This document shows, one piece after another, positions 1-64,000 of a stretch of 64,000 nucleotides of DNA; the first letter of the stretch is position 1; each line of letters opens with the position of its first letter. The DNA lies in assembly GCF_003628145.1 (NCBI RefSeq), contig NZ_RBZV01000003.1, forward strand, positions 248,001-312,000, read 5' to 3'. The translations under genes and the position numbers were made by a program. The notes under the pieces are model-generated. The model had not been told where the DNA came from. It searched no databases and saw nothing but the letters and a program-made list of their open reading frames with translations. The DNA is from Trinickia fusca. GTDB lineage: Bacteria; Pseudomonadota; Gammaproteobacteria; Burkholderiales; Burkholderiaceae.

Positions 1-1038
1 TGCATTTGAAGCTACGACAGACGTGTTCGTATTCGTGTAGCTTCTTAGGTCTGAAGACTTGTCGTCATGATTGGGCCTGAAAATGAGTTGCGCGGGCCCA
101 ATGCCGGGGGGCTGAACAATTGAGGGGCCTCCGGCTCGAATGTTGACGAACGTGCCGGTCGGATATGTGCTGACGCGCCCATTTTCGTCAATGAGGGTTA
201 CGGAGTTATCCTGATTAAGCGTGACCGTCCTGTTGCCGGCAAGCATGAAAACAATGGATCCGTCGGCCTTCGCTGATTCGGATACGATCGAACCCGGAGC
301 AAAAACCGCGAGAAGGACACCATCTATTCCATCAACGACCATGAGGTCGCCCGGTCTCGAGTCTGCAGTGGGCGGATATGCGTAGGCTTTTCCAGTTCCC
401 TTATCCAGCATATACGTATTGGGACCAGCGAAACCTGAAGCTAATCCCTTGGTAACCGGAGAGCCGTCGATCGTGTGAGCAAACACACCCCCTGCCACCA
501 TTGATCTAACGTTCCTGGGATTGTTACCCATCAACCCTAATGCACTGACATTTGGGTTAACTTGCCTCATTAATTGGTTATACAACCCGCCATAATATTC
601 TGCGTTATATAACCCTATTCCAGATAACTCGGAGACCAGACCAAGATGAAAAGAGGCAACATCTCGAAACGCGTCGACAAAGCAAGTCTTCGATCGATCT
701 GATCCCGGGTAGGTTCTTTGCAGGTCTTGCGTGCCGAATGCCCTGAACGCGTTGGCCATGTCCAGATAGGCGGTAGTCGAATTCCCTGCGGCCCGAACAC
801 TGGCGATGAATGATGCGAACGACTTTGCATTGTCGATGGAATAGTCGACTGGAACGATAAGATACCCATTTGGATTGGCATTCGACACCGGCACGAGTGC
901 GCCATTTACCATTTGAAATATATTGGCCGTCGCCGCACTGTAACTGTTCGGATCAAGGGCGTAGCTTCCGTTTTGCTCAAGGAATTTCGCCTGAACAGGG
1001 TGACCCGCACCGTCTTTGACGTAGAATATATTATCCAT
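1..1038 (-). CDS. Large protein of unknown function, C-terminus cut by window edge
   Basis: The minus-strand frame from the ATG at 1036-1038 stays open to the window edge, giving 346 codons without a stop. I checked every in-frame triplet. The product starts MDNIFYVKDGAGHP and has no signal peptide or membrane segment. A mixed helical part (about residues 60-150) is followed by a Gly/Asp/Val-rich part that looks beta-structured, with short repeats such as GSIVFMLAGN and VTLIDENG. I do not recognise the family. A secreted or polymorphic effector-like protein is possible but unproven. It follows a small membrane-protein gene by 7 bp, so the two are probably cotranscribed. There is no clear Shine-Dalgarno. 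Its codons are richer in A and T than those of the core genes to the right, which suggests accessory DNA. Confidence 0.75.
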   Translation of the reverse strand, partial: MDNIFYVKDGAGHPVQAKFLEQNGSYALDPNSYSAATANIFQMVNGALVPVSNANPNGYLIVPVDYSIDNAKSFASFIASVRAAGNSTTAYLDMANAFRAFGTQDLQRTYPGSDRSKTCFVDAFRDVASFHLGLVSELSGIGLYNAEYYGGLYNQLMRQVNPNVSALGLMGNNPRNVRSMVAGGVFAHTIDGSPVTKGLASGFAGPNTYMLDKGTGKAYAYPPTADSRPGDLMVVDGIDGVLLAVFAPGSIVSESAKADGSIVFMLAGNRTVTLNQDNSVTLIDENGRVSTYPTGTFVNIRAGGPSIVQPPGIGPAQLIFRPNHDDKSSDLRSYTNTNTSVVASNA

Positions 1039-1045
1039 ATTTTAT

Positions 1046-1636
1046 TTATAGAATTGAGCTTGTATCGTAGTTGAACGTTACAAGGTAGTAGTGGCGTCCT
1101 AGCGGATATGCTTCAAAACTGTATTGCGAAAATGGGGCTTGCGGTTCTAGCGATAGCGCAGCCGCGCGCCATCTTGCGCTATAGTGCCGATCTTTATTTG
1201 CCAGCTCGTCACTGGAGTCGTAAATCACTGCCTCGGTGAATAGCGCTTCATTCCATTGCGCGTCCAGAGAGCAAACGCTCAAGATCTTGCCGGAGACGAT
1301 GGATGCGCCTCGACTCTTGCAAGATTCGTACTTGGACGCCTCGAGCTTGAGCGCAATCAGTGCGCCGATATGGTATTGCCGCTCTGCCAGGTGGAGCGCC
1401 AGACTGCCGACAATCACGAAAACGCCTAATCCGTAGTGCATTGACTGACGTCGCTTTCCCGAAGACCAAGCGCGCATGCTGCAGCCGAGCCCTACCAGCG
1501 CAAGAACGAGATCAATCAATAGATGCATCGCGAACTGAAGCACGTGGTATCTCGTCTCGACCAAAGCGCAAGCCGAGATCACGGAAGCCAGAAGGAACAG
1601 TCCTCTGGTCACGCCACTAAGCCTTAGTGATGTCAT
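1046..1636 (-). CDS. Small membrane protein of unknown function, paired with the edge gene
   Basis: The product is 196 residues with three hydrophobic segments in its N-terminal half (about residues 8-28, 34-55 and 68-85). A soluble C-terminal half of about 100 residues follows, with Cys at about 107 and 122. I do not recognise the family. The stop lies 7 bp before the start of the large unknown gene on the same strand, so they form a two-gene unit. Candidate roles are an immunity, anchoring or export partner for the larger protein, but nothing in the sequence decides this. The start ATG at 1634-1636 has no evident ribosome-binding site, and base composition is lower in GC than the core. Confidence 0.6.
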   Translation of the reverse strand: MTSLRLSGVTRGLFLLASVISACALVETRYHVLQFAMHLLIDLVLALVGLGCSMRAWSSGKRRQSMHYGLGVFVIVGSLALHLAERQYHIGALIALKLEASKYESCKSRGASIVSGKILSVCSLDAQWNEALFTEAVIYDSSDELANKDRHYSARWRAAALSLEPQAPFSQYSFEAYPLGRHYYLVTFNYDTSSIL

Positions 1637-2208
1637 TCGAAAGCGGAACGAGTCGTCAACGAGCCGGCTTCAATAGCCGGAATAGGTGCGCCAGGTGCGC
1701 AGCGCGCAACCCGAGTGAAACAAGGGCATGGCTGTGGCGACAGCCCGTCACTAGCCACGAACGGAGGTTGAGGACGTCATCCGCCGGTGGTCCCTTTCGC
1801 GCCGCCCCCGATCGCAGCGAAAGACTCATGCAATATGAACGTCATAATTTGACTGGATTGCCTTTCTTCTATTACAAAATTTTACCGGCAATGTTAAATG
1901 CTGACGAGGCTTTTGTCTAACCAATTGGTTGGCCCTGCAAAAACCTCGGAGTCGTCGTTCGTTCGATTGCTCGGCCCGTGCCTTATCCGTTAGTGCTCTT
2001 TGAGCACGCTCCGAACATCAACAAGAAGGAAACCGGGGAGACTTGAGGCGGCAGGTAAGTTCCGTGTGCAATACATCAACCGCGAGGGCACGCACCCGTT
2101 TTTTTCGGGGCGGCTCTTAGCTGCTACATAGGGGCCTGGATGTTGCTGAAATGTTTCTTGGTTTATCAAAGAATCTACAGTGAAAGCCTCCAAGCCGAGT
2201 CCACGCCA
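1637..2208. other. Intergenic boundary between accessory edge and ssb
   Basis: No gene is well supported here. A 57-codon minus-strand frame (1656-1829) starts with ATG and ends 20 bp before the membrane-protein gene. It could be a gene remnant, but I see no family resemblance. From about 1830 to 1930 the sequence turns AT-rich. A small hairpin, GTGCTC-TTT-GAGCAC, lies at 1994-2008. I found no attachment-site duplication, tRNA or transposase remnant marking an island end. Confidence 0.5.
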
Positions 2209-2236
2209 TAAAAAAGGCGCCCCCAAGGAGGCGCCC
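2209..2236 (-). terminator. Intrinsic terminator of ssb
   Basis: Read on the minus strand, a GGCGCC stem pairs with a second GGCGCC after an 8-nt loop and is followed by six or seven T residues. It lies about 70 bp past the ssb stop and is oriented to end the ssb transcript. Confidence 0.7.
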
Positions 2237-2308
2237 CAAACAGCCATTTTTCCGTTACCCATCCAAGAGTTAGCGAAGGAATCGTCCTCCCCCTCGTGGG
2301 TATGCTCC

Positions 2309-2845
2309 TTAGAACGGAATATCGTCATCCATCTCATCGAGGCCGCCGCCGGCCGGAGCACTCGGTCGGCCACCACCACCGCCGCCACCCGCACCACCGC
2401 GCGCGCCGCCGCCGCTCGAACGGCCACCGCCGCCGCTACGCTCCATCGGCTCACGGCTGTAGCCAGCGTCGTCACCGCCAAAGCCACCACCGCCGCCACC
2501 GCCCGCACCGCTACGACCGCCCAGCATTTGCATTTGCTCGGCGACGATTTCGGTCGAGTAGCGATCCTGACCGTCCTGCCCTTGCCACTTGCGCGTGCGC
2601 AGGCGGCCTTCGATGTACACCGACGAGCCTTTCTTCAGATATTCGCCGACGATTTCGGCCAAGCGGCCGAAGAACGCGACGCGGTGCCATTCCGTCGCTT
2701 CCTTGAACTCGCCCGAGGCTTTGTCCTTGTAGCGGTCCGTCGTGGCGAGGCGGATGTTCGCGATCGCGTCCCCGCTCGGCAGGTAACGAATTTCGGGATC
2801 TGCGCCGAGATTGCCGACGAGAATGACCTTATTGACGGATGCCAT
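2309..2845 (-). CDS. ssb: Single-stranded DNA-binding protein
   Basis: The 178-residue product begins [20 protein letters not shown], the classic OB-fold start of bacterial SSB. The OB fold fills about residues 1-110. A long Gly/Arg/Ser-rich linker follows, and the protein ends in the acidic tip MDDDIPF that recruits replication, repair and recombination partners. The start at 2845 is chosen because GGAGA lies 5 nt upstream. A TTG four codons further up would place the Shine-Dalgarno inside the gene. SSB coats ssDNA in replication and repair and fits beside uvrA. The glycine linker is longer than in E. coli, as is usual in Burkholderia. Confidence 0.97.
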
Positions 2846-2892
2846 GTGTTTCTCCAAATAATCCAGTTGCCTTGCTGCCGACCCGCGTTGGG

Positions 2893-4095
2893 CTAGCGCT
2901 TACTCTGATCCCGTGCGGCACGCAGCGGCTTCATATTGGCGGCGATTATAAGCCAGCCCAACACGAGCCCCGAGCACGCAAAGAACACCGCGTTCTGGCC
3001 GACGCTCTTCATGAGCCAGCCGCCCGCCACGCCGCCGAGCGCCAGCCCGATCGACTGCGTCGTGTTGTAGACACCCGCCGCAGCGCCCTTTCGCGTGCCT
3101 GGCGCCAGCTTCGACACCAACGACGGCTGCGACGCCTCGAGAATGTTGAAGCCAAGGAAGTAAATAAACAAAATCGCCGCGACCGTCAGAATCGTATGCG
3201 GCGCGGCGCCGAGCAACAATTGGCCGATCAGGATAGCGCCGATCGCGCCGAGCAGCACCGGCTTCATCTTGCCGCGCTTTTCGGCGGCGATGATCGCGGG
3301 CACCATCATGACGAACGACAGCCCCATCACGGGCAGATACACCTTCCAGTGCGAAGCGACGGGCAGCCCGCCAGCCTCGAGAATGCGCGGCACGATGAGA
3401 AACAGCGCCGTTTGCGTCGCATGCAAGACGAGCACGCCGAAATTCAGGCGCAGCAACTCGACGTTGTGCAGCACCTCGGCAAATGGCGCCCGCACATGCA
3501 CGGGCCGCGGCGCATCGGGCACCACCCACAGCACGACGCCGATCGCGACCAACGACAGCATACCCACCACGGCAAACAAGCCATTCATGCCGACCCATTG
3601 AAACAAGATCGGCGCACCGACGATCGCCACCGCGAACGAGATGCCGATGCTGCCGCCCACCATCGCCATCGCCTTGGTGCGATGCTCTTCGGCCGTCAGG
3701 TCGGCGATGAATGCGATGACAGCCGACGAAACCGCGCCCATGCCTTGAATGACGCGCCCCACGATGATCCACGTCATGTCGTGCGCGAATGCGGCCACGA
3801 AGCTGCCGAGCGCGAAGATCAAGAGGCCCGTGGCGATGACCGGCTTGCGCCCGAGCTTGTCGGAGGCCCAGCCGTAGAAGATGTACAGCATCGACTGCGT
3901 CACACCGTAGGCGCCGAGCGCAATGCCGACGAGCAGCACGTTGTCGCCGCCCGGGATCGTCTTCGCGTACACCGAGAAGACCGGCATGATCATGAACAGC
4001 CCAAGCATGCGCAGCGCGAAGATGCCGGCAAGCGACACGGTCGCGCGCAGCTCCGGCGCGCTCATGCGTGAAGAAGTGGCGGAAGGATTGGACAT
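2893..4095 (-). CDS. MFS transporter (putative exporter)
   Basis: A 400-residue major facilitator protein with twelve predicted membrane helices. The loop 2-3 signature [11 protein letters not shown] is near residue 80, and [10 protein letters not shown] marks helix 4. The overall look is that of the YajR-like and drug-efflux MFS groups; the substrate cannot be read from sequence. The start MSNPSATSS at 4095 is preferred because the longer frame adds an arginine-rich stretch unlike a coding N-terminus. It lies between ssb and divergently transcribed uvrA, and its start is 126 bp from the uvrA start, so the promoters face each other. Confidence 0.88.
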
Positions 4096-4221
4096 CGGAA
4101 GCGAGCGAAGGAAGTCGTAGCGACGTCGCTCACGCCTGTCGCGCGCTGTAAGGACGCCGTAACGGCGGTCTGGAAAAGTCGCTATAGTAGCAGGTTTGGC
4201 CCCCTTCGCCCCCCCAGGTTC

Positions 4222-7083
<2,862 letters not shown>

Positions 7084-7150
7084 CGCGGCAATACCGGCGG
7101 CTTACGTGGACCAGTGAAGCCGCCGACACAAGTTGGAGACAAAATGCGTC

Positions 7151-8236
7151 ATGGCTAAGCGCAACGAAGCACCCGAGGACCCGCACGTACGGGATCTCGC
7201 CCCGCGTCCGGTACGGCTCACAAGCGACATGAGCCTGCCCAGGCTCTCGGCGGTCGAACTGGGCAGCTACGCGGCCGCGCTCGCGGGGATGTGGGCCGTG
7301 CTGCACCTGAAGCTGCTCGGCGCGCTGCTCGCGGGCATGCTCGTCTATCAGCTCGTGCATACGATCGCGCCGCCCATCGAGCGGCACATGTCGAGCCAGC
7401 GGGCACGCTGGGTAGCCGTGGTGGTCATGGCGACCGCCATCGTCGGCGGCCTGGCCGGGCTGGCGATCGGCCTGATCGAGCACTTCGAGCACGCCGTGCC
7501 GAACCTCGAAAGCCTGCTGGGCCAGGTGATGCAGATCGTCGATCAGGCGCGCTCGCGCACGCCCGAATGGCTCTCGGCCATGCTGCCCGGCGACGTCACG
7601 CAAATGAAGCAAAAGGCCGGCATGCTCGTCAATTCGCATATGGCGCAGCTGCAGCAAAGCGGCAAGAATGTCGCGCGCGCCTCCGGGCATGTGCTGTTCG
7701 GCATGATCATCGGTGCGATGATCGCGGTCACGGGCGAGCGCCACGCGCAACGCCTGCCGCTCTCGACGGCCTTCGTGGCGCGCATCACGCGCTTTGCCGA
7801 TGCATTCCGCCGCATCGTGTTCGCGCAGATCAAGATCTCGACGATCAACGCCGTGTTCACGGCGCTCTATCTGCTCATCGCCCTGCCCGTGTTCCACCAG
7901 CGGCTGCCGCTGTCGAAGACGCTCGTGCTCGTCACCTTCATCGCCGGCTTGCTGCCCGTCATCGGCAACCTGATCTCGAACACGCTGATCGTGGCGGTTT
8001 CGTTGTCGGTGAGCCTGTCGACGGCGGTGTCCTCGCTCGTGTTCCTCGTGCTCATCCACAAGCTCGAGTACTTCCTGAACGCGCGCATCGTCGGAGGACA
8101 GATCGAAGCGCGCGCATGGGAACTGCTGCTCGCGATGCTCCTGATGGAAGCGGCATTCGGCGTACCGGGCCTCATCGCCGCACCGATCTTCTACGCGTAT
8201 ATCAAGCGCGAGCTTATCTACTTGCGGCTGGTTTGA
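7151..8236 (+). CDS. AI-2E family (PerM/YdiK-like) membrane transporter
   Basis: The 361-residue protein belongs to the AI-2E transporter family. It has two N-terminal helices, a central soluble stretch (about residues 95-165) and several C-terminal helices. The family mark is LVTFIAGLLPVIGNLISN near residue 270. Members export autoinducer-2 or ions; the substrate here is unknown. The ATG at 7151 is favoured: GGAGA at 7135-7139 lies upstream, a TTG start at 7133 would overlap it, and the nearer ATG at 7144 is out of frame and soon stops. It follows uvrA by 67 bp and may be read through from it. Confidence 0.88.
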   Translation: MAKRNEAPEDPHVRDLAPRPVRLTSDMSLPRLSAVELGSYAAALAGMWAVLHLKLLGALLAGMLVYQLVHTIAPPIERHMSSQRARWVAVVVMATAIVGGLAGLAIGLIEHFEHAVPNLESLLGQVMQIVDQARSRTPEWLSAMLPGDVTQMKQKAGMLVNSHMAQLQQSGKNVARASGHVLFGMIIGAMIAVTGERHAQRLPLSTAFVARITRFADAFRRIVFAQIKISTINAVFTALYLLIALPVFHQRLPLSKTLVLVTFIAGLLPVIGNLISNTLIVAVSLSVSLSTAVSSLVFLVLIHKLEYFLNARIVGGQIEARAWELLLAMLLMEAAFGVPGLIAAPIFYAYIKRELIYLRLV

Positions 8237-8262
8237 TGCAGAAGACTCGACGCAAGAGCAGA

Positions 8263-8295
8263 TAAAAAAAGCGGCCCCTGTCGGCCGCTTTTTTC
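8263..8295. terminator. Bidirectional terminator between converging operons
   Basis: A run of seven A residues and GCGGCC (8264-8276) pairs with GGCCGC and six T residues (8283-8294) across a short loop. A and T runs on opposite sides let it stop both the uvrA-side transcript and the leftward apt-purU transcript. Confidence 0.88.
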
Positions 8296-8334
8296 TTGCG
8301 CAACGTCTGCCTCGATCAGCAGAACATCAGCGGA

Positions 8335-9204
8335 TCACCGGAACACCACCGTCTTCGTGCCATTCAGCACGATGCGATGCTCGGCGTGCCACTTGACCGC
8401 ACGTGCCAGCGCTACGCACTCCACGTCGCGGCCGATCGCCGTCAGCTGATCGGGCGTCATGCTGTGATCGACGCGCTCGACTTCCTGCTCGATGATCGGG
8501 CCTTCGTCGAGATCGGTCGTCACATAGTGCGCCGTCGCGCCGATCAGCTTCACGCCGCGGTCGAACGCCTGATAGTACGGCTTCGCACCCTTGAAGCTCG
8601 GCAGGAACGAGTGATGGATGTTGATCGCGCGCCCCGCCAACTTCCCGCACAGCTCGGGCGAGAGAATCTGCATGTAGCGCGCCAGCACGACGAGATCGGC
8701 CTGGTGCTGCTCGATCACCTCATACACGCGCGCCTCTTGCGCCGCCTTCGCACCGGCCGTCGATTCCATCAAGGGGAAATGATGGAACGGAATGTTGTAG
8801 CTCGCGGCGAGCTGATAGAACTCTTGATGGTTCGAGATGATCGCGGGGATCTCGATCGGCAGTTGCCCCGTGCGATAGCGGAACAGCAGGTCGTTCAGAC
8901 AGTGGCCGATCTTCGACACCATGATGACGACGCGCGGCTTGACCGCTGCATCATGCACTTCCCAGTGCATCGCGAACTGCTCAGCGAGCGGTGCAAACGC
9001 AGCGCGCAGCGCGTCGAGCCCCGGGTCGCCGCCGACTTGCTGAAAGTGCACACGCATGAAGAACTCGCCAGTGTGGCTGTCGCCGAACTGCGCGGAGTCG
9101 AGAATATTGCTGCCGCGCTCGAACAGAAAGCCGGAGACCGCGTGAACGATGCCGGGCCGGTCAGGGCACGACAATTTCAGAATGAAGCTGTGTTCGGTCG
9201 ACAT
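8335..9204 (-). CDS. purU: Formyltetrahydrofolate deformylase
   Basis: PurU hydrolyses 10-formyl-THF to formate and THF, balancing one-carbon pools and feeding formate to purine synthesis. The 289-residue product has an N-terminal ACT domain (LSCPDRPGIVHAVSGFL, residues 8-24) and a C-terminal formyltransferase-fold domain. Its motif INIHHSFLPSFKGAKPY carries the catalytic His, and the partner Asp lies in TTDLDEGPIIEQ. The start at 9204 is set by AAGGAG 10 nt upstream; the longer frame to 9231 lacks such a site. It is the last gene of a leftward cluster. Confidence 0.96.
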   Translation of the reverse strand: MSTEHSFILKLSCPDRPGIVHAVSGFLFERGSNILDSAQFGDSHTGEFFMRVHFQQVGGDPGLDALRAAFAPLAEQFAMHWEVHDAAVKPRVVIMVSKIGHCLNDLLFRYRTGQLPIEIPAIISNHQEFYQLAASYNIPFHHFPLMESTAGAKAAQEARVYEVIEQHQADLVVLARYMQILSPELCGKLAGRAINIHHSFLPSFKGAKPYYQAFDRGVKLIGATAHYVTTDLDEGPIIEQEVERVDHSMTPDQLTAIGRDVECVALARAVKWHAEHRIVLNGTKTVVFR

Positions 9205-9237
9205 GACCTGAGAACTCCTTTGGTTATGCAATGGCGG

Positions 9238-10089
9238 TCAGCATTCCGGGGGCGGCGCGAACAGCGCCTCGATACCGACGCAAGCGTCGCCGTCGATCCA
9301 CCGGTGCCGCAGCAGACAGTCGAGCGTGGCGAGGCTCGCGTCGACGGTCATCGCGCCGTCCTCGATCCAGCGGGCCACCTCGTCGACGCGCGCGAGCCGA
9401 TGCTCACTTACTTCGCCATCCTGATTATGTGGAGCGAAATCGGCCGGCAGCGGCAAGTCGTAGACGAAGACCTGTTCGGCCTGCGTGCCCTCGGGCAGTG
9501 ACTGCAACACGTGCACGGTGCGTCCGCGCACGGCACGCGCGGCCAGCTCGGCGCTCATGCCCGCCTCTTCCCAGCACTCCTTCGCGATCGTCGCTTCGAG
9601 GCCGTGGCCCCAGGCGATGCCGCCGGCCACCACGTTGTCGAGCATGCCGGGATCGGTCGCCTTCGTGTCGCTACGTCGTGCGATCCAGAGCATCGGCGCA
9701 CGGTCGCCGTATTCTACGATGCCGTTCAGATGCACCGCGTACGTCATCGTGCCGAAGAAGCGCGAGGCCGCGCGTTCGATATAGGCAAGCGGCGCGTCGT
9801 CGAACGCGTTGCGGATCGCATAGGTTTCGTCGCGCCAGCCCGGAATACGGCCGTCGGCGGCAAGCGCACCGATCACGATACCGAGCGCGGCCGAGCGGCG
9901 GTCGACGTTTTCGTCGACATGCGGCACGAGCGCGACGCGCGCTGGCTCGATCGCGAACACGTCGGGCCAGCGCGCCAGCAGCGGCAGATCCGACTCCCGA
10001 ATCCAGCCGACCTGCCGGCCGGCCATCCAGAACGGGCGATGCACGCGCGCATCGAAGCGGCGCGCGTGCTCGATACAAGGCAAGCTCAT
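9238..10089 (-). CDS. Nudix hydrolase with N-terminal DUF4743 domain
   Basis: The 283-residue product has an N-terminal DUF4743-type domain and a C-terminal Nudix fold, an arrangement like yeast thiamine pyrophosphokinase-associated and plant Nudix proteins. The Nudix box is present but altered: the segment GGIAWGHGLEATIAKE is followed by CWEEAGM. The EE pair is kept, while the usual first Glu is His and the usual Arg is Lys. The substrate is not determinable from sequence; thiamine diphosphate-like compounds are reported for the family. AAGGAG stands 5 nt before the ATG at 10089. It overlaps no neighbour and is 13 bp from the LysE gene. Confidence 0.8.
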   Translation of the reverse strand: MSLPCIEHARRFDARVHRPFWMAGRQVGWIRESDLPLLARWPDVFAIEPARVALVPHVDENVDRRSAALGIVIGALAADGRIPGWRDETYAIRNAFDDAPLAYIERAASRFFGTMTYAVHLNGIVEYGDRAPMLWIARRSDTKATDPGMLDNVVAGGIAWGHGLEATIAKECWEEAGMSAELAARAVRGRTVHVLQSLPEGTQAEQVFVYDLPLPADFAPHNQDGEVSEHRLARVDEVARWIEDGAMTVDASLATLDCLLRHRWIDGDACVGIEALFAPPPEC

Positions 10090-10102
10090 CGACACTCCTT
10101 GA

Positions 10103-10717
10103 TCAGTCGCGCAATGCAACGCGCAGGCCGAGCGCGATGAACGTCACGCCGGCGAGCCGGTCGAGCCATACGCCGGCGCGCGGACGGCGCTTGAGCCATG
10201 CGCCGATCGTGCCCGCGCACAGCCCGAACGTCGAGAACACGGCAACGGTCTGCAGCATGAACACCAGACCGAGGACGAGCATCTGCACGGCCACGCTTTG
10301 CGCGCTCGTCCGATCGACGAACTGCGGCAGAAACACGATGAAGAACAGCGTGACCTTCGGATTGAGCATGTTGCCGATCACGCTTTGCCGGAACACCTGC
10401 GCGAGCGGCTGCGGTGCACTCTCATGTGCATTGGCGAGCCCGCGGCTCGTGAGCGCCTTGATGCCGATCCACACGAGATAGGCCGCGCCGGCGAGCTTGA
10501 CGATCTCGAACGCGAGCGGCGACGAACGCAGGAGCGCCGCGACGCCGAGCGCGGCGAGCGTCGTATGGAAGGTGACGCCGGCCGCGAAGCCGAGCGCCGC
10601 GACAAGACCGGCGGCGCGGCCTTGCGAAATGCCGCGCGCGAGCACCTGCAGGTTATCGGGGCCCGGGGCGACGGTGACCGCCACCGACGAGGCGAGAAAC
10701 AGCGCGAGATTCGACAT
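10103..10717 (-). CDS. LysE/RhtB family amino-acid exporter
   Basis: The 204-residue protein has six predicted helices. The LysE-family start is MSNLALFLASSVAVTVAPGP, with the conserved PGPDN motif near residue 20. GNMLNPKVTLFFIVFLPQF is in the fourth helix region. Members export amino acids or related metabolites from the cytoplasm; the substrate here is open. The start at 10717 is preferred because AGGA lies about 9 nt upstream. The longer frame adds a basic, low-complexity head. It sits between apt and the Nudix gene in a leftward cluster. Confidence 0.9.
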   Translation of the reverse strand: MSNLALFLASSVAVTVAPGPDNLQVLARGISQGRAAGLVAALGFAAGVTFHTTLAALGVAALLRSSPLAFEIVKLAGAAYLVWIGIKALTSRGLANAHESAPQPLAQVFRQSVIGNMLNPKVTLFFIVFLPQFVDRTSAQSVAVQMLVLGLVFMLQTVAVFSTFGLCAGTIGAWLKRRPRAGVWLDRLAGVTFIALGLRVALRD

Positions 10718-10806
10718 GACAAGCATTCCTGACGAAAAAGCGAAAGCGCCGCCGCCCTGGCCGCGGCGCGAATGTGCGCGCGGCGCAAAGCGCTCACGCG
10801 CCGTAA

Positions 10807-11373
10807 TCAATGACCGGGGAAGTCGGTGATCGTATAGAGCGGCAGGCCGCTTTCACGCAGCAGCTTCGAGCCGCCGAGATCCGGCAGGTCGACGATCGCC
10901 GCGCCTTCGACGACGACGGCGCCGAGCCGCTCGAGCAGCTTTTTACCGGCCATCATCGTGCCGCCCGTCGCAATCAGATCGTCGACGATGACGACGCGCT
11001 CGCCGGGCTGACACGCATCCTCGTGAATCTCGACGGTAGCCGTGCCGTACTCGAGCGAATACGATTCGGACACCGTCCGATACGGCAGCTTGCCGATCTT
11101 GCGGATCGGAATGAAGCCGAGGTTCAGCTCGTAGGCGACGATCGGCGCGATGATGAAGCCGCGCGCGTCGAGCCCGGCGACGTAGTCGAGCTTGGCTTCG
11201 ACATAGCGTTCGATGAACAGGTCGATGAGCACGCGCAACGTCTTGGGCCGCTGCAGCAGCGGTGTAATGTCGCGAAACTGGACGCCGGGCATCGGCCAGT
11301 CGGGAATCGTACGGATCTGGCTCTTGATGAACGCGGGGGCATCGTGCGGCGCATCCGCGGGCGCATTGGACAT
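10807..11373 (-). CDS. apt: Adenine phosphoribosyltransferase
   Basis: Apt salvages adenine and PRPP to AMP. The 188-residue product has the PRPP-binding motif [14 protein letters not shown] near residues 127-140 and the Apt-type segment [18 protein letters not shown] near residue 22. The start [11 protein letters not shown] at 11373 follows GGAG by 7 nt. The much longer frame upstream is rich in Arg, Cys and Ser and is not coding. The short extra N-terminus of about 12 residues compared with E. coli Apt is common in Burkholderia. Confidence 0.96.
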
Positions 11374-11470
11374 GAAAACTCTCCGAAGGGGCAGCGGCCT
11401 CGCTCCGCGCTCGCGCGGCGGGCCAAATCGATCAATCAATGATGGTGGACGACGCCGTCGCGCCGGCCAC

Positions 11471-13474
11471 TCAGGCGGCGGACATGCCGGCACGCCGGCT
11501 GCGCAGCAGACGCTCTTCCGCCACGGCCAGCGCCTCGGGCAAGCCGCGCAGCACGACGATGTCGGCCGCGCGCAGCTTGGTCTCGGGCACCGGCTGCATG
11601 CCGCGAATGCCGTGCCGCCGGATCGCCGTGACCTCGACGCCCAGCGTCGTGAGGCCCAGCTCTTCGAGCGTACGTCCGACCGCTTCGGCGTTGTCGTCGA
11701 CCGGCACCGATTGTAGCCGCACCTGCTCGTGCCCGTCGTCGTCGCTGAGATCGTCGGACCCGCGGAAGTATCCGCGCAACAAACTGTAGCGCGCATCGCG
11801 CATCTCCTCGACACGCCGCACGACGCGCCGCATCGGCACCCCCATCAGCACGAGGGTGTGCGACGCGAGCATGAGGCTGCCCTCGACGATCTCCGGGATC
11901 ACCTCGGTGGCCCCGGCCGCGAGCAGCTTCTCGAGATCGGCATCGTCGACCGTCCGCACGATCACGGGCAACGCCGGCTCGAGTTCGTGCACGTTGTGCA
12001 GCACGCGCAGCGCCGACGGCGTGTTCGCATACGTGATCGCGACGGCTCGCGCGCGATGGAGGCCGGCCGCCACGAGCGATTCGCGCCGCGCCGCATCGCC
12101 GAACACGACCGATTCGCCGGCCGCCGCGGCAGCGCTCACGCGATCGGGGTCGAGGTCGAGCGCGACGTACGAGAGCCCTTCGTGCTCGAGCATGCGAGCC
12201 AGGTTCTGCCCCGCGCGGCCATAACCGCAGATGATCACGTGCGCACTCTGACGCAGGCTCTGCGTCGCAATACGCGTCATTTGCAGGGACTGCAGCATCC
12301 ACTCGGTCGACGACAAGCGCAGCACGATGCGGTCGGCATTCTGGATCAACAACGGCGCCGCGAGCATCGACAGCAACATCGAGGCGAGAATCGCCTGCAG
12401 CAATGTGGCATCGACGAGATGCTTGTCGAGAATCAGATTGAGCAGCACGAAGCCGAACTCGCCGGCCTGCGCCAGGCCAAGCCCGGTACGCATCGCCACG
12501 CCGGGCGTCGCCCCGAACCCGCGCGCGAGGCCCGTGATCATGACGATCTTGAGCAGCACGGGCCCGAGCAGGAACGTGAGCACGAGCAGCGGATGCGCAA
12601 TCAGCACGCGCGGATCGAGCAGCATGCCCGTCGTGACGAAGAACAGCCCGAGCAGCACATCGCGAAACGGCTTGATGTCCTCTTCCACCTGATGGCGATA
12701 CGGCGTCTCGGCGATCAGCATGCCGGCAATGAAGGCACCGAGCGCGAGCGAGAGCCCGAACCGGTCGGTGATGAAGGCGGCGCCGAGCGTCACGAGCAGC
12801 AGGTTCAGCACGAACAGCTCTTGCGAGCGCCGCCGCGCGACGACGTTGAACCAGCGCGTCATGAAGCGCTGCCCGACGAACAGCAGCAGCGTCAGCGCAA
12901 CGACGATCTTCAGCGACGCCACGCCGAGCGTCATCGGCAGATCGTCCGTATTGCCGCCGAGCGCGGCGATCACGATCAACAGCGGCACCACCGCCAGGTC
13001 TTGAAACAGCAGCACACCGAAAATGTTGCGGCCATGTTCCGTTTCGATCTCGAGCCGCTCGGCCAGCATCTTGCTCACGATCGCGGTCGAGGACATCGCG
13101 AGCGCGCCGCCGAGCGCGACGCATCCTTGCCAGCTCACGTGCGCCCAGCGCTGCAGGACGAACCCGACGAGGACGGCGCTCGCCACCGTGCCGATCACCT
13201 GCAGCAGCCCGAGCCCGAACACGAGCGTCTTCATGGCACGCAGCTTCGCGAGCGAAAACTCGAGGCCGATCGAGAACATCAGGAACACGACGCCGAATTC
13301 GGCGAGATTCTGGGCGCGCTCGGTGTTGGGCGCGATGCCTAGCGCATGCGGGCCGACGATGATGCCGACGGTCAGATAGCCGAGCATCGGCGGCATATTC
13401 AGAAAGCGAAACAGCACGACGCCTGCCACTGACGCGAGCAGCAGAAAGAGCGTCATCTCGAGCGGAGATATCAC
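11471..13474 (-). CDS. Monovalent cation:proton antiporter-2 (KefB/YbaL-like)
   Basis: The product has an N-terminal Na+/H+-exchanger domain of about 12 helices (residues 5-385). A TrkA-N Rossmann domain follows ([12 protein letters not shown] near residue 414), then a TrkA-C domain at the end. This layout fits the CPA2 family of glutathione- or nucleotide-gated K+ efflux proteins. I choose the GTG at 13474 ([13 protein letters not shown]), with GAGG about 13 nt upstream, giving 667 residues. Upstream ATGs at 13537 and 13528 and a downstream ATG at 13459 are alternatives. Its start abuts the divergent kdsD promoter region. Confidence 0.88.
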
Positions 13475-13596
13475 GTGCGAAGCGTCCTCGTTCGTCAGCG
13501 GGATGCGCCGCCCAGGCAGGTCGCGCATCGTGGGCAAGAAGGGCCGGAAACCGGCCGTGCGGCTGGAGGGCAGCCGGGCGCGGCGAACAACGCCTT

Positions 13597-13605
13597 TGGT
13601 ATACT
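13597..13605 (+). promoter_or_regulatory. Extended -10 promoter of kdsD
   Basis: TGG followed by TATACT forms an extended -10 element. It would start transcription at about 13612-13613, the first base of the kdsD ATG, so the mRNA may have no leader. No good -35 is visible, which an extended -10 can tolerate. Confidence 0.55.
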
Positions 13606-13612
13606 TCCGGGC

Positions 13613-14596
13613 ATGATAGCGAAAATCAATGGTGACCGGGCGTTGGCGCTCGCCCGGGATGTGCTCGATATCGAAGCCGACGCAGTGCGCGGCCTTCGCG
13701 ACCAGATCGACGGTAGCTTCGTGAGCGCCGTCGATTTCCTTTTAAGTTGCCGCGGCCGCGTCGTCGTGTCGGGCATCGGCAAATCGGGCCACGTGGCGCG
13801 CAAGCTCGCAGCCACGCTGGCCAGCACCGGCACGCCCGCGTTCTTCGTGCACCCGGCCGAAGCGAGCCACGGCGACCTCGGCATGGTCACAGCTGACGAT
13901 GTGTTCGTCGCGCTGTCCAATTCGGGCGAATCGGAAGAGCTCGTCGCGATCCTGCCGATCGTGAAGCGGCTCGGCACGAAGCTGATCGCGATGACGGGGC
14001 GCCCCGAATCGACGCTCGCCAAGCTGGCCGACGTGCACCTGAATTCCAGCGTCGCGAAGGAAGCCTGCCCGCTCAATCTCGCGCCGACGGCCAGCACGAC
14101 GGCCGCGCTCGCGCTCGGCGATGCGCTCGCCGTGGCGGTGCTCGATGCGCGCGGCTTCGGCGCAGACGATTTCGCACGCTCGCACCCGGGCGGCGCGCTG
14201 GGCCGGCGTCTGCTGACCTACGTGCGCGACGTGATGCGCACGGGCGAGCAACTGCCGAAGGTGCCGTCGAGCGCCACCGTGCGCGACGCACTGTTCCAGC
14301 TGACGGCCAAGCGCATGGGCATGACGGCGATCGTCGGGTTTGACGATCGCGTCGAAGGCATCTTCACCGACGGCGACTTGCGCCGCGTGCTCGAACGCAC
14401 GGGCGACTTCCGCGATCTGCCGATCGCTGACGTGATGACGCGCGCGCCGCGCACGATCGCCCCCGATCATTTGGCCGTCGAGGCCGTCGAACTGATGGAG
14501 CGCTACCGCATCAATCAGATGCTCGTCATCGACGAGGCCGGCAAATTGATCGGAGCCCTGAACATGCACGACCTGTTCTCGAAGAAGGTGATCTGA
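13613..14596 (+). CDS. kdsD: D-arabinose 5-phosphate isomerase (KpsF/GutQ family)
   Basis: KdsD turns ribulose 5-phosphate into arabinose 5-phosphate, the first committed step to Kdo for LPS. The 327-residue protein has an N-terminal SIS sugar-isomerase domain (GIGKSGHVARKLAATLASTG near 56-75; SNSGESEEL near 100). A tandem CBS pair follows (about 205-325, with VMRTGEQLP and VMTRAPRTI). The start MIAKINGDRA at 13613 matches the family N-terminus; the frame further upstream is not conserved-looking. The stop overlaps the kdsC start by one base (TGATG). It leads the LPS-transport and sigma-54 cluster. Confidence 0.96.
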   Translation: MIAKINGDRALALARDVLDIEADAVRGLRDQIDGSFVSAVDFLLSCRGRVVVSGIGKSGHVARKLAATLASTGTPAFFVHPAEASHGDLGMVTADDVFVALSNSGESEELVAILPIVKRLGTKLIAMTGRPESTLAKLADVHLNSSVAKEACPLNLAPTASTTAALALGDALAVAVLDARGFGADDFARSHPGGALGRRLLTYVRDVMRTGEQLPKVPSSATVRDALFQLTAKRMGMTAIVGFDDRVEGIFTDGDLRRVLERTGDFRDLPIADVMTRAPRTIAPDHLAVEAVELMERYRINQMLVIDEAGKLIGALNMHDLFSKKVI

Positions 14597-15147
14597 TGGC
14601 TGCCGCTCCCTTGACCGCCTCCGAACGCGCGAGCCGCGTGAAGCTGATGATCTTCGATGTCGACGGCGTATTGACCGACGGCAGCCTGCTGTTCACGGCC
14701 GAAGGCGACCGCATGAAGTCGTTCAATTCCTTGGACGGCCACGGTTTGAAGCTGCTGCGCGAAGCCGGTGTCGAGACCGCGCTGATCACGGGCCGCCGTT
14801 CGGGCATCGTCGAGGCGCGCGCACAGGAATTGCGGATTCCTCACATTTATCAGGGTGTCGCGAACAAGGTCGACGCGCTGGCCACTCTGCTCACCGCGAC
14901 GGGCCTTGCGGCCGACGCGTGCGGCTACATGGGCGACGACTGGCCTGATCTGGCCGTGATGATGCGCTGCGGGTTCGCCGCGGCACCGGCCAACGCGCAC
15001 CCCGAAGTCATCGCGCGGGCGCATTGGGTGTCGGAAGCGCGCGGCGGACAGGGCGCCGTCCGCGAAGTCTGCGATGCGGTGCTGCGCGCCCAGCACCGCT
15101 ATGAGGCCCTGCTTGCGGCCGCATGCAGCGGAGCGCACGGCACATGA
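14596..15147 (+). CDS. kdsC: 3-deoxy-manno-octulosonate-8-phosphatase
   Basis: KdsC removes phosphate from Kdo-8-phosphate to give Kdo. The 183-residue protein is a HAD-family phosphatase without a large cap. Motif I IFDVDGVLTDG (residues 19-29) carries the nucleophile and acid Asp residues, motif II is ALITGRRS, and motif IV is YMGDDWPDL. It overlaps kdsD by one base and lptC by four bases (ATGA), indicating translational coupling in the kdsDC-lptCAB transcript. Confidence 0.97.
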   Translation: MAAAPLTASERASRVKLMIFDVDGVLTDGSLLFTAEGDRMKSFNSLDGHGLKLLREAGVETALITGRRSGIVEARAQELRIPHIYQGVANKVDALATLLTATGLAADACGYMGDDWPDLAVMMRCGFAAAPANAHPEVIARAHWVSEARGGQGAVREVCDAVLRAQHRYEALLAAACSGAHGT

Positions 15148-15743
15148 ACGCTTCCCGCGTCGCTTCGTTGCTCTCGCTGCTCGCGATGGCAGCCCTCGCC
15201 GGCGTCACCTACTGGCTGCTGCAGGCCACGCGGCCGCCCGACGACCGCGACCTCGAGCGTCCGAAGACGCATACGCCCGATTATTTCTCCGACAACTTGT
15301 CCGTCTCCGAGCTCGACAACTCGGGCATGACGCAGTACCGTCTGACGGCGAGCAAGCTCGTGCATTACGAGGACGACGAAAACAGCGACCTCACGCATCC
15401 GGCCATCCGCGCATTCCAGCCCGGCAAGCCGATCGTCACGGCCACGGGCGAGCGCGGCAAGGTCAACGCCGACGCCTCGATCGTCGACTTGTACGACAAT
15501 GCACGCATTCTGCGGGCGCCGGGCTACGGCGACCCTGAAATGCAAGCCGACTCGTCGCACTTTCGCGTGCTCGTCAACGACGACGTCATCCTGACCGAAA
15601 AGCCGGTTAAACTGCGGCGCGGCCTGTCGGTGATGACGGCAAGCGCCATGAACTACAACAACGTCACCCGGGTCATCCAGCTGTTCGGCAATGTGCGCGG
15701 CGCGATCGCGACATCCGACACTGGCGGCAGCTCGCAAAAGTAA
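15144..15743 (+). CDS. lptC: LPS export protein LptC
   Basis: LptC is the single-span inner-membrane link that passes LPS from the LptB2FG transporter to periplasmic LptA. The 199-residue product has one N-terminal helix (about residues 6-26) followed by a periplasmic beta-jellyroll region, the usual size and layout. The start at 15144 overlaps the kdsC stop as ATGA, with GGAG 10 nt upstream. A second ATG seven codons earlier is possible but less well placed. Confidence 0.94.
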   Translation: MNASRVASLLSLLAMAALAGVTYWLLQATRPPDDRDLERPKTHTPDYFSDNLSVSELDNSGMTQYRLTASKLVHYEDDENSDLTHPAIRAFQPGKPIVTATGERGKVNADASIVDLYDNARILRAPGYGDPEMQADSSHFRVLVNDDVILTEKPVKLRRGLSVMTASAMNYNNVTRVIQLFGNVRGAIATSDTGGSSQK

Positions 15744-15772
15744 CCCGGGCCATCCATTCGTAGCGTGACTGC

Positions 15773-16426
15773 ATGAACGTATCGTTCCTTTCCTTCGGGC
15801 CCAAGCACATGCGCGCCTGTCTGACGACTGCGCTGTTGGCCGGCGTGGCCGCGCTCGTCGCGCCGCTCGCGCATGCCGAGCGCGCCGACCGCGACAAACC
15901 GCTGAACGTCGAAGCGGACAACATGACGTACGATGACCTGAAGCAGGTCAACGTGTTCACAGGGCATGTCGTGGCGACGAAGGGCACGATCGTCATCAAG
16001 GCCGATCACGTCGAAGTGCGGCAGGATCCGCAAGGCTACCAATATGCGACCGGCACGATGGACAATCACGGCCTCGCCTACTTCCGCCAGAAGCGCGATG
16101 GCATCGACGAATACATCGAAGGCAACGCCGAGCGGATCGACTACGACGGCAAGCAGGACCTGACGACGCTGACGACGAACTCGACGGTGCGCCGCCTGCA
16201 AGGCCTCTCGACGTTGATGGATCAAGTGCACGGCAGCGTCATCACCTACGATGGCGAGAAAGACTTCTATACGGCGCGAGCCGGCAAGGATGTTGCAGGG
16301 CCCGGCAATCCCGGCGGCCGCGTGCGCGCCATGCTGGCCCCGCGCAGCGGCGGACCCGCCCCGCTGAGCGGCGGCCCGGCGACGCTCGCACCCGCCCCCC
16401 AGATCGAAGGAACGGTTCAGCCGTGA
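15773..16426 (+). CDS. lptA: LPS transport periplasmic protein LptA
   Basis: LptA polymerises into the periplasmic bridge that carries LPS to the outer membrane. The 217-residue product has a signal peptide ending near LAHAERAD (residues 33-40) and an OstA-like jellyroll domain ([14 protein letters not shown] through [12 protein letters not shown]). A Pro/Gly/Ala-rich tail ends the protein. An internal ATG at 15809 gives a shorter, equally plausible signal peptide. Its stop overlaps the lptB GTG start as GTGA. Confidence 0.94.
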
Positions 16427-17229
16427 ATACCCTGTCCAGCACCGCGCCGGCCGACGAGGCCGACGTCAATCGCAAGAGCGTGCAAACCGCCAGCTCGCTC
16501 GTCGTACGCAACCTCAAGAAGCGCTATGGCTCGCGCACGGTCGTCAAGGACGTCTCGCTCGACGTGAAGAGCGGCGAGGTCGTGGGTCTGCTCGGCCCCA
16601 ACGGGGCAGGCAAGACCACTTCGTTCTACATGATCGTCGGCCTGGTGCCGCTCGATGCGGGCGAGATCGTGCTCGACGGCAAGTCGATCAGCCTGCTGCC
16701 GATCCACCGGCGCGCGTCGCTTGGCCTGTCGTATCTGCCGCAGGAAGCCTCGGTGTTTCGCAAGCTGACGGTGGAAGAAAACATTCGTGCCGTGCTCGAA
16801 CTGCAACACGACGAAGACGGCAAGCGCTTGTCGAAATCGGCTATCGAAGCGCGCACCGAGGCGCTGCTCGACGAGCTTCAGATCGGACATTTGCGCGAAA
16901 ACCCGGCGCTCTCGCTGTCGGGCGGCGAACGCCGACGCGTGGAAATCGCGCGCGCACTCGCAACGAATCCGAGCTTCATCCTGCTCGACGAGCCGTTTGC
17001 CGGTGTAGACCCGATCGCCGTGCTCGAAATTCAGAAGATCGTCAAATTCCTCAAGCAGCGCAACATCGGCGTACTGATCACCGATCACAACGTGCGTGAA
17101 ACGCTCGGCATCTGCGATCACGCCTACATCATCAGCGACGGCAGCGTGCTGGCGGCCGGTGCGCCGAGCGAAATCATCGAGAACGAAAGCGTGCGCCGCG
17201 TCTATCTCGGCGAGCATTTCCGCATGTGA
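16423..17229 (+). CDS. lptB: LPS export ABC transporter ATP-binding protein LptB
   Basis: LptB powers LPS extraction from the inner membrane with LptF and LptG, which are not in this window. The 268-residue protein shows Walker A GPNGAGKT near residue 59, Q-loop [13 protein letters not shown], signature LSGGERRR, Walker [14 protein letters not shown] and the switch His in [12 protein letters not shown] start overlaps the lptA stop by four bases. An extension of about 25 residues precedes the ABC fold, longer than in E. coli. Confidence 0.97.
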
Positions 17230-17328
17230 CGCACGGCGCGTCTAAACGCCTGATCAGCAATTTTTACGCAATTCGCGCGCAGTTCGCGCGCACTTTCCCT
17301 ATTCTCCCGGCCCTCCTCGGCCGCCTAA

Positions 17329-17358
17329 CGAAACCTCACGGCTCTCCACGAGGTTTCG
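17329..17358. other. Nine-bp stem-loop between lptB and rpoN
   Basis: CGAAACCTC (17329-17337) pairs perfectly with GAGGTTTCG (17350-17358) over a 12-nt loop. No T run follows on either strand, so it is more likely an mRNA processing, attenuating or protein-binding structure than a simple intrinsic terminator. Confidence 0.5.
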
Positions 17359-17376
17359 CCTACGTGGCAAAGTCTC

Positions 17377-17382
17377 TACAAT
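17377..17382 (+). promoter_or_regulatory. Candidate -10 of rpoN
   Basis: TACAAT lies 14 bp before the rpoN ATG, so a transcript from it would have a very short leader. The matching -35 region (about 17354-17359) is weak. rpoN may also be read from the upstream lpt transcript. Confidence 0.4.
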
Positions 17383-17396
17383 GAAAGACACTTGCC

Positions 17397-18902
17397 ATGA
17401 AAGCCAGCCTCCAACTCCGCCTATCGCAGCACCTTGCGCTGACACCGCAACTACAGCAGTCGATCCGGCTGCTGCAGTTGTCTACGCTCGAACTTCAGCA
17501 GGAAGTCGCGATGGCCGTCTCGCAAAATCCGCTGCTCGAAAGCGAAGACGAATGGATCGCGAGCCCGCTGCGCGTGGCGGCCGACGGCTCGGTCATCGCA
17601 CAAACGCCGAGCCCCACCGTGCCCGAGCCCATGAGCGGCGCGCCGAGCGCGCAATCGTCCGAGCGCACGGATAGTAGCGACAATTCAGGCAGCGACGAAT
17701 ACAACGGTATCAGCAGCGCAGACAGCGGCGATGCCTCGCAGTGGAATCTCGACGATTACGGCCGCTCGTCGGGCGCGTCGGACGATGACGATCTGCCACC
17801 GCTGCAAATCCACGAATCCACCACGACACTGCGCGACCATCTGGCGGCCCAGTTGCGCGTGACGCAGGCAAGCCCGCGCGATCGCGCACTGATCACGTTC
17901 CTGATCGAATCGCTCGACGACGACGGCTATCTCACTGCGTCACTCGACGAAGTGCTCGCCGACCTGCCCGAAGAACTCGAAGTCGACCTCGACGAACTCA
18001 ACGCGGCGCTTGCGCTGCTGCACAGCTTCGATCCGGCGGGCGTCGGCGCGCGTTCGGCTGCGGAGTGCCTGCGGCTGCAATTGGTGCGGCTCGACGATTC
18101 GCCCACGCGCAAGCTCGCGCTCGAAATCGTCGCGCATCATCTCGAGTTGCTCGCGGCGCGCGACTTCACGCGTCTGCGCAAACAGCTAAAGGCCAGCGAC
18201 GACGCGCTACGCGATGCACATGCGCTGATCCGCTCGCTCGAACCGTTCCCGGGCGCGGCCTACGGCAAGGCGGAAGCGGACTATGTCGTGCCCGACATCA
18301 TCGTCAGGAAAACGGCGCAGGGATGGCACGCCGAACTGAATCCCGAGGTGGTGCCGCGCCTGCGGATCAACCATCTGTACGCGAACATCCTGCGCAACAA
18401 CCGCGGCGATCCGGGCAGCGGCTCCTTGCGTCAGCAATTGCAGGAGGCGCGCTGGCTCATCAAGAACATTCAGCAGCGCTTCGAGACGATCCTGCGTGTC
18501 GCGCAGGCGATTGTCGAGCGTCAAAAGAACTTCTTCGCTCACGGCGAAATCGCCATGCGCCCCTTGGTTTTGCGAGAAATTGCTGATACGCTGGGCTTGC
18601 ACGAATCGACGGTTTCGCGCGTGACGACCGGCAAGTACATGCTCACTCCGTATGGAACGCTTGAATTCAAGTACTTCTTTGGTTCGCACGTGTCGACCGA
18701 TACGGGTGGCGCGGCCTCGTCAACGGCTATTCGCGCGCTCATCAAGCAACTGATAGGAGCAGAAGACTCAAAGACGCCTCTTTCAGACAGCCGCATAGCC
18801 GAACTGCTGGCGGAACAAGGATTCGTGGTCGCACGCCGGACAGTCGCGAAGTACCGCGAAGCCCTCAAGATCCCCGCAGTGAATTTGCGTAAGTCTTTGT
18901 AG
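17397..18902 (+). CDS. rpoN: RNA polymerase sigma-54 factor
   Basis: Sigma-54 directs RNA polymerase to -24/-12 promoters that need enhancer-binding ATPases. The 501-residue protein has the glutamine- and leucine-rich activator-interacting region I ([21 protein letters not shown], residues 5-25). An acidic region II of about residues 50-145 follows, then the core-binding domain. The helix-turn-helix is [15 protein letters not shown], and the RpoN box is [15 protein letters not shown] near the end. It sits in the conserved order lptB-rpoN-hpf-ptsN, which ties it to the nitrogen-PTS branch. Confidence 0.98.
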
Positions 18903-19074
18903 CTCACCGCATTTTTGCGGGGAGCATTTTCCGGCCGCGACGCTGTTCACGCTATGGCCGGCCGATACGACCCGCCGCTCGTCAGTCACGCGGGGTGATT
19001 GATCCGAGCGGGCCGCTCCCGACCGGCATAGCCGCACCGAATGGTGTCAGGCGGCCATTCGTTTGGAGAGCACT

Positions 19075-19437
19075 ATGAATCTGAAGATCAGTGGACACCA
19101 TCTCGAAGTCACGCCAGCGTTGCGAGAATACGTGATCACCAAGCTCGACAAAGTGCTAAGACACTTCGACCAGGTGATCGACGGCAATGTGGTCCTCTCG
19201 GTCGACAATCAGAAGGAAAAGGATAAGCGTCAAAAGGTTGAAATCAATCTTCACCTAAAGGGCAAAGACATCTTCATCGAAAGTGCCAACGGCGACCTCT
19301 ACGCCGCGATCGACCTCATGGTCGACCGTCTCGATCGACAAGTAGTGCGCCACAAGAGCCGCATTCAAGAACATCAGCACGAGGCGATCAAACATCACGA
19401 GGTCCCGCTGGGCGAACTGCCGCAGCAAGAAGCTTGA
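19075..19437 (+). CDS. hpf: Ribosome hibernation promoting factor (sigma-54 modulation protein)
   Basis: HPF binds the 30S A and P sites and drives 100S dimer formation in stationary phase. The 120-residue product begins [20 protein letters not shown] and has the RaiA/HPF beta-alpha-beta fold. Its length is close to short HPF, with a modest His/Glu-rich tail. The ATG at 19075 has GGAGAG just upstream; a TTG at 19063 is inside that site. It lies between rpoN and ptsN, as in most proteobacteria. Confidence 0.95.
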
Positions 19438-19471
19438 GACGACCGGCGCGCTTCGCGCCGTCACCCCGCAA

Positions 19472-19499
19472 AACCGCCCGGCCATCCGGGCGGTTTTTT
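19472..19499 (+). terminator. Intrinsic terminator after hpf
   Basis: ACCGCCCGG and CCGGGCGGT form a perfect GC-rich stem with a 4-nt loop (GCCA-like), followed by six T residues. It separates the rpoN-hpf transcript from ptsN. Confidence 0.92.
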
Positions 19500-19737
19500 A
19501 TGAGACGTCGCAGTGCAAACGCCTTGCTTGCGTACACAACGACACACAACAATCCGTATTTGCACATTGGCGCGGCGCACCATCATGCTTGGCCTGTTCT
19601 ATAATGTGCCGGTTATTGAAGGGGCAGCCGGCCGAACGCCAGACGGCCCGGATTCACCGATCCGGCGAGCACGGCCGAGAATGGACAACCAGCCAGTTGC
19701 CACGGGGAGCGCCCAGGCGACGCGTTAGCCTGCCAAC
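19500..19737 (+). promoter_or_regulatory. ptsN promoter and long leader
   Basis: A consensus TATAAT at 19600-19605 is the best -10. No convincing -35 pairs with it. The predicted leader of about 125 nt to the ptsN ATG is GC-rich and contains several short inverted repeats. No gene is supported in it. No Shine-Dalgarno is visible just before the ptsN start. Confidence 0.5.
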
Positions 19738-20193
19738 ATGAATCGTTTAGCCAAATTCCTTCCTCTCGAGAACGTCGTAGTCGGCCTTTCCGTCACCAGC
19801 AAGAAGCGCGTGTTCGAGCAAGCAGGCCTGATTTTCGAAAATCAGAACGGAATCGCCCGTAGCACAGTCACTGACAACCTGTTCGCGCGCGAACGTCTCG
19901 GCTCGACCGGGCTCGGCGAAGGCGTCGCGATTCCGCACGGCCGGATCAAAGGGCTCAAGCAGCCGCTGGCCGCATTCGTGCGCCTCGATCAGCCAATTGC
20001 GTTCGAATCGCCGGACGGCAAGCCCGTCTCGCTGCTGATCTTCCTGCTGGTGCCGGAACAGGCAACCCAGCAGCACCTCGAAATTCTTTCGGAGATCGCG
20101 CAATTGCTGTCCGATCGCGACGCGCGCGAACGTCTCCACACCGAACCGAGCCGCGAAGAGTTGCATCAATTGCTGACCCAGTGGCACGCTTGA
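19738..20193 (+). CDS. ptsN: Nitrogen-PTS EIIA protein
   Basis: EIIA-Ntr is the terminal phosphoacceptor of the regulatory nitrogen PTS and controls potassium transport, sigma factors and metabolism by its phosphorylation state. The 151-residue protein shows the phosphorylated His67 in GVAIPHGRIKG. The usual helical C-terminus HLEILSEIAQLLSDRDARERL is present. It precedes hprK, so a kinase/phosphatase acting on HPr lies next to the PTS acceptor. The HPr and EI proteins of this branch are not in the immediate cluster. Confidence 0.96.
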   Translation: MNRLAKFLPLENVVVGLSVTSKKRVFEQAGLIFENQNGIARSTVTDNLFARERLGSTGLGEGVAIPHGRIKGLKQPLAAFVRLDQPIAFESPDGKPVSLLIFLLVPEQATQQHLEILSEIAQLLSDRDARERLHTEPSREELHQLLTQWHA

Positions 20194-20306
20194 GACTGCC
20201 GCGTCTTGCCATGTGAGGCGCCCGGCGCCGCGCGCATGCCGAACGCGGCCCGGTGACGCGCGCGTCTTGCGCGCGCGAGGCACGGTCAACCAGGAGCCAC
20301 GGATTC

Positions 20307-21275
20307 ATGGATACGTCCAGCATCAACGCCCAAAGCATCTTCGACGACAACGCCGCCGCGCTCAAGCTGAGCTGGCTGACGGGGCATGAAGGCTGGGAAC
20401 GCGGGTTTTCGGCCGAAACGGTCGCCAATGCCACGTCGAGCGCCGACCTCGTCGGCCACCTGAACCTCATTCACCCGAACCGGATCCAGGTGCTCGGCGA
20501 CGCCGAAGTCAACTACTACCAGCGTCAGACCGACGGAGACCGCTCGCGCCACATGGCCGAGCTGATCGCGCTCGAGCCGCCGTTTCTCGTCGTCGCGGGC
20601 GGCGTCGCGGCGCCGCCCGAGCTCGTGCTGCGCTGTACGCGCTCGTCGACGCCGCTGTTCACGACGCCGATGTCGGCAGCCAGCGTCATCGACAATCTGC
20701 GGCTCTACATGTCGCGCATCCTCGCGCCGCGCGCGACGCTGCACGGCGTGTTCCTCGACATCCTCGGCATGGGCGTGCTGCTGACCGGCGACTCCGGTCT
20801 CGGCAAGAGCGAGCTCGGCCTCGAGCTCATCAGCCGCGGGCACGGACTCGTTGCCGACGATGCCGTCGATTTCGTGCGACTTGGCCCCGATTTCGTCGAA
20901 GGACGCTGCCCGCCACTGCTGCAAAACCTGCTCGAAGTGCGCGGCCTGGGCCTGCTCGACATCAAGACGATCTTCGGTGAGACGGCCGTGCGCCGCAAGA
21001 TGAAGCTCAAGCTCATCGTGCAACTGGTGCGCCGCCCTGACGGCGAGTTCCAGCGGCTGCCGCTCGAGAGCCAGACCGTCGACGTGCTGGGCCTGCCGAT
21101 CAGCAAGGTGACGATCCAAGTGGCGGCGGGCCGCAACCTGGCCGTGCTCGTCGAAGCCGCCGTGCGCAACACGATCCTGCAGTTGCGCGGCATCGACACG
21201 CTGCGCGACTTCATGGACCGCCAGCGGCTCGCGATGCAGGATCCCGATAGCCAATTGCCGGGCAAGCTGATGTAA
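20307..21275 (+). CDS. hprK: HPr kinase/phosphorylase
   Basis: HprK phosphorylates and dephosphorylates HPr on serine, linking carbon and PTS state. The 322-residue product has an N-terminal MurF-like domain (about 1-130) and a C-terminal kinase domain. Its Walker A is GDSGLGKS at residues 161-168, preceded by His146 in [12 protein letters not shown]. The HprK signature [11 protein letters not shown] is near residue 210. AGGAG lies 10 nt before the ATG at 20307; the longer frame upstream is not family-like. Confidence 0.96.
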
Positions 21276-21337
21276 CGTATGCGGTGGCGCGTCGCGCACC
21301 GCGCGCTTCTCTGGCGCGAACGGCGCCTGAGGCCAAG

Positions 21338-21346
21338 TGCTATGAT
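21338..21346 (+). promoter_or_regulatory. Extended -10 promoter of rapZ
   Basis: TGC followed by TATGAT gives an extended -10 with a start point near 21353 and a leader of about 15 nt to rapZ. This suggests rapZ is not solely read through from hprK. Confidence 0.5.
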
Positions 21347-21367
21347 GAAACGAACGGGTCTTTCTCC

Positions 21368-22276
21368 ATGCGCATTGTTCTGATCACCGGCATTTCCGGC
21401 TCCGGCAAGTCTGTTGCGTTGAACGCGCTCGCCGACGCAGGCTACTACTGCGTCGACAATCTGCCGCCGCGGTTTCTGCCTGCGCTCGCCCAATATCTGT
21501 CGCGCGGCGAAGAGGGTCACGAACGCCTCGCGGTCGCCATCGACGCGCGCTCGAGCGCCTCGCTCGACGAAATGCCCAGCATCATCCACGACCTGACGAG
21601 CGAACATAACGTCCGCGTGCTGTTCCTCAACGCGAGCACGCAATCGCTGATCCAGCGCTTTTCCGAAACGCGCCGCCGCCATCCACTGTCGGGCTCGCCG
21701 GTGCACGATGCCGATGTGGGCCTGCTCGCGTCGCTTGAAGAAGCGATCGAGCGCGAGCGCGAACTCGTCGCCCCGCTGGCCGAGTTCGGTCACCAGATCG
21801 ACACGAGCAACCTGCGCGCAAACGTGCTGCGCGCCTGGGTGCGTCGCTTCATCGAAGAAGAGCGCGAAGGGCTGATGCTGATGTTCGAATCGTTCGGCTT
21901 CAAACGCGGCCTGCCGCTCGACGCCGACTTCGTATTCGACGTGCGCGCGTTGCCGAATCCGTACTACGACCATCGCCTGCGTCCGCTGACCGGGCGCGAC
22001 CTGCCCGTCATCGAATTTCTCGATGCGTTGCCGGTCGTGCATGAAATGATCGACGACATTTATTCGTTCGTGCTGAAGTGGCTGCCGCGGTTCCGCGACG
22101 ACAACCGCAGCTACCTGACGGTTGCGATCGGATGCACGGGCGGGCAGCACCGCTCGGTCTTCATCGCCGAGACGCTTGCCGCGCGTCTCGCGCGCGAAGC
22201 GACAGTTATCGTGCGGCACCGGGACGCGCCGATCGAAATCGACGATTCCTCACGACTGGTAGCGTCAGTGGCTTAA
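21368..22276 (+). CDS. rapZ: RNase adapter protein RapZ
   Basis: RapZ binds nucleotides, and in enterics binds small RNAs that control glucosamine-6-phosphate synthase by presenting them to RNase E. The 302-residue protein has Walker A GISGSGKS at residues 8-15 and the family segments DNLPPRFLP and [10 protein letters not shown]. The start MRIVLITG at 21368 is the standard N-terminus. Whether the enteric GlmZ/GlmY circuit exists here is unknown, and no such RNA was seen. Confidence 0.95.
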
Positions 22277-22319
22277 TCCCGCCGCACATGCATGCGCGGC
22301 ACATTTCAAGCGTTGCGCC

Positions 22320-22955
22320 ATGTCCTCTACCCCTGCCGTCTACGCCGATCTGCCGCTCTTCCCACTGCACGCGGTGCTGTTCCCCGATGGCCTGTTGCCC
22401 CTGAAGATCTTCGAAGCGCGCTACCTCGACATGGCGCGCGCCTGTCTGCGCGAGAACACGCCGTTCGGCGTGTGTCTGCTCAAGAGCGGCGCGGAAGTCG
22501 CACAGCCTGACGAGCCGGCCGTGCCGGAAAGCGTGGGCTGCCTGGCGCAGATCGAGGAATGCGACGTCGACGCCTACGGCATGCTGCGCGTCTGCGCCCG
22601 CGGCACGCGGCGATTCAGGCTGCTGTCGCACCGTACGGAGCCGGGCGGCCTGCTCGTCGGCATGGCCGAGCCCGTGCCCGACGACATCCCGCTCGAAGGC
22701 ACCGACGCGCTCGCCAAATTCGGGGCGTGCGCCGAAGTACTCGAACGCATCATCGAAACGATTCGCGAGCGCGATGCGGCGAGCCTGCCGTTCGCCGAGC
22801 CGTTTCGCTTCGACGATCCGACGTGGGTGTCGAACCGTCTGTCCGAGGTGCTGCAGATTCCGCTACGCACACGGCAAAAGCTGATGGAGCTGGCCGATGC
22901 GGGCGTGCGCATCGACGCCGTGCATCACTACATGCAGCAGCATCAGTTGCTTTGA
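22320..22955 (+). CDS. LON peptidase N-terminal substrate-binding domain protein
   Basis: The 211-residue product matches a stand-alone Lon N-terminal (LAN/PUA-like) domain, with LPLFPLHAVLFPDGLLPLKIFEARY at the start. It lacks the ATPase and protease parts of Lon, as is normal for this family. The role is unproven; a substrate-recognition or adaptor function is inferred. It lies 43 bp after rapZ and converges with mutY, with 15 bp between the stops. Confidence 0.88.
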   Translation: MSSTPAVYADLPLFPLHAVLFPDGLLPLKIFEARYLDMARACLRENTPFGVCLLKSGAEVAQPDEPAVPESVGCLAQIEECDVDAYGMLRVCARGTRRFRLLSHRTEPGGLLVGMAEPVPDDIPLEGTDALAKFGACAEVLERIIETIRERDAASLPFAEPFRFDDPTWVSNRLSEVLQIPLRTRQKLMELADAGVRIDAVHHYMQQHQLL

Positions 22956-22970
22956 CGTCGCGAGCACGCG

Positions 22971-24077
22971 CTACAGCAACGAACCCTTGAGCGCGTCGAG
23001 CAACTTGCGCACCGGCGCGGGCACCCCGTACGCCTCGATCTCGCCAAGCGGCACCCAGGCCGTCTCTTCATCGCGCGCATCGCAGGCTGCCACCGCACCG
23101 CCCCCGAATTCGACGACGCGCGGCTCGATGTCGAGCTTGAAGTGCGTGAACGTATGAGTGAGCGGTGCGAGCCGCTCGGGCTCGGCCGTCGCCCCCCATT
23201 GTCTGGCGCGCGTCGCGAGCGCCGCTTCGTCGGCGGCTTCGGGCAAGCTCCAGAGTCCGCCCCAGATGCCCGATGGCGGTCGACGCTCGAGCAGCACCGA
23301 TGCGCCGTCGCGCAATACGAGCATCCACGTGCGACGCGTCGGCACCGCCTTCTTCGGGCGCGCACCCGGCAACTCGCGTTGCCGGCCCGTTGCGTGGGCG
23401 ACGCAATCGCCGGCAAACGGGCAACGCGCGCATTCGGGCTTGCCCCGCACGCAGAGCGTGGCGCCCAGATCCATGAGACCTTGCGTGTAGGCACTGACGT
23501 CCGCGTCGGTGGCCTCGGTCGGCAACAGCGTTTCGGCGAGCACCCACATCGCGTTCTCGACGCGCTTTTCGCCGGGAAATCCTTCGATGCCGAATACGCG
23601 CGCGAGCACGCGCTTGACGTTGCCATCGAGAATCGTCGCGCGCGCACCGAATGCGAACGAGGCGATCGCCGCCGCCGTCGACCGGCCGATACCGGGCAGT
23701 TCGGCCAGCTCGTCGGCCGATGCCGGAAATGCACCGCCGTGCTGCTCGACGACAGCCTGCGCGCAACGATGCAGATTGCGCGCGCGCGAGTAGTAGCCGA
23801 GTCCGGCCCACAACGCCATCACATCGTCGATCGGTGCTGCGGCGAGCGCGCCGACATCGGGAAAACGCGCGAGAAACTTCGCGTAATAGGGAATGACGGT
23901 CGAGACTTGCGTTTGCTGCAGCATGATCTCGGACAGCCAGATGCGGTAGGGATCGCGCGTGTTCTGCCAGGGCAGATCATGGCGGCCGTGCTGACGCTGC
24001 CAGGCGATGAGCCGCTCGGCGAACGCGGCCTGCAGCGGCGAGCCGGGCGTACCCGGCGAAGTCGAAAGAGCGGACAT
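22971..24077 (-). CDS. mutY: Adenine DNA glycosylase
   Basis: MutY removes adenine mispaired with 8-oxoguanine. The 368-residue product has the HhH-GPD fold with catalytic Glu50 (WLSEIMLQQTQ), the helix-hairpin-helix ELPGIGRSTAAAI and catalytic Asp151 (DGNVKRVLAR). The [4Fe-4S] cysteines are at 209, 216, 219 and 225 in C-x6-C-x2-C-x5-C spacing. A C-terminal Nudix-like domain that reads the 8-oxoG is present from about residue 245. The gene lies 21 bp after mutM on the same strand, so the oxidised-guanine repair pair is an operon. Confidence 0.97.
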   Translation of the reverse strand: MSALSTSPGTPGSPLQAAFAERLIAWQRQHGRHDLPWQNTRDPYRIWLSEIMLQQTQVSTVIPYYAKFLARFPDVGALAAAPIDDVMALWAGLGYYSRARNLHRCAQAVVEQHGGAFPASADELAELPGIGRSTAAAIASFAFGARATILDGNVKRVLARVFGIEGFPGEKRVENAMWVLAETLLPTEATDADVSAYTQGLMDLGATLCVRGKPECARCPFAGDCVAHATGRQRELPGARPKKAVPTRRTWMLVLRDGASVLLERRPPSGIWGGLWSLPEAADEAALATRARQWGATAEPERLAPLTHTFTHFKLDIEPRVVEFGGGAVAACDARDEETAWVPLGEIEAYGVPAPVRKLLDALKGSLL

Positions 24078-24098
24078 GAAAGGGGATAAGCGAAACGA

Positions 24099-24926
24099 TC
24101 AGCGCTGACAGTGCGCGCAGAAATAGGTCGAGCGCTGGCCTTGCACGATTTGCCGGATCGGCGTGCCGCACACGCGGCACGGCGCGCCCGCGCGATCGTA
24201 GACGAAGCACTCGAGTTGGAAATAGCCGCTCGAGCCGTCACTGCCGACGAAATCGCGCAGCGTGCTGCCACCGCGCTCGATCGCGGCCGCCAGCGTCGCG
24301 CGCACGGCTTGCGCAAGTCGTTCGCAGCGGGGCAGAGACAGGCGCCCCGCCGCGGTCGTCGGCCGGATGCCGGCGCGAAAGAGGCTCTCGGATGCATAGA
24401 TGTTGCCGACGCCGACGACGATATTGCCCGCCAGCAGCGCCTGCTTGATCGACACCTTGCGCCCGCGCGTGCGCCGATAGATGAGCTCGCCCGAAAATTC
24501 GTCGCCGAACGGCTCGACGCCCAGCCCGGCAAGCAGCGGATGCGCATGGATGTCGCCGGCCTCGCGCGGATGCCACAGCACCGCCCCGAACCGGCGCGGA
24601 TCGCGGTAGCGCAGAACGAATTCGTCGAAGATCCAGTCGATGTGATCGTGCTTGGCCGGCGCCGTGAGCTCGGCCTGGCGCATCACGCGCAACGTCCCGG
24701 TCATGCCCAGATGCACGATGAACCACCCGGCCGCCACCTCGAACAGCAGATATTTGCCGCGCCGCTCGACGGCCAGCACCTCCTGCCGTGCGAGCGTGCG
24801 CGCGAGGTCGGCCGGCACGGGCCAGCGCAGCGCCGGCGTGCGCACGTCGACGCGCTCGACGCGGCGCCCGCGCACATACGGCTCGATACCGCGCCGGGTA
24901 ACTTCAACTTCTGGCAGCTCAGGCAT
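24099..24926 (-). CDS. mutM: Formamidopyrimidine-DNA glycosylase
   Basis: MutM excises 8-oxoguanine and ring-opened purines and cleaves the strand. The 275-residue protein starts MPELPEVEV, in which the Pro after Met is the nucleophile, and keeps the catalytic Glu. It has the H2TH region [17 protein letters not shown] and ends in a zinc finger (C-x2-C ... C-x2-C: CRVCGTP ... CAHC). The start is fixed by the obligatory MPELPE; the longer frame upstream is non-coding. It is divergent from the TPR gene. Confidence 0.97.
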
Positions 24927-25023
24927 GTCTAACGGTTCAAAATGGGTGTGTAACTTGCGTGGTCGAATCTGCGTGTATTGTAGCGAGCGCGTTACAATCG
25001 ACCGAAACCTCGAACGGATTTCC

Positions 25024-26859
25024 ATGATTTTGTCCTTGAAGCAGCTCTCGAAGCGCCCGGGCGACGCACGCGCCGCAAGGCGCATGGCACCGATCGGCCG
25101 TATCGCCGCCGCCGCGCTTTGCGTGTGGACGCTTGCCGCCTTTCCTGCCCACGCGCAGGACCCCTCCTCGTCAGACGACAACTCGAGCGCCAACGATCTG
25201 TTTGCGCCCACGTTGCCGCAAGAGCAAAAGGACCTGCCGAATGTCCCGCTGACGAGTCAGATCGTCTTCCAGGTGCTCGCGGCCGAAGTCGCGCTTCAGC
25301 GCGATCAGCCCGCGCCGGCGTATCAGACCTACCTCGCACTCGCGCGCGACACGCGTGATCCGCGTATGGCGCAGCGCGCCGCCGAGATCGCGATTGCGGC
25401 GCAGAGCCCGTCCGATGCGCTGACGGCCGCGCAACTGTGGCAGCAATACGCCCCCGATTCCGAGCGCGCCGCGCAGCTCGATGCCTCGCTGCTCGTGCTG
25501 TCCGGCAAGCCTGAAGAAGCCGAGCCGCTGCTTGCGCGCGAACTCGCGAAGGTGCCGACGGAGAACCGCGGCGCCTCGCTGCTCTCGTTGCAAGTGCTGC
25601 TCTCGCGCGGCCCGAACCACGCAGGCGGCCTGCATGTGCTGCAAGATCTGCTCAAGAACGATCTCGATCGCCCCGAGGCACTGCTTGCGCTCGGCCGTCA
25701 GCAATTGCTCGTCGACGATCATGCCGGCGCGAAGACCTCGCTCGAGCGCGCGCTGAAGATCAAGCCCGACTACTTGCCGGCCGCGCTCGCGCTCGCGCAG
25801 ATGGGGCCGACCGAGCGGGACGAAGGCATTGCCTCGTTCGAGTCGTACGTGAAGCAGAACCCGAAGTCGCGCGATGCGCGACTCGCGCTGGCGCAGCTGT
25901 ATCTGTCGAGCGATCGGCTCGACGATGCGCAAAGGCAGTTCGAGGCGATGCGCGCGATGGACGCGCACGACCCGATGCCGCTGATGGCGCTCGGTCTGCT
26001 TAAGGTCCAGGAAAAGCAGTACGACGCCGCGCAGAAGTATCTGACGCAATACGCCGACCTCACCGAAAAGACGCCCGGTGCCGATGCGGGCCAGGCCTAC
26101 ATCTATCTCGCGCAGCTGGCGCTCGAGCAGAAGAACGACGCGCAAGCGGCGAAGTGGCTCGATCGCGTAACGCCGTCGAGCGCGCAGTACGTGGCTGCGC
26201 GCGTGACCCGCGCCCAGTTGCTCGCCAAGGACGGCAAGACCGACGACGCGCGCAATCTGCTGTCGGGCCTGGACACGTCGGACCCGCGCGAACAGGCGCT
26301 GATCGCACGCACCGATGCGGCGATCCTGTTCGACGCGCAGCGCTACCCCGAGGCCGAAAAGCGTCTCGCGCAAGCGGCGCAGTCGTTCGGGAACGATCCC
26401 GAGATCCTCTACGACTACGCGATGGCCGCCGAGAAGAACGGCCACTACGACGTGATGGAGGACAAGCTGCGCGAGCTCATCAAGCAGCAACCCGACAACC
26501 CGCAGGCCTACAACGCGCTCGGCTATTCGCTCGCCGATCGCAATCAGCATCTCGACGAAGCGGAGAAGCTGATCGAGAAGGCTTCGTCGCTCGCACCGAA
26601 CGACGCGTTCATCATGGACAGCCTGGGCTGGGTCAAGTATCGGCAAGGCAACACGAGCGACGCGGCGAAGCTGCTGCGGCGCGCGTACGATCTGCAACCG
26701 AACGCGGAAATCGGCGCGCATCTCGGTGAAGTGCTGTGGAAGAGCGGGGATCAGGCGCATGCGCTCGCCGCGTGGCGCGACGCGCACAAGCTCGAGCCGC
26801 ATAACGACACGCTCGTGAAAACGCTCAAGCGCTTCCAAGTCAACGGCAACGATCTCTGA
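25024..26859 (+). CDS. Periplasmic or outer-membrane-associated TPR protein
   Basis: The 611-residue protein has a twin-Arg-containing N-terminus and a signal peptide ending near FPAHAQDP (about residue 45). About twelve tetratricopeptide-like repeats fill the rest, the clearest being [20 protein letters not shown] and NAYLALGY-type units near residue 500. It is a protein-interaction scaffold; the partner is unknown. Its stop overlaps the lolB start (TGATG), so the two are coupled, which hints at an envelope role. A TACAAT hexamer at 24993-24998 is a possible -10. Confidence 0.88.
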
Positions 26860-27485
26860 TGCACATTCTGTCTTTGCCCGCTGTGCGCCGCGTGCGCACA
26901 GCGTCTCTGGCGGCGGCGCTGCTGGCCGCCACACTCGCAGGCTGTTCGTCGGTACCGACGCACGGGCCGTCCACCTCGAATGCCGCCACGGCACTCGCCA
27001 CGCAGACCAGCCGCGCCTATCACGGCCGCTTCGCGGTGCGCTACGTGGACCAGAACGGCCAGACACGCAACGCGTACGGCAACTTCGATTGGCAGGAGCA
27101 AGGCGACACCGTCACGCTGCAGCTGCTCAATCCGCTCGGCCAGACGCTCGCGATCGTCACGTCTTCACCGTCCGCCGCCACGCTCGAGCTGCCTAACCGC
27201 CAGCCGGTCACGGCCGACAACGTGAGTTCGCTGATGCAAAGCACGCTCGGGTTCGCGCTGCCCGTCGAAGGGCTGCGTTACTGGTTGAAGCCGTCGCCGG
27301 CGCCGACCTCGCACGCGAAAACGATCGTCGACCCACAGCAGGACACACAGCTGAAAGAAATCGATCAGGATGGCTGGACGATTCAATACCTGGCCTACGC
27401 GGATGCGCCGGGCACGGGCGTCAAACGCGTGAACCTCACGCGATACCAGCCGCCGCTCGACATCAAGCTCGTCCTGGATCGCTAG
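26859..27485 (+). CDS. lolB: Outer-membrane lipoprotein receptor LolB
   Basis: LolB receives lipoproteins from LolA and inserts them in the outer membrane. The 208-residue product has a lipoprotein signal with lipobox LAGC, the lipidated Cys being residue 29. A single LolB beta-barrel half follows, including [21 protein letters not shown]. It overlaps the TPR gene by one base and precedes ispE by 29 bp, the usual betaproteobacterial order. Confidence 0.93.
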
Positions 27486-27514
27486 GCGCGCGCTGCGTCA
27501 CTGTCACTTCAAGC

Positions 27515-28396
27515 ATGATCGAAACACACGACTCCCTGCGCGCGTGCCCAGCACCCGCGAAACTCAATCTGTTCCTGCACATCACGGGCCGCCGGTCCGA
27601 CGGCTATCACATGTTGCAGTCGGTCTTCCAATTGCTCGATTGGGGCGACACGCTGCACTTCGCGCTGCGCGAGGACGGCCAGATCCGCCGCAAGACCGAC
27701 GTCCCGGGCGTGGCTGAGCAAAGCGACCTCGTCGTACGCGCCGCGTCGCTGTTGAAGGCGCACACGGGCACGAAGTGCGGGGTCGACATCGAGATCGACA
27801 AACGCCTGCCGATGGGCGCGGGCCTGGGCGGCGGCAGCTCCGACGCGGCGACGACGCTGCTTGCGCTGAACCGGCTCTGGAAGCTCGGTTTGCCGCGCGA
27901 AACGTTGCAGGCGCTGGGCTTGCAGCTCGGCGCCGACGTCCCTTTCTTCATTTTTGGGAAAAATGCGTTCGCACAGGGTGTCGGAGAAGCGCTGGAGGCT
28001 GTACAATTGCCGCCGCGCTGCTTTTTGGTGGTGACACCAGAAGCTCACGTCCCGACGGTCGAGATTTTTTCCGATAAGTTGTTGACAAGAGATTCAAAGC
28101 CCGTCACAATTACGGACTTTCTTGCACAACAAAGCTGCGACGCAAGATGGCCTGAAAGTTTTGGCCGGAATGACATGCAGCCCGTTGTCGTGGGAAAATA
28201 CGCGGAAGTTGCGCAGGTGCTGAAGTGGTTTGAAAACATCGCACCCGCGCGGATGACCGGATCGGGATCAAGCGTTTTTGCAGCGTTCTCGACCATCGGT
28301 GAAGCGGAAGCGGCGCAAGCCAAACTGCCTGCCGGCTGGAAGAGCGCAGTAGCGCCGAGTCTGGATACGCATCCACTCTTCGCTTTCGCGGCATAG
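27515..28396 (+). CDS. ispE: 4-diphosphocytidyl-2-C-methyl-D-erythritol kinase
   Basis: IspE phosphorylates CDP-ME in the MEP isoprenoid pathway. The 293-residue GHMP kinase shows [16 protein letters not shown] at the N-terminus, the ATP loop [14 protein letters not shown] (residues 99-112) and the C-terminal GSGSSVFA motif. The last third, from about 28045 to 28290, uses visibly AT-richer codons than the rest and contains a good sigma-70-like promoter reading toward tRNA-Gln and prs. Confidence 0.96.
28082..28110 (+). promoter_or_regulatory. Promoter inside ispE, reading to tRNA-Gln and prs
   Basis: TTGACA (28082-28087), a 17-bp spacer and CACAAT (28105-28110) make the best-spaced sigma-70 pair nearby. 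It lies in the AT-richer part of ispE, about 340 bp before the tRNA. Confidence 0.45.
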
Positions 28397-28449
28397 GTTT
28401 CGCCTCATCGGGAATGTCCCGCACGCCCGATGAAGCTCAAAGTTAGTGT

Positions 28450-28526
28450 AGGGGAGTCGCCAAGTTGGTTAAGGCACCGGATTTTGATTCCGGCATTCGA
28501 GGGTTCGAGTCCTTCCTCCCCTGCCA
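28450..28526 (+). tRNA. tRNA-Gln (anticodon TTG)
   Basis: A complete 77-nt cloverleaf folds. The acceptor is AGGGGAG with CTCCCCT. The anticodon stem CCGGA/TCCGG holds loop TTTTGAT, giving anticodon TTG. The T arm is GAGGG-TTCGAGT-CCTTC, the discriminator is G, and CCA is encoded. It lies between ispE and prs, the usual Burkholderiales position. Confidence 0.97.
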
Positions 28527-28565
28527 AAAATTCCCGCAGTCCCCGCCTCCCGCAGCAGGTGCATG

Positions 28566-29522
28566 ATGAGCAGCCATGACGGCCTGATGGTGTTTACTGG
28601 CAACGCTAATCCGGCGCTTGCTCAGGAAGTCGTCAAGATCCTCGGTATCCCCCTCGGTAAAGCAATGGTCAGCCGTTTCTCCGACGGCGAGATCCAGGTC
28701 GAGATTCAGGAAAACGTGCGCGGCAAGGACGTCTTCGTCCTCCAGTCCACGTGCGCGCCGACCAACGACAACCTGATGGAACTCATGATCATGGTCGATG
28801 CGCTCAAACGAGCGTCGGCCGGCCGGATCACTGCAGCCATCCCCTACTTCGGTTATGCCCGTCAAGATCGTCGTCCGCGCTCGGCGCGTGTGGCAATCTC
28901 GGCGAAGGTCGTGGCCAACATGCTGGAAATCGCCGGTGTCGAGCGGATCATCACGATGGATCTGCACGCCGACCAGATTCAAGGCTTCTTCGATATCCCC
29001 GTCGACAACATCTACGCGACGCCCGTGCTGCTCGGCGATCTGCGCAAGCAGAACTACGAGAACCTGCTCGTCGTGTCTCCCGATGTCGGCGGTGTCGTGC
29101 GTGCGCGTGCCCTCGCCAAGCAGCTCAACTGCGATCTGGCGATCATCGACAAGCGCCGTCCGAAGGCGAACGTCGCTGAAGTGATGAACATCATCGGTGA
29201 AGTCGAAGGCCGCACCTGCGTGATCATGGACGACATGGTCGATACGGCCGGCACGCTGTGCAAGGCTGCGCAAGTGTTGAAGGAACGTGGCGCCAAGCAA
29301 GTCGTCGCCTACGCGACGCACCCGGTTCTCTCGGGTGGCGCGGGCGAGCGCGTTGCCGGTTCGGCGCTCGACGAACTCGTCGTGACCGACACGATTCCGC
29401 TCAACGACGAAGCGCGCTCGTGCGCGAAGGTTCGTTCGCTGTCGTGCGCGGGCCTGCTTGCCGAGACGTTCTCGCGCATTCGCCGCGGCGACTCGGTGAT
29501 GTCGCTGTTCGCGGAAAGCTGA
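28566..29522 (+). CDS. prs: Ribose-phosphate pyrophosphokinase
   Basis: Prs makes PRPP from ribose 5-phosphate and ATP for nucleotide, His and Trp synthesis. The 318-residue protein starts [16 protein letters not shown]. It has the ATP-loop region [16 protein letters not shown], the metal-binding [11 protein letters not shown] and the PRPP loop [13 protein letters not shown]. Two ATGs in tandem (28563 and 28566) are possible; the second has the better spacing to AGCAGG and the more usual family start. Confidence 0.97.
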
Positions 29523-29543
29523 GCCAAGCATCAAGATTGACGG

Positions 29544-29609
29544 AAGGCGCTGCACATTGCGGCGCCTTTCGCTTGTAGGGCGCGTTTTTCACGAAACGCG
29601 CCGTTTTGT
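29544..29609 (+). terminator. Tandem hairpins between prs and rplY
   Basis: A first stem AAGGCGC/GCGCCTT (29544-29550 and 29562-29568) is followed by a stronger one. The second is GGCGCGTTT (29579-29587) with AAACGCGCC (29594-29602), then GTTTTGTT. The second is the likely terminator of prs. Confidence 0.7.
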
Positions 29610-29699
29610 TAGGAGCCTACGAACGCTGCGTCAGCATTGATGCAACGAAACAAGGCTCCGTTTTACTGCCTGGTCGCGGGCAGTCCATGGAGATTGAAT

Positions 29700-30308
29700 A
29701 TGAAAGTAGTCGCTTTCGAGCGTAGCCTGCAAGGTACGGGTGCGAGCCGCCGCCTGCGCATTGCCGGCAAGACCCCGGCTATCGTGTACGGCGCTGGTGC
29801 TGAACCCCAAATGATCGAACTCGATCACAACGCGCTGTGGCACGCCCTGAAGAAGGAAGTGTTCCACTCGTCGATCCTCGACCTCGAGATCGGCGGCAAG
29901 TCGCAGCCGGTGCTCCTGCGCGACGTGCAATACCACCCGTTCCGTCAGCTCGTGCTGCACGTGGACTTCCAGCGCGTCGACCCGAAGAAGAAGCTGCACA
30001 CGAAGATTCCCGTGCACTTCATGAACCAGGAAACGAATCCGGCTGTGAAGCTGCACAGCGCAGTGATCTCGCACGTCGTGACCGAAGTCGAGATCGAGTG
30101 CCTGCCGGCTGACCTGCCCGAATTCGTCGAGCTCGACCTCGCGAAGATCGAAGCCGGTCAATCGCTGCACGCCAAGGACATCACGCTGCCCAAGGGCGTG
30201 TCGCTCGTGGCGCACGTCGAGAGCGAAAACCCGGTCATCGCATCGGCAACGGTGCCGGCTGGCGCAGTGTCGAGCGAAGCCGCTGAAGGCGAAACGCCCG
30301 CAGCATAA
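29700..30308 (+). CDS. rplY: 50S ribosomal protein L25/general stress protein Ctc
   Basis: L25 binds 5S rRNA. The 202-residue product is the long (Ctc/TL5) form. An N-terminal L25 domain ([18 protein letters not shown], with GKTPAIVYG) is followed by a C-terminal beta domain (about 95-185) and an acidic Glu/Ala tail. The start at 29700 is the family-typical MKVVAFERS; the upstream extension is not conserved-looking. It is followed by a terminator and pth, as in many proteobacteria. Confidence 0.95.
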
Positions 30309-30359
30309 GGATTTCCTAGCGATATCCTCTCGATCCGTTTCGTTGAAGACGGACGACGT

Positions 30360-30393
30360 AACCCGCCGAGCAACTGCCCGGCGGGTTTTTTTT
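30360..30393 (+). terminator. Intrinsic terminator after rplY
   Basis: AACCCGCCG (30360-30368) pairs with CGGCGGGTT (30379-30387), followed by a run of eight T residues overlapping the stem end. It separates rplY from pth. Confidence 0.92.
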
Positions 30394-30418
30394 CGGCTTT
30401 TCGGCTCTTGGAAGAACC

Positions 30419-31021
30419 ATGATCAAGCTGATCGTCGGGCTCGGTAATCCGGGCGCCGAGTACACCGCGACACGTCATAACGCAGGCTTTTGGCTCGTCG
30501 ACCAGCTCGCGCGCGAAGCCGGCGCACAGCTTCGCGACGAGCGGCGCTTCCATGGCTTTTATGCCAAGGCTCGCCTGCATGGCGAGGAAGTGCATCTGCT
30601 CGAGCCGCAGACGTACATGAACCGCTCAGGCCAGTCGGTCGTCGCACTCGCCCATTTCTTCAAGATCCTGCCTGATCAGATTCTCGTCGCGCATGACGAG
30701 CTCGATCTGCCCCCCGGCGCCGTCAAGCTCAAGCTCGGCGGCGGCAGCGGCGGTCACAATGGGCTCAAGGACATTTCGGCGCACCTGTCGTCGCAGCAGT
30801 ATTGGCGGCTGCGCATCGGCATCGGTCATCCCCGCGACCTGATTCCCGAATCGGCGCGTGCGGGTGCCAAGCCCGACGTCGCGAACTTCGTGCTGAAGCC
30901 GCCGCGCAAAGAGGAGCAGGATGTCATCGACGCGGCCATCGAGCGCTCGCTCGTCGTCATGCCGCATGTGGTCAAGGGGGAACTCGAGCGCGCGATGATG
31001 CTGTTGCATCGGAACGCGTGA
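30419..31021 (+). CDS. pth: Peptidyl-tRNA hydrolase
   Basis: Pth frees tRNA from drop-off peptidyl-tRNA. The 200-residue product has [18 protein letters not shown] with catalytic His20, and the family motifs [11 protein letters not shown] and [15 protein letters not shown]. The length is normal. It converges with the ferredoxin gene 47 bp away. Confidence 0.97.
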
Positions 31022-31068
31022 GGAAGCGGCTCAGGACAGGCTCGGCCGACGGCGGCTGAGCCCGGACC

Positions 31069-32056
<988 letters not shown>

Positions 32057-32563
32057 TCAAGGCTGCGCTGCGGAGCCCTGCCCCATCTGGGCGACTTTGT
32101 CCTTCAGCCACTTCTCGACCGAAGGAAACACGAACTTGCTCACGTCGCCGCCCAGTTGCGCGATTTCGCGCACGATCGTGCCCGAAATGAACTGGTATTG
32201 ATCGGACGGCGTCATGAACATCGTTTCGACGTCGGGCAGCAGATAGCGGTTCATCCCTGCCATCTGAAACTCATATTCGAAGTCGGACACCGCACGCAGG
32301 CCGCGCACGATCACGCGGGCGTTGTTCGCGCGCACGAAATCCTTCAAGAGCCCCTGGAAGCTCATGACCTGCACGTTCGGATAGTGGCCGAGCACTTCCT
32401 GCGCAATGTCGAGCCGCTCCTGCAGCGAAAAGAATGGCTTCTTGTTGCGGCTGTCGGCAACGCCGACAACCAAGGTATCGAAAATGCTCGACGCGCGCCG
32501 AACGAGGTCTTCGTGACCGCGCGTGAGGGGGTCGAACGTACCCGGGTACACGGCGACTACCAT
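32057..32563 (-). CDS. coaD: Phosphopantetheine adenylyltransferase
   Basis: CoaD makes dephospho-CoA from 4'-phosphopantetheine and ATP. The 168-residue protein has the nucleotidyltransferase motif [16 protein letters not shown] (residues 6-21, TxGH-type H) and the ISGTIVREI motif near residue 127. The ATG at 32563 is chosen because AGGAG is 6 nt away; the ATG at 32569 would touch the Shine-Dalgarno. It follows rsmD by 66 bp on the same strand. Confidence 0.97.
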
Positions 32564-32629
32564 GAGCATCTCCTGTCATTATTCATTTGGAACGCGGGCA
32601 CGCGCAGAAAAGGCACCGCCGGCTGCGCA

Positions 32630-33244
32630 TTATTCATCATTTTCGCGTTGCAGCAAATGGTAATGGACCGCGCCGGCCTTGCCCCGGCGTGCAATCACCC
32701 AACCCGCCAATAGAGGCGCATCGTCTTCGAGCGCCTCGCCCGATTCGACATACAAGAACCCGCCCGGCGCAACCAGCCGCAGCGTCAGTTCGAGCGCGCG
32801 CGCCAGCACGCCATCGCCGAACGGCGGATCGAGAAAGACGACGTCGAACGAACCCGGTGCGAGGTTCTCGGCTAAGCGCAGCGCATCGGCTTCGGCAATT
32901 TCGATCGCGCGCGCGGCCAGGCGTGCCTGATTCTCGCGCAGCTGCCGCGCGGCACGCGCGTTGCGCTCGACCATCACCACGCGCGCCGCGCCGCGCGAGG
33001 CCGCTTCGAAGCCGAGCGCGCCGCTGCCCGCGAACAGATCGAGGCAACGCTGGCCATCGAGCCGTTGCCCGAGCCAGTTGAACAGTGTCTCGCGCACACG
33101 GTCGGGTGTCGGCCGCAGACCTTCGAGATCGAGCACGGGCAATGGCGTGCGTTTCCACTCGCCGCCGATGATGCGGATCGTGTGCGGCCTCGCGCGAGCG
33201 GCCGATGCGCTGCGCGCGTGCGAAACGGAAGAGGAACGGGACAT
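32630..33244 (-). CDS. rsmD: 16S rRNA (guanine966-N2)-methyltransferase
   Basis: RsmD methylates G966 of 16S rRNA. The 204-residue protein has RIIGGEWKRTPLPV, the SAM motif CLDLFAGSGALGFEA and the catalytic DPPFG (FLDPPFGDG). The start MSRSSSVSHARS at 33244 is taken because the longer frame is low-complexity. It is divergent from ftsY and pairs with coaD, the conserved order. Confidence 0.95.
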   Translation of the reverse strand: MSRSSSVSHARSASAARARPHTIRIIGGEWKRTPLPVLDLEGLRPTPDRVRETLFNWLGQRLDGQRCLDLFAGSGALGFEAASRGAARVVMVERNARAARQLRENQARLAARAIEIAEADALRLAENLAPGSFDVVFLDPPFGDGVLARALELTLRLVAPGGFLYVESGEALEDDAPLLAGWVIARRGKAGAVHYHLLQRENDE

Positions 33245-33383
33245 GCGGAAAATCGAATCGAAAACGGGAGATTCTCGCGGCAACGAGGGCACAACGAGAA
33301 GCGCTGCGCGCGAGGTCGGACGACCAACGTTACCACAGCGCACGCCGCATCGTGCCGCTTCGCTCTCGCCCGCCGGGCACCCC

Positions 33384-33392
33384 TGATAAAAT
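33384..33392 (+). promoter_or_regulatory. Extended -10 promoter of ftsY
   Basis: TGA followed by TAAAAT is an extended -10 about 115 bp before the ftsY ATG, inside the divergent rsmD-ftsY spacer. No strong -35 is seen. Confidence 0.4.
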
Positions 33393-33505
33393 GGCGGGCT
33401 TGCAACGCTTTGCCGCACTCATCCATGCGGGTCGAGTGTTCATCCTCGCACCCGCGCATGCGCGAACCCGCGCCGGTTTCGCCGCGCACCGATCACGTCA
33501 GACTC

Positions 33506-34735
33506 ATGTTCAGTTTCTTCAAACGATTCAAGGGCTCCAAGACGCCCGATGCCGCCCCCAACGCGAGCGACGCGGCCGCCGAGCAACCCACGCAGGCGCC
33601 GAACGAGCCCGCGCAGGCGCCGCTGGCCCCATCGACGGTTCAGAGCGCGCCGGCACCACAGCCTGCGGCTCCCGTCGCTGCGCCCACACCTGCGGCGACC
33701 GACGTGAACGCGTCGATCGCGCCTATCGTCACCGCGATGGTGACGAACGATGTGACGCTGTCTGCTGGCGCCGCGGCCACGCCCGACGTCGAGGAAGTCG
33801 TCGAGATCATTCCGCCGCCCGCACCCGAGCCCGCCGCCAAGCAATCGTGGCTCACGCGCCTGAAGTCGGGACTGTCCAAGACGAGTGCGGGCATTGCCGG
33901 CATCTTCGTCGGTACGAAGATCGACGAAGATCTGTACGAAGAGCTCGAAACGGCGCTGCTGATGTCCGATGCCGGTGTCGAAGCGACCGAGTACCTGCTC
34001 GGCGCGCTACGCGAAAAGGTCCGCACTGAGCGCTTGACCGATCCGCAGCAAGTGAAGACGGCACTGCGCACGCTGATCGTCGACTTGCTCACGCCGCTCG
34101 AAAGATCGCTGGTGCTGGGCCGCGCACAGCCGATGGTCATGATGATCGCGGGCGTGAACGGCGCCGGCAAGACGACCAGCATCGGCAAGCTCGCCAAGCA
34201 TCTGCAGAGCTTCGAGCAATCGGTGCTGCTCGCCGCCGGCGATACGTTCCGTGCGGCGGCGCGCGAACAGCTCGCCATCTGGGGCGAGCGCAACAACGTG
34301 ACCGTCGTCGCGCAGGAAAGCGGCGATCCGGCAGCCGTCATCTTCGACGCGGTCAGCGCCGCGTGCGCGCGCAGGATCGATGTGGTGATGGCCGATACGG
34401 CCGGACGGCTGCCCACGCAGCTGCACCTGATGGAAGAGCTGCGCAAGGTCAAGCGCGTGATCGGCAAGGCGTTCGACGGCGCGCCGCACGAGGTGCTGCT
34501 CGTCATCGATGCCAACACGGGGCAAAACGCGCTCGCGCAGGTCAAGGCATTCGACGATGCGCTGGGGCTCACGGGCCTCATCGTGACCAAGCTCGACGGT
34601 ACCGCCAAAGGCGGCATCCTTGCGGCTATCGCGCGCCAACGGCCCGTGCCGGTCTACTTCATCGGCATCGGCGAGAAGGTGGAAGACCTTCAGCCGTTCA
34701 ACGCGACCGAATTCGCCGACGCGCTGCTCGGCTGA
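33506..34735 (+). CDS. ftsY: Signal recognition particle receptor FtsY
   Basis: FtsY docks SRP-ribosome complexes at the inner membrane. The 409-residue product has a short basic start (MFSFFKRFKGSK) and an Ala/Pro-rich acidic A domain (about 15-115). The four-helix N domain follows, then the GTPase G domain. G1 is [16 protein letters not shown]2-like is DTFRAAAREQL, G3 is DTAGRLPTQ and G4 is TKLDGTAKGG. The in-frame region upstream of 33506 overlaps rsmD and is not coding. Confidence 0.97.
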   Translation: MFSFFKRFKGSKTPDAAPNASDAAAEQPTQAPNEPAQAPLAPSTVQSAPAPQPAAPVAAPTPAATDVNASIAPIVTAMVTNDVTLSAGAAATPDVEEVVEIIPPPAPEPAAKQSWLTRLKSGLSKTSAGIAGIFVGTKIDEDLYEELETALLMSDAGVEATEYLLGALREKVRTERLTDPQQVKTALRTLIVDLLTPLERSLVLGRAQPMVMMIAGVNGAGKTTSIGKLAKHLQSFEQSVLLAAGDTFRAAAREQLAIWGERNNVTVVAQESGDPAAVIFDAVSAACARRIDVVMADTAGRLPTQLHLMEELRKVKRVIGKAFDGAPHEVLLVIDANTGQNALAQVKAFDDALGLTGLIVTKLDGTAKGGILAAIARQRPVPVYFIGIGEKVEDLQPFNATEFADALLG

Positions 34736-34791
34736 CCCGCCTGAATGCCGAGGGCCGCCCATGTGCCGGCCCTCGCGCCCTCCCTTACTGC

Positions 34792-35436
34792 TTACTCGGC
34801 ATCGGGCTGCTGCCCCGGCGCCGCGCGCGCGAACGCATCGAGCTGCATCGCGTGATCGTAAATCCGCTGGATCGTCGGATAGCGCTGCGTATCGACGTTG
34901 AAGCGCTGCGCGTTGAACACCTGCGGCACGATGCAGATATCGGCGAGCGTCGGCGTATCGCCAAACGCGAACTGGCCGGTACGGCTATCGTTGGCGAGCC
35001 GCGTTTCGAGCGTGTCGAAGCCCTGCTCGATCCAATGGTGATACCACGCGTTCTTCGCTTCCTCGCTGACATCGAGTTCATGTTTGAGGTACTTGAGGAT
35101 CCTCAGGTTGTTCAGTGGATGGATCTCGCACGCGATCTGCAACGCGATGGCTCGAACGTACGCGCGATCGACAGGGTTGCGCGGCAACACGGGCAGCGCC
35201 GGATGCGTCTCCTCGAGATATTCGATGATCGCCAGCGACTGCTGCAGCGTGGCGTCGCCGTCGACGAGCGTCGGCACCAGCGCGTCGGGATTGAGCTTGC
35301 GATACTCCGGCTGAAGCTGCTCGCCGCCCGAGCGCAGCAGGTGAACGGACAGGTAGTCGTATGAGAGATTCTTCAGGTTCAGCGCGATGCGTACGCGAAA
35401 CGAGGCTGAGCTGCGGAAATAGCTGTATAGCTTCAT
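34792..35436 (-). CDS. maiA: Maleylacetoacetate/maleylpyruvate isomerase (zeta-class GST)
   Basis: A glutathione-dependent cis-trans isomerase that turns maleylacetoacetate or maleylpyruvate into the fumaryl form in Tyr or gentisate breakdown. The 214-residue protein has the zeta-GST start KLYSYFRSSASFRVRIAL with the active-site Ser pair. The Glu/Ser contact is in ATLQQSLAIIEYLEE, and an all-helical C-terminal domain follows. AGGAG is 7 nt before the ATG at 35436. It is 22 bp after a fumarylacetoacetate-hydrolase family gene, so the pair forms two successive pathway steps. Confidence 0.92.
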   Translation of the reverse strand: MKLYSYFRSSASFRVRIALNLKNLSYDYLSVHLLRSGGEQLQPEYRKLNPDALVPTLVDGDATLQQSLAIIEYLEETHPALPVLPRNPVDRAYVRAIALQIACEIHPLNNLRILKYLKHELDVSEEAKNAWYHHWIEQGFDTLETRLANDSRTGQFAFGDTPTLADICIVPQVFNAQRFNVDTQRYPTIQRIYDHAMQLDAFARAAPGQQPDAE

Positions 35437-35458
35437 GAAAGGACTCCTGACCAAACGA

Positions 35459-36157
35459 TCACGCGACGCGCACGCTGAATTGACCCAGCCCGTCGACGCC
35501 GCCCGTCATCAGGTCACCCTTTGCGACCGCCCCGACGCCTTCGGGCGTTCCCGTAAAGATCAGATCGCCCGGCTGCAGTTCGTAAAGGGTCGACAGATAC
35601 GCGATGGTCTCGTCGATCGACCAGATCATCTGCGCGACGTCGGCGCGCTGCTTGTTCGCACCGTTCACGTCGAGCCAGATCGCTCCGCGCTCGACGTGCC
35701 CCACCGTCGACGCGCGATGAATGGGACCGAGCGGCGCCGAAAGATCGAAGCCCTTGGCGACGTCCCACGGGCGCCCGAGCTTTTTCGCTTCGGCCTGCAA
35801 ATCGCGGCGCGTCATGTCGAGACCGAGCGCGTAGCCGTAGATGTGGTCGCGCGCGTGCTGCGCCGGGATGTCACGGCCGCCCTTGCCGATCGCCACGACG
35901 AGTTCCATTTCGAAGTGGACGTTGCTCGAACGCGAGGGATAGGGAAACTCGCCCGTCGTGCCAGGTGCGACATACAGTACCGCGTCGGCCGGCTTCGTGA
36001 AGAAGAACGGCGGCTCGCGATCGGGATCGTGGCCCATCTCGCGCGCATGCGCTTCGTAATTGCGACCCACGCAGTAAATCCGGTGCACGCAATATCGTTG
36101 GTCGGTTTCGGCAACCGGCACCGCGACGACCGGTGCCGGGGCAAACACGTAGTCCAT
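35459..36157 (-). CDS. Fumarylpyruvate/fumarylacetoacetate hydrolase family protein
   Basis: The 232-residue product has the FAH fold. Metal-binding acidic residues are visible in HFEMELVVAIGKGG and in the YGLGLDMTRRDLQ-like segment. HRIYCVGRNYEAHAREMG is typical of fumarylpyruvate hydrolases of the gentisate route. It would split fumarylpyruvate (or fumarylacetoacetate) made by the neighbouring isomerase. GGAG is 6 nt from the ATG at 36157. Upstream in-frame sequence of about 130 codons is not coding. The exact substrate is not settled by sequence alone. Confidence 0.88.
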   Translation of the reverse strand: MDYVFAPAPVVAVPVAETDQRYCVHRIYCVGRNYEAHAREMGHDPDREPPFFFTKPADAVLYVAPGTTGEFPYPSRSSNVHFEMELVVAIGKGGRDIPAQHARDHIYGYALGLDMTRRDLQAEAKKLGRPWDVAKGFDLSAPLGPIHRASTVGHVERGAIWLDVNGANKQRADVAQMIWSIDETIAYLSTLYELQPGDLIFTGTPEGVGAVAKGDLMTGGVDGLGQFSVRVA

Positions 36158-36434
36158 CCCGCTCTCCTCTGGCTTCATTGCACGGCGCGCGTCGAGCAAC
36201 GCCGAGTGAGCGACGAGTGTAACGCGCCGGCGACGACGCTGCGCGATAGCGCACCGGTTCGCCGTGGCTGCACCGCACCTATGCGCGCGGCAATTCCGAC
36301 CGCGCTCCGACGGTGCATCCGTAACGGTTCGATGATGCGTTGAAGCAGCCGGCTTGCCATCTCGCGACGAATGCGGTACTGAATAGACTTTCTGATTCTT
36401 CGAGGGCGGCAGTCCACGCGCCTTCCCGTGCTCG

Positions 36435-37415
36435 ATGACTGAATCCGCCGCCCCCGCGCTTGCCGCGCCCTTTCCGTGCGCCCGCTTCATCAAGGAGATC
36501 GGGCGCGGCCCGAACGGCGCGCGCGCACTATCCGCGCAAGACACCTATGCGCTCTACGAAGCGATGCTCGACGGCCGCGTGTCGGACCTCGAACTGGGTG
36601 CCGTGCTGCTTGCCTATCGCTTGAAAGGCGAGAGCGCCGACGAGCTCGCCGCGATGCTGGCGGCCGCGCATGCGTCGCTGCAACGCGTCCGCGTCGATGC
36701 GCAAGCCTGCCGGCCCGTGTCGATTCCGAGCTACAACGGCGCGCGCAAGCAAGCGAACCTCGTGCCGCTGCTCGCGCTGCTGCTGGCGCGTGTTGGGGTG
36801 CCGACGCTCGTGCACGGCGTCACCGAGGACCCGGGCCGCGTGACGAGCGCCGAGATCTTCAAGCAGCTCGGCATCGAACCGGCCACGTCGCATGCCGACA
36901 TCGAAGCGAGCCTTGCCATGCGCCGGCTCGCGTTCGCGCCGGTCGATACGCTGGCGCCGAAGCTTGCGCGTCTGCTGTCGCTACGCCGCATCATGGGCGT
37001 GCGCAATTCGACGCATACGCTCGTGAAGCTCCTGCAGCCGTTCGCAGCGCCCGGGCTGAGACTCGTCAACTACACCCACCCCGAGTATCGCGAGAGCCTT
37101 GCCGCGCTGTTTTTGGGCCATCCCGAGGCTGCCGAGGGCGGTGCGCTGCTGGCGCGCGGCACTGAGGGCGAAGCCGTTGCCGATACGCGCCGGCAAGTGC
37201 AAGTCGACTGGCTGCACGACGGCCTCAGCGAGACGCTCGCCGCACCCGAGCGCTCGTCGCCCGACGCCGAGCCAGTCGATCTGCCCGAAGCGCGCGATGC
37301 CGCGACGACGGCCGCCTGGACCGAAGCCGCGCTGCGCGGCGACGCACCGGTGCCGCCGACGTTGGCGCGTCAGGTCGACTTGATCGTCGGCATCGTTCGC
37401 GCTCGGCCCGGTTGA
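36435..37415 (+). CDS. ybiB: YbiB-like DNA-binding protein (glycosyltransferase family 3 fold)
   Basis: The 326-residue product resembles anthranilate phosphoribosyltransferase but belongs to the YbiB group, reported to bind DNA and respond to stress rather than make tryptophan. It has an N-terminal helical domain (SAQDTYALYEAMLDGRVSD) and a glycosyltransferase-3 core (SIPSYNGARKQANLVPLLAL). The TrpD-type GTGGD loop is absent and replaced by SYNGARK. Its stop codon lies inside the -35 box that serves leuA. Confidence 0.85.
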   Translation: MTESAAPALAAPFPCARFIKEIGRGPNGARALSAQDTYALYEAMLDGRVSDLELGAVLLAYRLKGESADELAAMLAAAHASLQRVRVDAQACRPVSIPSYNGARKQANLVPLLALLLARVGVPTLVHGVTEDPGRVTSAEIFKQLGIEPATSHADIEASLAMRRLAFAPVDTLAPKLARLLSLRRIMGVRNSTHTLVKLLQPFAAPGLRLVNYTHPEYRESLAALFLGHPEAAEGGALLARGTEGEAVADTRRQVQVDWLHDGLSETLAAPERSSPDAEPVDLPEARDAATTAAWTEAALRGDAPVPPTLARQVDLIVGIVRARPG

Positions 37416-37441
37416 CAGCGCCTTGCGCCCTGTCATACATT
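37412..37441 (+). promoter_or_regulatory. Promoter of the leuA leader
   Basis: A perfect -35 TTGACA (37412-37417), an 18-bp spacer and TACATT (37436-37441). The start point would be about 37448-37449, at the first base of the leader ORF ATG. The ybiB TGA stop is embedded in the -35. Confidence 0.6.
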
Positions 37442-37448
37442 GCACCTC

Positions 37449-37523
37449 ATGCGTTCCTTTCCGAACACCCTCCGAATTACCTCCGGCCGCCTAGCGCGGC
37501 CGCTATCGCTACGACTAGCGTAA
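37449..37523 (+). CDS. Putative leucine-attenuator leader peptide of leuA
   Basis: A 24-codon ORF (ATG 37449, TAA 37521) lies in the 347-bp leuA leader. Five of 24 codons are Leu, and four of them (codons 15, 19, 21 and 23) are CTA, which is scarce in this GC-rich genome. The peptide is also basic (Arg at 2, 9, 14, 17 and 22). The ORF begins at the predicted transcription start, so translation may be leaderless. A GC-rich hairpin overlaps codons 12-18 and further stems follow the stop. The design matches a leader peptide whose translation senses leucyl-tRNA. It is too short for ordinary gene finders. Confidence 0.6.
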   Translation: MRSFPNTLRITSGRLARPLSLRLA

Positions 37524-37549
37524 GCCAGACGTAGCGCCGCGCGCCGTCT
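37484..37549 (+). promoter_or_regulatory. Mutually exclusive hairpins of the leuA leader
   Basis: Stem A: CGGCCGC (37484-37490) with GCGGCCG (37496-37502), loop of 5 nt. Stem B: CGCTA (37501-37505) with TAGCG (37516-37520); it shares bases with stem A, so both cannot form. Stem C: AGACG (37527-37531) with CGTCT (37545-37549) around GCGC/GCGC. There is no T run, so the downstream control may be Rho-dependent or translational. Confidence 0.5.
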
Positions 37550-37762
37550 ACGCGGTCTCCTCCCGCAGTTCGCAGCAAGCCACACGCTGCTCCCGTTTCA
37601 TCCCAACCGCAGTTCCTTCTACCAACCGTAGTCGTCAGCATTCGGCCGAGTACCGCTCGGACGGATCGCGAAAGCGCCGGCGCCTTGCACGCGCCCAGGC
37701 AGGTTCAGCCAGCCGCTCGACCCTGTTGCCTTTCGCAGACGACCCGACGAACAAGGTTCGCC

Positions 37763-39418
37763 ATGCTCGACAACCCTGCTGAGAAGTACCAGCCGTTCCC
37801 GCCCGTGCACATTGCCGGGCGCAACTGGCCCAACCGAACGATCGCGCAAGCGCCGATCTGGATGAGCACCGATCTGCGCGACGGCAATCAGGCACTTATC
37901 GAGCCGATGAGTGCCGCGCAGAAGCTCGAGTTCTTCGAGATGCTGGTCGCGATCGGCTTCAAGGAAATCGAAGTCGGCTTCCCCTCCGCCTCGCAAACCG
38001 ATTTCGATTTCGTTCGCATGCTGATCGAGGAAAAGCGCATTCCCGACGACGTGACGATCGAAGTGCTCGTCCAATCGCGCGAAGACCTGATCGCGCGCAC
38101 TTTCGAAGCGCTCGACGGCGTGCCGCGCGCGATCGTGCATCTCTACAACGCGATCTGCCCGTCGTTCCGGCGCATCGTGTTCAACGCATCGAAAGACGAG
38201 GTCAAGGCGCTCGCGACCGAAGGCACGCGGCTCATCAAGGAGCACGCGCAGCGCCGCCCCGAGACACACTGGACGTTCCAATACTCGCCCGAGACGTTCA
38301 GCATGACCGAGCTGTCGTTCGCGCGCGAAGTCTGCGACGCGGTCACGCAACTGTGGCGTCCCACCCGCGAGCACAAGATGATCGTGAATCTGCCGGCCAC
38401 CGTCGAAGCCGCGACGCCCAACGTGTTCGCCGATCAGATCGAATGGATGGACCGCAACCTCGCCTATCGCGACAGCATCGTGCTGTCCGTACATCCGCAC
38501 AACGATCGCGGCACCGCCGTCGCCGCGGCCGAGCTTGCGCTGCTTGCCGGCGCCGACCGCATCGAAGGGTGCCTGTTCGGCAACGGCGAACGCACCGGCA
38601 ACGTCGATCTCGTCACGCTCGCGCTGAATCTGTACACGCAGGGCATCGACCCGCGGCTCGACTTCTCCGACATCGATGGCGTGCGCCGTGTCGTCGAACG
38701 CTGCAACGCGATCGCCGTGCATCCGCGTCACCCGTATGCGGGCGACCTGGTCTTCACCGCGTTTTCGGGCTCGCATCAGGACGCGATCCGCAAGGGCTTC
38801 GCGCAGCAGGCGCGTCACGCACGGTGGGAAGTGCCCTATCTGCCGATCGATCCGGCCGATCTCGGTCGCAGCTACGACGCCGTGATCCGCGTCAACAGCC
38901 AATCGGGCAAAGGCGGGGCGACGTACCTACTCGAACGCGGCCTCGGCTTCGCACCGCCGCGCCGCGTGCAGATCGAATTCAGCCATGCCATCCAACGCAG
39001 GGCGGACGATTCGGGGTCCGAAGTAACAAGCGACGAAATCTGCGATCTGTTCGCGCGCGAATATCTGAACGTGCCCGGGCCGGCCGCACGCGTCGACGCG
39101 ACGAGTGTGCATTGGCGGCATCGTGAAATCGCGCGCATCGTGCCCGGCGCGACGGCGGCCGACGTGCAAGCGTGTACCGATACTCTCGCCCAGGCTTTCG
39201 CCGCGGCAACCGGCGAAGTGCTCGAGGTGTGTGCGTATGAAACGGTGCGCGCCGCCGATGGACGCACCGCTGCATTCATCGGCTGTCGTGTCGCGGGACA
39301 ACCGTTGCGCTATGGCGCCGGCCTGCATGAGGATCTGGCGACGGCCGCCGCCGATGCGCTCGTTGCCGCCGTGAACCGGCTCGATCTCGATTGCGGCGAA
39401 CGCCGGGCCGCCGCGTAA
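37763..39418 (+). CDS. leuA: 2-isopropylmalate synthase (long form)
   Basis: LeuA condenses acetyl-CoA and 2-oxoisovalerate, the first step of leucine synthesis. The 551-residue product is of the LeuA type 2 group. The catalytic TIM barrel has the DRDG-like motif [11 protein letters not shown] and metal-binding [29 protein letters not shown] is the signature, and a C-terminal LeuA dimer/allosteric domain covers about residues 420-545. The start [12 protein letters not shown] at 37763 is the family N-terminus. It stands alone, unlinked to leuBCD, and has the attenuator-like leader described separately. Confidence 0.96.
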
Positions 39419-39419
39419 A

Positions 39420-39489
39420 GACCTAAAGAAGACCTAAAGAACGATTACCCCTTCCCCCAAAAACAAAGCGGTCCACAAGACCGCATTTG
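39420..39489. terminator. Tandem repeat and terminator between leuA and the NTF2-like gene
   Basis: Two tandem copies of GACCTAAAGAA (39420-39441) are followed by a hairpin. GCGGTC (39468-39473) pairs with GACCGC (39479-39484), flanked by CAAA and TTTG that extend the stem. It lies between converging genes and can act both ways. Confidence 0.6.
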
Positions 39490-39509
39490 TGAGGCAAGTG
39501 CCGCGTGCT

Positions 39510-39893
39510 TTACTCGAGCGCGCAGCGCGTCGCATGCCAGGCCACGAGCCGCCACTGCCCGCCTTCCTGCGCCTGGATCGCCGTATAGGCGATCGGGTAC
39601 AACAGGGCGCCGCTGTTCGCTTCCATTTCGATCAGCGCGCGCCCTGTCACGACGCACGTTTCGCTGCCCACGGGCAGTACTTCCTGCGATTGGATTTCGA
39701 TCTGTCGATAGCGGCGATGCCCGCCCATGATGGCGTCGATGAACTGCTGCTTCGTCTCTCGCTTGCCGTTGGTATGAACGAAGCTCACGTTATCCGACAA
39801 CAACTGGTTGAGTAGCGGGACATCGCCGTCGACCATTGCGCGGAACCGGTCGCGCTCGAGCACGCGAATCGCCTCGATCATCTTTGCCGCCAT
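39510..39893 (-). CDS. NTF2-like/SnoaL-type (DUF4440) small protein
   Basis: The 127-residue product shows the NTF2-like cone-fold pattern. An N-terminal helix (IEAIRVLERDRFRAMVDGDVPLLNQLLSD) leads to VSFVHTNGKRETKQQFIDAI, and the last strands read GQWRLVAWHATR. Such proteins act as small-molecule enzymes or binding proteins; the function is not assignable. It is 43 bp upstream of pagL's stop on the same strand order, but no link is evident. Confidence 0.8.
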   Translation of the reverse strand: MAAKMIEAIRVLERDRFRAMVDGDVPLLNQLLSDNVSFVHTNGKRETKQQFIDAIMGGHRRYRQIEIQSQEVLPVGSETCVVTGRALIEMEANSGALLYPIAYTAIQAQEGGQWRLVAWHATRCALE

Positions 39894-39935
39894 TGCTCAG
39901 CTCCCATGCGTTACGGTGCCGCACGGGCACCCGCG

Positions 39936-40502
39936 TCAGAAGTTGTATTGCAGGTATAGCTGGCTGAAATTTATACCAGGATTCGGTTCTTTGATACCGG
40001 CATTCGAGACATGTTGAAACCGGAAGCCGGCCTGGTATTGCTGATGACTGCCGAACTGCGCGCCGACGCCGACGAGCTCCGTAAACTGGAACGCGGTCGA
40101 CAACGTGTAGTGGTCCGTGATGGTCGGGTGCGACAGCACGCGCACGCCGGCCCCGGCTTCGACGTATGGGCGAATCGCGCCCTCATCCTTGATGAAGCGC
40201 AGCATCGGCTGCGCACCGAATGCATAGACGTCGTTGTGGACGGCGTCCTCGTTCGTGTGCCAGTAGGCAACGTGCGCCTCGCCAAGAAGCGAGAAGTGCC
40301 AGCCGCCGATCCCCCAAAAGTTGCACCCTGGATCCCAGACGAGCCCCAGATCGACCGCACGGACGTGGTGCCGCCCGATGCCGCCCGCGATTTGCACGCC
40401 GACGGTATCCGCGTCAGCGGTTGATGTGAGACCGCCCAGCACTAGCACCAGGGCGGCCTGTGTGATGCGAGCAGAGCGCCGAGTCCAGCTTTTCTTGTTC
40501 AT
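39936..40502 (-). CDS. pagL: Lipid A 3-O-deacylase PagL-like outer-membrane protein
   Basis: PagL removes the 3-O acyl chain of lipid A in the outer membrane. The 188-residue protein has a signal peptide ending near STADADT (about residue 31) and an eight-strand barrel pattern ending in a C-terminal Phe. The active-site motif HVSNAG is present with His164 and Ser166. The position of the third catalytic residue (Glu140 in the P. aeruginosa enzyme) reads Asn178 here. GGAG is 8 nt from the ATG at 40502. The gene is divergent from rpoH. Confidence 0.87.
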   Translation of the reverse strand: MNKKSWTRRSARITQAALVLVLGGLTSTADADTVGVQIAGGIGRHHVRAVDLGLVWDPGCNFWGIGGWHFSLLGEAHVAYWHTNEDAVHNDVYAFGAQPMLRFIKDEGAIRPYVEAGAGVRVLSHPTITDHYTLSTAFQFTELVGVGAQFGSHQQYQAGFRFQHVSNAGIKEPNPGINFSQLYLQYNF

Positions 40503-40722
40503 CGCGATACTCCCAACGTCTACGTTGAATGCTTCGCCTACTGCTGCCTTCCCAGGCATCTCGAACTGGGGCCGAGTAATCTTACGTTAAGAAAAAACGG
40601 GCGATGGCTCCGTTTCCCGCAGAACATTTCTTTTGGTCCAGAAAAGTTAGACGAATTTTGGCTTTCTCGCACTGAGCACCCCAACCGCTTCCCCTATCTC
40701 CCTCCCTCGATATGGGTCAATT

Positions 40723-40737
40723 TTCTATCAGATAGAA
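40723..40737. promoter_or_regulatory. Fifteen-bp palindrome upstream of rpoH
   Basis: TTCTATC (40723-40729) and GATAGAA (40731-40737) are perfect inverted repeats around one A. A third GATAG follows at 40742-40746. It looks like a dimeric regulator site; no known box was matched. Confidence 0.45.
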
Positions 40738-40784
40738 TTTTCGATAGCATTATGGAACTTCGTATCCATGCGCGGCTCCAACAC

Positions 40785-40811
40785 TTAGCACTCGATCGCA
40801 CGGAGTGCTAA
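40785..40811. promoter_or_regulatory. CIRCE operator (HrcA site) of rpoH
   Basis: TTAGCACTC (40785-40793), nine bases, then GAGTGCTAA (40803-40811). Both arms match the CIRCE consensus at every position. HrcA binding here would cover the -35/-10 spacer of the rpoH promoter. Confidence 0.92.
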
Positions 40812-40814
40812 TAT
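40809..40814 (+). promoter_or_regulatory. -10 element of rpoH
   Basis: TAATAT overlaps the right arm of CIRCE. With a start point near 40821, the leader to the GTG start is about 48 nt. The -35 at 17-bp spacing (40786-40791) is weak and lies in the left CIRCE arm. Confidence 0.5.
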
Positions 40815-40868
40815 GCCGTGAAACCGTTTTAGGACCGAGTGGATACTTGATCCCAAGGAGCTTCCTAC

Positions 40869-41804
40869 GTGAGCAACGCAATGACCCTTCCGAACACCCT
40901 GAGCCCGGCGCCTGCCAAGGCCGCTCCGGCAGGTGCTCTGACGCTCGCGTCATTCTCGATGCTGCCTGGCCAGCTGGGCAACATCGACGCCTACATCCAG
41001 GCAGTCAACCGCATCCCGATGCTGACGGCCGACGAGGAGCGGCAATTCGCCACCGAATACCGCGAGCACAACAACCTCGAGTCGGCGCGCCGTCTCGTGC
41101 TGTCGCACCTGCGGCTCGTCGTGTCGATCGCCCGTAACTACCTCGGCTACGGCCTGCCGCACGCCGACCTGATCCAGGAAGGCAACATCGGGCTCATGAA
41201 GGCCGTCAAGCGCTTCGATCCCGAGCAGAACGTGCGCCTCGTGTCGTACGCGATGCACTGGATCAAGGCGGAGATCCACGAGCACATCCTGCGCAACTGG
41301 CGCATGGTCAAGGTGGCCACGACGAAGGCGCAGCGCAAGCTGTTCTTCAATCTGCGCAGCCACAAGCAGGGGCTTCAGTCGTTCACGCCTGAGGAAATCG
41401 ACGGTCTCGCCAAGGAACTCAACGTCAAGCGCGAAGAAGTGACGGAGATGGAGACGCGGCTGTCGGGCGGCGACATTGCGCTCGAAGGGCACGTCGAGGA
41501 CGGTGAGGAATCGTATGCGCCGATCGCCTATCTGGCCGATCCGCACAGCGAGCCGACGGCCGTGCTCGCTGCACGCCAGCGCGACCAACTGCAAACGGAC
41601 GGCATCGCCCAAGCGCTCGACTCGCTCGACGCACGCAGCCGCCGCATCATCGAAGCACGCTGGCTCAACGTGGCCGACGACGGCTCGGGCGGCTCGACGC
41701 TGCATGAGCTGGCCGACGAATTCGGCGTATCGGCCGAGCGGATTCGCCAGATCGAAGCGAGCGCCATGAAGAAGATGCGCACCGCACTCGCTGCATACGC
41801 GTAA
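40869..41804 (+). CDS. rpoH: RNA polymerase sigma-32 (heat-shock) factor
   Basis: Sigma-32 directs heat-shock transcription. The 311-residue product has region 2 (NLESARRLVLSHLRLVVSIARNYLGYG and LIQEGNIGLMKAVKRFDP). The RpoH box is QRKLFFNLRSHKQ near residue 157, which confirms RpoH over other sigmas. The region 4 helix-turn-helix is TLHELADEFGVSAERIRQIE. AAGGAG is 8 nt from a GTG at 40869; an ATG four codons on is an alternative. A perfect CIRCE element upstream implies HrcA repression. Confidence 0.97.
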   Translation: MSNAMTLPNTLSPAPAKAAPAGALTLASFSMLPGQLGNIDAYIQAVNRIPMLTADEERQFATEYREHNNLESARRLVLSHLRLVVSIARNYLGYGLPHADLIQEGNIGLMKAVKRFDPEQNVRLVSYAMHWIKAEIHEHILRNWRMVKVATTKAQRKLFFNLRSHKQGLQSFTPEEIDGLAKELNVKREEVTEMETRLSGGDIALEGHVEDGEESYAPIAYLADPHSEPTAVLAARQRDQLQTDGIAQALDSLDARSRRIIEARWLNVADDGSGGSTLHELADEFGVSAERIRQIEASAMKKMRTALAAYA

Positions 41805-41868
41805 GGCGATCTGGCAGCAGGTTGCCAGACCGGCCAGACCGTTCGGGCACCGCTGAAGTTCGCCACAC

Positions 41869-41906
41869 AAAATCCCGCCGCCCTTACCGCGGCGGGATTT
41901 TTTTTT
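41869..41906 (+). terminator. Intrinsic terminator after rpoH
   Basis: AAATCCCGCCG (41870-41880) pairs with CGGCGGGATTT (41890-41900), followed by a run of about nine T residues. This is a textbook rho-independent terminator. Confidence 0.95.
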
Positions 41907-41992
41907 GAGAAGCAGGTCGTCACGAAGCGGCGCCGCAGCACCGCGCGTGTTCGCCGAAAAGCGGACGCTCGCTCAGCAGCGCAGTCCGAGGG

Positions 41993-43753
41993 TCAAATCG
42001 GTTGCGGAGCCGGGCCACCGGCAGCCGTCAGGCGAGCCGACATCTGCTGTGCGTAACGCTGTGCCGCCGCGCCGCAGACGATGTGGAACGTATCGGCCGA
42101 TACCCACGCCACGTCGAGTACCGCAAGACGCTGACGGTCGACGGCAGACGGATCGCGCACGACCACGCGCAGGCGCGTGGCTGCCACTGCATCGAGCGCC
42201 GCCACATTCGTCGCCCCGCCGAACACCGCGAGCCAGCGCGCCGGATCGGGATCGAGCGGACCGCTCTGTCCTTGCGACGCCGCGGCATGTGCTCCGGCCG
42301 GCGCGTTCGACACCGCCTGCATGCCTGCCACCGCGCCACCACTGCCCAGCGCCGCGCGAATTTCGTCTGCGATCAGGTCGGCCTCGGGCCCGATCACGAC
42401 CTGCACGTTGCCCGCGCCACGCTTGAGCACACCGCGCGCACCGATCGTTTTCAAAGCCTCTTCCGAAACCTTCTCCGCATCGACGACCGACAGACGCAGA
42501 CGCGTCGTGCAGGCATCGACGAGCGTCAGGTTCGTCGCGCCACCCAGCGCAGCGATATAGCGCGTCGCACGCGGCACCGCCGCAGAAGCCGTCGGCGCCA
42601 CATAGCCGCCGGCGGCGAACGAGTCGAGCTGAGCCTCGACGATAGGCTCGCGTCCCGGCGTCGCCATGTTGAACTTGCGGATGAAGAAGCGGAACAGGCC
42701 GTAGTAGACCGCTGCATAGGCAAGCCCGATCGGAATCGCGAGCCAGCCCTTGGTCGACAGCCCGTAGTTGAGCACGTAGTCGATCGCACCGGCCGAGAAC
42801 GTGAAACCCAACTTGACGCCGAGCGCCTGGCAGATCGCGAGCGAGAGTCCCGTGAGCAGCGAGTGGATCACATACAGCACCGGCGCGAGAAACATGAAGC
42901 TGAACTCGACGGGCTCGGTCACGCCGGTCAGGAACGACGTGAGCGCCATCGAGAACAGCAGGCCGCCCACCATCGCGCGGCGCTCCTTCGGCGCCTCGTG
43001 CAGCATCGCCAGGCAAGCGGCCGGCAGACCGAACATCATGATCGGGAAGAAACCCGTCATGAAGCCCCCCGCGGTGGGGTCACCGGCAAAGAAGCGATGC
43101 AGGTCGCCCGTGACTGCCGCACCGTGCGCGGGCGTGAACGTGCCGAACACGAACCACGCAAGCGAATTGATGATGTGGTGCAAGCCTGTGACGAGCAGCA
43201 GACGATTGAGCGTGCCATAGACGAACACACCGATGGCGCCGGCCGTCGTGAGCCAATGGCCAGCCGCATCGATCGCGGCCTGCACCGGCTGCCAGACGTA
43301 GCCGAACACGATGCCGAGCACCACGCACGCCAGCCCGGTCGCGATCGGCACAAAGCGTTTGCCGCCGAAGAACGCGAGATAGTCGGGCAGCTTGATGTCC
43401 TTGTAGCGGTTATAGAGCAAACCGGCCACCACGCCGGCGACGATCCCCGACAACACGCCCATATTGAGCTTGTCGTTGATGTCCTTCATGACCGCGATCT
43501 CGATCAGGTAGCCGATCGCACCGGCCAGCGCGGCCACGCCGTTGTTGTCCTTCGCGAAGCCGACCGCCACGCCGATGGCAAAGAGCAGCGGCAGGTTATC
43601 GAAGATCGTGCCGCCCGCGTCGGCGATCATCTTGATGTTGAGTACGTCGGCCTGCCCGAGCCGCAGCAGGATGCCGGCGACCGGCAGCACCGCAATCGGC
43701 AGCATCAGCGCCCGCCCCAGGCGCTGCACCTTCAAGAATGGATTTGCGTCCAT
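41993..43753 (-). CDS. nagE: PTS N-acetylglucosamine EIICB component
   Basis: NagE brings GlcNAc across the inner membrane and phosphorylates it. The 586-residue protein has a membrane EIIC domain (about 1-365, with GLHHIINSLAWFVFG and TGVTEPVEFSF). A first EIIB domain follows with the phosphorylated Cys415 (VDACTTRLRL). A second EIIB-like domain (about 505-575) has no Cys at the matching place (LDAVAATRLRV). There is no EIIA on this protein; it is supplied by the adjacent IIA-HPr-EI fusion. It is the last gene of the nag operon. Confidence 0.95.
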   Translation of the reverse strand: MDANPFLKVQRLGRALMLPIAVLPVAGILLRLGQADVLNIKMIADAGGTIFDNLPLLFAIGVAVGFAKDNNGVAALAGAIGYLIEIAVMKDINDKLNMGVLSGIVAGVVAGLLYNRYKDIKLPDYLAFFGGKRFVPIATGLACVVLGIVFGYVWQPVQAAIDAAGHWLTTAGAIGVFVYGTLNRLLLVTGLHHIINSLAWFVFGTFTPAHGAAVTGDLHRFFAGDPTAGGFMTGFFPIMMFGLPAACLAMLHEAPKERRAMVGGLLFSMALTSFLTGVTEPVEFSFMFLAPVLYVIHSLLTGLSLAICQALGVKLGFTFSAGAIDYVLNYGLSTKGWLAIPIGLAYAAVYYGLFRFFIRKFNMATPGREPIVEAQLDSFAAGGYVAPTASAAVPRATRYIAALGGATNLTLVDACTTRLRLSVVDAEKVSEEALKTIGARGVLKRGAGNVQVVIGPEADLIADEIRAALGSGGAVAGMQAVSNAPAGAHAAASQGQSGPLDPDPARWLAVFGGATNVAALDAVAATRLRVVVRDPSAVDRQRLAVLDVAWVSADTFHIVCGAAAQRYAQQMSARLTAAGGPAPQPI

Positions 43754-43808
43754 GAAGTCCTCCAGTGATGTCTCGTCGTTGTTTTACCGCGCACTTTCCA
43801 CGTAGGCG

Positions 43809-43861
43809 CTCAATCGAGCGGCCAGTTTTGCCACTCTTTTGCCACTCAATCGAGCGGCCAG
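43809..43861. repeat. Direct repeat at the end of the PTS fusion gene
   Basis: A 17-bp sequence, CTCAATCGAGCGGCCAG, occurs at 43809-43825 and 43845-43861. TTTTGCCACTC stands in tandem between the copies (43826-43836 and 43837-43847). The right copy encodes the last residues and stop of the fusion gene. The left copy repeats them 12 codons later in the same frame. Confidence 0.85.
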
Positions 43862-46407
43862 ATTTCGCGGCTTGCTGCTCTTACCGCCTGTGCCGAATCG
43901 AGCGACAGAACGTCCTGGGCTCGCTGCCGGCACAACGGGTAATCGAGGCGGCGCACACGCGCCTTGATGCCCGGTACTGCGACCGGGTCCACCGAAAGCT
44001 CGGTCACGCCAAGACCGATCAATAGCGGCACGGCGACCGGGTCGCCCGCGAGTGCGCCGCAGACGCCCACCCACTTGCCGTGCTTTGCCGCGCCTTGCGT
44101 CGTGGCGTCGATGAGGCGCAGCACGGCCGGATGCAGGCCGTCGGCCTGCGCGGCGAGGTCGGGCTGACAGCGGTCCATCGCCAGCGTGTATTGCGTCAGG
44201 TCGTTCGTCCCGATCGAGAGGAAGTCGGCCTGTCGCGCAAGCTGATCGGCCAGCAGCGCAGCGGACGGCACCTCGATCATCACCCCCACTTCGATCGGCT
44301 CCTTGCGACCTGCTGCATGGGCGAAATCGTCGATTCGCTTGCGCAGCCGCACGAGCTCGTTCGCGTCGGTGACCATCGGCAGCAGGATGCGCACGGCGCC
44401 GTGCGGCTGGACGGCCAGCAAGCCGCGCAATTGATCGTCGAGCAGCTCGGGGCGCAGCTGGGCGAGCCGGATGCCGCGCAAGCCCAACGCCGGATTCACC
44501 TCGGGCGGCAGCGTCAGATACGGCACTTCCTTGTCGGCGCCGACGTCGAGCGTGCGAATGATGGCGGTGCGGCCGCCCAACGCGTCGACGACGGCCTGAT
44601 AGCTGTCCCGATGCTCATCGACGCTCGGCGCCGCTTCGCGATGGATGAACAACAGCTCGGTGCGCAGCAGGCCCACGGCATCGGCACCGTTCTCCACCGC
44701 CGCGCGCGCGTCGTCGAGCGTCGCGATATTGGCGGCAACCTCGATTCGACGGCCGTCGCTCGTCGTCGCGGCTTGCTGCGACGTGCGGCGGTTGGCCTCG
44801 CGCACGCCCGCCAGCCGTTGGCGCTCGAGCTGCGCACGCTCGAGCTCGAGTGCGGTCGGCGCGTACTCGAGACGGCCCGCGCTTGCATCGACGACCACCT
44901 GCGTACCGTCGGCAATTGCAAGCAGCGCATCGCCGACGGCGACGAGCGCGGGAATGCCGAACTGCCGTGCGATGATCGCCGCATGCGACGTGGCGCCACC
45001 GCCGGCCATCACGAGCGCCGCCACACGCTCGCGATCCAGCGACGCCAGATCGGACGGCGTGAACTCGACGGCGGCAAGCACCGCCTCCTGCGGCAAGGTG
45101 CGCGCGACGTGATTCGCGTAGCCGAGCGCGCGCAACACGCGCTTTTCGATGTCGCGCAGATCGGCTGCGCGCTCGGCCAACAGCAGGTCTTCGACGTTGG
45201 TCAGGACTGCGATTTGTTCGCGAATGGCCGAGCGCCATGCGAAGCCCGCGCTCTTGCCGAGGCTGATGAGGTCGCGAGCCGCATCGACCAGCGTGGGATC
45301 CTCGAGCAGCACACGGTGCACGGCGAAGATGCCGGCCTCGCCGACGGCGCCACGCTGTGATGCATCGCGTACCGTCGTGTTCAGTTCGGCATCGACAGCA
45401 GCCAGTGCGCGATCGAGCAGGCGACTCTCGGCCGCAGGTGTGCCGGTCGCGATTTCGGGCGGATCGAATTCCGCGTCATCCCAACGCGTCAGCGTACCGA
45501 CGGCGATGCCGGGGGCCGCGCACACGCCGGCGAGCGTGTTCGGATCGAGCGGCATACCGGTCGTTGTCTCGGGCTGACGCGGTGCCGGCGAGCGCATCCG
45601 GGCCGGCGTCTCCTCGAGCTCGCCATGCACCTCGCGCAACAGCTCGCGCGCCACGGCGTCAACCGCTCGCGCCGCATCGGGACCCGCCCCGTGCACGCGG
45701 ACCGCGGCACCCTCGCCCGCGCCAAGCCCCATCAGCGCGACGACGCTCTCGACGTTCGCCTGACGCCCGTCGTAATGCACGTACACGCGCGCGTCGAGCC
45801 CGCGCACTGCGTCGCGTGCGCGCGCGGCAGGCCGCGCATGGAGCCCGCCCGCCTGCGACAACACGATGTCGCGATGCGCTTCGGTCACGGCAACCCCATC
45901 GACAGGAGCGGGTTCGCCGCCCTGTGCTACGCCTTTCCGGCGCAACGCGAGCAACGGCGTCTCGCCTGCCTTCACGAGCCCGCCCGGCGCACGCTCGATG
46001 ACTTCGAACGCATCGCCGTTCGCGATCGCGACCACCGATACGAGACTCGGCGCATGGCGTGCCACGTAATCCTGATCGAACTCGATCAGGAGTTCGCCCG
46101 CGCGCACGTGAGCCCCCTGGGCGACCTTGGCAGTAAAGCCACGCCCTTCGAGCTCGACCGTATCGATACCGATATGCAGCAGGAGCTCGACGCCTTCCGG
46201 CGTCTGCAACGTCACCGCATGGCCCGTTCGGGCCAGATGCGTGACGATGCCCGCGCACGGCGCGCTCAAGCGCCCTTCGAGCGGATCGATACCGATGCCG
46301 TCACCGAACATGCCGCCCGCGAACACCGGGTCCGGCACCTCCGCGAGCGGCACCACAGGGCCGGTCAGCGGGGCGAGCAAGACGATCTTGCCTTGTGACT
46401 GACTCAT
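43846..46407 (-). CDS. PTS EIIA-HPr-Enzyme I fusion protein
   Basis: One 853-residue protein carries three PTS modules. A glucose-type EIIA has His78 (LLLHIGIDTVELEG). An HPr domain has His190 (SQAGGLHARPAARA). A full Enzyme I has His475 (GGGATSHAAIIARQFGIP), the PEP-binding region EVPSAALLADQL and the Cys motif KWVGVCGALAGD. It takes phosphate from PEP and passes it to NagE, so the operon does not depend on the general PTS. The ATG at 46407 follows GGAG by 9 nt. It lies between the SIS deaminase gene and nagE. Confidence 0.95.
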   Translation of the reverse strand: MSQSQGKIVLLAPLTGPVVPLAEVPDPVFAGGMFGDGIGIDPLEGRLSAPCAGIVTHLARTGHAVTLQTPEGVELLLHIGIDTVELEGRGFTAKVAQGAHVRAGELLIEFDQDYVARHAPSLVSVVAIANGDAFEVIERAPGGLVKAGETPLLALRRKGVAQGGEPAPVDGVAVTEAHRDIVLSQAGGLHARPAARARDAVRGLDARVYVHYDGRQANVESVVALMGLGAGEGAAVRVHGAGPDAARAVDAVARELLREVHGELEETPARMRSPAPRQPETTTGMPLDPNTLAGVCAAPGIAVGTLTRWDDAEFDPPEIATGTPAAESRLLDRALAAVDAELNTTVRDASQRGAVGEAGIFAVHRVLLEDPTLVDAARDLISLGKSAGFAWRSAIREQIAVLTNVEDLLLAERAADLRDIEKRVLRALGYANHVARTLPQEAVLAAVEFTPSDLASLDRERVAALVMAGGGATSHAAIIARQFGIPALVAVGDALLAIADGTQVVVDASAGRLEYAPTALELERAQLERQRLAGVREANRRTSQQAATTSDGRRIEVAANIATLDDARAAVENGADAVGLLRTELLFIHREAAPSVDEHRDSYQAVVDALGGRTAIIRTLDVGADKEVPYLTLPPEVNPALGLRGIRLAQLRPELLDDQLRGLLAVQPHGAVRILLPMVTDANELVRLRKRIDDFAHAAGRKEPIEVGVMIEVPSAALLADQLARQADFLSIGTNDLTQYTLAMDRCQPDLAAQADGLHPAVLRLIDATTQGAAKHGKWVGVCGALAGDPVAVPLLIGLGVTELSVDPVAVPGIKARVRRLDYPLCRQRAQDVLSLDSAQAVRAASREIWPLD

Positions 46408-46446
46408 TAATCTGGACTCCTCAGCACGTTCCATCCGCGTTCTCGC

Positions 46447-47454
46447 TCAGTGAGTTTCGGTGATCTTGTTCAGATGTCGGGGGGTATCGGGATTGCGTCC
46501 GCGCGCAGCGGCCAGCTGGGCCGCCATCACGTAGAACGACTGGATGGCCGCAATCGGATCGAGCGCCACGTGGCGGCTCGCCGCCAGCGGCAGCGTCGCG
46601 CCCTCGACGTCGTCCGGTGCCGCCAGCAGTACGCGCGCACCGCGCTCGCGCATATCCGTGGCGAGCCGGATCAGACCCGCCTGTTCGGGGCCGCGCGGCG
46701 CAAACACGAGCAACGGGTAGTCACGCTCGATGAGCTCCATCGGACCGTGCCGCACCTCGGCGCTCGAGAACGCTTCGGCCTGGATACCCGAGGTCTCCTT
46801 CAGCTTCAGCGCGGCTTCTTGCGCAATGGCAAGGCCCATGCCGCGGCCGATGACGATCATGCGCTCGACTTCGCACAGCGCGTCGACGGCCGGCGACCAG
46901 TCGAGCCGCGCGGCGTGGCCCAGCGTGTCGGGCAAGGCGCGCAGCGCATCGAGCAGCAACGGGTCGCGCTGCCAGAAGGCGACGAGCTGCGCGGCCAGCG
47001 AAAGCATCGCGATGTAGCTCTTGGTCGCGGCCACCGAATGCTCGGGGCCCGCCAGCAGCGGCAGTTGCCATTCGCACGCGTCCGCGAGCGGGGACGCCGG
47101 CGCATTGACGGCCGATACGGTTAGCGCGCCCGCGGCACGCAAAGCCCTCATCGTCTCGACAAGATCAGGACTTCTTCCTGATTGCGAGAAGGCGATAGCG
47201 AGCTCGCCAGCCACGCGCAACGGCGCGGCCTGCAACGTCGCGATCGACATCGGCAGCGATGCCACGGGGATGCCGACGCGGCTCATCGCGAGGCTCGCGA
47301 AATAGCTGGCTGCGTGATCGGAACTGCCGCGCGCTACGGTGAGGGCGACGTGGCAGGGCTTCTCGGCAAGGACGGCGGCCAGCGCTTCGATACGCGAGGT
47401 ATCGGCGCATTGCGCGGCAACGGCGGCACTCGCGGCGAGCGCCTCCTCAAGCAT
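46447..47454 (-). CDS. SIS-domain glucosamine-6-phosphate deaminase (GlmS-like, NagB-II type)
   Basis: The 335-residue product holds two SIS domains like the isomerase half of GlmS but has no glutaminase domain. Clear SIS motifs are ARGSSDHAASYFASLA (about 42-57), SQSGRSPDLVETM and ETSGIQAEAFSSAEVRHGPMEL. In this context it most likely deaminates GlcN-6-P to fructose-6-P in place of classical NagB. The start overlaps the nagA stop by 8 bp, so translation is coupled. AgaS-type activity is an alternative. Confidence 0.85.
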   Translation of the reverse strand: MLEEALAASAAVAAQCADTSRIEALAAVLAEKPCHVALTVARGSSDHAASYFASLAMSRVGIPVASLPMSIATLQAAPLRVAGELAIAFSQSGRSPDLVETMRALRAAGALTVSAVNAPASPLADACEWQLPLLAGPEHSVAATKSYIAMLSLAAQLVAFWQRDPLLLDALRALPDTLGHAARLDWSPAVDALCEVERMIVIGRGMGLAIAQEAALKLKETSGIQAEAFSSAEVRHGPMELIERDYPLLVFAPRGPEQAGLIRLATDMRERGARVLLAAPDDVEGATLPLAASRHVALDPIAAIQSFYVMAAQLAAARGRNPDTPRHLNKITETH

Positions 47455-48550
47455 ATTCGACAATCGGTTCCCCTTCGACGTAGGTCGCAGCAAGCGTGAG
47501 ATCGCGTTCGAAGACCACGAGGTCGGCCCATGCGCCACGCGCGATGCGGCCGCGGTCTTCGATGCCGAGGTAGTCGGCGGCGTAACGGGACATGCGGTTC
47601 GACACATCGGCGAGCGGCAGGCCCAGCGAAACGAGGTTGCGCAGCGCGTCGTCCATCGTCAACGTGCTGCCGGCCAGCGTCCCGTCCGCGAGGCGCACAC
47701 CGCCGAGACACTTGGTGACATGCTGGCTGCCCAGCCGGTATTCGCCGTCGGGCATGCCCGTCGCAGACGTGCTGTCGGTCACCACGTAGAGCCGCGGAAT
47801 GGCGCGCAGCGCGGCGCGGATCGCGCCCGGATGGACGTGCAGCAGGTCGGGAATGATCTCGGCGAATTCGGCATGCGCCAATGCCGCGCCGACGAGCCCC
47901 GGATTGCGGTGATGCATCGGCGACATCGCATTGAACAAATGCGTGAAGCCGCATGCGCCATGCTTGAGCGCCGCCACGGCATCATCGTAGGTCGCGAGCG
48001 AGTGACCGAGCTGCACGCGCACACCCCGCGCCGCCATCTCCGAGATGATCTCCATATGGCCTGCGATCTCTGGCGCCAGCGTGACGACGCGGATCGGCGC
48101 GATCGACAGGTACTTCAGCACCTCGTCGAGCACGGCGCACACGGCCGCGTCGGGCTGCGCGCCGAGCTTGCCGGGGTTGATGTAGGGTCCTTCGAGATGG
48201 ACGCCCAGCACGCGCGAGCCCCCTGGCGTGCGGCGCCGGGCCACATCGCCGAGGCCCGCGACGACCGCCATCAGTTCGTCACGCGGCGCCGTCATCGTCG
48301 TCGCGAGCAAGCTCGTCGTGCCGTGACGCGCATGCGTGCGCGCGATAGCCTCGATGGCGCCGCCGCCCTCCATCACGTCGGCGCCGCCGCCACCGTGCAC
48401 GTGCAGGTCGATGAAGCCCGGCAGGACGTAGGGATCGCCGTTCGTGAACGGATCGGCGCGCACGCCGTCGAGCGACGTGATGCGTCCGTTTTCGTATTCG
48501 AGGGTGCCGTGAATCCACCCGTCCGGCGTCAAAATGTTTCCGTTGAGCAT
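47447..48550 (-). CDS. nagA: N-acetylglucosamine-6-phosphate deacetylase
   Basis: NagA removes acetate from GlcNAc-6-P delivered by the PTS. The 367-residue amidohydrolase shows the metal motif GFIDLHVHGGGGADVM (about residue 45), HLEGPYINPGKLGAQ, HSLATYDDA, HLFNAMSP and the catalytic Asp in VVTDSTSATGMPDG. The start MLNGNILTPDGW at 48550 is the family start; its Shine-Dalgarno is weak. It leads the nag operon, whose promoter lies about 130 bp upstream. Confidence 0.95.
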   Translation of the reverse strand: MLNGNILTPDGWIHGTLEYENGRITSLDGVRADPFTNGDPYVLPGFIDLHVHGGGGADVMEGGGAIEAIARTHARHGTTSLLATTMTAPRDELMAVVAGLGDVARRRTPGGSRVLGVHLEGPYINPGKLGAQPDAAVCAVLDEVLKYLSIAPIRVVTLAPEIAGHMEIISEMAARGVRVQLGHSLATYDDAVAALKHGACGFTHLFNAMSPMHHRNPGLVGAALAHAEFAEIIPDLLHVHPGAIRAALRAIPRLYVVTDSTSATGMPDGEYRLGSQHVTKCLGGVRLADGTLAGSTLTMDDALRNLVSLGLPLADVSNRMSRYAADYLGIEDRGRIARGAWADLVVFERDLTLAATYVEGEPIVEYA

Positions 48551-48988
48551 GGGGTATTCAGTCTCGGTAATACGCGCTGCTTGCTGGCGCGAGGGCACGC
48601 AAGAAGCAAGGCCGGCCGCGATTCCCGCGCGGCCGGGATGGCTGCGTTGTCGAGGGATGGGCTTCAGAGGCGGAGCCCATTATATAACCAGAATAGGACC
48701 AGTTAACGTCGAGCATGACAGCCTCGGCATTCAGCCTGGAAGCCTTGCAGCATAAGGCTTCAGCTCCCTTCCGAGCGCTGCCCTCCGGGCTCCGAGCGGA
48801 TCGGGATTTACCCGCATTGAGCATGGGACGCGCGCTGACAAGCAGGCGATTCATATGATCGGTTTGCATGCCATGTGCGAGATAGATACCTGTTTAGGAC
48901 CACTCGTCTAGCTGACTTCGGCTTGTTTGTTCACGCCGATCCCATATAGTTCAGACCATTGCACGAGTACAAACGGAGAAAGTTCTCG
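48551..48988. other. nag operon control region
   Basis: The 438-bp spacer between divergent nagA and the MarR-GNAT gene. A minus-strand promoter for nagA is visible: -35 TTAACT (complement of 48701-48706), 16-bp spacer, -10 TATAAT (complement of 48679-48684). The 8-mer TAGGACCA occurs at 48694-48701, within that promoter, and again at 48895-48902. A 103-codon frame on the minus strand (48558-48869) is judged non-coding. Confidence 0.6.
48694..48701. promoter_or_regulatory. Candidate operator in the nagA promoter
   Basis: TAGGACCA (TGGTCCTA on the minus strand) sits between the -10 and -35 of the nagA promoter. Its sense form ACTGGTC resembles the left half of the HutC/DasR-type GntR box used by GlcNAc regulators in other bacteria. 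A second copy lies 201 bp away at 48895-48902, near the MarR-GNAT gene. No full dyad is present. Confidence 0.4.
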
Positions 48989-49915
48989 TTGACTGACACT
49001 ATCCTGCTACGGCGCGCGGAAGCCGTCCGCCATTTCAACCGCTTTTATACCCAGCACATCGGCGTGCTGCACGAGCGCCTTCAAAAGAGCCCGTTCTCGC
49101 TGACCGAGGTGCGCGTGCTGCGCGAGCTCGCGCTCGGCAACGCCGCGACCGCCACCGAGCTCGCCCGCATGCTCGGCCTCGACAGCGGCTATCTGAGCCG
49201 TCTGCTCACGAGCTTCGAACGGCGCCAGCTGATCACGCGACGTCAATCCGACATCGACGCGCGCCAGTCGTTACTCGAGATGACGGAAGAAGGCCGAACG
49301 GTCTACGCGCCGCTCGAGATCGCGGCGATCGACGAAGTGTGTGCGGTCCTGAACCGGCTCAGCGCAGCCGGACAGGAACTGCTGATCCAGGCGATGCACA
49401 TGATCGAGCGGCTGCTCAACGACACGCCGCGTCATCTGGCGTTGACGCTGCGCGCCCCCAAGCCAGGCGATTTCGGCTGGCTCGTGCAGCGCCAGGTCCT
49501 GCTCTTTTCGGCCGAATACGGCGCCGATGTGGGCTTCGAGGCATTCGTCGTGCAGGAGATGGCCGACTTTGCGCGCCAGCGCGATCGCGAACGCGCGATG
49601 TGCTGGGTTGCCGAGCAGGACCACGCGGCCGTCGGCGCCGCCTTCGTGACGCCGATCTCGGAAAGGGCGGCGCAGTTGCGCTTGTTGTTCGTCGAGCCCG
49701 AGGTACGGCGCCTGGGCATCGGGACGCGCCTCATCGAAGAAGGCATGCGCTTTGCCGAGCGTGCCGGCTATGAGACCGTGACGTTCGCCACGCACGGCTT
49801 GCTCAACGGCGGACGGCGGTTGTTCGAACGTGCGGGATTCACGTGCGTGGCATCAGAGCCCGAGCGGCGCTTCGGCCGCAACCTCGTCGCGCAAACGTGG
49901 GAACGCCGGCTCTAA
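48989..49915 (+). CDS. MarR-type regulator fused to GNAT acetyltransferase
   Basis: The 308-residue protein joins an N-terminal MarR winged helix (LTEVRVLRELALGNAATATELARMLGLDSGYLSRLL) to a C-terminal GNAT domain. The GNAT acetyl-CoA loop is LLFVEPEVRRLGIGTRLIEEGMRFA. Such fusions are common but little studied; they may sense or acetylate a small molecule. The TTG at 48989 has GGAGAA about 10 nt upstream; a TTG at 48959 would add ten basic residues. It is divergent from nagA, though a direct link is unproven. Confidence 0.87.
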   Translation: MTDTILLRRAEAVRHFNRFYTQHIGVLHERLQKSPFSLTEVRVLRELALGNAATATELARMLGLDSGYLSRLLTSFERRQLITRRQSDIDARQSLLEMTEEGRTVYAPLEIAAIDEVCAVLNRLSAAGQELLIQAMHMIERLLNDTPRHLALTLRAPKPGDFGWLVQRQVLLFSAEYGADVGFEAFVVQEMADFARQRDRERAMCWVAEQDHAAVGAAFVTPISERAAQLRLLFVEPEVRRLGIGTRLIEEGMRFAERAGYETVTFATHGLLNGGRRLFERAGFTCVASEPERRFGRNLVAQTWERRL

Positions 49916-49940
49916 ACCAAAGTGCGGGCCCCAATGACAA

Positions 49941-49976
49941 ACGCCGCGAGCCCTCGAGGGGCCCGCGGCGCTTTGC
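49941..49976. terminator. Terminator between MarR-GNAT and metQ
   Basis: CGCCGCG (49942-49948) pairs with CGCGGCG (49964-49970), extended by an inner GCCC/GGGC around TCGA, then CTTTGCCTTT. It lies between converging genes. Confidence 0.7.
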
Positions 49977-50016
49977 CTTTCGATCGAGCGGGACTGCCCG
50001 TGCTCGTCGCTGACGC

Positions 50017-50844
50017 TTAGAACGACGGCACGACCGCGCCCTTGAACTGCGTCTTGATGAAGGCGCGCACGTCTTCCGACTGATAGGCCGCCACGAGCTT
50101 CTTCACCCACGGCTTGTCCTTGTCCTGTGCACGCACGGCGATCAGGTTCGCGTACGGGCTGTGCACGTCTTCGAGCGCGATCGCATCCTTCGTCGGCTGC
50201 AGGCCCCCGGCCAACGCATAGTTCGTGTTGATCGCGGCGGCATCGACATCGGCCAGCGAACGCGGCAGTTGCGCGGCATCGAGCTCGACGAGCTTGATCT
50301 TCTTCGTGTTCTCGGCGATGTCGAGCGGCGTGGCGTTGTTGCCGCTTGCGCCGGCACCGGCCTTCAGTTTGATCACGCCTTGGGCCTGCAGCAGCAACAG
50401 TGCGCGGTTCTCATTCGACGGATCGTTCGGCACCGCCACCTTCGCGCCTTGCGGCAGGTCCTTCAGCGACTTGAGCTTCTTCGAATAGACACCGAGCGGC
50501 GAAATGTACGTGAGGCCGACGTTCACGATCTTGTAGCCGCGTTGCTTGATCTGGCTGTCGAGATAGGGCTGGTGCTGGAAGCTGTTCGCCTCGAGGTCGC
50601 CCGCATCGAGTGCCGCGTTGGGCTGCACGTAGTCGTTGAATTCGACGACCTTCACGGTCAGGCCTTGATCGCGCTTGGCGACCTTCGTCACGACCGACCA
50701 GATCTGCGCGTCGGGGCCGCTGATCGTGCCGACCTTGATGGCCTTGTCGTCAGCGTGTGCGCCCGTGCTGGCGATCAGTGCGGTACCCGTGGCGGCGGCG
50801 AGGAGTGCTTTGAGAAGCGTGCGAGAGAAAGCGGTGTGGTGCAT
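50017..50844 (-). CDS. metQ: MetQ/NlpA-family methionine-binding protein
   Basis: The periplasmic binding component of a methionine ABC importer. The 275-residue product has a signal peptide ending near STGAHADDK (about residue 32) and the NlpA fold. Typical parts are KVGTISGPDAQIW, EFNDYVQPNAALDAGDLEANSFQHQPYL and a NNATPLDIAEN stretch. No lipobox Cys is present, so it is a soluble periplasmic form. The metN and metI genes are not adjacent in this window. A perfect 22-bp palindrome lies 76 bp upstream of the start. Confidence 0.9.
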   Translation of the reverse strand: MHHTAFSRTLLKALLAAATGTALIASTGAHADDKAIKVGTISGPDAQIWSVVTKVAKRDQGLTVKVVEFNDYVQPNAALDAGDLEANSFQHQPYLDSQIKQRGYKIVNVGLTYISPLGVYSKKLKSLKDLPQGAKVAVPNDPSNENRALLLLQAQGVIKLKAGAGASGNNATPLDIAENTKKIKLVELDAAQLPRSLADVDAAAINTNYALAGGLQPTKDAIALEDVHSPYANLIAVRAQDKDKPWVKKLVAAYQSEDVRAFIKTQFKGAVVPSF

Positions 50845-50919
50845 GACGAATCGCTCTTTATTGGTTAGAGATGTGACGGCCTCATGGTGTCACAGCGTTC
50901 GCGCAATGGGAAATACGTT

Positions 50920-50941
50920 GATCGCATATCGATATGCGATC
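50920..50941. promoter_or_regulatory. Perfect 22-bp palindrome upstream of metQ
   Basis: The half-site GATCGCATATC is followed directly by its exact reverse complement. It lies 76-97 bp upstream of the metQ ATG and 67 bp past the SCO1 stop. This fits a dimeric regulator operator; I could not match it to a named box. Confidence 0.55.
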
Positions 50942-51007
50942 CGGCCCGGCACCTGGCCAGCCCGACTACGCGAGGCAAGCGCGCAGCGTGGAAGTTCGTT
51001 ATGCGAA

Positions 51008-51604
51008 CTAATCGAGCAGCAGCTTCAAGTCGTGTACCCACGGCGAAGCGCCCTGCCCGTCGCGTGCGAACAGGCGCAGCTTGCCCGAAGGATCGAACAC
51101 GTAGCTCGCCGCCGTGTGATCCATCGTGTAGCTGTCGGGCGTCTTGCCCGGCACCTTCGCGTAGTAGACGCGGAAATCCTTGGCGACTTTGGCAAGCTGC
51201 GTGTCGCTGGGGTGCAAGCCGACGAACGTCGGATTGAAGGCTGCGACGTATTGCGCGAGCACATTGGGCGTATCGCGTGCGGGATCGACCGTCACGAACA
51301 GCACCTGCACGCGCTTCGCATCGGGGCCCAGCTGCTGAAGGGCCTGCGTGAGCTCGGCCATCGTCGTCGGACACACGTCGGGGCAATGCGTATAGCCGAA
51401 GAACAGCACGACGGCCTTGCCCTTGTAGTCGGCAAGTGTGCGCACCTTGCCGGCCGTATCGGGCAGCGCGAAGTCGGTGCCGAACTGCGCGTTGCCGGTG
51501 ATATCGAGGTTCTGGAATGCAGGTGCATCCTTGCCGCAGCCCACAAGCAGCAACGCGGCGCCGAAGGCGCACGCGGCCAGGACCCGGCGCACGAGGGAAT
51601 TCAT
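51008..51604 (-). CDS. SCO1/SenC copper chaperone lipoprotein
   Basis: SCO proteins deliver copper to the CuA centre of oxidase subunit II. The 198-residue product has a lipoprotein signal (lipid Cys23 in LLVGCGK). It has a thioredoxin fold with CPDVC (Cys74 and Cys78) and the third copper ligand His163 (MDHTAA). A second ATG two codons upstream (51610) is possible. It is the distal gene of the oxidase assembly string ctaA-ctaB-SCO1. Confidence 0.94.
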   Translation of the reverse strand: MNSLVRRVLAACAFGAALLLVGCGKDAPAFQNLDITGNAQFGTDFALPDTAGKVRTLADYKGKAVVLFFGYTHCPDVCPTTMAELTQALQQLGPDAKRVQVLFVTVDPARDTPNVLAQYVAAFNPTFVGLHPSDTQLAKVAKDFRVYYAKVPGKTPDSYTMDHTAASYVFDPSGKLRLFARDGQGASPWVHDLKLLLD

Positions 51605-51620
51605 CAGCATGGCGAGGAGG

Positions 51621-52526
51621 TCATGCGCCGATCAGCGCGCGCGCGTAGTGGTCGACGAGCAGCGCGGCGAACAGCAGCGACAGATAGACGATGGAATAAC
51701 GGAAGGTCTTGCGGGCCAGCTCGTCGGAGTATTCGCGGTAGATCTTCCACGCATAGCCGAGGAACACCGCACCGAGCAGCACGGCCGACACGAGATAGAC
51801 GATGCCGCTCATGCGCGAGATGAACGGCATCAACGTGACCACGAACAGGATCACGGTGTAGAGCAGGATATGCAGCCGCGTGAACTGCTCGCCGTGCGTG
51901 TTGGGCAGCATCGGCAGACCCGCATTCTCGTAGTCTTTGCGGCGATAGAGCGCGAGCGCCCAAAAATGCGGCGGCGTCCACACGAAGATGATCAATACGA
52001 GGATCCATGCATCTCCGGGCACGGCCCCCGTCACGGCGGCCCAGCCGAGCGCCGGCGGCATCGCGCCCGACGCACCGCCGATCACGATGTTCTGGGGCGT
52101 GGCAGGCTTGAGCAGCAGCGTATAGATGATGGCATAGCCGACGAACGTGGCGAGCGTGAGCCACATCGTCAGCGCATTGGTGAACGTGTAGAGCGTCCAC
52201 ATGCCGAGACCGCCCAGCACCGCGGAAAACAGCAGGATCTGAGTGGCCGTGATTTCGCCGCGCGCCGATGGGCGCCATGCGGTGCGGCGCATCATCGCAT
52301 CGATCTTCTGCTCGACGAGACAGTTGATCGCAAACGCGGCGCCCGCGAGCAACCAGATGCCGACTGTGCCGCCGATCAGCACCTTCCACGGCACCATGCC
52401 AGGCGTCGACAGGAACATGCCGATCACCGCGCAAAAGACGGCGAGCTGAGTCACTCGCGGCTTGGTCAGCGCGAGGTATTGAGAAATGCGGGAACCGGGA
52501 TGACGGGGGAGTGTTGTGCTGTCCAT
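51621..52526 (-). CDS. ctaB: Protoheme IX farnesyltransferase
   Basis: CtaB (CyoE) farnesylates heme B to heme O, on the way to heme A. The 301-residue protein is a UbiA-type prenyltransferase with nine predicted helices. The first Asp-rich loop reads [19 protein letters not shown] and the second [15 protein letters not shown]. The ATG at 52526 is used. A GTG at 52535 overlaps the ctaA stop (GTGA) and is an alternative coupled start. It lies between ctaA and SCO1. Confidence 0.94.
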
Positions 52527-52531
52527 GTAGA

Positions 52532-53641
52532 TCACGCGGGAGCGGCGTCGTGCGTCGGAATGGCGGCACGACCGGGACGGCTGGAAGCGGTTCGAAAGTT
52601 TAGCACAACGAGCAGCAACAGCAGGATGGCGGCGCCGCCGTTATGCGCGACCGCGACCGGCAGCGGCCATTGCAGGACGATGTTCGACAGACCAGTCGCA
52701 AACTGCAAGGCCACCACGGCCAGCACGCCGTTCGCGGGCCGCTTCAACGACTCGAAGCGCCGCAATTTCAGGGCCAGCATAACCAGATAAGCGATCACGA
52801 CGACCGCGAACGTGCGATGCGTCCAATGAATGGCCACCAGCGCATCCTGCGCGATGGCGTCGCCGTCGCTCGTCATGCCCAGCGCACGCCACAGGTGAAA
52901 GCCGTGCGCGAAGTCCATCGGCGGCACCCATTGGCCGTTGCACGTCGGGAAGTCGGTACAGGCCAGCACCGCGTAGTTCGTGCTGACCCAGCCACCCAGC
53001 GCAATCTGCAAGACCAGCAGCGCGAGGCCGACCAGCGCGGCGACGCGCCAGCGCGCGACCTCCGGCTCCCACGCGGGAACCGGCGTGACGCGCGCCGCGA
53101 GCCAGCCGAGCGTGCCGAGCAACGCGAGTCCGAGCAGCAGATGCGTCGTGACGATGACGGGTTGCAGCTTCATCGTCACCGTCCACGCGCCGAAGGCGCC
53201 TTGCACGCCGATCAGCAGCAGCAGCGCCGTCGGCCACCACGGCGAGACGTGAAGCGGCCGACGCTTGACGCGCGCCACCCATGCGATCAGTGTCTGCGCG
53301 ATGATCAGCACGCCGATCGCCATCGCGAAATAGCGGTGAATCATCTCGATCCACGCCTTCTGCATGCTGACGGGCCCGCTCGGCAATGCCGCGTGCGCGG
53401 CTGCAATCTGCGCATGCGCGATGAACGGCGACGCTGTGCCGTAGCATCCGGGCCAGTCGGGACACCCAAGGCCCGAATCGGTGAGCCGCGTGAAGCCGCC
53501 GAACATCACGAGGTCGAGCGTGAGGAACGTCGTCACCCAGACGAGCTTGCGGAACTTGTCGTCGCTGGCCTTCACCCAGACATAGCTGAGCGGCACCAAC
53601 GCGATGAAAAGCCCGGTCAAACCCAGTTGTACGAGAAACAT
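52532..53641 (-). CDS. ctaA: Heme A synthase
   Basis: CtaA oxidises heme O to heme A for the aa3 oxidase. The 369-residue membrane protein has eight helices. The conserved heme-ligand His residues appear in [34 protein letters not shown] and [11 protein letters not shown] loop Cys pair (CPDWPGC and CTDFPTC) is also present. AAGGA is 8 nt from the ATG at 53641. The gene precedes ctaB with a near-overlap. Confidence 0.95.
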
Positions 53642-53673
53642 CTTCGGAATCCTTATCGTGCCCGCTTGGGCCG

Positions 53674-54321
53674 TTACCCGATGCTCGACCACTTGAGCAG
53701 CTTCGTCACGTCGCCTTTGATCTTGCTCGGATTCGGGTTCTTCGGAAAACGCATCATCAGGTTGCCGTTCGGGTCGACGAGATAGATGTGATCGGTGTCC
53801 TGCGTGCCGGACTCACCCGGCAGCCATGCCGCGAGCGCAGCCGGATCGGCGGCCAGCATCCGCGTGTCCGGATAGGCGCGCTTGATCACGTCGGGCACAG
53901 CGTTGGAGTCCGTGCGCAGCCAGACCGTGACGAGGCGCTCGCGCTCGCCCGCTTGCGTCACGCGCACCTGACGCATGAAGTAGAGCTTGGTCGCGCAAGC
54001 CTCGTCGCACGCGCTGCGATCGACGGCGATCATGAGCCAGCGCCCGCGTAGCGACGCGAGACGCATGGGGTGCCCCGCTTCGTCCGTCACGAGCAACGTT
54101 TCAGGAATCGGCCGCTGCGGATCGATCAGCGCGCCATAGTTGGTCTTGCCGCCTGCCGGTTTGAACACGTAATACGCGAGATACGAGGCGACGACCGGCG
54201 CCGCGCAGAGGAGCGCGACGAGCAGCACGACCCAGCGGCCACGCTGCCAGGAGCCGCGCGAAGGCGTCGCAGGAGCCGCGCCGGACTCGGGAGATGGGGA
54301 AGTTGGCTTCGTCACAGTCAC
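53674..54321 (-). CDS. Membrane-anchored thioredoxin-like protein with CxxxC (SCO-like), oxidase assembly locus
   Basis: The 215-residue product has one N-terminal helix (about residues 29-52) and a periplasmic part. That part carries CDEAC (Cys105, Cys109) in the place of the SCO CxxxC, plus a late segment TDHIYLVDPNGNLMMRF like the SCO His region. It is annotated in related genomes simply as a transmembrane protein of the oxidase locus. A copper or thiol-disulfide role in subunit II maturation is inferred. The GTG at 54321 is chosen, with AGAGG about 9 nt away; another GTG is at 54315. It lies between surf1 and ctaA. Confidence 0.8.
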   Translation of the reverse strand: MTVTKPTSPSPESGAAPATPSRGSWQRGRWVVLLVALLCAAPVVASYLAYYVFKPAGGKTNYGALIDPQRPIPETLLVTDEAGHPMRLASLRGRWLMIAVDRSACDEACATKLYFMRQVRVTQAGERERLVTVWLRTDSNAVPDVIKRAYPDTRMLAADPAALAAWLPGESGTQDTDHIYLVDPNGNLMMRFPKNPNPSKIKGDVTKLLKWSSIG

Positions 54322-54335
54322 AGTGTCAAACCTCT

Positions 54336-55040
54336 TTACGCCGTTTTCTTGGCGGCACGGCGAGCCGCATAGAGACCAAACCCGAGCGCCGCGGCCGCCA
54401 TGCCCCACCATTGCAGCATGTAGCCGTAGTTGCGCTCGACACCCATCGTCGGCGCGGGCCAGTCGCGCACGAGCTTGTCGCCGTCGTCGCTCGTCTGTTG
54501 GATCACGAACGGCTGCAGCGGCAGGCCCAGTTCGGTCGCGTACGCGCCGACGTCGAGGTTCTGCCGGATCCGCTGATGCGGCGCCGAGCCGCCAGTACCG
54601 ATTTCATAGGCCCGCGATGCATCGGCCCGGGCGATGCCTTCGATCGTGACGTCGCCGGCCGGCGTGGCATACGGCGCGATCGCAGTGCGCTCGTCTACGT
54701 TGCGCGGCAGCCAGCCGCGATTGACGAGCACGTAGCCGCCGTCGTCCAGCTTGAACGGCATCACGACATAGAAGCCGGGCTGATCCTGATACGGACGGTT
54801 GTCCAGATACACGACTTGCTCCGGCATGAAGCGGCCGTGCGCCCGCACGCGATGGTATTCGATCGAGCCCAGGCTGACCGGTGCGGCCGTCACCGTCTGC
54901 GACGGCGCATGCTCATAGCGCTCGATCTGCGCTTGCAGCGCTTCCTTTTGATGAGCGCGATCACGCTGCCAGAAACCGAGCCGGATCGTGACGGCCATCA
55001 CGAACAGGATCAGCAGCGCGGGAACGAGGCGAATTTTCAT
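54336..55040 (-). CDS. SURF1-family oxidase assembly protein
   Basis: SURF1 helps insert heme A into oxidase subunit I. The 234-residue protein has two helices that bracket a periplasmic domain (first about residues 5-22, last about 205-225). Family motifs are RLGFWQRDRAHQKEAL, LDNRPYQDQPGFYVVMPF and VLVNRGWLP. The C-terminus reads YGYMLQWWGMAAAALG. It is divergent from the small DUF2909 gene and followed by the SCO-like gene 14 bp on. Confidence 0.93.
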   Translation of the reverse strand: MKIRLVPALLILFVMAVTIRLGFWQRDRAHQKEALQAQIERYEHAPSQTVTAAPVSLGSIEYHRVRAHGRFMPEQVVYLDNRPYQDQPGFYVVMPFKLDDGGYVLVNRGWLPRNVDERTAIAPYATPAGDVTIEGIARADASRAYEIGTGGSAPHQRIRQNLDVGAYATELGLPLQPFVIQQTSDDGDKLVRDWPAPTMGVERNYGYMLQWWGMAAAALGFGLYAARRAAKKTA

Positions 55041-55078
55041 ACGCTCGCTCCTCGGACTGCGCGAGTCGCGGACACGGG

Positions 55079-55087
55079 TGCGATAAT
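55079..55087 (+). promoter_or_regulatory. Extended -10 promoter of the DUF2909 gene
   Basis: TGC followed by GATAAT is an extended -10, with a start point near 55094 and a leader of about 34 nt. It lies in the 87-bp divergent spacer with surf1. Confidence 0.45.
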
Positions 55088-55127
55088 TGCAATCATCGCT
55101 TCATGCTCCCGAATTTCAGTGAGTTCC

Positions 55128-55337
55128 ATGCACATCCTCGTAGCTCTCGCTTTCATCCTCATCATCGCCAGCATGGTGTCGGCGCTGTATTTCATGATGC
55201 ACGACCGCGGCAAGACCAAACGGATGGTGTGGTCGCTGGCCACGCGCGTCGGCCTGTCGATCTCGCTGTTCCTGTTCATCCTGCTCGCGCATTGGCTCGG
55301 CTGGATCGATTACAGCCACGTGCCGCTCGGCCGCTGA
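55128..55337 (+). CDS. Twin transmembrane protein (DUF2909)
   Basis: The 69-residue product has two hydrophobic helices (about 2-23 and 38-60) around a basic loop DRGKTKRM, the DUF2909 pattern. It is encoded on the opposite strand inside the oxidase operon, between coxC and surf1, a place conserved in Burkholderiales. A role as an oxidase accessory or small subunit is inferred from position only. The start ATG at 55128 was chosen because the longer in-frame upstream part overlaps surf1 antisense. Confidence 0.87.
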   Translation: MHILVALAFILIIASMVSALYFMMHDRGKTKRMVWSLATRVGLSISLFLFILLAHWLGWIDYSHVPLGR

Positions 55338-55408
55338 GCGGCCTGGCTCGCCGAACCGCGCCAGAATCGTTCGACGCGGCCGCGGCCAAACGTCGCATCT
55401 CTTCGCCA

Positions 55409-55446
55409 CAAAAGACAAACGCCGCCCCGATCGACTCGAAGGCGGC
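55409..55446 (-). terminator. Terminator of the oxidase operon after coxC
   Basis: On the minus strand GCCGCC pairs with GGCGGC (55441-55446 and 55421-55426) and is followed by the T-rich GTTTGTCTTTTGTGG. It lies 100 bp past coxC and ends the ctaC-to-coxC transcript. Confidence 0.6.
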
Positions 55447-55545
55447 GCCCTAACGCCATCACTGCGCCCTAACGGTATCGCGCGCAAGGCTTCATGTCCT
55501 GCGCATTCGGCTCGCCCCTGAGACAGGGCACGAGCCGCCCATCCA

Positions 55546-56403
55546 TTACAGCCAGTAGACGACGATGTAAAGGCCGAGCCAGACGACGTCGACAAAGTGC
55601 CAGTACCACGCGGCGCCTTCGAATGCGAAGTGGTGATCGGCCGTGAAGTGACCGCGGATCAGGCGCACGAGCACCACAGCCAGCATCGTGCCGCCGAGGA
55701 ACACGTGGAAACCGTGGAAGCCCGTCAGCAGGAAGAACGTCGAGCCGTACACGCCGGAAGACAGCGTGAGGTTCAGTTCGTTGTAGGCATGGATGTACTC
55801 GAACGCTTGCAGGAACAGGAAGCAAATGCCGAACAGCAGCGTCGCGGCCAGCCAGGCGATGGCCTTGGTGCGGTGGTTTTCACGCAGCGCGTGGTGCGAC
55901 ACCGTCAGCGTGGCGCCCGAGCTCAGCAGCAGCGCCGTGTTGATGGTCGGCACGGGCCACGGCACCATCGCCTTGAAGTGGCCAGCCAGCGCGGCGGGGC
56001 CTTCGTTGGGCCACACGGCCGAGAAGTCGGGCCAAATGAGCTTGTAGTCGAGGCTGCCGAGCTGATGCATGGCGATTTCGCGTGCATAGAACAGTGCACC
56101 GAAGAACGCGCCGAAGAACATCACTTCGGAGAAGATGAACCAGCTCATGCTCCAGCGGTACGACGTGTCGACGCGCTTGCCGTACATGCCGCTTTCGGAC
56201 TCGCCGATCGCATCGCCGAACCAGTGGTACAGCACGAAGAGGAGCCACAGCAGACCCGCGAGCATCGTGAACGGGGCCCACGGCGTATCGTTCAGCCATA
56301 GCGCAAACGATCCGAGCATGACCAGCAGGCCAACGGCCGCAGTGACCGGGTGCCGCGACGGATTCGGCACGAAGTAATACGGGCTCTCGTTTTGACCGCT
56401 CAT
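55546..56403 (-). CDS. coxC: Cytochrome c oxidase subunit III
   Basis: Subunit III stabilises the aa3-type oxidase and shapes proton uptake. The 285-residue protein has seven helices. Conserved parts are SEVMFFGAFFGALFYA, HFKAMVPWPVPTINTALLLSSGATLT, AFEYIHAY and TGFHGFHVFLGG. The C-terminal WYWHFVDVVWLGLY is the family end. The start MSGQNESPYYF at 56403 is used. Confidence 0.96.
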   Translation of the reverse strand: MSGQNESPYYFVPNPSRHPVTAAVGLLVMLGSFALWLNDTPWAPFTMLAGLLWLLFVLYHWFGDAIGESESGMYGKRVDTSYRWSMSWFIFSEVMFFGAFFGALFYAREIAMHQLGSLDYKLIWPDFSAVWPNEGPAALAGHFKAMVPWPVPTINTALLLSSGATLTVSHHALRENHRTKAIAWLAATLLFGICFLFLQAFEYIHAYNELNLTLSSGVYGSTFFLLTGFHGFHVFLGGTMLAVVLVRLIRGHFTADHHFAFEGAAWYWHFVDVVWLGLYIVVYWL

Positions 56404-56482
56404 TGTTGAATTCTCCACTTCAGTCCAGTAGTTCACCTGAGCAACGCGTCGATACCGCGCCGCTTCACTTTTCTCTTCGCGC

Positions 56483-56698
56483 TCAGCGCGTGACGACGTG
56501 CACGACCGCGATCAGCACCCCGATGAAAATCGCCACCGCCAGCAACGCCGCCGCAATCACGTGTAGCGGATTGAGCTGCGCCGCGTCGGCCTCGAGATCG
56601 CGGCGCTTGCGCACACCGAAGAACGACCACAGCACCGCCTTCATCGTCTTTGCGAAACTGCTCTTGCCATCGCCTGCGGCCATGCTGCCTCCGTCCAT
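56483..56698 (-). CDS. DUF2970 small membrane protein
   Basis: The 71-residue product has a basic soluble first half with SFFGVRKRRDLEADAAQL and one C-terminal helix (about residues 48-68), the DUF2970 layout. Between cox11 and coxC it is a recurrent member of betaproteobacterial oxidase operons. AGGAG is 8 nt from the ATG at 56698; a second ATG five codons on is an alternative. The function is unknown; oxidase assembly is inferred from position. Confidence 0.85.
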   Translation of the reverse strand: MDGGSMAAGDGKSSFAKTMKAVLWSFFGVRKRRDLEADAAQLNPLHVIAAALLAVAIFIGVLIAVVHVVTR

Positions 56699-56712
56699 GC
56701 GCACTTCTCCTG

Positions 56713-57312
56713 TCACGTGCCGCTCGCCGACGCAAGCGCGGCGCTCGTCGTGCCCGCGTTCGGCGCGGGCGCATTCAATTCGAAGAACGTGTACGACAGC
56801 GTAATCGTCTTCACGTCCTTGGGCAGCTTCGGATCGACGTAGAACACGACCGGCATCTCGCGCGTCTCGTGCGCCGCAAGCGTCTGCTGCCTGAAGCAAA
56901 AGCACTCGATCTTCTCGAAATATTCGGTCGCCAGCCCCGGCGCATAGCTCGGAATCGCCTGCGCCTGCACCTGGCGGTTCTGCTCGTTCGTCACCCGATA
57001 TTTGACGACCGTCACCTCGCCCGGATGCACGTCGAGGCTCGCGCTCTCCGGCTTGAATACCAGCGGGCCGCGCCCATTCGCGTCGAATTCGATCGAGATC
57101 GTGCGCGTCAGGTCCACCTGCGTGTTCTTGGCCTGTTTGACCGTCGCGTCGCGCTTGGTGAGGCTGTTGGCCCCGGTGACCTCGCAAATCGCACGGTAAA
57201 GCGGCACGAGCGCGAAGCCGAAGCCGAACATCACCACGGCCATCACGACCAGCTTCACGAGCATCGAACGGTTGAAGGAGCGATCCGCTTCGCGCGGCGA
57301 ACGCGTCGACAT
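56713..57312 (-). CDS. ctaG: Cytochrome c oxidase assembly protein CtaG/Cox11
   Basis: Cox11 inserts copper into the CuB site of subunit I. The 199-residue protein has one N-terminal helix (about 18-38) and a periplasmic immunoglobulin-like domain with the copper-binding pair in IECFCFRQQTL. It ends in an Ala/Thr-rich tail. It follows the 44-residue small protein and ctaD, as expected. Confidence 0.95.
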   Translation of the reverse strand: MSTRSPREADRSFNRSMLVKLVVMAVVMFGFGFALVPLYRAICEVTGANSLTKRDATVKQAKNTQVDLTRTISIEFDANGRGPLVFKPESASLDVHPGEVTVVKYRVTNEQNRQVQAQAIPSYAPGLATEYFEKIECFCFRQQTLAAHETREMPVVFYVDPKLPKDVKTITLSYTFFELNAPAPNAGTTSAALASASGT

Positions 57313-57342
57313 CGAGCTTTCCTCGTCAATTCCGAATGCTGC

Positions 57343-57477
57343 TCAACGCAGCAGCAACTGCTTTACGACGGCACCCATAAAAAAGACGACGACGATACCG
57401 ATCAGAATCAGCGCCATGCGCAGATTGCCGGCGCGAATCTGCTCGGGCGTACGTCTTTTTTGTGGATTCCGGTTCAT
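57343..57477 (-). CDS. Cytochrome oxidase small assembly protein (44 aa)
   Basis: A 44-residue protein with a basic N-terminus (NPQKRRTPEQIRAGN) and one helix (about residues 22-40). The start at 57477 is the first ATG that gives this compact form; the longer frame is arginine-rich and non-coding. It lies between ctaD and cox11, where a micro-protein of this kind recurs in Burkholderiales. It is often missed by gene finders. Confidence 0.8.
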   Translation of the reverse strand: MNRNPQKRRTPEQIRAGNLRMALILIGIVVVFFMGAVVKQLLLR

Positions 57478-57591
57478 GCTGAGATTTCTTGTGCGCGAGG
57501 CGAGCAGCCTATGCCCTCGCCTCGCTTCATGCCGCCCGGGCGGCCGCCGTGCGCGTGAAGCGCGACGTCGGCACAACCCGGGTCAGCTCGT

Positions 57592-59205
57592 TCATTCGAC
57601 CGTCGGCGGGTTTTCGAACGTGTGGAACGGAGCGGGGCTCGGCACCGTCCATTCGAGACCCGTTGCGCCATCCCACGGCTTCTCGGCCGCCTTCTCGAGT
57701 TCGCCGCCGCCACGGTAAGCGGGCAGCACGACCGCGAACAGGAAGTAGACCTGCGCCAGACCGAAACCGAACGCGCCGATCGTCGCGACCTGGTTCCAGT
57801 CCGTGAACTGCGCCGGGTAGTCGGCGTAGCGACGCGGCATGCCTGCGAGGCCGACGAAGTGCATCGGGAAGAACGTCACGTTGAAGAAGATCATCGACGC
57901 CCAGAAGTGGATCTTGCCGCGCGTCTCGTTGTACATCCAGCCCGTCCACTTCGGCGACCAGTAGTACCAGCCCGAGAACAGCGCGAACAGCGAACCGGCT
58001 ACGAGCACGTAGTGGAAGTGCGCCACCACGAAATAGGTGCCGTGATACTGGATGTCGAGCGGCGCCATCGCGAGCATGAGGCCCGTGAAGCCGCCCATCG
58101 TGAACACGAACAGGAAGCCGATCGCGAACAGCATCGGCGTCTCGAACGTCATCGAGCCGCGCCACATCGTCGCGAGCCAGTTGAACACCTTCACGCCCGT
58201 CGGCACGGCGATCAGCATCGTCGCGTACATGAAGAACAGCTGGCCCGTGACCGGCATGCCCGTCGCGAACATGTGGTGCGCCCAGACCATGAACGAGAGG
58301 ATCGCGATCGACGACGTCGCGTACACCATCGAGCTATAACCGAACAGCGGCTTGCGCGAGAACGCCGGAATCACCTGCGAGACGATCCCGAACGCCGGCA
58401 AGATCATGATGTAGACCTCGGGGTGACCGAAGAACCAGAAGATGTGCTGGTACATCACCGGGTCGCCGCCGCCCGCCGCGTTGAAGAACGACGTACCGAA
58501 GTGACGATCGAACAGCACCATCGTGATCGCGCCCGCGAGCACCGGCATCACCGCGATCAGCAGGTAAGCCGTGATGAGCCACGTCCACACGAACATCGGC
58601 ATCTTCATCAGCGTCATGCCCGGCGCGCGCATGTTCAGGATCGTCACGATGATGTTGATCGAACCCATGATCGACGACGCGCCCATGATGTGCACCGCGA
58701 AGATCGCGAAGTCCATGCCCGGGCCCATCTGCGTCGACAGCGGCGCGTAGAGCGTCCAACCCGCGGCCGTCGCGCCACCCGGCGCGAAGAACGAGCCGAC
58801 CAGCAGCACCGCCGCCACCGGCAGCAGCCAGAAGCTGAAGTTGTTCATCCGCGCGAAGGCCATGTCGGCCGCGCCGATCTGCAGCGGAATCTGCCAGTTC
58901 GCGAAGCCGACGAACGCCGGCATGATCGCGCCGAACACCATGATGAGACCGTGCATGGTCGTCAACTGGTTGAAGAACTCGGGACGCATGATCTGCAGGC
59001 CGGGCGAGAACAGCTCGGCGCGAATCATCAGCGCCATCACCCCGCCGGACAGGAACATCATGAACGAGAACAACAAGTACATCGTTCCGATGTCCTTGTG
59101 GTTGGTGGCGAACAGCCACCGACGCCAACCGTGCGGCGTCGCATGCGCATGGTCATCGTGCGCGTGGCCGTGACCCGCGGCTACATCGTGTCCGATGCTA
59201 GACAT
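57592..59205 (-). CDS. ctaD: Cytochrome c oxidase subunit I
   Basis: The catalytic subunit with heme a and the a3-CuB centre. The 537-residue protein has twelve helices. Heme and copper ligands are seen in TMHGLIMVFGAIMP (heme a His), FWFFGHPEVYIMILPAFG (CuB His-Tyr) and VWAHHMFATG (CuB His pair). The pair for hemes a3 and a is in VAHFHYVLVAGSLFALF. GGAG is 7 nt from the ATG at 59205. It is preceded by ctaC. Confidence 0.97.
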   Translation of the reverse strand: MSSIGHDVAAGHGHAHDDHAHATPHGWRRWLFATNHKDIGTMYLLFSFMMFLSGGVMALMIRAELFSPGLQIMRPEFFNQLTTMHGLIMVFGAIMPAFVGFANWQIPLQIGAADMAFARMNNFSFWLLPVAAVLLVGSFFAPGGATAAGWTLYAPLSTQMGPGMDFAIFAVHIMGASSIMGSINIIVTILNMRAPGMTLMKMPMFVWTWLITAYLLIAVMPVLAGAITMVLFDRHFGTSFFNAAGGGDPVMYQHIFWFFGHPEVYIMILPAFGIVSQVIPAFSRKPLFGYSSMVYATSSIAILSFMVWAHHMFATGMPVTGQLFFMYATMLIAVPTGVKVFNWLATMWRGSMTFETPMLFAIGFLFVFTMGGFTGLMLAMAPLDIQYHGTYFVVAHFHYVLVAGSLFALFSGWYYWSPKWTGWMYNETRGKIHFWASMIFFNVTFFPMHFVGLAGMPRRYADYPAQFTDWNQVATIGAFGFGLAQVYFLFAVVLPAYRGGGELEKAAEKPWDGATGLEWTVPSPAPFHTFENPPTVE

Positions 59206-59260
59206 GAGAATCTCCTAGAGCAATTAGTGCGGCACCGACTGTGACAAGCACAGCGACACG

Positions 59261-60589
59261 TCAAGCCGCCGGCGCGGCGTGGGCTTGCGCGGCGTCTTTC
59301 GCCGCTGCACCCGCCACCGCTTCCGGTTTGTTCGAGTGGGCGGGCGACGCGTTGAACGCCGTCGGCGCGCTGCTTGCTTGCGCGCCGCTCGCCGGCGCTG
59401 CGCCGCCACTCAGATGGTCGCCGCCTTCAGGCAGCTTGCCGTTGCGTGCATCCGCGACTTGCTTCGGTTGCAGCATGTCGCCCGTGTGGTTGCCCCATGC
59501 ATTGCGCTCATAGGTGATCACCGATGCGATCTCGACGTCGTTCAGCGTCGGTGCCCACGACGGCATCGCGTTCTTGCCCTTGAGCACGATGCTCACGTGG
59601 CCAGCGAGCGGGCCGTTGGCGACCTTGCTGCCGTCGAGCGCCGGGAATGCGCCCGCACCCTTGCCGCTCGGCTGGTGGCAGACCGCGCAGTTGGCCTTGT
59701 AGACTTGCTCGCCGCGCTGAGTGAGCTCGGCCAGCGTGTACGTCTTGTTCGGGTCATCGGCGCCCGCGGCCATCTTCTTCTTTTGTTCGTCGACCCACTT
59801 CGCGTAGTCGTCGTCCGACACGACGGTCACGACGACCGGCATGTACGCGTGCTCCTTGCCGCACAGCTCGGTACAGAAGCCGCGGTACGTCCCGACCTTC
59901 TCGGCCTTGAACCACGTATCGCGCACGAAGCCCGGAATCGCATCCTGCTTCACGCCGAACGCGGGCACGTACCACGAGTGGACGACGTCGGCAGCCGTGG
60001 TGATGATGCGGACCTTCTTGCCGACCGGCACGACGAGCGGGTTGTCGACCTCTTGCAGATAGGTATCGGTGATCGGCTGCTGGCCGTTCACTTCGCTACG
60101 CGGCGTGGTCAGCGTGGACAGGAAGCTGATGCCTTCGCCCGGCCCCTTCACGTAGTCGTAGCCCCACTTCCACTGGTAACCGGTGACTTTAACCGTCAGG
60201 TCGGCATTGCTCGTGTCCTTCATCGCGACGACCGTCTTGGTGGCGGGCAGCGCCATCAGCACGACGATGATGAACGGCACGATCGTCCAGATGATTTCGA
60301 CCGTGGTGCTTTCGTGGAAATTCGCAGCCTTGTGCCCCTTCGACTTGCGGTGCGCAAACATCGAATAGAACATCACGCCGAACACGCCGACGAAGATCAC
60401 CGTACACAGGATCAGCATCATCGTGTGGAGGTGATAGAGCTCCTCAGCGATTTTCGTCACGGGCGGCTGCAGATTGATCTCGTTGACGGCGGGGCCGCCC
60501 GGGCTATCGCCTACTGCCAAGGCGGCGTGGGCGCCGAGCAGCCCGCTGCACGCCAGCACGCCCATGAGGGCTCGCTTGATTGTTTTCAT
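59261..60589 (-). CDS. ctaC: Cytochrome c oxidase subunit II with C-terminal cytochrome c domain
   Basis: Subunit II accepts electrons at CuA. The 442-residue product has a signal peptide, two helices (about 55-75 and 100-120) and the CuA ligands in HSWYVPAFG, GFCTELCGKEHAYM. A fused cytochrome c domain has CAVCHQ and a late Met, and an Ala-rich tail of about 65 residues ends the protein. This fused form is usual in betaproteobacteria and allows a short electron path. AAGGA is a few nt from the ATG at 60589. It leads the oxidase operon. Confidence 0.95.
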   Translation of the reverse strand: MKTIKRALMGVLACSGLLGAHAALAVGDSPGGPAVNEINLQPPVTKIAEELYHLHTMMLILCTVIFVGVFGVMFYSMFAHRKSKGHKAANFHESTTVEIIWTIVPFIIVVLMALPATKTVVAMKDTSNADLTVKVTGYQWKWGYDYVKGPGEGISFLSTLTTPRSEVNGQQPITDTYLQEVDNPLVVPVGKKVRIITTAADVVHSWYVPAFGVKQDAIPGFVRDTWFKAEKVGTYRGFCTELCGKEHAYMPVVVTVVSDDDYAKWVDEQKKKMAAGADDPNKTYTLAELTQRGEQVYKANCAVCHQPSGKGAGAFPALDGSKVANGPLAGHVSIVLKGKNAMPSWAPTLNDVEIASVITYERNAWGNHTGDMLQPKQVADARNGKLPEGGDHLSGGAAPASGAQASSAPTAFNASPAHSNKPEAVAGAAAKDAAQAHAAPAA

Positions 60590-60654
60590 AGCATCCTTAC
60601 CCAAAATTTCCATTCAAACCCTCGCCCCCGCTCGATGGCACGCTTCGCCGCTTG

Positions 60655-61131
60655 CTAACCGCACCGCCGCAGCCACATGCGCAACTCGTTCGCGAACTGC
60701 GCGCGCCGATATTGTGCGAGATGCTGCCCGACGGCGACTGTCTCTCCACGCGACACGAGCTTCACCGGGTCGCGCAGCGACGTCCCCCATTCGACCCGCA
60801 CCCAACGCGGATTGAATTCGAACTGCGTCAACCGTTCTGCGCTCACCCGTTCGATCACGAGCCGGTTCGGAAACAGCCGAATACGCTCGTAATCGACCGC
60901 ATGACGTGCATGAATCACAAACGCGATACCGACCACCAGCAACTCGATGCCGGTGAACGGCAATACCGGCCATGCTCCCCGCACGACCAGCAACAACGCA
61001 ATCGCCAACGAAAACAGCGCCAGCGACGCATAGAAACAGACGAATTGCCGCGGCGATACCGAGCAATTACGTTTCATCAACCAGTCCATCAGGACCGGCT
61101 CCGCATCCGTCAGCAGGGTTGTCGCTTCCAT
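60655..61131 (-). CDS. DUF2244 membrane protein
   Basis: The 158-residue product has two helices (about 30-50 and 55-72) and a soluble C-terminal half (NRLVIERVSAERLTQFEFNPRWVRVEW), the DUF2244 pattern. GGAGG is 5 nt from the ATG at 61131. Upstream a promoter is seen on the minus strand: TTGTGG (complement of 61243-61248), 17-bp spacer, TATAAT (complement of 61220-61225). It lies just upstream of ctaC on the same strand, so a link to oxidase expression is possible but unproven. Confidence 0.85.
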   Translation of the reverse strand: MEATTLLTDAEPVLMDWLMKRNCSVSPRQFVCFYASLALFSLAIALLLVVRGAWPVLPFTGIELLVVGIAFVIHARHAVDYERIRLFPNRLVIERVSAERLTQFEFNPRWVRVEWGTSLRDPVKLVSRGETVAVGQHLAQYRRAQFANELRMWLRRCG

Positions 61132-61219
61132 CGCCGCCTCCTGCGCGTACCGTTTCGAGCACACGCTTTTCGGGGCCTGTCGCGCCGCATTGTGGGGTCT
61201 GCGGACGACAAACTGGCGC

Positions 61220-61248
61220 ATTATAGGCGCGTTCAGTGGCATCCACAA
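61220..61248 (-). promoter_or_regulatory. Promoter of the DUF2244 gene
   Basis: Minus-strand TTGTGG and TATAAT with a 17-bp spacer. The start point is near 61213, with a leader of about 80 nt. It may also feed the oxidase genes downstream. Confidence 0.5.
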
Positions 61249-61413
61249 GCAAACGGCTATCGGCCTGTAACCCAGGCACGACAAGCCTCTGCGCCCCTTT
61301 CGCATGCTTTTTTCGCACGCTCTCCGACGCTAATTTCGGCCATAACGGATACGATCTTTACCCCTCTTGCAACCCGCGACTCCCCGTCCGCTTGCCCGCA
61401 GATCGCACGCCGG

Positions 61414-62403
61414 CTAACGGGGTGGCCGCTTCCTTACGATGTCCTCTACGCGCACGATGCCGTGGCCTTCGGCCGTCATACGTGGCACCGCCTTCCATGC
61501 GTGGCCGTAAATCACCTCGAACGTCAGCGCGAGCGTGCCGTCCGCGCGCCGGCGCGCTTCGAGCGCCGCCAGCAGTGCCTGGTGCAGGCGTCGGGCAGTG
61601 GACGAGCCGGGCGTCGCGCCCATTGCGCCGGCGCCGGCCGCATCGCGGACGAACGGGTACGCTCCCCAACGACGCACATCGGCCAGCAGCGACTCGGGCG
61701 ACGTGTACGTGATGGTGATTTTCTCCTGATCCATCACGGGGATCTCGAAGCCGCTCTCGACGAGCATGTCGCCGAGATCATGCATATCGACGAAGTCGAT
61801 CACGTGCGGCCGGGTCGCCAGGCCGTGCGCCGCTTCCACCTCGGCATAGGCGCCGCGCAGCTCGCTCAGCGTGTCGGGGCCGAGCGTGCTGAACATCAGC
61901 AAGCCGCCGACTTTCAACACGCGCTGCCATTCGGGCAACACGAGGTCGGGCCGCGGATGCCAGTGCAGCGCGAGATTGGACCAGAGCAATTCGAAGGCAT
62001 CGGCCGCAAACGGCAGCGCGGAGAAATCGGCTTGCGCGATGCGCGGGCCATGCGCGCCGAGCGCACGCCCGAGCGTTGCCGGCAGCAGACGCCGCCAGCT
62101 CGTGTCGCTGCTCGCACGCGGCAGCGCGTGCCTCAGCATCGCATGCGACAGATCGGCGCCGAATACCGGCGCCTCGGGAAATCGTTCGCGCAGCGCCGGC
62201 AGATCCTCGCCGCTGCCGCAGCCCACGTCGAGCACGCGCGCCGGCTTCACCTTGATATAGTCGAGCCGCTCCCGCATCCGCTGCGCGATCTCGCGCGGCA
62301 GGAAGGCCACCTCACCGAACTTGGCTGCGCGGCGATCGAAAATCTGCCGCAAAAGCCGTGAGTTGTAGGCCGGACGGCTTGATTTTGCGGGAGTTGGGGG
62401 CAT
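61414..62403 (-). CDS. Class I SAM-dependent methyltransferase (BioC-like)
   Basis: The 329-residue protein has the SAM motif I RVLDVGCGSGEDLPAL (about residues 57-72), the GADLS acidic loop and LLWSNLALHWHPRPD. This set marks BioC/malonyl-ACP O-methyltransferase and the related mitochondrial NDUFAF5 group. It is longer than E. coli BioC (about 251), with a C-terminal extension. No biotin genes are adjacent, so BioC function is a guess. Its promoter shares a symmetric -10 with comF. Confidence 0.83.
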   Translation of the reverse strand: MPPTPAKSSRPAYNSRLLRQIFDRRAAKFGEVAFLPREIAQRMRERLDYIKVKPARVLDVGCGSGEDLPALRERFPEAPVFGADLSHAMLRHALPRASSDTSWRRLLPATLGRALGAHGPRIAQADFSALPFAADAFELLWSNLALHWHPRPDLVLPEWQRVLKVGGLLMFSTLGPDTLSELRGAYAEVEAAHGLATRPHVIDFVDMHDLGDMLVESGFEIPVMDQEKITITYTSPESLLADVRRWGAYPFVRDAAGAGAMGATPGSSTARRLHQALLAALEARRRADGTLALTFEVIYGHAWKAVPRMTAEGHGIVRVEDIVRKRPPR

Positions 62404-62429
62404 GGTGGTCGAACTGGCGAAGAGCCCGA

Positions 62430-62437
62430 AGTATACT
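62430..62437. promoter_or_regulatory. Symmetric shared -10 of divergent methyltransferase and comF
   Basis: AGTATACT is an 8-bp palindrome that gives TATACT on both strands. The plus start would be near 62444 (29 nt before comF), the minus start near 62423 (20 nt before the methyltransferase). -35 regions on both sides are weak. Confidence 0.5.
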
Positions 62438-62472
62438 CGCTCGCTCCGATCCGTCCAGCGAGGAACACGCGC

Positions 62473-63297
62473 ATGACTCACGCACGCCGCCCGTTTGCGC
62501 CCGTGGTGCGTGAGCGCATCGGGCTCCTCGCGAACGCTCGGGTCGGCCGAGCGCGTGCCGTGCAACTCGTGGCACGCCTGACGGCCCTCGCGCTGCCCCG
62601 GCAGTGCGCGCTGTGCGGCATGTCATGCGTCAATATGTCGCAATGGCCGATTTGCCACGCGTGCGACTCGACATACTGGAACGAGCCCCGCCTGCGCTGT
62701 ACGTCGTGCGCGCTGCCGCTGTCGGCCTCGCGTTCGCGCGGACGCGGCGTGACGCGCTATCGCTGCGGCGTGTGCGCGAGCACGCCACCGTCGTTCGACA
62801 GGGTGCTCGCGCTTGCCGACTATCGTGCCCCGCTCGAGCGGCTCGCACTGGGTCTGAAGTTTCACGCACGGCTGGCCGTCGCGCGGGAGTTCGGTCAAAG
62901 GCTTGCCCGATTGGCCCTTGATCACCTCGAGCACACGGACTGGCCCGATGTCGTCGCGCCGGTACCGCTCGCCGGCAAGCGCCTCGCCGAGCGCGGCTTC
63001 AACCAGGCCTGGGAGATCGCCAAGCCGCTTGCACGCGCGCTTGCGATCCCGGCCGACGTGATGCTGATGCGGCGCACGACCGAGACGGCACCGCAATCGC
63101 GGCTCGACCGGGAGGCACGGCAGCACAATGTGGCAGCGGCCTTCCAGGTCACCCGGCGCGTGCGCGGCATGCACGTTGCGCTCGTCGACGACGTGATGAC
63201 CTCGGGCGCGACGCTCCAAGCAGCAGCGCACGCACTGAAGACGGCCGGGGCACGCGCCGTCACCGTGTTCGTGGCGCTACGTACTCCGAAAGACTGA
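62473..63297 (+). CDS. comF: ComF family phosphoribosyltransferase-like protein
   Basis: The 274-residue protein has an N-terminal double zinc finger (CALCGMSC ... CHAC and CTSC ... CGVC) and a C-terminal PRTase fold. The loop is VALVDDVMTSGATL, and APVPLAGKRLAERGFNQAWEIAKPLA is the ComF segment. ComF acts in DNA uptake in some naturally competent bacteria, and related proteins (GntX) in others. Competence here is not shown. The gene precedes trmL by 16 bp. Confidence 0.9.
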   Translation: MTHARRPFAPVVRERIGLLANARVGRARAVQLVARLTALALPRQCALCGMSCVNMSQWPICHACDSTYWNEPRLRCTSCALPLSASRSRGRGVTRYRCGVCASTPPSFDRVLALADYRAPLERLALGLKFHARLAVAREFGQRLARLALDHLEHTDWPDVVAPVPLAGKRLAERGFNQAWEIAKPLARALAIPADVMLMRRTTETAPQSRLDREARQHNVAAAFQVTRRVRGMHVALVDDVMTSGATLQAAAHALKTAGARAVTVFVALRTPKD

Positions 63298-63313
63298 TTC
63301 CGTATCCTCTACT

Positions 63314-63784
63314 ATGTTCAACGTCGTTCTCGTCGAACCCGAAATTCCGCCGAACACCGGCAACGTCATCAGGCTGTGCGCCAATACCGGCGCGCATCTG
63401 CATCTGATCGAGCCGCTCGGCTTTCCGCTCGACGACGCGAGGATGCGTCGCGCGGGTCTCGACTATCACGAGTACGCGCAGATGCGCGTGCATCGCAACT
63501 GGGACGCGTTCATCGCGTCCGAAACACCCGACCCCGCCCGCATGTTCGCCTTCACGACACGCGGCTCGGGACGCTTTCACGAGCACAGCTTTTTGCCCGG
63601 CGACTGGTTCGTGTTCGGCTCGGAAACGCGCGGCCTGTCGGCCGAGGTGCTGGCGCGCTTTCCGAACGAGCAGCGTGTGCGCCTGCCGATGCGGCCTGGC
63701 AATCGCAGTCTCAATCTGTCGAATACGGTGGCAGTCGTCGTGTTCGAAGCGTGGCGTCAGGCCGGCTTCGAAGGCGGGACGTGA
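63314..63784 (+). CDS. trmL: tRNA (cytidine34/uridine34-2'-O)-methyltransferase
   Basis: TrmL methylates the wobble ribose of tRNA-Leu isoacceptors. The 156-residue SPOUT protein has motif 1 LVEPEIPPNTGNVIRLCANTG, the FGSETRGLS motif 2 and LPMRPGNRSLNLSNTVAVV motif 3 of the trefoil knot. The length is typical. Its last 28 bp overlap the converging macro-domain gene. Confidence 0.96.
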   Translation: MFNVVLVEPEIPPNTGNVIRLCANTGAHLHLIEPLGFPLDDARMRRAGLDYHEYAQMRVHRNWDAFIASETPDPARMFAFTTRGSGRFHEHSFLPGDWFVFGSETRGLSAEVLARFPNEQRVRLPMRPGNRSLNLSNTVAVVVFEAWRQAGFEGGT

Positions 63785-64000
63785 ACTGAAGGCCGGCGCG
63801 CGAGCTCGGCGCGATAGCGCGCGAACATGGGCTCGTCGAAGCACGCGAACACCACGCGGTCGAACCCGCCCAGGCGCGACAGCGTATCGATGACGGTATC
63901 GACGGCAATACGAACGGCCTCATCGGCCGGGAATCGGTAGACGCCACAACTGATCGCGGGAAAGGCGATGCTCGTGCAGCGCGCTTCGTGCGCGAGTCCG
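63757..64000 (-). CDS. Macro-domain protein (O-acetyl-ADP-ribose deacetylase-like), N-terminus beyond window
   Basis: A minus-strand frame ends with TGA at 63757-63759 and runs to the window edge, so about 80 C-terminal codons are seen. TSIAFPAISCGVYRFPADEAVRIAVDT matches the C-terminal motif of MacroD-type macro domains (usually AFPxISxGxYG), which bind ADP-ribose. The usual Thr/Gly near the loop are Cys and Arg here. The tail overlaps trmL by 28 bp. The upstream half is outside the window. Confidence 0.85.
   Translation of the reverse strand, partial: GLAHEARCTSIAFPAISCGVYRFPADEAVRIAVDTVIDTLSRLGGFDRVVFACFDEPMFARYRAELARRPSVHVPPSKPA

Follow-up and report, generated by a model that had tools for sequence, protein, structure and literature searches.

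A conserved leucine leader peptide with a predicted leaderless start upstream of leuA in Trinickia fusca and related Burkholderiaceae

A leuA gene of Trinickia fusca is preceded by a short open reading frame (ORF) rich in rare CTA leucine codons, which lies so close behind a promoter that its mRNA would begin at the ORF's own ATG. We interpret this arrangement as a leucine-responsive leader-peptide attenuator of leuA, with a rough probability of 0.6 for the reading as a whole. The analysis was centered on a window of 64,000 nucleotides (contig NZ_RBZV01000003.1, positions 248,001 to 312,000) from the 6.10 Mb genome. In this window, leuA (37763..39418, plus strand) encodes 2-isopropylmalate synthase in its PRK03739/leuA_yeast form (NF002991, 825.4 bits, cut-off 455; TIGR00970, 727 bits, cut-off 697.4). 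A first-pass annotation had proposed leucine-sensing attenuation of leuA at this site; its leader-peptide sensor with a leaderless start is retained here, whereas the exclusive hairpins that were to act as the switch are not.

The promoter is of the sigma-70 type (37412..37441, plus strand) and consists of TTGACA (37412–37417), an 18-nt spacer and TACATT (37436–37441), matching the consensus at 10 of 12 positions. A scan of 601 bases yielded no second site of this kind (0.1 in shuffled sequences), and its −35 element overlaps the stop codon of ybiB, the gene 5' of the leader. The leader ATG (37449) follows 7 nt 3' of the −10 element, so that a start at the usual distance would place the 5' end on or beside the ATG, just as the first-pass annotation had read promoter and start. 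TTGACA is present in all 80 leaders of this kind (see below), and the gap between the best-scoring −10 element and the ATG amounts to 7 nt in 50 of them, 6 nt in 21, 8 nt in eight and 9 nt in one; for the eight leaders with an 8-nt gap, a TAATGT located 6 nt before the ATG fits equally well (seen for L016). Assuming the usual start distance, none of the 80 leaders has room for a Shine-Dalgarno sequence. A strict leaderless promoter pattern occurred at four sites in the genome, including the leuA leader, and its reversed control at none. Judged from promoter position alone, the geometry is that of a start at the ATG, and these data support the prediction that transcription begins at the leader's own start codon.

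The leader ORF itself (MRSFPNTLRITSGRLARPLSLRLA; 37449..37523, plus strand) comprises 24 codons with CTA at codons 15, 19, 21 and 23, as described before. CTA is indeed rare: 46 long ORFs of the window, picked mechanically by length and GC3, contain 19 CTA among 16,894 codons, which corresponds to 1.1 per 1000 codons and 1.0% of leucine codons. The probability of finding at least four CTA in 23 codons is approximately 1.4e-8 based on codon use and 9e-7 based on trinucleotide frequency. No other of the 713 ATG-started stretches of 10–60 codons in the window contains four or more CTA. Across the genome, the pattern CTA-N3-CTA-N3-CTA was found at seven sites: the leader, five open frames of 53–308 codons and a frame of 28 codons. 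It would miss a leader whose CTA codons are spaced differently, as in leuA1 (see below).

Aligning leuA leaders, a check that the first-pass annotation had suggested, provided clear evidence for conservation; the outcome named there as a refutation, that the ORF or its CTA codons would not be conserved, did not occur. An ORF whose peptide ends in LSLRLA or a near variant was present upstream of leuA in 80 of 111 loci, which were taken from the best 80 of 493 GTDB matches and from related genomes (56 of 61 of the latter, own genome counted, had some match); this locus set is probably redundant in part, as some genomes appear to occur twice (e.g., L004 and L033). The ORF was found in all 66 loci from Burkholderia, Paraburkholderia, Caballeronia and Trinickia (L033–L098) among the best 80 of the 493 matches, and 74 of the 80 promoter-plus-leader stretches were distinct. 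The 31 loci without an LSLRLA-type peptide were the leuA1 paralogue (L002), 16 more distant loci (L017–L032) and 14 loci (L099–L112) from Cupriavidus, Ralstonia, Collimonas, Glaciimonas, Pseudomonas and one other member of the Burkholderiaceae. The four CTA codons were invariant in all 48 distinct ORFs, while none of the 63 leucine codons in the first 12 codon positions was CTA. Length varied by whole codons (23, 24 and 25 codons in 10, 54 and 16 of the 80 leaders, respectively), whereas the distance from the ORF's stop to leuA fell into each of the three frames about equally often (28, 27 and 25 loci). Invariant CTA codons and whole-codon length changes next to a frame-free downstream spacing are the signature of a translated ORF. 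We thus consider it very likely, from these sequence comparisons, that the leader ORF is translated and that its rare CTA codons serve as the leucine sensor.

The leader is also predicted to be structured, as its fold was better than those of shuffled sequences (z = −2.54; 0 of 100 as good). Covariation was assessed in 33 representatives, to which 74 leaders were reduced by dereplication (similarity score 0.93); the input was restricted to the plus strand, which apparently removed the six of the 80 leaders that lie on minus-strand loci. Stem P (37485–37490/37496–37501) carries CTA codon 15 in its loop and is paired in 97.3% of cells, with one pair changed on both sides in one of the 33 sequences. 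Stem A (37507–37515/37528–37536; 96.0% paired) contains CTA codons 21 and 23 and has the stop codon in its loop; its pair at columns 69/91 is UG, UA, AU or CG in 27 of the 33 sequences and unpaired in six, among them the window, which has an A.A mismatch. Stem B (37537–37541/37551–37555; 93.4% paired) abuts stem A and has two pairs with both-sides changes, in two of the 33 sequences each. CTA 15, a loop codon of stem P, and CTA 19, which separates P from A, are both invariant although they lie outside the supported stems, so that pairing in these stems does not account for them. All four stems, including stem C described below, are on the plus strand.

Together, stems P, A and B were paired in 95.6% of cells and contained 10 double-change cells, compared to 2.6 in shuffled alignments (0 of 500 as high), although kinship alone can push related sequences above shuffles. 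The number of pairs with a double change was only weakly elevated (4 versus 1.7 shuffled; 6 of 500 as high), and the number of pair types was not (15 versus 14.3; 200 of 500 as high). Sliding the partners by 1–3 columns reduced pairing to 19.5–53.8%, with a slide of −2 still yielding eight double-change cells. The third stem that had been noticed behind the stop codon corresponds to stem B, where no terminator-like site was found. A conserved fourth stem, C (~37640..37666; 78.4% paired), had not been described earlier. It follows an AGTCGTC block (37630–37637) that is invariant or nearly so in the 33 representatives and is explained by no supported stem. In stem C, pair 235/249 is CG in 24 and UA in nine of the 33 sequences, whereas 231/253 and 232/252, in the lower part of the stem, are paired in just 11 and 17 sequences, respectively; stem C and a 2-bp extension of B together had 25 double-change cells versus 11.1 in shuffles.

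The two base-sharing, mutually exclusive hairpins of the first-pass annotation stood in part: overlapping alternatives do exist, but P and A do not overlap. One of these alternatives, 37494–37500/37536–37542, overlaps the supported stems and shows zero covariation; the other is a small hairpin read from the sequence (CGCTA-CGAC-TAGCG, 37507–37520). The covarying helices P, A, B and upper C can all coexist, and exclusivity is confined to A versus the 2-bp extension of B. Several pairings were rejected. The alternative pairings 1:4 and 2:3 were paired in 93.0% of cells, but had no double change and nothing beyond shuffles. A long-range pairing of ACGACTA in the leader with TAGTCGT downstream is mismatched in relatives that carry ACGTCTA (by eye), and a 4-bp pairing proposed by RNAalifold (columns 61–64/259–262) joins near-invariant, hence uninformative columns.

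To describe how a ribosome on the leader might alter this structure, seven states were folded in a thermodynamic model, in which the ribosome is an unpaired footprint and pseudoknots lie outside the model. With no ribosome, stems P (0.68), A (0.93) and B (0.80) were predicted to coexist. A ribosome at CTA 15 removed P and left A and B, while at CTA 19, 21 or 23 P was lost, A fell from 0.93 to 0.00 and the extension of B rose from 0.02 to 0.54–0.61. Stem A was also lost (0.00) when the ribosome occupied the stop codon, in which case P was kept (0.74) and the B extension reached 0.22; the loss of A is therefore not peculiar to stalling. Stem B persisted at 0.78–0.89 across all seven states. In the model, ribosome position thus acts on stems P and A rather than on a terminator–antiterminator pair.

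Behind stem B lies a C-rich, G-poor and mostly unpaired stretch of 84 nt (37557..37640, plus strand; 43% C, 17% G) with repeated GYAGY motifs, which composition and folding mark as a candidate rut site. Its C excess was matched by 112 of the 127,834 windows compared on both strands, its own 18 included, at seven places counting itself, and the 33 related sequences contained 97 GYAGY motifs versus 3.1 in mononucleotide shuffles. The window thus has, 3' of the leader ORF, the kind of unstructured C-rich stretch expected of a Rho-type attenuator. Such a stretch was rejected as a universal feature: the best 60-nt C excess, 18 in the window, was at most 9 in 13 of the 25 leaders compared, of which those of the leuA1 type contributed 70 nt only. 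The 12 codons after the ATG, on the other hand, were rich in C and poor in G in each of the 25 leaders (mean C minus G of 11.2 in 36 nt, minimum 6); the corresponding value in 45 control ORFs was 1.9 (sd 5.2), with three reaching 11.2, the controls all coming from the window and the leaders from many genomes. This C-rich start of the ORF would suit either a leaderless 5' end that stays open or one portion of a Rho site.

Based on these observations, attenuation could proceed as follows. When the tRNA-Leu reading CTA is uncharged, the ribosome would stall at CTA 15–23, as the comparison of relatives suggests, and at CTA 19, 21 or 23 stem A is modelled to disappear while stem B becomes longer. 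The remaining steps are the least certain. With ample leucine, the ribosome may complete the ORF and leave, allowing stems P, A and B to fold; Rho might then load on the C-rich stretch (37557–37640) and end transcription before leuA, whereas stalled and queued ribosomes might hinder Rho, so that leuA would be made. We hold this Rho-dependent readout tentatively. The C-rich stretch was about equally open in all ribosome states (0.61–0.65 unpaired), and the model accordingly reveals no route by which stalling would block Rho. An elaboration of the Rho-dependent readout, which we regard as unlikely, is that leaderless leucine leaders are common across the Burkholderiales, at both leuA paralogues, and that in them the C-rich initial half of the ORF and its C-rich counterpart past B make up a single split Rho site joined by P-A-B. 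Ribosomes stalled and queued on the ORF would cover half of this site and thereby turn leuA on with no intrinsic terminator.

The first-pass annotation had left the choice between Rho and a translational readout. A readout at the level of translation or mRNA stability, in which a stalled ribosome shields the leaderless 5' end or makes the ribosome-binding site of leuA available, appears doubtful to us, although the 5' end of a leaderless mRNA does sit beneath the ribosome. The unpaired GYAGY repeats resemble the consensus of RNase E sites and may suit a stability mechanism; coupling through NusG is another conceivable element of the readout. In addition, the actinobacterial LEU element is proposed to work via the leuA ribosome-binding site (PMC1262725). 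However, the modelled accessibility of the leuA start was flat at 0.43–0.45 across six ribosome states (17 of the 33 representatives), and for this reason Rho is judged likelier than translation. Masking of the leuA start was hence dropped as the switch. Pairing of the LEU type was likewise not evident, since the start region paired with the leader ORF in only 1.3–1.5 of 21 nt at any ribosome position (17 leaders, pseudoknot-free folding).

A classical attenuator, in which 37494–37500/37536–37542 would be the antiterminator and stem B an intrinsic terminator, is less plausible still. The antiterminator pairing is possible in 28–32 of the 33 sequences per pair and belongs to the best fold of the window RNA, but it has no both-sides change and did not exceed 0.12 in the model, while B formed in every state. 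Moreover, no T run follows stem B in the window, in agreement with the first-pass annotation, and no intrinsic terminator was found behind B or C. T runs of at least five within 110 nt of the stop codon were found in 31 of 80 leaders, always 61–70 nt past the stop and with no stem ahead of them (by eye). An intrinsic terminator with an exclusive antiterminator was therefore not found at this locus.

Different leaders of similar design occur at other leuA genes. The second leuA of the genome, of the leuA1 type, has its own CTA-rich leader (MSIHAFPLLSLLAGASLRALALARASR; minus strand, upstream of 3069 in L002 and near 41409–41448 of G000:C9), which begins 7 nt past a TATAGT. The stricter promoter scan reported no site for it because its −35 element is poor. 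At least 17 of 21 loci of this paralogue have a CTA-containing leader with TATAGT 6–7 nt before the ATG; three lack one, and one more was covered in part. The end of the leuA1 leader ORF overlaps a hairpin that is followed by TGATCGTTTTCG, which is terminator-like (3 sites in the region versus 0.8 shuffled). In an order-wide survey of 98 loci with the window's leuA type (75 from 90 matches, of which 11 were already in the set and four were dropped as partial or second copies, plus five stretches, 17 related-genome loci and the window's own), a CTA-rich upstream ORF preceded leuA on the sense strand in 28 loci and on the antisense strand in none; 70 loci had no such ORF. Two of the 28 encode the same peptide as the window leader and 26 encode others. 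A promoter 6–7 nt before an ATG (4–10 nt allowed) was found for 17 of the 28, a number favored by the script, which among ATGs sharing a stop preferred this geometry; one of the 17 (L122) may be a chance pick. Distant relatives and the second leuA thus carry unrelated CTA-rich peptides with similar start geometry.

A second type of leader, with the motif CTACCGATCGGTTG, a peptide containing ..LPIGC.. and long stems thereafter, lies directly before leuA in 10 of the 98 survey loci (L017, L020, L021, L024, L120–L123, L125 and L126) and in eight of the 14 distant loci L099–L112 (L099–L104, L106 and L107). Some of these loci also have a CTA-rich first leader (e.g., L017, L102, L103 and L125). A few of these loci have T runs further on, but a scan of L104 yielded no terminator-like site. 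In Paraburkholderia and Caballeronia loci (e.g., L040 and L034), a GAGGG and an ATG stand past stem C, which are absent in the window and may mark the beginning of a remnant of this second leader type.

That the ORF is no sensor, but a chance reading frame across a structured RNA or small RNA, is highly improbable: stems P and A do share sequence with the ORF, which restricts some of its CTA codons, yet CTA 15 and 19 are kept while unpaired, indels stay in frame, and different peptides, found in other lineages as well as at the second leuA, have retained CTA codons and the start geometry.

The leader has no counterpart in Rfam (release 15), where a tRNA was the sole match above the gathering score in the window and no leader family was found; the leader itself had one weak match (RF02233, 13.7 bits, cut-off 80), 14 other loci had none, and leader copies on plasmids were not matched either. 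Among known systems, the enterobacterial leuL attenuator has a short leader peptide whose leucine codons include the rare CTA and which precedes a gene of leucine biosynthesis. The leader described here is alike in its leucine-codon peptide and in stems that overlap the end of the ORF. It differs in its predicted lack of a Shine-Dalgarno sequence and a 5' UTR, in having no detected intrinsic terminator and no Rfam match, and in its other type of leuA, which is located after ybiB. Mycobacterial leaderless polycysteine ORFs act as attenuators and are similar as leaderless codon-run leaders, but sense cysteine in another phylum. The first-pass annotation considered a leaderless start unusual for an attenuator, which is fair for enterics. 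Leaderless leader ORFs are nevertheless known: Sinorhizobium meliloti trpL is one and yields the attenuator RNA rnTrpL (PMC10117765). Its ORF lies at the first bases of the transcript ahead of a biosynthesis gene, as is predicted for the leader described here; trpL differs by sensing tryptophan, by belonging to another bacterial class and by its defined attenuator RNA. The actinobacterial LEU element (Seliverstov 2005; PMC1262725) likewise has a leuA leader peptide with leucine codons and no obvious terminator, but its defining features are a pseudoknot and the pairing of the leucine codons with the leuA Shine-Dalgarno sequence; the leuA leader of Corynebacterium glutamicum has four leucine codons in a row (PMC4046766). 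For Burkholderia or other Betaproteobacteria, the open-access literature yielded no description of a leuA leader, most subscription literature lying outside the search. The main texts of two transcriptome papers on B. cenocepacia do not mention leuA (PMC4603805, PMC5688073); the former gives 72 genes whose transcripts start at the start codon and 42 that start no more than 10 nt from it (24 of these are tRNAs), and the latter tabulates 82 short 5' UTRs.

Hence, we conclude that leuA of T. fusca has a real, conserved and probably leaderless leucine leader, whose readout we tentatively take to be Rho-dependent. A leader kept in dozens of species with neither a 5' UTR nor a terminator would offer a clean test of how the stalling of a ribosome can be sensed when there is no terminator hairpin, and the unrelated but matching leader at the second leuA strengthens its value as a test case. 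Furthermore, the leader ORF would be an additional small gene in many genomes.
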